A stretch of DNA of 20,575 bases from a virus. Positions within the stretch are counted from its first letter, which is position 1; the number at the start of each line of letters is the position of its first letter. The notes beneath the pieces are model-generated. The model was not told the DNA's origin and made no database searches. It worked only from the letters and a program-made list of their open reading frames with translations. This document shows positions 1 to 20,575 of the stretch, in pieces. The position numbers were made by a program, and so were the translations under genes. Location: the IMG/VR virus record IMGVR_UViG_3300020193_000694, positions 1-20,575 of that record. The stretch is one strand, 5' to 3'.

Positions 1-4
1 CGCT

Positions 5-112
5 GAGGCGGTCATGAAATGAGGCGCGCGTCTCTTGAGTGCGACACTCACGCGCTATAGAGATAGTTAGCGGACAGACCGCCTCGCATACCACATGTGG
101 GGCGGTTTTGTC
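5..112 (+). ncRNA. Candidate structured RNA with two mutually exclusive folds
   Basis: No gene is evident here, but complementary segments are dense. Bases 5-13 (GAGGCGGTC) pair perfectly with 77-85 (GACCGCCTC). Inside, 26-30 (GCGCG) pairs with 51-55 and 36-41 (TGAGTG) with 45-50 around a CGA loop. The bulged TCTCT at 31-35 could pair with AGAGA at 59-63, which would make a pseudoknot. The 3' strand of the outer stem can instead join a long hairpin: 73-88 pairs with 96-112 (about 16 pairs, three wobbles, one bulge, loop 89-95). The two folds cannot coexist. A strong terminator follows at 133-163, so an attenuator or riboswitch-like leader, or a structured 3' UTR of an upstream gene, is possible. 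It does not fold as a canonical tRNA: there is no T-loop and no CCA end. The pairings are seen; the function is inference. Confidence 0.4.
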
Positions 113-132
113 AAATTGAGCGTGTTTTTCCT

Positions 133-163
133 GGGGCAGGGGGCAACCTCTGCCCCTTTTTTT
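133..163 (+). terminator. Strong rho-independent terminator
   Basis: A 10-bp stem pairs 133-142 (GGGGCAGGGG) with 147-156 (CCTCTGCCCC) and contains one G-T wobble. The loop is GCAA, a stable GNRA tetraloop, and seven T residues follow at 157-163. This is a textbook intrinsic terminator on the + strand. It probably ends transcription arriving from genes left of the window, separating them from the packaging and structural operon. Confidence 0.87.
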
Positions 164-198
164 GCGTCCGCGCCCTAGCGAACCCCAGGGTTTTTTAA

Positions 199-222
199 GG
201 GGGCCCCACCCCCCTCCCCCCC
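199..222. other. G5/C-run tract with G-quadruplex potential on the minus strand
   Basis: The + strand reads G5, C4, A, C6, T, C7. The minus strand therefore carries runs of seven, six and four G with one-base spacers, enough for four G-triplets in a row and so a potential G-quadruplex (an i-motif on the + strand). GGGGCCCC within it is also self-complementary. Long homopolymer runs of this kind are rare elsewhere in the window. A role in replication, packaging or transcription is inference only. Confidence 0.5.
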
Positions 223-367
223 TATCAGCTAAAAAATTTTCACCAGGAAACCACTCTGACCAGCACTTTTGTTATACCAAGAAAAAAAGTTTTATTTTGC
301 TCTTGAAACACGCCGATGCTCTAGTCCCCTATATAAGTGTAACGGCTGAGTTATACGAAGCCGTAGA

Positions 368-387
368 AGGCAGGCTAAAGCCTGCCT
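368..387 (+). other. Perfect 8-bp hairpin upstream of terminase
   Basis: AGGCAGGC (368-375) pairs perfectly with GCCTGCCT (380-387) around a TAAA loop. No T-tract follows on the + strand (AACCTTGGTT then an A-run), so it is not a + strand terminator. It may stabilise or cap the terminase leader mRNA, or be a protein-binding site. Confidence 0.55.
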
Positions 388-410
388 AACCTTGGTTAAA
401 AAATAAAGTG

Positions 411-429
411 GGGATACCTCTGTCTACCC
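411..429 (+). repeat. 19-bp exact direct repeat, copy 1
   Basis: GGGATACCTCTGTCTACCC occurs here and, identical and in the same orientation, at 4499-4517. Identity stops at both edges, since the flanking bases differ. Chance expectation for a 19-bp match within about 20 kb is well below one in a thousand. This copy is non-coding and ends about 32 bases before the terminase start. A recognition site, such as a phage-specific promoter or a packaging site, is a reasonable inference; no protein is known to bind it. Confidence 0.7.
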
Positions 430-448
430 CCCTGTAGACCCCTACAGG
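422..448 (+). promoter_or_regulatory. Overlapping alternative hairpins next to the terminase ribosome-binding site
   Basis: GTCTAC (422-427) can pair with GTAGAC (434-439). Alternatively CCTGTAG (431-437) can pair with CTACAGG (442-448) around the loop ACCC. The two hairpins share bases 434-437 and so exclude each other. The second ends five bases before the GGAG (453-456) that serves the terminase start, so the choice of fold could alter ribosome access. Pairings are seen; regulation is inference. Confidence 0.4.
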
Positions 449-461
449 TAATGGAGATGAA

Positions 462-2351
462 TTGGAAAGAAATTTAACCCCCGAAGAGGCCAGGAAAGAG
501 CTAATCGATTTGGTGCGCCAAGGGCGCACTATTACCGATGCCCTAAGGGTTATTGGTAGGAGTCGTTCTTGGTATGACACCCAACGGCGCGAAGCCGAAG
601 GCTTCGCTGCCTATATAGACAATGCTCGGTTAAGAACCTCTGACTTGGTTGGCGAAGCTCGTTCTAGTCTAAAGGACTTCGCGAGCTTCTCTGAGACTTA
701 CTTGGCTACTAAGGTTTGGGACCACATGCTCAACGTGGTTGACATGTTAGAAGGCAAAGAACCTCGCTGGTTACATCCAGCAATGACCTATGAGAGAGGG
801 TCGGCGGGATTGTCCCGTCTCTTGGTAAATACGCCCCCTAACCATGCCAAGACCATGACAATCACCATAAACTACGTGACTTACCGCGTAGTTCAAAACC
901 CGAACATAAACGTAATCTTAATTTCTAAAACCCAGGAGCAAGCTAAAAAGTTTCTCTACGCTATTAAGCAAAGATTGACCCATCCACGTTATGCCGACCT
1001 ACAGGCTGGGTTTGGTCCTAACGATGGGTACAGAGCAACCTCCGACCAATGGTCGGCAAACAAGATTTATCTGAGCGCAGATATTCGCGAGTCGGATTCT
1101 AAGGACCCAACGATTGAGGCAATCGGTATGGGTGGGCAAATCTACGGTGCTCGCGCTGACTTAATCGTACTTGATGACGTTGTTACACTCTCTAACTCGG
1201 CAGAGTGGGCTAAACAACAAGAATGGATTCGACAAGAAGTTGCCAGCCGTCTTCCACCAGGCGGAGGGCAACTTCTTGTTGTCGGAACTAGGGTCTCTGC
1301 AGTAGACCTATATAAAGAACTACGCAACCCACAGCATTACACGGACGGAATCGTACCGTGGTCATATTTGTCCATGCCTGCCGTATTAGAATACGCAGAC
1401 AATCCAGAGGATTGGAAAACTCTCTGGGAAAAGTCGGAACAACCCCTCATTGAGAATGATATTCCAGATGAGAATGGTTACTTTGACCGATGGACAGGAC
1501 CGCGTCTAACAGCGGTCCGCAACGAGGCTGGTCCATCCAAATGGAGTTTGGTCTACCAGAATCTCGATATTGCAGAGAATGCAATCTTCGACCCGATATG
1601 CGTTAGAGGCGCAGTTAATGGAATGAGAAAATCGGGTGCGCTGGTTGCAGGCGCTGCTGGTCACCCTGATAATTCGCAGAACTTCTACCGAATCATTGGT
1701 ATCGACCCTGCTATGTCTGGTGACACCGCAGCAGTTGCCTACGCAGTTGACCGCAGAACGCAAAAGCGCTATGTCATGGACGTTTACGTCATGAGCAGCC
1801 CCACACCTGCAGCAATTAGGACTCTGATTCGAGAATGGACCGATGCCTACAAACCACATACGGTTATTGTTGAGTCGAATGCTTTTCAGCTTTTCTTGAC
1901 AAAGGATGAGGAGATTAGAAACTTCCTATCCACTCGCGGTATCAACTACCGCCCACACTACACGGGCAACAATAAGCAAGACCCAGAGTTTGGTGTAGCT
2001 TCTCTGGCTCCCCTGTTTGGAACTATTGTCAAACGTGATGGCAATAATAATAACTTAAAGCATGCTGGTGACCATATGATTGAATTACCAGATTCTTCAC
2101 GTAACGAACATGTAAAAAAATTAATAGAACAACTGGTTGTTTGGCAACCAGGGGTACAAGGCAAAAAACTTAAGATGGATGCTGTAATGGCATTATGGTT
2201 CTGTGAAATCGTAGGCCGCGATGTATTGCTTACCGCCTCAAACGTACCCAATTTTATGAAAAATGAATTTACGCCTTCTAAGGCGATTGAGGACAGATAC
2301 ATCATTAACTTAGATGACTTAGCCGCAGCACAGCGATTAGTGAGATTATGA
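462..2351 (+). CDS. terL: Terminase large subunit (packaging ATPase and nuclease)
   Basis: This is the motor that pumps DNA through the portal into the prohead and cuts the concatemer. The 629-residue length fits the family. The ATPase half shows a Walker A-like loop TPPNHAKT (124-131), of the PPxHxKS/T type, and Walker B ADLIVLDDV (232-240) with D238/D239. The RNase H-like nuclease half shows IIGIDPAMSGD (411-421, D415), TVIVESN (467-473, E471) and KMDAVMALW (571-579, D573), giving the expected acidic metal-binding triad. The start is TTG at 462, with GGAG at 453-456 at good spacing. No other start codon lies between it and the in-frame TAG at 435, and the next Met is about residue 89, beyond much of the N-terminal domain. 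The stop overlaps the portal start as ATGA. No small terminase is visible upstream, though residues 1-60 contain a small helical segment that could be DNA-binding. Confidence 0.95.
   Translation: MERNLTPEEARKELIDLVRQGRTITDALRVIGRSRSWYDTQRREAEGFAAYIDNARLRTSDLVGEARSSLKDFASFSETYLATKVWDHMLNVVDMLEGKEPRWLHPAMTYERGSAGLSRLLVNTPPNHAKTMTITINYVTYRVVQNPNINVILISKTQEQAKKFLYAIKQRLTHPRYADLQAGFGPNDGYRATSDQWSANKIYLSADIRESDSKDPTIEAIGMGGQIYGARADLIVLDDVVTLSNSAEWAKQQEWIRQEVASRLPPGGGQLLVVGTRVSAVDLYKELRNPQHYTDGIVPWSYLSMPAVLEYADNPEDWKTLWEKSEQPLIENDIPDENGYFDRWTGPRLTAVRNEAGPSKWSLVYQNLDIAENAIFDPICVRGAVNGMRKSGALVAGAAGHPDNSQNFYRIIGIDPAMSGDTAAVAYAVDRRTQKRYVMDVYVMSSPTPAAIRTLIREWTDAYKPHTVIVESNAFQLFLTKDEEIRNFLSTRGINYRPHYTGNNKQDPEFGVASLAPLFGTIVKRDGNNNNLKHAGDHMIELPDSSRNEHVKKLIEQLVVWQPGVQGKKLKMDAVMALWFCEIVGRDVLLTASNVPNFMKNEFTPSKAIEDRYIINLDDLAAAQRLVRL
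589..607 (+). other. Perfect 8-bp hairpin in the early terL coding region
   Basis: GCGAAGCC (589-596) pairs with GGCTTCGC (600-607) around GAA. It lies about 43 codons into terL and encodes part of RREAEGFAA. It could be coincidental, or an mRNA structure that slows early translation. No T-tract follows. Confidence 0.4.
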
Positions 2352-4111
2352 TAATGAAAGAACTTGTACATGCCTATGAGCAGATAAAAGCTCGTAACGC
2401 TGAACGCGACAAACGTATGCGTGAAGTTGCCATGGTTCGAGCAGGTAATGCCGACCAGGTGTTTCGTGGTTTATTCCCAGAAGGAAACTGGTCTAAACCT
2501 ATTGTCGCCAATCTTATTGATGTTGTTGCTCGCGATGTCTCTGAGCAGGCAGGTGTATTACCTACCATAACGGCTGCTGGGGATTCATCCCTTGATGATA
2601 ACCAGCGTACCAAAGCTGATAAGAGAACAAAGATTGCAAACTATTACGTTGCATCTTCACGTCTTGGTACAGAGTTACTGCGTGGCGCAGACCAGTTAGG
2701 AACCTATGGATTTTGTGTATTTAGGGTTGAACCTAACTTCAAGGAAAAAAGACCGCATATCCATGTTGAGAACTCCATGGGTGCGTACTATGACACGGAT
2801 AGATTTGGGGAAGTAAAGGTCTACTGCCGTACGTACTATCGTAAAGCTGGCGAATTAGCAGCCAAGTTCCCTGAGGTTGCAGATAAAATTTTAAAGACCA
2901 GTGCATTTGGACAAACAGCAAATGAAAATGAATTGCTTGAGGTTGTCCGATGGGTTGATAAAAACCGTAATATAATGTTCATACCAAGTCGCGGAGGTGT
3001 GGTACTTGCCCAAAGCCAAAACAGGATTGGTCGAGTCCCAGTTACGGTTGCTCAGCGTCCTTCGCTTGATGGTGAAATCCGAGGGACATTCGACGATGTT
3101 TTACCAGTGTACGCAGCAAAAGCGCGTCTTGCTTTGCTCACTATGGAGGCTGTTCAGAAGTCTGTTGAAGCTCCTCTTGCTCTTCCTACTGATGTTACTC
3201 AGCTATCCATTGGTCCTGATTCGGTCATTCGTTCGAACAGTCCTGAGAAAATACGTCGCATAAACTTAGATGTACCGCAATATGCTTTTGCCGAAAACAA
3301 CGTTCTTGCAGATGAATTAAAACTAGGAACCAGGTTTCCACAAGCACGTGCAGGTCAAGCAGAGGGTTCTATCGTTACTGGTCAGGGTGTCAAGGCGCTT
3401 ATGGCTGGATTCGATTCACAGATTAAGGTTATTCAATCTATCCTTGGCGAAGCAATTGGTGAGGCAATCTCAATTGCGTTTGCAACCGATGAGGCATTCT
3501 TTGCTAACACGATTAGAGAAGTATCTGCAACAGCCAATGGTGTTCCATATAAATTAAGATATAAACCATCAAACGATATCAACGGTAACCATGGCGTAAC
3601 CGTTGAGTATGGGTTGATGGCAGGACTTGACCCTAACCGCGCATTGGTTTGGGGCCTACAAGCACGAGGCGACAAGCTAATCTCACGAGGAATGCTACGT
3701 CGCAATCTACCAATTTCGCTCAATGCTGGAGAAGAAGAGCGAGCAATTGACATTGAAGAGATGCGTGACAGTCTAAAAATTTCTATCGCATCCCTTGCTC
3801 AAGCAATACCAATGATGGTTACGCAGGGACAAGACCCAATGAATGTTGTTGAAAAAATGGCAATAGTTATAGATGAACGTAAAAAGGGGACAGCACTTGA
3901 AGATGCTGTAGCTAAAGCGTTTAAGCCAGAACCAGCAGAAGAAGAAACCCCTGAATTGCCAGATATGGCACAACCAGGAGGACCTATGGGCGGTGGCGAA
4001 CTACCACAAGCACCACAAGGTAGACCAGCAATGCAAGAACTGTTAGCAGGTTTAACTGGTTCAGGTAATCCTGTTCTAGCAGGACGAGTAACTCGAAAAA
4101 CCCCAGCATAA
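2348..4111 (+). CDS. Portal protein
   Basis: This is the probable dodecameric portal that forms the DNA channel at one capsid vertex, the dock for terminase and the nucleation point for head assembly. Support is its position directly after terL with an ATGA overlap, a length of 587 residues within the portal range, and a mixed alpha/beta composition with a long helical middle (about residues 240-400, with segments such as KARLALLTMEAVQKS) as expected for wing, stem and crown. The last ~60 residues are Pro/Gly/Glu-rich and probably disordered. I recognise it from context and general portal-like composition, not from a catalytic motif. An alternative start is ATG at 2354, only two codons in. 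The gene ends 12 bases before the next small gene. Confidence 0.85.
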   Translation: MIMKELVHAYEQIKARNAERDKRMREVAMVRAGNADQVFRGLFPEGNWSKPIVANLIDVVARDVSEQAGVLPTITAAGDSSLDDNQRTKADKRTKIANYYVASSRLGTELLRGADQLGTYGFCVFRVEPNFKEKRPHIHVENSMGAYYDTDRFGEVKVYCRTYYRKAGELAAKFPEVADKILKTSAFGQTANENELLEVVRWVDKNRNIMFIPSRGGVVLAQSQNRIGRVPVTVAQRPSLDGEIRGTFDDVLPVYAAKARLALLTMEAVQKSVEAPLALPTDVTQLSIGPDSVIRSNSPEKIRRINLDVPQYAFAENNVLADELKLGTRFPQARAGQAEGSIVTGQGVKALMAGFDSQIKVIQSILGEAIGEAISIAFATDEAFFANTIREVSATANGVPYKLRYKPSNDINGNHGVTVEYGLMAGLDPNRALVWGLQARGDKLISRGMLRRNLPISLNAGEEERAIDIEEMRDSLKISIASLAQAIPMMVTQGQDPMNVVEKMAIVIDERKKGTALEDAVAKAFKPEPAEEETPELPDMAQPGGPMGGGELPQAPQGRPAMQELLAGLTGSGNPVLAGRVTRKTPA

Positions 4112-4123
4112 TAAGGAGAGAAA

Positions 4124-4273
4124 ATGATTGGAAAACAAGGCAGGCCAGCAAAGGCTCCCGTTCACCCAGGTCACGCAGGTAAGAAAAGCGGTGGCAAAGG
4201 TGTAGGACTTGGTCAAGTCGCAAAAGCCCCCAACCCAAAGGGTATCAAGGGTAACAATAACAAACTTAAGTAA
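4124..4273 (+). CDS. Small basic Gly/Lys-rich protein, 49 aa
   Basis: A short reading frame begins at ATG 4124 with a strong AAGGAG ribosome site (4113-4118) and ends at TAA 4271-4273. The product begins MIGKQGRPAKAPVHPGHAGK and continues rich in Gly, Lys and Asn, with almost no acidic residues. It is probably disordered and nucleic-acid binding or capsid-associated. The strong ribosome site and the snug fit between portal and the next gene argue that it is real. I do not recognise a family and assign no function. Confidence 0.7.
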   Translation: MIGKQGRPAKAPVHPGHAGKKSGGKGVGLGQVAKAPNPKGIKGNNNKLK

Positions 4274-4299
4274 AGAAAACATATAGATAGGATAAAAAA

Positions 4300-4653
4300 A
4301 TGGCACGTGGGAAGAAGAAACCTGCTCTCGCAAAAAAACTCACACAGCTACAAAAACAAGGGGCAGGCGAGAGACTTGGCTTCGGGGACGCAGAACGTGG
4401 TCGTACAATATCTCGTAGCCAAAAAGCCAAAGCCGCAAAACTCCCAACAAAAAAACTCCCAACACCGCTGCCCAAGCCAAAACCCGAAGCATGGGTCTGG
4501 GATACCTCTGTCTACCCTTGGCGCACAAAACAAGCAAAAGCTACCAACCTAAAGAGACAGCTTGGAAAGTCTATACCGATTGCTGATGCTACTGGCGAGC
4601 GTCGCCCTGATAGATGGATTAAAAAGCCTAGGCCAAAGCGTATCAAGGAGTAA
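4300..4653 (+). CDS. Small very basic protein, 117 aa, unknown function
   Basis: The N-terminal half is Lys/Arg/Ala-rich (MARGKKKPALAKKLTQLQKQ), a Pro/Lys linker follows near residues 47-62, and a Trp-containing patch WVWDTSVYPW lies near residues 65-74. The C-terminus is again basic (RWIKKPRPKRIKE). AGGA at 4289-4292 precedes the ATG. No catalytic motif or membrane segment is visible. The Trp patch is encoded by the second copy of the 19-bp repeat that also lies upstream of terL. It sits in a run of basic genes after the portal; binding to packaged DNA is a plausible inference but not shown. Confidence 0.75.
   Translation: MARGKKKPALAKKLTQLQKQGAGERLGFGDAERGRTISRSQKAKAAKLPTKKLPTPLPKPKPEAWVWDTSVYPWRTKQAKATNLKRQLGKSIPIADATGERRPDRWIKKPRPKRIKE
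4499..4517 (+). repeat. 19-bp exact direct repeat, copy 2
   Basis: This is identical to 411-429 and in the same orientation, but lies inside a coding region, where it encodes most of WDTSVYP. It is about 145 bases upstream of the LysM gene start. The reading frame and the site could both be under selection. Confidence 0.7.
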
Positions 4654-4662
4654 AGGAAAATT

Positions 4663-6330
4663 ATGGCGAATAAAACACCAAAGAAGCCAAAGAAGCCAAA
4701 GAAGTTTCGTCAGGCTAGAAAAGACGCTAAAGCCGATTCTAAAAAAGTGTTTACTGGTAAACGCAAGGCTTTTGTTAAGGATAAAACCGTAAGACTTACT
4801 GCAAGTGACCAAGAGGTTCTTAGGGAAATTAGGAAAGAAGCTAGAGGCGGTTACCTAACCACAGATACTGGCGAGCGTGTATATTCAAAACCTACCGAAA
4901 CCTCACAAGAACGTATTGCACGTGAACGTGCAGAGTCTATGCGTAAATACCGTGAGCCACCGCTTCGCGGCCCAGGTGCAGAAGAAGATGGCAAAAAGCC
5001 AAAGAAGAAAGCTACTAAAGAGGTTGCCAAGAAACCTGCAGTTGAGAAACCTGCTGCCAGTAGAGGGAAAGCGATGCAAAAGTATCCAAATGCTAAGCCA
5101 ATTGGAACCATCTCATTTAAAGATGGCAAGATGGTTTTTAAAGGATTCAAAAAGGATACACCACCAGCTAAATCTGAAATGACTCGTGCGGAACGTTCCG
5201 CTGCTAATAAAGCTGCATGGAAAAATATGACCCCAGCAGAACGCAAGAATTGGGCTGTTAATAAACCATCCGCCAAGGAAAAATCTGCTGCCAAATTACC
5301 TGCTGATACAAAAGAAGCTAAGCTTGTAGAAAAACATGGAACAAAAAAGGGAAAAGCAGTATACAAAAAAAATGTAAAGAAGCCTACTAGGGCTGAAAAA
5401 TCTGCTGCTAATAAAGCTGCATGGAAGAATATGACTCCAGAACAGCGCAAAAACTGGAAAGTTACTAGACCAGGCGCTAAGCCCGCAGCAGCAGCTCCAA
5501 AAACTGCACCCGTGCAAAGTGTTACAAACGTACAGCCAGAAAAAGCAGGTAAAGGAACCACAAAGCCAAAGTTCGTACAGAAGAAAACCAAGGCTGGTGT
5601 TGCTAAGACAACCACTGCTGCACCTAAAACTGGTGGCACTGTAGCGGTTCGTCCAAAAGGAACTGTAGCAAGCGCACGTACAGGTACAGTAGCAACAACT
5701 ACGAAGAAAGCAACACCTATTAAAGGCAGCGACACAGTCGTTAAGAAGAAGGGTCTCTTACGCAGGGCAGGCGGAGCGTTTGTTCCACTTATAGTCGGCG
5801 GAGAAGTTGTTTCGCTTGCTAAAGGTTCTACATTTAAAGACCTTAGAGAGATTAACCGTCTAAAGAAAAAGCTTGGCGATAAGAAGATGAGCGCTAAAGA
5901 AGGTATATCTACACAGGCAAGCAATCTTGCAGCTCTTTTAGCCATGGGTCTAGGAGCTGGAGCAGGTCTACAGACACGTCGTGAACGTATGGATGAACTT
6001 AATCGCTTAATAAAGAAGAACGCACCTAAAGAACTTCGCTACGGCAAAGATGGTTCATCTCTTGTTCCAGGAACTGCAGCATATAAGGCTGGTTCTAAGA
6101 CAATGCCACCCTATGGTGGGGCTAAAGGCGGTGGCTCAAGTGGTGGTGGCTCAAGTACTAAAGGCGTGTACACCGTTAAGAAGGGCGATACCCTGTGGGG
6201 TATTGCTAAAGCAAACAATACAACGGTTGCAGCGCTTCGTGAAGCAAATCCTAAATTCATGAAACGTAAAAAGTACAAGCAAGGCAACATGATTTGGTCA
6301 GGAACAACGGTAAAGATTCCGAAGAAATAG
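4663..6330 (+). CDS. Lysine-rich virion-type protein with C-terminal LysM domain
   Basis: The 555-residue product starts with a strongly basic region (PKKPKKPKK near residues 6-14). It carries two copies of a ~30-residue repeat at 174-203 and 242-271, sharing SAANKAAWKNMTP. Residues 371-385 and 418-436 are hydrophobic (AFVPLIVGGEVVSLA; QASNLAALLAMGLGAGAGL) and might insert into a membrane. A GGGSSGGGSS linker (489-498) leads to a LysM domain at about 502-553: YTVKKGDTLWGIAKANNTTVAALREANP, ending GTTVKIP. LysM domains bind the GlcNAc-containing glycan of peptidoglycan. No hydrolase domain is visible, so it is not evidently a lysin. With the portal just upstream and probable ejection proteins downstream, a virion protein that engages the cell wall during infection is the best inference. 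AGGA at 4654-4657 precedes the ATG. Confidence 0.85.
   Translation: MANKTPKKPKKPKKFRQARKDAKADSKKVFTGKRKAFVKDKTVRLTASDQEVLREIRKEARGGYLTTDTGERVYSKPTETSQERIARERAESMRKYREPPLRGPGAEEDGKKPKKKATKEVAKKPAVEKPAASRGKAMQKYPNAKPIGTISFKDGKMVFKGFKKDTPPAKSEMTRAERSAANKAAWKNMTPAERKNWAVNKPSAKEKSAAKLPADTKEAKLVEKHGTKKGKAVYKKNVKKPTRAEKSAANKAAWKNMTPEQRKNWKVTRPGAKPAAAAPKTAPVQSVTNVQPEKAGKGTTKPKFVQKKTKAGVAKTTTAAPKTGGTVAVRPKGTVASARTGTVATTTKKATPIKGSDTVVKKKGLLRRAGGAFVPLIVGGEVVSLAKGSTFKDLREINRLKKKLGDKKMSAKEGISTQASNLAALLAMGLGAGAGLQTRRERMDELNRLIKKNAPKELRYGKDGSSLVPGTAAYKAGSKTMPPYGGAKGGGSSGGGSSTKGVYTVKKGDTLWGIAKANNTTVAALREANPKFMKRKKYKQGNMIWSGTTVKIPKK
5182..5475 (+). repeat. Two ~90-bp coding repeats in the LysM gene
   Basis: The copies lie at about 5182-5271 and 5386-5475. 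They encode TRAE(R/K)SAANKAAWKNMTP followed by (A/E)(E/Q)RKNW. DNA identity is high in the core (GCTGCTAATAAAGCTGCATG in both) and fades toward the ends. This looks like an internal duplication with about 115 intervening bases. The unit resembles HMG-box-like or histone-tail-like basic motifs only in composition. Confidence 0.65.
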
Positions 6331-6338
6331 GTTAATAA

Positions 6339-6776
6339 ATGTCAACGATGCAGCCAGCAGGTCCTGGTCCATACGCAAAACGCACAGACCGCCAAGGCGC
6401 AAAGCGCCTTCCTGATGCTGCCTATGGTGAGCAAAAGGAATTTCAGAATCAACAGATGTCGGCTCCCATGGCAAAAAGCGGTAAGTCTATGCAGAGTATG
6501 AACAACCTGATGGCTAACATCGTTCCATTTAACGCACCAACACAAAGACCAGATGAGTTCGTTACTGCTGGAGTAGATGCTGGTCCAGGTCCAGGTCGTG
6601 GAATATTAGGAATCAATAACTCACCAATCGATACACAATTAGAGGATTTAGAAAAACTAAGTAAATACTTACCGCTAATGGTGCAGTTTGCGGATTCACC
6701 ACAATCTTCAGGAACAATGAAAGCTTTTGTTAAATACTTACGGAGTCAACAGAATGAAAATCTTCAGGAAATTTGA
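6339..6776 (+). CDS. Conserved-type phage hypothetical protein, 145 aa, Pro/Gly-rich
   Basis: The product opens MSTMQPAGPGPYAKRTDRQG and has a middle segment APTQRPDEFVTAG followed by AGPGPGRGILG. The C-terminal ~45 residues are helical (LEDLEKLSKYLPLMVQFADS...). PAGPGPY-KRTD and TQRPDE-VTAG phrases are familiar from proteins beside portal genes in environmental phages, but that is memory-based and unverified, and no function is known to me. The start has only a weak AGG (6329-6331) upstream and may rely on coupling to the preceding gene, which ends eight bases earlier. The end overlaps the next gene by 23 bases. Confidence 0.75.
   Translation: MSTMQPAGPGPYAKRTDRQGAKRLPDAAYGEQKEFQNQQMSAPMAKSGKSMQSMNNLMANIVPFNAPTQRPDEFVTAGVDAGPGPGRGILGINNSPIDTQLEDLEKLSKYLPLMVQFADSPQSSGTMKAFVKYLRSQQNENLQEI
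6394..6410 (+). other. Perfect 7-bp hairpin near the start of the 145-aa gene
   Basis: AAGGCGC (6394-6400) pairs with GCGCCTT (6404-6410) around AAA, about 19 codons into the gene. It may be coincidental or a translational pause element. Confidence 0.3.
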
Positions 6777-6939
6777 AGAAAATCTTGAATACCTTGGATT
6801 TGATATGGCTCCGCTGGCATGGGATTTAGCGCGTTTTCCGTTTGATTCTGACGATGACCGATACGCAATGTTAGAGGAATTGACAGAAAAACAGGAGGCT
6901 ACACTTAATGAGTCTACAAGACCCATATGGAGACAATAA
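6754..6939 (+). CDS. Small protein, 61 aa, unknown function
   Basis: The frame opens as far back as TTG at 6727, but ATG at 6754 has a good GGAG (6742-6745) eight bases upstream and is preferred. The product, MKIFRKFEENLEYLGFDMAP..., is acidic overall and predicted helical (LEELTEKQE), with no membrane segment or known motif. It overlaps the preceding gene by 23 bases and the following one by 32, which suggests translational coupling. No family is recognised. Confidence 0.65.
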   Translation: MKIFRKFEENLEYLGFDMAPLAWDLARFPFDSDDDRYAMLEELTEKQEATLNESTRPIWRQ

Positions 6940-9900
6940 GTATTATGAAGAAAATAAGCCTCAGGGTCCAATATCTAAAATAGACAAGTTTAAGAAGCAA
7001 CAATTTGATGATACCAAAGTCGGTAAAATAGAAGAAGCAATAATCCCTAAAGTTGCTAGCGCTATCGAATCAGGTAAAAAGGGCAGGTTTGGTTGGTTCG
7101 TAAATCCTGCAATGGGAATTGTTGAAGGTATTAGTAAACATGTGATACAACCGCTAACCCAAGGAATATCCACAGCATTGCTTACGCCACAAGCAATGAT
7201 GGCTGGCAAAGGTAACCCTATACAAAGTTTTCGTTTTGCCAAAGAGCAATCTAAAAGAATTTCTTACGGCGCAGCTCTTGCAACTACTGCGGGTCAATTT
7301 GTCAGTCCTTACTTACCAGACCAGATTACTCCAACTTTCATGGATGACAATTTTGATATCTTTAATGACAAGCAACGCGACAGAGCGTTTCGCGATGAGT
7401 GGATTGGTATATTTGCATCTGGGGGAACTGATTTAGCAGGCGCAATTCTTGGGACCAAAGGTACTGGTATTGCAATGAGGGCGGGAGCTCGCAAAACCAT
7501 AGGCCCAAAAAAGATTGTCACTACCGAGGATATGAACAAGTTCAAGGCCGAACTTGAAGATGCTGTTTCTCAGCAAGCTTTACCAGTCGAGCAAAGAACT
7601 AGAACTGGTCTTACCATTCTTTTTGACGACCTGGTCGCAGAAAAAGATTTGTCTAAGTTATCTACCAACCCATTTATATTGGAATCTAATAATCCTTATA
7701 GGACAGCGACCATAATTTCCAGATTAGATAACCATAGGGATGTAGCCGATTATCTCATGGCAGAACGTGGAGATAACGCAGCGTTTTTAAGATTCATGGA
7801 AAGCAATCCACTTAAAGCTGACCATTTAGATAACTATGGAATTGTATTAACAAAACCTATTTCAGATTTTGCAGATGTTGGACTAGATGAATTAAGCCCA
7901 AAACTAACCCAACGGTATCAAAAAGTAATTGATGCTAAAAAAGCAACCGATAGGGATTTTGCTGATGCGTTAGAAGACATGTTGACCAGTAAAACAGTTG
8001 AAAATTACCGTCCTGGTAAATATGCTGCTTTAGAAACTTTAGATTTGACTAGAAGAAAAATAGCTAATCAAGCACAGTATGGCGATTTAAAATTATTTGG
8101 GGCAGAGGGTAATAACGCTTGGAAAGTTTCGGTTTATCAATCAGAACCGTATGACCGAATGATTCGTCTTATTTCTTGGATGGGCTCTGGAAGACCGCAG
8201 GGTCATATTAATGTTTCTAATCCGCGTAAATTTGAGGCAGCATCTGATTTAAGGTCTGACCTAAATCGCATTATGTTTCTTAAAGGGGCGGAAGGGGTAG
8301 TATATAAACGCAAAGCTGTAGATAGGTTTCTAAGAGCCCAAGATAATATAACTCGCACAATAGTATTAACAGAGATTGAGCAAGAAGTATTACAGATGAT
8401 GGCTAAACGTTATGGCGTAACGGATTTACAAGATGTTCGCACCATGGAACAAGCTATTGCAGAAATGAAAAGTTGGCATTTAGAAAAGTCTAACAAGCGT
8501 CAAGATATGAAATCTTACGCTGCTAAAAATGGTTACATTCCAGAAGATGGAGTCGTAAACGTGCAAAATTGGCTATCTCCAACAACCGAGCCGAACACTC
8601 TGCCAATGTTAGATTTTCGCAAACTAGAGCAAGATGTTATTATTCATTTAAAAGGCACGCCAAAGGTTTCGTCCAAGGATGTAACAAGAGCCAAAACCGC
8701 AAAAGTTGCAATGACGCTTGGTGAATTTTTTGATGTTGCAAATATGGCGTTTAGCAATATGAACCTCCTTCGCATTGCTTATATTCCTAAAAATTCAGGG
8801 GTTGACCCAATTGCTCGCGCAAGTATGGCTCTTGAATCCACGGAAATTATTCGTAACGCCCTACCTGGAATCAGTAACCTTTTATATAACAACTCACTTA
8901 GAGTAGAAAGATTAAAGAAGTTTATTCCAGGTAGCCCTAGATATAAAGCTCGTAAGATAGCAAAAGATGCCGAATTCAATATTAGAAAATTTCGACAGGA
9001 GATAGAACCTAAAGTCGTAATTTGGGAAAACGCAAAAAAAACAGCAGATGATGCAGATAAGATTTTAACTAAAGCTACCAGTACTCGTGACCGATTAGCT
9101 GCTAAAGCAGCTCGCAGCAATGACCCAGATATACACGCTGCAGCCCAGGAAGCCCAAGATAATTATTATAAGGCTGCTTCTGTATATAACCAGGCACAAA
9201 ACGCACTTACCAAATCTGCTGACGAAATGAATGGTTATGCCAAGCTTATTGAAGCAGAACAAAAAAGAATTACACCATTCGCTATTAGTGAAGGCGATTT
9301 AAAAAAAATCAAAACCCTTGGCATGGAAAAAGAAACAATAGTTAGTGCCAGCGGAAAGAAATATACGATTGCTGGATTAGCAGACCCTAACATTCGTGGC
9401 GTTAGCCCCTACATGGATGAAATTGACAGCAGTATTAATTTTTACGCAGCATCTATGCAATCAGAGATAAGCCGTAGGCTTAAATATGATAGTTCAAAGT
9501 TTGTAACCATCGCTCGAAACGAGGGTAAGCCATACTGGAATGGTTTGTCGCATTTAGCCAATAGGGAGATTCGCCAAGAATTAGATTTACCTTTAGGAAT
9601 GCTATTTAGGGGCGATAGTAAGGCTAACGTCTTGAATTGGTTATTTAGCTCCAAGGGTGCTAATTATCGAAAACGTTTACAAAAAGGATTTCACAGACCC
9701 AGACCACTTACACGAGATGAAGTTAGTGCTTGGATTGATGAAACCCAAGATACTCTTATGAGATATTTTCCAGACGAGAAACTTAGAGCCACCATATTAA
9801 CTCGCAATGTCAGTCCTAAAGAGGTAGAAAGTTTCTTGGGGGGTAGGCTAGATTTACCTAAAACCATTAAAGGACCCAATATAAAACTTAACGAATTAAA

Positions 9901-11845
9901 TTGGTTTGAAAAAAAATATGCACAAGTTACCGCAGGTTTTGATTTAGGCTGGAAGATATTATCCTATAGTGAAAATAGAATGGCTCGTAATCCATTATTT
10001 TTAATTTATGCCCGTCAAGAACTTAAGACTTTAATTAACTCAGCTGAACGTGCTGGACGTAAATTAGATACGCATTTCATAAATCATGAACTACGCGACG
10101 TTGCTATGCGTAACGCCCTGGCTCGCGTAGAACGTACGCTCTATTCTTCGCGTCGACTAACCAATGGTATGTATTTGGCGCGTTATGCCATGAGTTTCCC
10201 ATTAGCATTTTTCAATAGTCAATTAGTTGCAATGCGATTAATTGCCCGCAACCCGATTAATGCCTACTGGTATAACAGTATACAAACAGCGCTAGATGAT
10301 TTCCAAGCGTATGAAGACCGCGATGGTAATACCTATAAAAGCATCAGTGATGTTCCTAAAGGAACATCAGTAACTGTTAAGTTTCCATTACACGGAAAGA
10401 TACCTAATTGGGCTAGCGTCGATGCTTTAAAACCATATACCGATGTTCGTGGTGGCGGGCTTAGGGTAAATCCAAAACAATTAGAGTTTATGATTGCAGA
10501 CCCATCCGTTTCATGGTTTGGTGGCGCAACAATATCTCAATTAATTAAAAATGGTTTTGGTATAAGACCTTGGAAAGTATATGGTGAGGATATAGCCAAG
10601 GCTATGCGTAACTCACTTGGCGATGATATATATGAATCAAGTATACTTTATGGTGGTTATCCAGTTGAGGGCGAAAGCGCTATAGATACAGTATTTAATG
10701 TCATATTTCCAGGATATGGAAAATCAATTTTCGATGGATTTAGATTAATGTTTGGTGGTGGCTCAAACGGTTCAGAACGAGCATTGGATGAAATTGTAAA
10801 CCAATATAAGGTTGCTTACGCAGAATGGGACAGAAATGGTCGTTCTGGTAATCCGCCAACGCCAGAGCAGGCAGCTAAATCAGCTGGCGCAATGATGTTT
10901 ATTCGCGCTGTAGTTCAATTTAACGCAGCGATTGCTATTGGGTTTGACCCTGTCACCCGCGCTGCTACAGCGTATTATGCAGATTTGGTAGAGGAATTTA
11001 AAGGCGATTACGACATGGCTCAAAAAATTATGATTGAGCAATGGGGTGTAGATTCCTTAGCCTTAATTGGCTCAAGTAAACGCAACAACGCAGGTCTTGC
11101 AGCTACCAATAGCGATATAAAAATTATTCGTAATTTTGAAGGATTGCTTTCTGATATGGGTAGGTATGGGACAAAGTATGCAGGAATGCTTTCCTCAGGG
11201 TATGACAACGACTTAACCACCAATTCTAAATATTCTGCAGAAGTTGCAGCAATTTATAAAAGATTAAATTTTCCTGGCACGGTAGATTTACCAATAACCC
11301 AAAGAAAAAATATTTCTGGATTGGGTGGAATTAGAGAAGAGGTAGAGGCTCGACGCGGTTGGGCTGAATACCAAAAAGCTCAAGAATGGCGAGATGCGAT
11401 GATGTACCAATACGGCATCCGCTCAACCCAAGAGGTAATGTACGAACGTAGTGGAATCAAAGAATACTACGACAACATGGTTTACGATATTTCTAATCAA
11501 TTCCCAGGCTGGACTCAGGCTTATAATGACGGACGTGAAGATTATTGGCGCGGGCTTATTCCAACAGTTGAAAAGATTTCAAACGACACCAAATGGCGCA
11601 GTCATGCTTATAAAAACGGCGACAAGTGGGAAGAGATTGCTTACTGGCTAGAACAAGCTAAGAATTTTAAACGGTTATATAGCCAGACAGCCAACACAGA
11701 TGACCGCAAGCTTCGCCTTAAGACAGAGTTTGCACAGTTTCATTACGATTATCTACAGACGGCATCAGATGATTTTGCTGCTTTTGCTTATAGATGGTTA
11801 AACATCATGCCCGAATTAAACGAAGAGTTAGCGGTGAGAGAATAA
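6908..11845 (+). CDS. Giant virion protein, probable internal/ejection protein, 1645 aa
   Basis: At 1645 residues this is by far the largest product in the window. AGGAGG (6893-6898) gives a strong ribosome site. Visible features are: hydrophobic or amphipathic stretches near residues 66-102 (ending STALLTPQAMMAGKG) and 167-192 (SGGTDLAGAILGTKGTG); a charged Ala-rich probable coiled coil near 681-790; a hydrophobic segment near 1088-1118 (YLARYAMSFPLAFFNSQLVA); and another near 1330-1355. I see no lysozyme or transglycosylase catalytic motif and no single-subunit RNA polymerase motifs. Size, patchy hydrophobicity and position in the structural block fit a large internal virion protein ejected into the host. 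A tape-measure role is less likely because no tail-tube or tail-chaperone genes are seen. The gene is more AT-rich than the capsid or fibre genes. Confidence 0.7.
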   Translation: MSLQDPYGDNKYYEENKPQGPISKIDKFKKQQFDDTKVGKIEEAIIPKVASAIESGKKGRFGWFVNPAMGIVEGISKHVIQPLTQGISTALLTPQAMMAGKGNPIQSFRFAKEQSKRISYGAALATTAGQFVSPYLPDQITPTFMDDNFDIFNDKQRDRAFRDEWIGIFASGGTDLAGAILGTKGTGIAMRAGARKTIGPKKIVTTEDMNKFKAELEDAVSQQALPVEQRTRTGLTILFDDLVAEKDLSKLSTNPFILESNNPYRTATIISRLDNHRDVADYLMAERGDNAAFLRFMESNPLKADHLDNYGIVLTKPISDFADVGLDELSPKLTQRYQKVIDAKKATDRDFADALEDMLTSKTVENYRPGKYAALETLDLTRRKIANQAQYGDLKLFGAEGNNAWKVSVYQSEPYDRMIRLISWMGSGRPQGHINVSNPRKFEAASDLRSDLNRIMFLKGAEGVVYKRKAVDRFLRAQDNITRTIVLTEIEQEVLQMMAKRYGVTDLQDVRTMEQAIAEMKSWHLEKSNKRQDMKSYAAKNGYIPEDGVVNVQNWLSPTTEPNTLPMLDFRKLEQDVIIHLKGTPKVSSKDVTRAKTAKVAMTLGEFFDVANMAFSNMNLLRIAYIPKNSGVDPIARASMALESTEIIRNALPGISNLLYNNSLRVERLKKFIPGSPRYKARKIAKDAEFNIRKFRQEIEPKVVIWENAKKTADDADKILTKATSTRDRLAAKAARSNDPDIHAAAQEAQDNYYKAASVYNQAQNALTKSADEMNGYAKLIEAEQKRITPFAISEGDLKKIKTLGMEKETIVSASGKKYTIAGLADPNIRGVSPYMDEIDSSINFYAASMQSEISRRLKYDSSKFVTIARNEGKPYWNGLSHLANREIRQELDLPLGMLFRGDSKANVLNWLFSSKGANYRKRLQKGFHRPRPLTRDEVSAWIDETQDTLMRYFPDEKLRATILTRNVSPKEVESFLGGRLDLPKTIKGPNIKLNELNWFEKKYAQVTAGFDLGWKILSYSENRMARNPLFLIYARQELKTLINSAERAGRKLDTHFINHELRDVAMRNALARVERTLYSSRRLTNGMYLARYAMSFPLAFFNSQLVAMRLIARNPINAYWYNSIQTALDDFQAYEDRDGNTYKSISDVPKGTSVTVKFPLHGKIPNWASVDALKPYTDVRGGGLRVNPKQLEFMIADPSVSWFGGATISQLIKNGFGIRPWKVYGEDIAKAMRNSLGDDIYESSILYGGYPVEGESAIDTVFNVIFPGYGKSIFDGFRLMFGGGSNGSERALDEIVNQYKVAYAEWDRNGRSGNPPTPEQAAKSAGAMMFIRAVVQFNAAIAIGFDPVTRAATAYYADLVEEFKGDYDMAQKIMIEQWGVDSLALIGSSKRNNAGLAATNSDIKIIRNFEGLLSDMGRYGTKYAGMLSSGYDNDLTTNSKYSAEVAAIYKRLNFPGTVDLPITQRKNISGLGGIREEVEARRGWAEYQKAQEWRDAMMYQYGIRSTQEVMYERSGIKEYYDNMVYDISNQFPGWTQAYNDGREDYWRGLIPTVEKISNDTKWRSHAYKNGDKWEEIAYWLEQAKNFKRLYSQTANTDDRKLRLKTEFAQFHYDYLQTASDDFAAFAYRWLNIMPELNEELAVRE
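10348..10369 (+). other. Perfect inverted repeat inside the giant virion gene
   Basis: TGATGTTCC (10348-10356) pairs with GGAACATCA (10361-10369) around TAAA, the same loop as the hairpin at 368-387. It encodes part of SDVPKGTS. No T-tract follows, so it is not a terminator. A functional role is uncertain. Confidence 0.35.
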
Positions 11846-12558
11846 TGACTGAATTTACTGGACGCACCCCGTTTGTTCAACTTCCTGGAATTGATGGTGG
11901 AGTTAATGCAACTGAAGCTTATGGTTGGTTTAGGTTAGTTGCTGCTAAAGCACCAAAAGGCACAAAGGTTCGCGGGTATTACGATGATTTTGTTGCACGA
12001 CTAACTGCTTTGGGTATTCCTAAATCTAAATGGAATAGTGTATGGAAAGATGCAGTTGAATGGACCCAGACCCCAGGGTCTGGCTCAAACGGAAGACCTA
12101 TGGGATATCTTCTAGTTTTGACCCCATCTGATTACGCGTCTGAATCCAAAAAGAAGTACGGGACAACAAAATCCAAAACTAGTATAACGACAGAATATAC
12201 TCCATCAAGAGCCAGCGCTGACATAAACAAGTTTATGGAGAGTGAGGTAGGAAGAACTGCCACCAAGGAAGAGATTGACCTTTACTTAGCTGGTGTTAAT
12301 AAGCAAGCTGCGGGCAGTCCTGCTATTACATACCGAACAGATACCACCAAGCCTGGTAGCGGTAAAGGAGCAAATGCAATCCTTGGCTCTACAACCAGCA
12401 AAGTAAAGCAAACTACTGGGTTTGACCCAACTATTTATGCACAGAATTTTGCTCGTAGTCGTCCAGATTTCGCTGAGTCATTTGCTACTAAATCAGTATT
12501 AGGAATTATACAAGACCTACTTCGCGACCCCAACGCAATAGGTGAGGTGGTTGAGTAA
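11845..12558 (+). CDS. Probable virion protein, 237 aa, unknown function
   Basis: ATG 11845 overlaps the stop of the giant gene (TAATG) and is preferred over an in-frame start at 11794, whose extra 17 residues would lie inside the previous gene. The N-terminal ~100 residues look folded (EAYGWFRLVAAKAPKG, then YLLVLTPSDYASESKKKYG). The middle is Ser/Thr/Lys-rich and probably disordered. The C-terminus is helical (FDPTIYAQNFARSRPDF...LGIIQDLLRDP). There is no membrane segment or known motif. It is coupled to genes on both sides by TAATG overlaps, so its product is probably made in step with the neighbouring virion proteins. Confidence 0.7.
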   Translation: MTEFTGRTPFVQLPGIDGGVNATEAYGWFRLVAAKAPKGTKVRGYYDDFVARLTALGIPKSKWNSVWKDAVEWTQTPGSGSNGRPMGYLLVLTPSDYASESKKKYGTTKSKTSITTEYTPSRASADINKFMESEVGRTATKEEIDLYLAGVNKQAAGSPAITYRTDTTKPGSGKGANAILGSTTSKVKQTTGFDPTIYAQNFARSRPDFAESFATKSVLGIIQDLLRDPNAIGEVVE

Positions 12559-13886
12559 TGGCAGAGAAAAGACCCAAAAGACCCAAAGGTGCATTGCCAA
12601 AGAGAAGACCTGGCCTTGCAGCAAACAGAGTTTTACCTAAAGGTGAAAGCGAAACTGCAACTAGTGTCAAAAGACCTAAAGGTGCATTGCCAAAAGGTAA
12701 GGGCAAAGCTGCAGCAGGCAGTAAATTAGTTAACCCACCTAAAACACCTAGAACACCTCTTCGTAGGATTGAACGTAAACCTAACCCTAAGCCTAAACCT
12801 AAACCACAGCTAGTCCCAGAAACTGAAATTATTAACCCAATTAACTCAGGGGACCCTGGCGAAGATGCCCGTGAACGGCGCGAGTCCAGTTCGTTTGATT
12901 CAGCTGATTCATCTTCTGTTTATCCAACAACTAAAGACACTTTGTCAATGGACCAATTGAAGCAGAAATTTGGTATTGCTGCTGCGGTGTTAGCCAACAA
13001 TCCAAGTTTAGTTGAGGCGTTGGACACAATCCTTGGTAAAGATGGTCAACCTATGATTACCGACCCCGCTTTACAAAAAGCGATTATTCAAGGAACTAGT
13101 TGGTATCGCGACCAAACAGATACTCAACGAACATATGATTATTACAAAGCAACCAACCCTGGGCAATTTGCTGCAGCTTTGCAACTAAATGCAAGTAAGA
13201 TTGTCAAACAATTTGCATCTTTAGGTCTGTCTATCACGGCGCAAGATGCTATCGATTATGCCAACAATACCATGAAACAAGTAATTATTAAGGACGGCAA
13301 AGTTGTCAGGTTCAACCAAGACTATCTAAACAAGTTAATGTCCGACTCTATTAAGTTCACTAAGACTGGAGATATTGATGGTCGGGTTACCTATACTGGC
13401 TTGGCTGGTAAGTTGGAAACTATGGCTACTGAGCTATATGGCAGAGCCTGGGAGTATGGGTTTCCAGCAACCATGTCCAACGAAGGGTTTAGTAATTGGT
13501 TTGAATCAAGCATGAGGGGTCTAGTTGCTGGAACCCTAAATCCAGAAGATGTAGACAACCTGCTTCAACAGAGAGCAAAATCGTTTGCTCCTGGTCTTGC
13601 TAGGTTTATTGACCAAGGTCAGACCTTGCGTCAAGCAGCTGACCCACATATCAACGTCTTCGCCACGACGTGGGAGGTAGACCCAGATTCATTGGACCTT
13701 AACAATGATTACTTACAAAGAGCCATTAACCATCAAGACGAGAAGGGTAACTTCACTACAATGAATCTGTATGACACGAAAAAACTAGCTCGCCGTAGTG
13801 ATAATTTTGATTTAACACAGCAAGCAAAAGAAGAAAAAACTGGTATGGCACAGGCAATGCTTCGCGATTTTCAATTTTTAGCTTAG
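12558..13886 (+). CDS. Probable virion protein with basic repeat-rich N-terminus, 442 aa
   Basis: The start overlaps the previous stop (TAATG). Residues 1-90 are basic and Pro/Lys-rich, with RPKGALPK twice (near 8-15 and 39-46) and a KPNPKPKPKPK stretch near 73-83. Residues 99-107 read DPGEDARER and continue with R, a motif that recurs in the next protein. After a Ser-rich linker, residues ~130-442 form a helical folded region (MDQLKQKFGIAAAVLANNPS; QTLRQAADPH). It has no catalytic motif that I recognise. Its position among ejection-type genes suggests an internal virion or DNA-associated role. The C-terminus (GMAQAMLRDFQFLA) precedes the next gene by eight bases. Confidence 0.7.
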   Translation: MAEKRPKRPKGALPKRRPGLAANRVLPKGESETATSVKRPKGALPKGKGKAAAGSKLVNPPKTPRTPLRRIERKPNPKPKPKPQLVPETEIINPINSGDPGEDARERRESSSFDSADSSSVYPTTKDTLSMDQLKQKFGIAAAVLANNPSLVEALDTILGKDGQPMITDPALQKAIIQGTSWYRDQTDTQRTYDYYKATNPGQFAAALQLNASKIVKQFASLGLSITAQDAIDYANNTMKQVIIKDGKVVRFNQDYLNKLMSDSIKFTKTGDIDGRVTYTGLAGKLETMATELYGRAWEYGFPATMSNEGFSNWFESSMRGLVAGTLNPEDVDNLLQQRAKSFAPGLARFIDQGQTLRQAADPHINVFATTWEVDPDSLDLNNDYLQRAINHQDEKGNFTTMNLYDTKKLARRSDNFDLTQQAKEEKTGMAQAMLRDFQFLA

Positions 13887-13894
13887 GGTAAATA

Positions 13895-15451
13895 ATGTCA
13901 AGAGATAGTTTTTATGAAGCAATATTAGAAGCCAGGAAAGCTGCTCAAAGACCAGTGGTTGATTTTGACCCTGGTGAAGCTGCTCGCGAACGGCGCAGAA
14001 TAGCGCAAGCACAGCAATATGCACAATCAGCAAATCAACCTGTCTCAACAGTACCTGCTTCAAAAATTGACCCTTATTATACAAGGGACCCTAAAACCAA
14101 TAAATCTCCTGCAGAAGTTGAAGCAGCAGAAGCGCAAGAAGAAGCACGAATTGCCAGGGAGCAGGCTGCAGAAGCTTTACGAAAAGCGTTAGAAGCAGAA
14201 AGAAATTTAAAGACTTCAACAGATACTTCAACAGATACTTCAACAGATACTTCAACAGATACTTCAACAGATACTTCAACTAACACCTCAACCAACACTT
14301 CAAATAACATTTCAACTGGTGTAAGTCCTGGCGCTGGCGGTTCTGGTCCAGATGCTGCTGCACAAAAAGCAATTATGGACCAAATTAAAGCGCTTACCGA
14401 CCAAATAGCAAAAATGCAAAACGCAGCAGCAACTGAAGCTGCTAAGCCAAAAGTTGTCGGGACACGCACCATACGTAAAAAGGGTGGCATTGTAGAAGTT
14501 GTTCAGGTCATGTCTGATGGCTCTACTGGAAATATTCTTGAAAGCTATAAGGACCTTGGCGCTCGTGACTCAGCAATGAAGATGTTTGAAAACGCTGGCC
14601 TTGATAAAAAATTTGCAAAAAGTTTAATGGATATTTTGGACAAGGTGTATGAAGAAAATATCATGCCTACCGAAGCACAGGTTTTAAACACTGTTTACAA
14701 TAGCGATGCTTATAAAACCAGATTTGCTGGCAATGAAATTATTCGTCAACGTATAGCAGATGGCAAAGGTTTGCCAGGAGATAGGTTACTTAGCCCAGCC
14801 GAATACGTTAAGACCGAAGATGCTTACAGGGAAATTATGTCTGAGGCTGGCTTGCCTAGTAACTTCTACGACCAACCAGAAGATTTTTCTAAGTTCATTG
14901 GAGAGCTAGGAACCTCTGTCGCTGAGATTACTTCTCGTATAAACCTAGCTAAACAAGCGTTACAAAATGCAGACCAGAACATTAAACACTCTTTAAAGCA
15001 TTATTACGGTTTGTCAGAAGGTGACATGGTTGCCTATCTGCTCGACCCAGACAAAGCGTTCCGTGCGATTGATTCTAGGTTTACATACACCACTGAAGAC
15101 TTGAAACGTAAATATGAAGCCTCTGAAATCGGGGGAGCTGCTACTCGCGCTGGTATGCAAACTGGAATTAGTAAACAATTTGCTGAAGAAATTCTTAAAG
15201 CTGGCAAAGGAAATTTGGCTGAAAGGGCATTCCAAAGCTCGGTTCGCGAACAAGAGGATTACCAAAGACTTATGGGTCTATATGGTGAAACCGCTGGAAC
15301 TGAAGACTTGGCTCGCGAAGCACTCGCACTTTCTGGTGGAGCAGATGTTGGAGTTAAAATTAAGAAATTGGCAAGCAAAGAACGTGCAAAATTCCAGCAA
15401 CAAAGCGCTATTGATAGAACGTCGTTAGGTTCTGGCAGACCTGACGTATAA
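13895..15451 (+). CDS. Probable virion protein with TSTD tandem repeats, 518 aa
   Basis: Residues 25-33 carry DPGEAARER, continuing R, as in the upstream protein. Residues ~70-105 form an Ala/Glu-rich probable coiled coil (EVEAAEAQEEARIAREQAAE). Residues 107-142 are nine TSTD-like tetrapeptides, five of them exact, followed by a Gly-rich linker and a second short coiled coil (MDQIKALTDQIAKMQN). Residues ~215-518 are helical and folded (YYGLSEGDMVAYLLDPDKAF). The modular layout of coiled coil, flexible tether and globular domain suits an extended virion or ejection protein; function is not known. GGGTAA before ATG 13895 is only a weak ribosome site. It is followed by the longest gap in the structural operon. 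Confidence 0.7.
   Translation: MSRDSFYEAILEARKAAQRPVVDFDPGEAARERRRIAQAQQYAQSANQPVSTVPASKIDPYYTRDPKTNKSPAEVEAAEAQEEARIAREQAAEALRKALEAERNLKTSTDTSTDTSTDTSTDTSTDTSTNTSTNTSNNISTGVSPGAGGSGPDAAAQKAIMDQIKALTDQIAKMQNAAATEAAKPKVVGTRTIRKKGGIVEVVQVMSDGSTGNILESYKDLGARDSAMKMFENAGLDKKFAKSLMDILDKVYEENIMPTEAQVLNTVYNSDAYKTRFAGNEIIRQRIADGKGLPGDRLLSPAEYVKTEDAYREIMSEAGLPSNFYDQPEDFSKFIGELGTSVAEITSRINLAKQALQNADQNIKHSLKHYYGLSEGDMVAYLLDPDKAFRAIDSRFTYTTEDLKRKYEASEIGGAATRAGMQTGISKQFAEEILKAGKGNLAERAFQSSVREQEDYQRLMGLYGETAGTEDLAREALALSGGADVGVKIKKLASKERAKFQQQSAIDRTSLGSGRPDV
14213..14320 (+). repeat. 12-bp tandem repeat array encoding TSTD units
   Basis: ACTTCAACAGAT is repeated exactly five times (14213-14272), followed by four degenerate units to 14320 (ACTTCAACTAAC, ACCTCAACCAAC, ACTTCAAATAAC, ATTTCAACTGGT). 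Perfect DNA identity of the first five copies points to recent slippage expansion, and length variation between related phages is expected. The array stays in frame and encodes a flexible Thr/Ser/Asp linker. Confidence 0.95.
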
Positions 15452-15595
15452 CAAACAGAATCCGTCCCAGACCGTCCAGCCCTGGTGATGTGTATAAGCC
15501 TGGAAGTCATCACGTCTATGAATCAGTACCCCTGCTGATAAGTACGTGTGGTGCAGGACCCGATGAGGGTTTTAACTACTAATAGGGAGAAAACA
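15452..15595 (+). other. 144-base gap before the scaffold gene
   Basis: Most genes here overlap or are separated by under 35 bases, so this gap stands out. Possible pairings are GTGATG (15485-15490) with CATCAC (15508-15513), CCTGC (15531-15535) with GCAGG (15553-15557), and ACCC (15558-15561) with GGGT (15567-15570). TGTATAAG at 15491-15498 resembles a -10 box, without a recognisable -35. One frame is open from 15445 to a TAA at 15580-15582 and includes the phrase DVYKPGSHHVYES, but it has no ATG and no good ribosome site (GTG at 15490 is the only start-like codon). The gap could be a capsid-operon promoter or leader, or the remains of a small gene. Confidence 0.4.
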
Positions 15596-16045
15596 ATGGC
15601 AGAAGAATATAACGAGTACGAGTTTGAAGATGAAGATGCAGGTAGCGGTACTGACCTGGTAAAGAAACTTCGAAAAGAAATCGACAGGCTTTCAAAACAA
15701 GTTAAAGAGCAAGACGATATTCTTGGGGAGATTACAGCCTACAGTCATGAAGCATCTGTTGGAGAAATCTTAGAAAACTTTGGACTCAACCCAAAAATCG
15801 CAGCATTCATCCCAGAGGAAATCGCAGCCGATGAGGATGCGGTAGCTGAATGGTTACATGAATACGGCGATGCTTTTGGTATCGAAGCCGTTGAAGAGGG
15901 AGAGAAATCTCCCGACGCTCAAGAATATGAGCGAATGTCAGATTTTGACAATGGTGACATTGACCCATACGTGGGTCAAGACTTGGCTTCTCGTATTGCG
16001 AACGCTAGTTCGCCAGAGGAATTGAGCAACATTCTCAAAAGCTGA
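15596..16045 (+). CDS. Probable capsid scaffolding protein, 149 aa
   Basis: This is a small, very acidic protein directly upstream of the capsid gene, the usual place for a scaffold that templates prohead assembly and is then lost. Residues 1-20 are rich in Glu/Asp and 20-50 form a probable coiled coil (VKKLRKEIDRLSKQVKEQDD). Further acidic helices follow, and the C-terminus (SSPEELSNILKS) is short and helical, as in scaffolds that contact the coat protein. The start is ATG 15596 with GGGAG (15585-15589). A longer frame from GTG 15548 would add 16 residues without a good ribosome site and is rejected. Assignment rests on context and composition; no protease motif is seen. Confidence 0.75.
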   Translation: MAEEYNEYEFEDEDAGSGTDLVKKLRKEIDRLSKQVKEQDDILGEITAYSHEASVGEILENFGLNPKIAAFIPEEIAADEDAVAEWLHEYGDAFGIEAVEEGEKSPDAQEYERMSDFDNGDIDPYVGQDLASRIANASSPEELSNILKS

Positions 16046-16077
16046 TAGTCCACAGTAAACCTAATTAGAAGGAAATC

Positions 16078-17049
16078 ATGCCTACTACACCCGCAACATC
16101 AACTACGACAAGCACATTGTCGAACTTGATTCAGACGGCGTATGACAAGTTCATTGAGTTTAACCTTCGCTCTGAGCCAATGTTCCGTAAATTTGCGGAC
16201 AAGCGCCCAGTCGATGTAACAAACCCAGGTAACACCGTCGTCTTTCAGGTCTACCAAGACCTATCACGTGCATCTACTGCACTAACCCAGACACAGGACC
16301 CAGATGCTGTAGAGCTTAACAACACCAATAAGGTGAATGTTACTGTTGATGAGTACGGCAATGCCGTAATCACAACCGAGCGTTTGGCTCTTGAGTCAAT
16401 CTCCGCTATCGACCCAGCTGTTGCAGACATGTTGTCATTTAACATGCGTGACTCACTCGATTCGATAGTATGGAGCAAGTTGACATCACTCGCAACAATG
16501 CGTTTTACGGGAACAACTGCTGCTAACGAAACAACCATCAACGGTGAAAACGTATCTGCGGCCTCTGCCAACACAATGACCGCTGCACTTGCACGTAAAG
16601 GTGTTGCAAGACTCCGTGGCGCAAACGTACAACCACGCGATGGTGGACTCTATACAGCACTTATCCACCCAGATGTGTCTTTCGACCTTCGTTCTGAAGC
16701 TCAGACCTCTGGTTCTGCTGTTTGGCAGTTACCCCACACCTACACAGAGGCTGGCGTTGCCAATCTTTGGAACGGTGAAATTGGTATCTATGACCAGGTT
16801 CGTTATATCGAGTCTCCACGCTGCGAGTCAATCTCTGGCACTGGTGCAAACAAGGTATACGCAACTGTCCTACTTGGCAAGCAGGCTCTTCTTGAGGCTG
16901 TTTCTTACGAGCCAAAGACAGTTATTGGTCCTGTAACTGACAAGTTGATGCGGTTCCGTCCTGCTGGCTGGAAGGCTCTTATCGGTTGGAATATCTTCCG
17001 TAAAGAATCTCGCTATGTCATTCAGACGAAATCAAGTATCGCTGCGTAG
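16078..17049 (+). CDS. Major capsid protein (HK97 fold, N4 gp56-like)
   Basis: The 323-residue product fits a coat protein in length, position after a scaffold-type gene, and well-expressed look (AGAAGGA ribosome site; GC-richer, regular codon use). The segment VDEYGNAVITTERLALES, followed by LSFNMRDSLDSIVW, matches the pattern of the N4-gp56-like HK97-fold coat family (EYG, then a Thr-rich strand, then the long helix with a conserved Asp). The C-terminal part (GPVTDKLMRFRPAGWKALIGWNIFRKES) resembles the closing strands of the axial domain. Residues 1-15 are Thr/Ser-rich and flexible. Family naming is from pattern memory. It should be the most abundant virion protein, and a hairpin follows its stop. 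Confidence 0.88.
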   Translation: MPTTPATSTTTSTLSNLIQTAYDKFIEFNLRSEPMFRKFADKRPVDVTNPGNTVVFQVYQDLSRASTALTQTQDPDAVELNNTNKVNVTVDEYGNAVITTERLALESISAIDPAVADMLSFNMRDSLDSIVWSKLTSLATMRFTGTTAANETTINGENVSAASANTMTAALARKGVARLRGANVQPRDGGLYTALIHPDVSFDLRSEAQTSGSAVWQLPHTYTEAGVANLWNGEIGIYDQVRYIESPRCESISGTGANKVYATVLLGKQALLEAVSYEPKTVIGPVTDKLMRFRPAGWKALIGWNIFRKESRYVIQTKSSIAA

Positions 17050-17059
17050 TTTAAAAAAT

Positions 17060-17085
17060 AAGAGGGGTGGGTAACCACCCCTCTT
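17060..17085 (+). terminator. Strong hairpin after the capsid gene
   Basis: A perfect 11-bp stem pairs 17060-17070 (AAGAGGGGTGG) with 17075-17085 around GTAA, a GNRA tetraloop. No T-tract follows on the + strand. On the minus strand the stem is followed by TATTTTTT, which would make an intrinsic terminator for antisense transcripts. On the + strand it more likely protects the 3' end of the capsid mRNA or partly attenuates read-through, lowering expression of the genes that follow. Confidence 0.6.
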
Positions 17086-17100
17086 CACATAGGGGGAGAT

Positions 17101-17301
17101 ATGGCTGAAAATAAAAAGACTGAAGAACTACTGTTAGATTTTTTTACACCGTTGCAGGAGTATGCACATCGGGCGCATGAGCTATATAACTCTTTTGCTC
17201 AGGCGGGATTTACAGAAGGCGAGGCGTGGGAATTGATGCTTCGCCACCTTCCAGATTTTGAACTAGAAGCACCAGATTCTATAGAAAAGGATGAAGAATA
17301 A
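17101..17301 (+). CDS. Small helical protein, 66 aa, unknown function
   Basis: AGGGGGAG immediately upstream of ATG 17101 gives a strong ribosome site. The product (MAENKKTEELLLDFFTPLQE...) is acidic and mostly helical, with no membrane segment, and ends PDSIEKDEE. The stop overlaps the next start (TAATG). Its position between capsid and adaptor suggests a head-completion accessory role, but no family is recognised. Confidence 0.75.
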   Translation: MAENKKTEELLLDFFTPLQEYAHRAHELYNSFAQAGFTEGEAWELMLRHLPDFELEAPDSIEKDEE

Positions 17302-17423
17302 TGCCAAAAGTAGGAAAGAAAGAATTTCCATACACTGCAAAAGGTATAGCCATGGCTAAAGCCGAAGCTAAAAAAGTAGGCAAGAGGATGGCAGTAAAGA
17401 AACCTAAGATAAAGAAGAAGTAA
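17301..17423 (+). CDS. Small basic protein, 40 aa
   Basis: The frame runs from ATG 17301, overlapping the previous stop, to TAA 17421-17423. The product begins MPKVGKKEFPYTAKGIAMAK and ends PKIKKK, with many Lys and Ala. The opening VGKK-FPYTAKG is familiar from small basic proteins of environmental phages beside head genes; this is recollection, not a search. Function is unknown, and nucleic-acid binding is possible from charge. Confidence 0.7.
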   Translation: MPKVGKKEFPYTAKGIAMAKAEAKKVGKRMAVKKPKIKKK

Positions 17424-17432
17424 GGTAATTTC

Positions 17433-17687
17433 ATGCCTAAAATTTTTCGCGGGCCATCTATGAAAATTAAATTGGGAATGGATAACGACCTTTGGTTTGT
17501 TTCATATCCATGGGCTAAAACTGTAGTAAAAAAGAATGGAATTTGGTCAACAATTGTTTCTCCACAAGATAGCGCCCTATCTTCCTATGACAAGGTGTTA
17601 CGTGGAGGTTACGAAAACCCAATTACAGAAGCAGAAGCTACAGAGCTTACTGCTGCTGGATATGGAGAATACATTGTCACAGTGTAG
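17433..17687 (+). CDS. Small phage protein, 84 aa, unknown function
   Basis: ATG 17433 follows AAGG (17422-17425) at acceptable spacing. A second ATG at 17460 is possible. The product contains a probable small beta domain (LWFVSYPWAKTVVKKNGIWS) and ends with ITEAEATELTAAGYGEYIVT, a helix-turn phrase seen at the ends of other small phage structural proteins. There is no catalytic or membrane feature. Position among head-tail genes suggests a minor virion or head-completion protein. Confidence 0.7.
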   Translation: MPKIFRGPSMKIKLGMDNDLWFVSYPWAKTVVKKNGIWSTIVSPQDSALSSYDKVLRGGYENPITEAEATELTAAGYGEYIVTV

Positions 17688-17916
17688 AACTGGATGCCCC
17701 ACCAAAGACCATGAGTCTTGGGGTGATTGTTTACGTGCAGCAAGCATTGCTATTAGTAATGAACCAATTGCATATTCAATTAAGACAACCGATAAGGAGC
17801 TAAGTGCTTATCGTGACGCTCGCAAACAAGGCATCCAGCCTGCATCGACAAAGATGAAAGATATTCAAAAAGCGGTCAGGACATCTGACCTTATTGGAAG
17901 GGCAGCACAAGCGTAA
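17674..17916 (+). CDS. Small Cys-containing protein, 80 aa, unknown function
   Basis: The chosen start is TTG 17674, six bases after GGAG (17664-17667), giving a product that opens (M)SQCRTGCPTKDHESWGDC. The alternative ATG 17662 adds four residues but has no properly spaced ribosome site. The N-terminus has C-x3-C-x4-H-x5-C, which could bind zinc. The rest is helical and basic (RDARKQGIQPASTKMKDIQK). It overlaps the preceding gene by 14 bases and the next by one (TAATG). No family function is known to me. Confidence 0.65.
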   Translation: MSQCRTGCPTKDHESWGDCLRAASIAISNEPIAYSIKTTDKELSAYRDARKQGIQPASTKMKDIQKAVRTSDLIGRAAQA

Positions 17917-18815
17917 TGGCAATGTTAAAAGAACTGATTGAGCAGACGCTTGGCGAAATTAATACTTATGTACGAAACCAAGAGTCAGTAACCGTAATAA
18001 CAAGTTTAGCAACCGCTGGTGATTTAACGATGTCAGTAGATGACACTACAGCATTGAGTAGAGGTATTGTTGAAATCGAAGATGAGCTTATATATATTAA
18101 AAAAGTATTCCCAACGACAGGCACTGTTCAAGCACTAGGAAGTACTGCTAATCCTATTGGTCGTGGGTGGCGTGGCACTTCAGCAGCACAGCATGTAAGT
18201 GGCTCGATAGTAAGAAACAACCCAACCTTTCCACGTACTCAAGTTAAGCGAGCCATCCTTGAAACAATAAAAGGTATGGATTTTCCTTGCATCGCAAATT
18301 ATACATTCACGTTTACTGGGGCTGATTACTCATACATAATGCCAGACACGTTAAAAAGTATTGTTGGTATTTCGTGGGATGTTCCAGATTCAACTGGTGT
18401 ATGGCAAATGATTAAACGCTACAGAATTGATAAAAACTATTATGACGCTGATACGGCATCTATAAAAACAGCTTTGATTCTTAACGAATCGCCCATGCCT
18501 GGTCGTACAGTTAATGTTCAATACGTAAAGCCTCCAATCGTGATTACAGAGAGTCAAGAATTGACTGTTAGCGGTTTACCTGTATCCTGCGAAGATGTAG
18601 TACGTCTTGGCGCTATGTATCGCTTACTATCCACAGTAGACCCTGGAAAAGTTATAGCGTATTCGGTATCTGCCGATGTCATGGACCAACCAGTTCAGAC
18701 TGGTGCTTCTACAGCCATAACTAAATACATATTTAATCTTTATACCGTTCGCTTGGCGGAAGAAATTTCAAAACAACAAGCAAGATTCCTAAACACTATC
18801 CAGTATACGAGGTAA
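17916..18815 (+). CDS. Probable head-tail adaptor/tail-tubular-A-like protein, 299 aa
   Basis: Position after the capsid and before the fibre, plus length, suggests the connector that bridges portal and tail. The N-terminus is helical (LKELIEQTLGEINTYV). Residues ~28-102 form a beta-rich insert with IEDELIYIKKV and RGWRGTSAAQHVSGSIV, a motif type common in tail fibres. Helical segments follow (PRTQVKRAILETIKGM), then a beta domain and a long C-terminal helix (YTVRLAEEISKQQARFL). The alternation of helical ends and beta middle fits adaptor proteins such as T7 gp11, though this one is longer because of the insert. No enzyme motif is seen. The start overlaps the previous stop (TAATG). Confidence 0.65.
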   Translation: MAMLKELIEQTLGEINTYVRNQESVTVITSLATAGDLTMSVDDTTALSRGIVEIEDELIYIKKVFPTTGTVQALGSTANPIGRGWRGTSAAQHVSGSIVRNNPTFPRTQVKRAILETIKGMDFPCIANYTFTFTGADYSYIMPDTLKSIVGISWDVPDSTGVWQMIKRYRIDKNYYDADTASIKTALILNESPMPGRTVNVQYVKPPIVITESQELTVSGLPVSCEDVVRLGAMYRLLSTVDPGKVIAYSVSADVMDQPVQTGASTAITKYIFNLYTVRLAEEISKQQARFLNTIQYTR

Positions 18816-18818
18816 TAA

Positions 18819-20573
18819 ATGCCGTCAATTACACGCTATTACAGCTCGACTGCTGCTAAGACCACATTATCTAGCGCAGTTGATTCTAGCACGACCAGCA
18901 CAAGCTTCTCTTTAACTGCTGCTACAGGGTTACCATCGCAGTATCCATTTACATTAATTCTTGAAAAAGATACCGCTAACGAAGAAATTATAGAGGTAAC
19001 AACAAAAGTCGGCACTACCTTTACCGCAACACGCGCTGTTGATGGTACATCCGCAAAGTCACACTCTATAGGTGCAGCAGTTGAGCATGGTGTATCCGCT
19101 CGTGACTTTGCGGAATCACGCAGCCATGAGGCTGCCACATCAGCACACGGTGTTACTGGAACCATAGTTGGTACTGGTGGAACGCAAACGCTGAGCGATA
19201 AGACTCTAACCACTCCAACCATTGCCTCTTTCACAAACGCAACCCACGACCATAGCAATGCTGCTGGTGGCGGTACTCTTGGCTCTGGTGTCATTACCAG
19301 CACTATGATTGCAGATGGAACCATCGCAACGGGGGATATCGCTGACAGCGCAATTACCTCAGCCAAAATCGCTGACGGCACTATCGCTACTGGCGACATA
19401 GCGGATGGCGCTATAACCTCCGCCAAGATAGCAGATGGCACAATCGTTAATGCGGATGTCAACTCTTCGGCTCAGGTAGCCTACGGCAAATTGAACCTTA
19501 CCAACTCTATCGTCAATGCTGATATAAATGCCGCTGCTGCAATCGACTGGACCAAGATTTCCCCTTCATCTACGGTGTCTACTACAGAAATTGGATACCT
19601 TGCTGGAGTCACCTCTGCCATCCAGACCCAGATAGATTCTAAGTTAGCCATATCCACGGCAGCTAGCACCTATGCTCCCCTGGCTAGCCCTGCCCTGACT
19701 GGTACGCCAACTGCCCCTACTGCTGCTGCGAACACCAACACCACACAGATTGCTACAACAGCATACGTCCAGACAGAAATCACCGACCTGATTGCCTCAG
19801 CACCTGGCGCTCTTGATACTCTAAACGAGTTGGCTGCTGCACTTGGCAATGACGCATCTTTCTCAACTACGGTAACCAACTCTTTGGCTACTAAGTTAAA
19901 CAAATCTGGCGGAACAATGACTGGTGCCATCGAAATGGGAGCCTACAAGATTACTGGCCTTGGCACTCCACAAGTTAGTGCTGATGCTGCTACCAAGAAC
20001 TATGTAGATACGGTACTTGTCTCCCCAAGCAACCTGACTGGTCCTATTACATCTGTAGGTAATGCTACTGCTATAGCCTCTCAGACTGGTACTGGAACTA
20101 AATTTGTAGTAGATACTAGCCCAACATTAGTAACTCCAACATTGGGTGTGGCTACTGCTACCAGCGTCAATGGAACCTCGATTCCATCCAACAAGACCCT
20201 AGTTGCTACTGACTCTACCCAGTACGTGGTGCCTAGCCAGACTGGTAACTCTGGCAAGTTCCTGACCACCGATGGAACCACATCATCCTGGGGAACCGTA
20301 GACTTAACAACCAAAACAGATAAAAGTACATTGACTACAACTGGTGATATTTATTATGCATCATCCGCTTCTACACCAGCAAGGTTAGGAATTGGTAGTA
20401 GCGGGCAGGTGCTCACAGTGGCATCTGGTATTCCATCTTGGGTAACAATAGATGCTCTACCTAGTCAATCTGGTAACTCTGGAAAATTCTTGACCACAAA
20501 TGGAACTACCGCTTCGTGGGCCACTATTACAACTGATTCAACACCGACAGCGTTGCTGTTTGGTGGGATGTAA
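18819..20573 (+). CDS. Tail fibre / receptor-binding protein, 584 aa
   Basis: Residues ~20-91 form a virion-attachment-type beta domain with TATRAVDGTSAKSH, related in pattern to the insert of the upstream adaptor. Residues 164-212 hold a 20-residue repeat (IADGTIATGDIA...ITSAK), then the classic fibre phrases LAGVTSAIQTQIDSKLA (262-278), PLASPALTGTPTAP (287-300) and LNKSGGTMTGAI-MG (360-374, phage fibre repeat type). Toward the C-terminus, PSQ(T/S)GNSGKFLTT(D/N)GTT occurs near 472 and 548, with a weaker copy near 525. It ends FGGM, without a recognised chaperone or endosialidase domain, so a further fibre gene may follow outside the window. It acts outside the cell, in host recognition. TAA ends two bases before the window does. 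Confidence 0.9.
   Translation: MPSITRYYSSTAAKTTLSSAVDSSTTSTSFSLTAATGLPSQYPFTLILEKDTANEEIIEVTTKVGTTFTATRAVDGTSAKSHSIGAAVEHGVSARDFAESRSHEAATSAHGVTGTIVGTGGTQTLSDKTLTTPTIASFTNATHDHSNAAGGGTLGSGVITSTMIADGTIATGDIADSAITSAKIADGTIATGDIADGAITSAKIADGTIVNADVNSSAQVAYGKLNLTNSIVNADINAAAAIDWTKISPSSTVSTTEIGYLAGVTSAIQTQIDSKLAISTAASTYAPLASPALTGTPTAPTAAANTNTTQIATTAYVQTEITDLIASAPGALDTLNELAAALGNDASFSTTVTNSLATKLNKSGGTMTGAIEMGAYKITGLGTPQVSADAATKNYVDTVLVSPSNLTGPITSVGNATAIASQTGTGTKFVVDTSPTLVTPTLGVATATSVNGTSIPSNKTLVATDSTQYVVPSQTGNSGKFLTTDGTTSSWGTVDLTTKTDKSTLTTTGDIYYASSASTPARLGIGSSGQVLTVASGIPSWVTIDALPSQSGNSGKFLTTNGTTASWATITTDSTPTALLFGGM
19308..19460 (+). repeat. 60-bp coding repeats in the tail fibre
   Basis: Two full units (19308-19367, 19368-19427) and a partial third encode almost the same 20 residues (IADGTIATGDIA followed by (D)(S/G)AITSAK). 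Their DNA differs at many third codon positions. Protein identity with silent divergence indicates old duplication held by selection on the protein, unlike the recent 12-bp array at 14213. Confidence 0.85.
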
Positions 20574-20575
20574 CT

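Follow-up and report, generated by a model that had tools for sequence, protein, structure and literature searches.

Probable tandem terminators behind a conserved GATAGTYAG motif near the predicted genome end in a family of actinophage-like viruses

Introduction

The closest described counterparts of the element studied here are the tandem Rho-independent terminators of phage operons, in which GC-rich hairpins followed by a U tract lie behind a stop codon, two in tandem, and are maintained by compensatory change. The present locus shares these properties, and differs from such terminators in that the U tract of its first hairpin is weak and a conserved 9-nt motif precedes it. The "I-shaped" terminators of mycobacteria, which lack a poly-U tail, offer a second comparison (PMC12288462): a strong hairpin with little U stands near the stop codon, as does the first hairpin here (T1). 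Unlike those terminators, T1, whose role in termination is putative, has a U-rich terminator behind it in every case. At the level of genome architecture, the right genome ends of phages Manuel and FlowerPower resemble our locus in having a CCCCRGGGTTNTTAA-type box near the genome end and upstream of the gene for the terminase large subunit (TerL), and their TerL proteins are 42-43% identical to ours, whereas no unit of GATAGTYAG and two hairpins was seen on reading the FlowerPower end.

The stretch of DNA analysed (hereafter the window) spans the complete linear record of a virus (IMG/VR IMGVR_UViG_3300020193_000694; 20,575 bases), and the element under study lies at its left edge, ahead of TerL. 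An earlier reading of the letters alone had proposed a switch-like RNA with two mutually exclusive folds and a terminator, with a structured 3' UTR as fallback. Here, we find the fallback to be essentially correct. The element sits behind a gene and before the predicted genome end and a separate late leader.

Results and discussion

TerL is the first long gene of the window (462-2351), with portal and major head protein genes downstream, and its product is 42-45% identical to the TerL of the Streptomyces phages FlowerPower and Manuel (Beephvirinae) and of OX376640 and OX376641. The first of these two accessions is labelled LanE43-AprE7, which is also the name of a phage of the freshwater actinobacterium 'Ca. 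Planktophila' that has been brought into culture (PMC10202952). The element is most likely an ordinary pair of terminator hairpins that follow a small gene at the end of a genome of freshwater actinophage type. Further into the window, a single gene of 1645 codons (6908-11845) matches PHROG 10618 (unknown function) over its whole length.

A TerL search of IMG/VR yielded 216 relatives; 80 loci were retrieved, and more loci were added from other scans. The corresponding region is contained in 60 distinct relatives, with L135 and L143 excluded as chance matches; this and all later counts refer to related sequences and do not represent independent events. The order of features is constant in the 60 relatives, approximately 420 nt upstream of TerL: a + strand stop codon, GATAGTYAG, T1, a spacer, a second hairpin (T2) with its U tract, a CCCCAGGGTTTTTTAA-like box, a C-rich tract, a promoter-like block, a leader and TerL (Table 1). 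No DNA match to the region was found among phage and plasmid records.

Table 1 Features at the left edge of the window
Feature	Position	Strand	Remarks
Probable last codons of upstream gene	1..22	+	Frame 2, ...AEAVMK-stop, direct reading; contains the 5-13 arm
Alternative arm, complementary to 77-85	5..13	+	GAGGCGGTC; private to the window sequence
Part of the 3' UTR in which two small hairpins compete (26-55 or 30-64)	26..64	+	Unconserved
Conserved motif GATAGTYAG	62..70	+	Here GATAGTTAG; between stop codon and T1
Hairpin T1	73..112	+	Stem 78-89/95-106, lower stem 73-76/109-112, short U run 106-109
Putative intrinsic terminator T2	133..163	+	Stem 133-142/147-156, loop 143-146, U7 157-163
Genome-end box CCCCAGGGTTTTTTAA	183..198	+	Similar to box CCCCRGGGTTGTTAA in Manuel and FlowerPower
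C-rich tract, predicted packaging end near 221	199..221	.	Relatives' contigs end or begin here
Promoter-like block TTGAAA ... TATATAAG	303..337	+	Before TerL leader; conserved in 55-64 of 64 relatives

The first bases of the window probably represent the 3' end of a + strand gene truncated by the start of the record. Its reading frame stops at 20-22, and the terminal AEAVMK resembles the VVMKR ending that is common in the relatives' genes at this place. In most relatives the homologue of window 1-58 belongs to the 3' end of a + strand frame, with a stop codon that abuts GATAGT or lies a short way ahead of it. One relative (L002) has a single + strand frame of 88 codons (5312-5578) just ahead of T1, and the frames to its left lie on the minus strand; seven others have an open + frame of 82-99 codons at the same place. 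The 88-codon gene had no Pfam match and a marginal PHROG match. An exact IMG/VR search for the window's nested hairpin sequence gave no match, nor did one for its variant of the motif, so that no relative with the same 1-58 was found, and BLAST of window 1-62 against all loci returned only pieces of 12-17 nt.

Behind this probable gene end, the fold of window 1-170 is markedly more stable than its shuffles (z = -5.2). The hairpin originally placed at 78-88/96-106 is present and extends by one pair towards the loop (78-89/95-106), giving T1 a GC-rich 12-bp stem with a loop at 90-94 and a possible lower stem. T2 has 10 bp, of which eight are GC pairs, followed by T7; it was the top terminator-like match of our scan, in agreement with the strong terminator first noticed there. 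The two hairpins differ in what follows the stem: among 43 relatives, T1 has 1-5 U in the next 8 nt, and T2 is followed by at least six T in 43 of 43. T2 thus has the form of a canonical intrinsic terminator, at which transcription would be expected to end in the cell. The U tract of T1 is weak by E. coli standards, which leaves the strength of T1 as a terminator uncertain, but T1 resembles the U-poor mycobacterial terminators (PMC12288462).

In both hairpins it is the structure that is retained; the sequences vary, and whole hairpins are exchanged. The RNAalifold consensus from a MAFFT alignment of the 43 non-redundant sequences, which were selected by the motif, was weak because the T1 arms shift register, and a comparison of own with swapped arms was used instead. 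T1 folded with z < -2 against shuffles in 41 of the 43 sequences, and its own arms beat swapped arms in all 36 distinct pairs (mean -25.7 versus -16.0 kcal/mol). The same held for T2 in 34 of 34 distinct pairs (-20.2 versus -12.0 kcal/mol), and the own-arm totals of either hairpin were reached by none of 5000 permutations. A strict alignment of the window and ten relatives is in partial agreement: T1 and T2 together pair in 81% of cells and 15 cells are changed on both sides, above any of 500 shuffles, although a slide of -2 columns gives a similar covariation score and the T1 arms shift register in this alignment. T2 is moreover represented by several unrelated hairpins (GGGGCAGGGG..., GGGGGC..GCCCCC, AAGCCCC..GGGGCTT, AGGCTCACGCA... 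and GCCTCACGC...), always with a U tract. Selection that acts on termination and not on sequence would be expected to replace whole hairpins at one position in this way.

The poor U tract past T1, and its start shortly past the stop codon in most relatives, would also suit a hairpin that mainly stabilises or processes the RNA 3' end, with T2 as the sole terminator. We consider this unlikely though credible: sequence cannot separate a stabilising role from termination, and U-poor terminators close behind stop codons have been described in mycobacteria (PMC12288462).

The original prediction saw in the region the layout of an attenuator or riboswitch; on such a reading, 5-13 would act as an antiterminator arm, competing with T1 for 77-85 and so controlling expression. 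We find that GAGGCGGTC is indeed the exact reverse complement of 77-85, and a Watson-Crick stem of at least 9 bp arose within 1-112 in only 0.6% of dinucleotide shuffles (p = 0.006); such a stem is rare in any one stretch that is singled out, but less rare when 20 kb are scanned by eye. Folding prediction further suggests that 5-13/77-85 forms transiently before T1 is complete, at transcript lengths of ~84-100 only. Once T1 is complete, however, forcing this pairing is 10.3 kcal/mol worse, with a pair probability of ~1e-7. Across the window and its 60 relatives (61 sequences), the 95 nt upstream of the T1 5' arm were examined for its best complement, which stood out against shuffles (p at most 0.05) in only one sequence, that of the window. 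When the window and ten relatives are aligned, 49.5% of cells pair between 5-13 and 77-85, no better than in controls slid by +1 (48.9%) or by -2 (53.3%). Covariation, proposed at the outset as the check on both stems, is borne out for 78-88/96-106, where compensatory change occurs, and not for 5-13/77-85.

The location also argues against such a switch. The element follows a stop codon instead of occupying the 5' leader of a controlled gene, and it is set apart from TerL by T2, by the predicted end of the genome and by a distinct promoter-like block. A coding gene through the region had been named in advance as evidence to the contrary, and most relatives come close to this, with a + strand frame in the homologous upstream region. 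No known RNA class had been recognised in the sequence; likewise, neither the window nor 12 relatives had an Rfam match at the gathering score, the only hits being at chance level (E of 0.7-5), and no tRNA or tmRNA was found. A switch is refuted for the family, the mutually exclusive folds being private to the window sequence, and we regard expression control by this route as exceedingly improbable.

Between the stop codon and the motif, the nested hairpin proposed at 26-55 stands as a possible competing fold; it is neither favoured nor conserved. In the minimum-energy fold, 30-35 is paired with 59-64 and 38-43 is paired with 51-56, and forcing 26-31/50-55 costs 5.7 kcal/mol (-46.8 versus -52.5). 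The complementarity of 31-35 to 59-63, taken at first for a possible pseudoknot, is part of this ordinary alternative helix (30-64), so that no pseudoknot is needed. Pairing of the nested hairpin holds in 47% of alignment cells, and that of its inner helix in 26%. A small third hairpin conserved just before the motif was considered and rejected for its weak signal: 8 of 43 sequences reached z < -2, versus 4 of 42 for a coding control.

The GATAGTYAG motif itself is nearly invariant among the relatives, in contrast to the hairpins beside it, which change freely. Allowing no more than one mismatch, GATAGTTA occurs in 62 of 64 relatives selected by TerL alone (a position-tolerant count), and GATAGT is invariant across the 43 non-redundant sequences, themselves selected by the motif. 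Exact or near matches to GATAGTYAG occur about once per genome, at this place. A 15-base motif search gave many chance matches outside the family, and we kept only those members that could be identified by the hairpins behind the motif; the window's own variant has no exact match in IMG/VR.

Downstream of T2, the box at 183-198 gives an indication of where the genome ends. The direct terminal repeats measure 253 bp in FlowerPower and 276 bp in Manuel, and in both phages CCCCRGGGTTGTTAA lies 23 nt (counted by eye) before the repeat end, a spacing that, applied to CCCCAGGGTTTTTTAA, predicts an end near 221. Contigs of three relatives stop 14-24 nt past the box, and several others start in the C-rich tract. 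Low read coverage of this tract could also break contigs, so a packaging end near 221 is only likely. Past this point, the consensus scan reported no sigma-70 site at 303-337 because the spacing between TTGAAA and TATATAAG is 21. Two small leader hairpins (340-386) lie between the promoter-like block and TerL. The TerL leader also contains a 19-nt stretch, GGGATACCTCTGTCTACC (410-429), that recurs nearly identically inside the ORF at 4300-4653 (4498-4517); the leader copy is conserved, and the second copy is absent from every relative checked.

With a predicted genome end ~60 nt past T2 and a nearly invariant motif at a single place, the motif and hairpins could conceivably function in packaging as DNA elements, for instance by being recognised by terminase at the right genome end. 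We hold this to be very unlikely, since in 43 of 43 sequences T2 has a U tract, as expected of an RNA terminator that works in one direction, a DNA recognition site would not predict whole-hairpin replacement, and the two-hairpin unit was not seen at the FlowerPower end. A related proposal is that GATAGTYAG and T1 form a cis-acting element of their own, either the site of an antitermination factor or a right-end terminase recognition site; this is quite unlikely. A plain terminator does not require GATAGTYAG, which counts against tandem terminators as a full account.

Considering the anatomy, the conservation, the compensatory changes and the whole-hairpin replacement observed across relatives, window 62-163 very probably makes up the 3' end of a short transcript that runs rightward, with GATAGTYAG and two tandem terminator hairpins. 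The + frames that end at or just before the motif in most relatives, together with the terminal box and contig ends just downstream, lend further support. We infer that a polymerase leaving the small upstream gene would meet T1, with its strong stem and weak U tract, and that one passing T1 would be halted at T2, with its strong stem and seven U. The transcript would thereby be kept from crossing the packaging end near 221 and, on circular or concatenated DNA, from entering the separately started terminase and structural operon.

Conclusions

The riboswitch proposed for this locus is settled as ordinary tandem terminators, at the high probability given above. The right end of this phage family would then consist of a small gene, the motif, two swappable terminators, a probable packaging end and a late leader. 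The nearly invariant 9-nt motif constitutes a testable element. If it proves to be cis-acting, it could, for example, be where a phage antitermination factor lets polymerase pass T1 and T2 into the late genes, and it would represent an element common to a widespread family of actinophage-like viruses.
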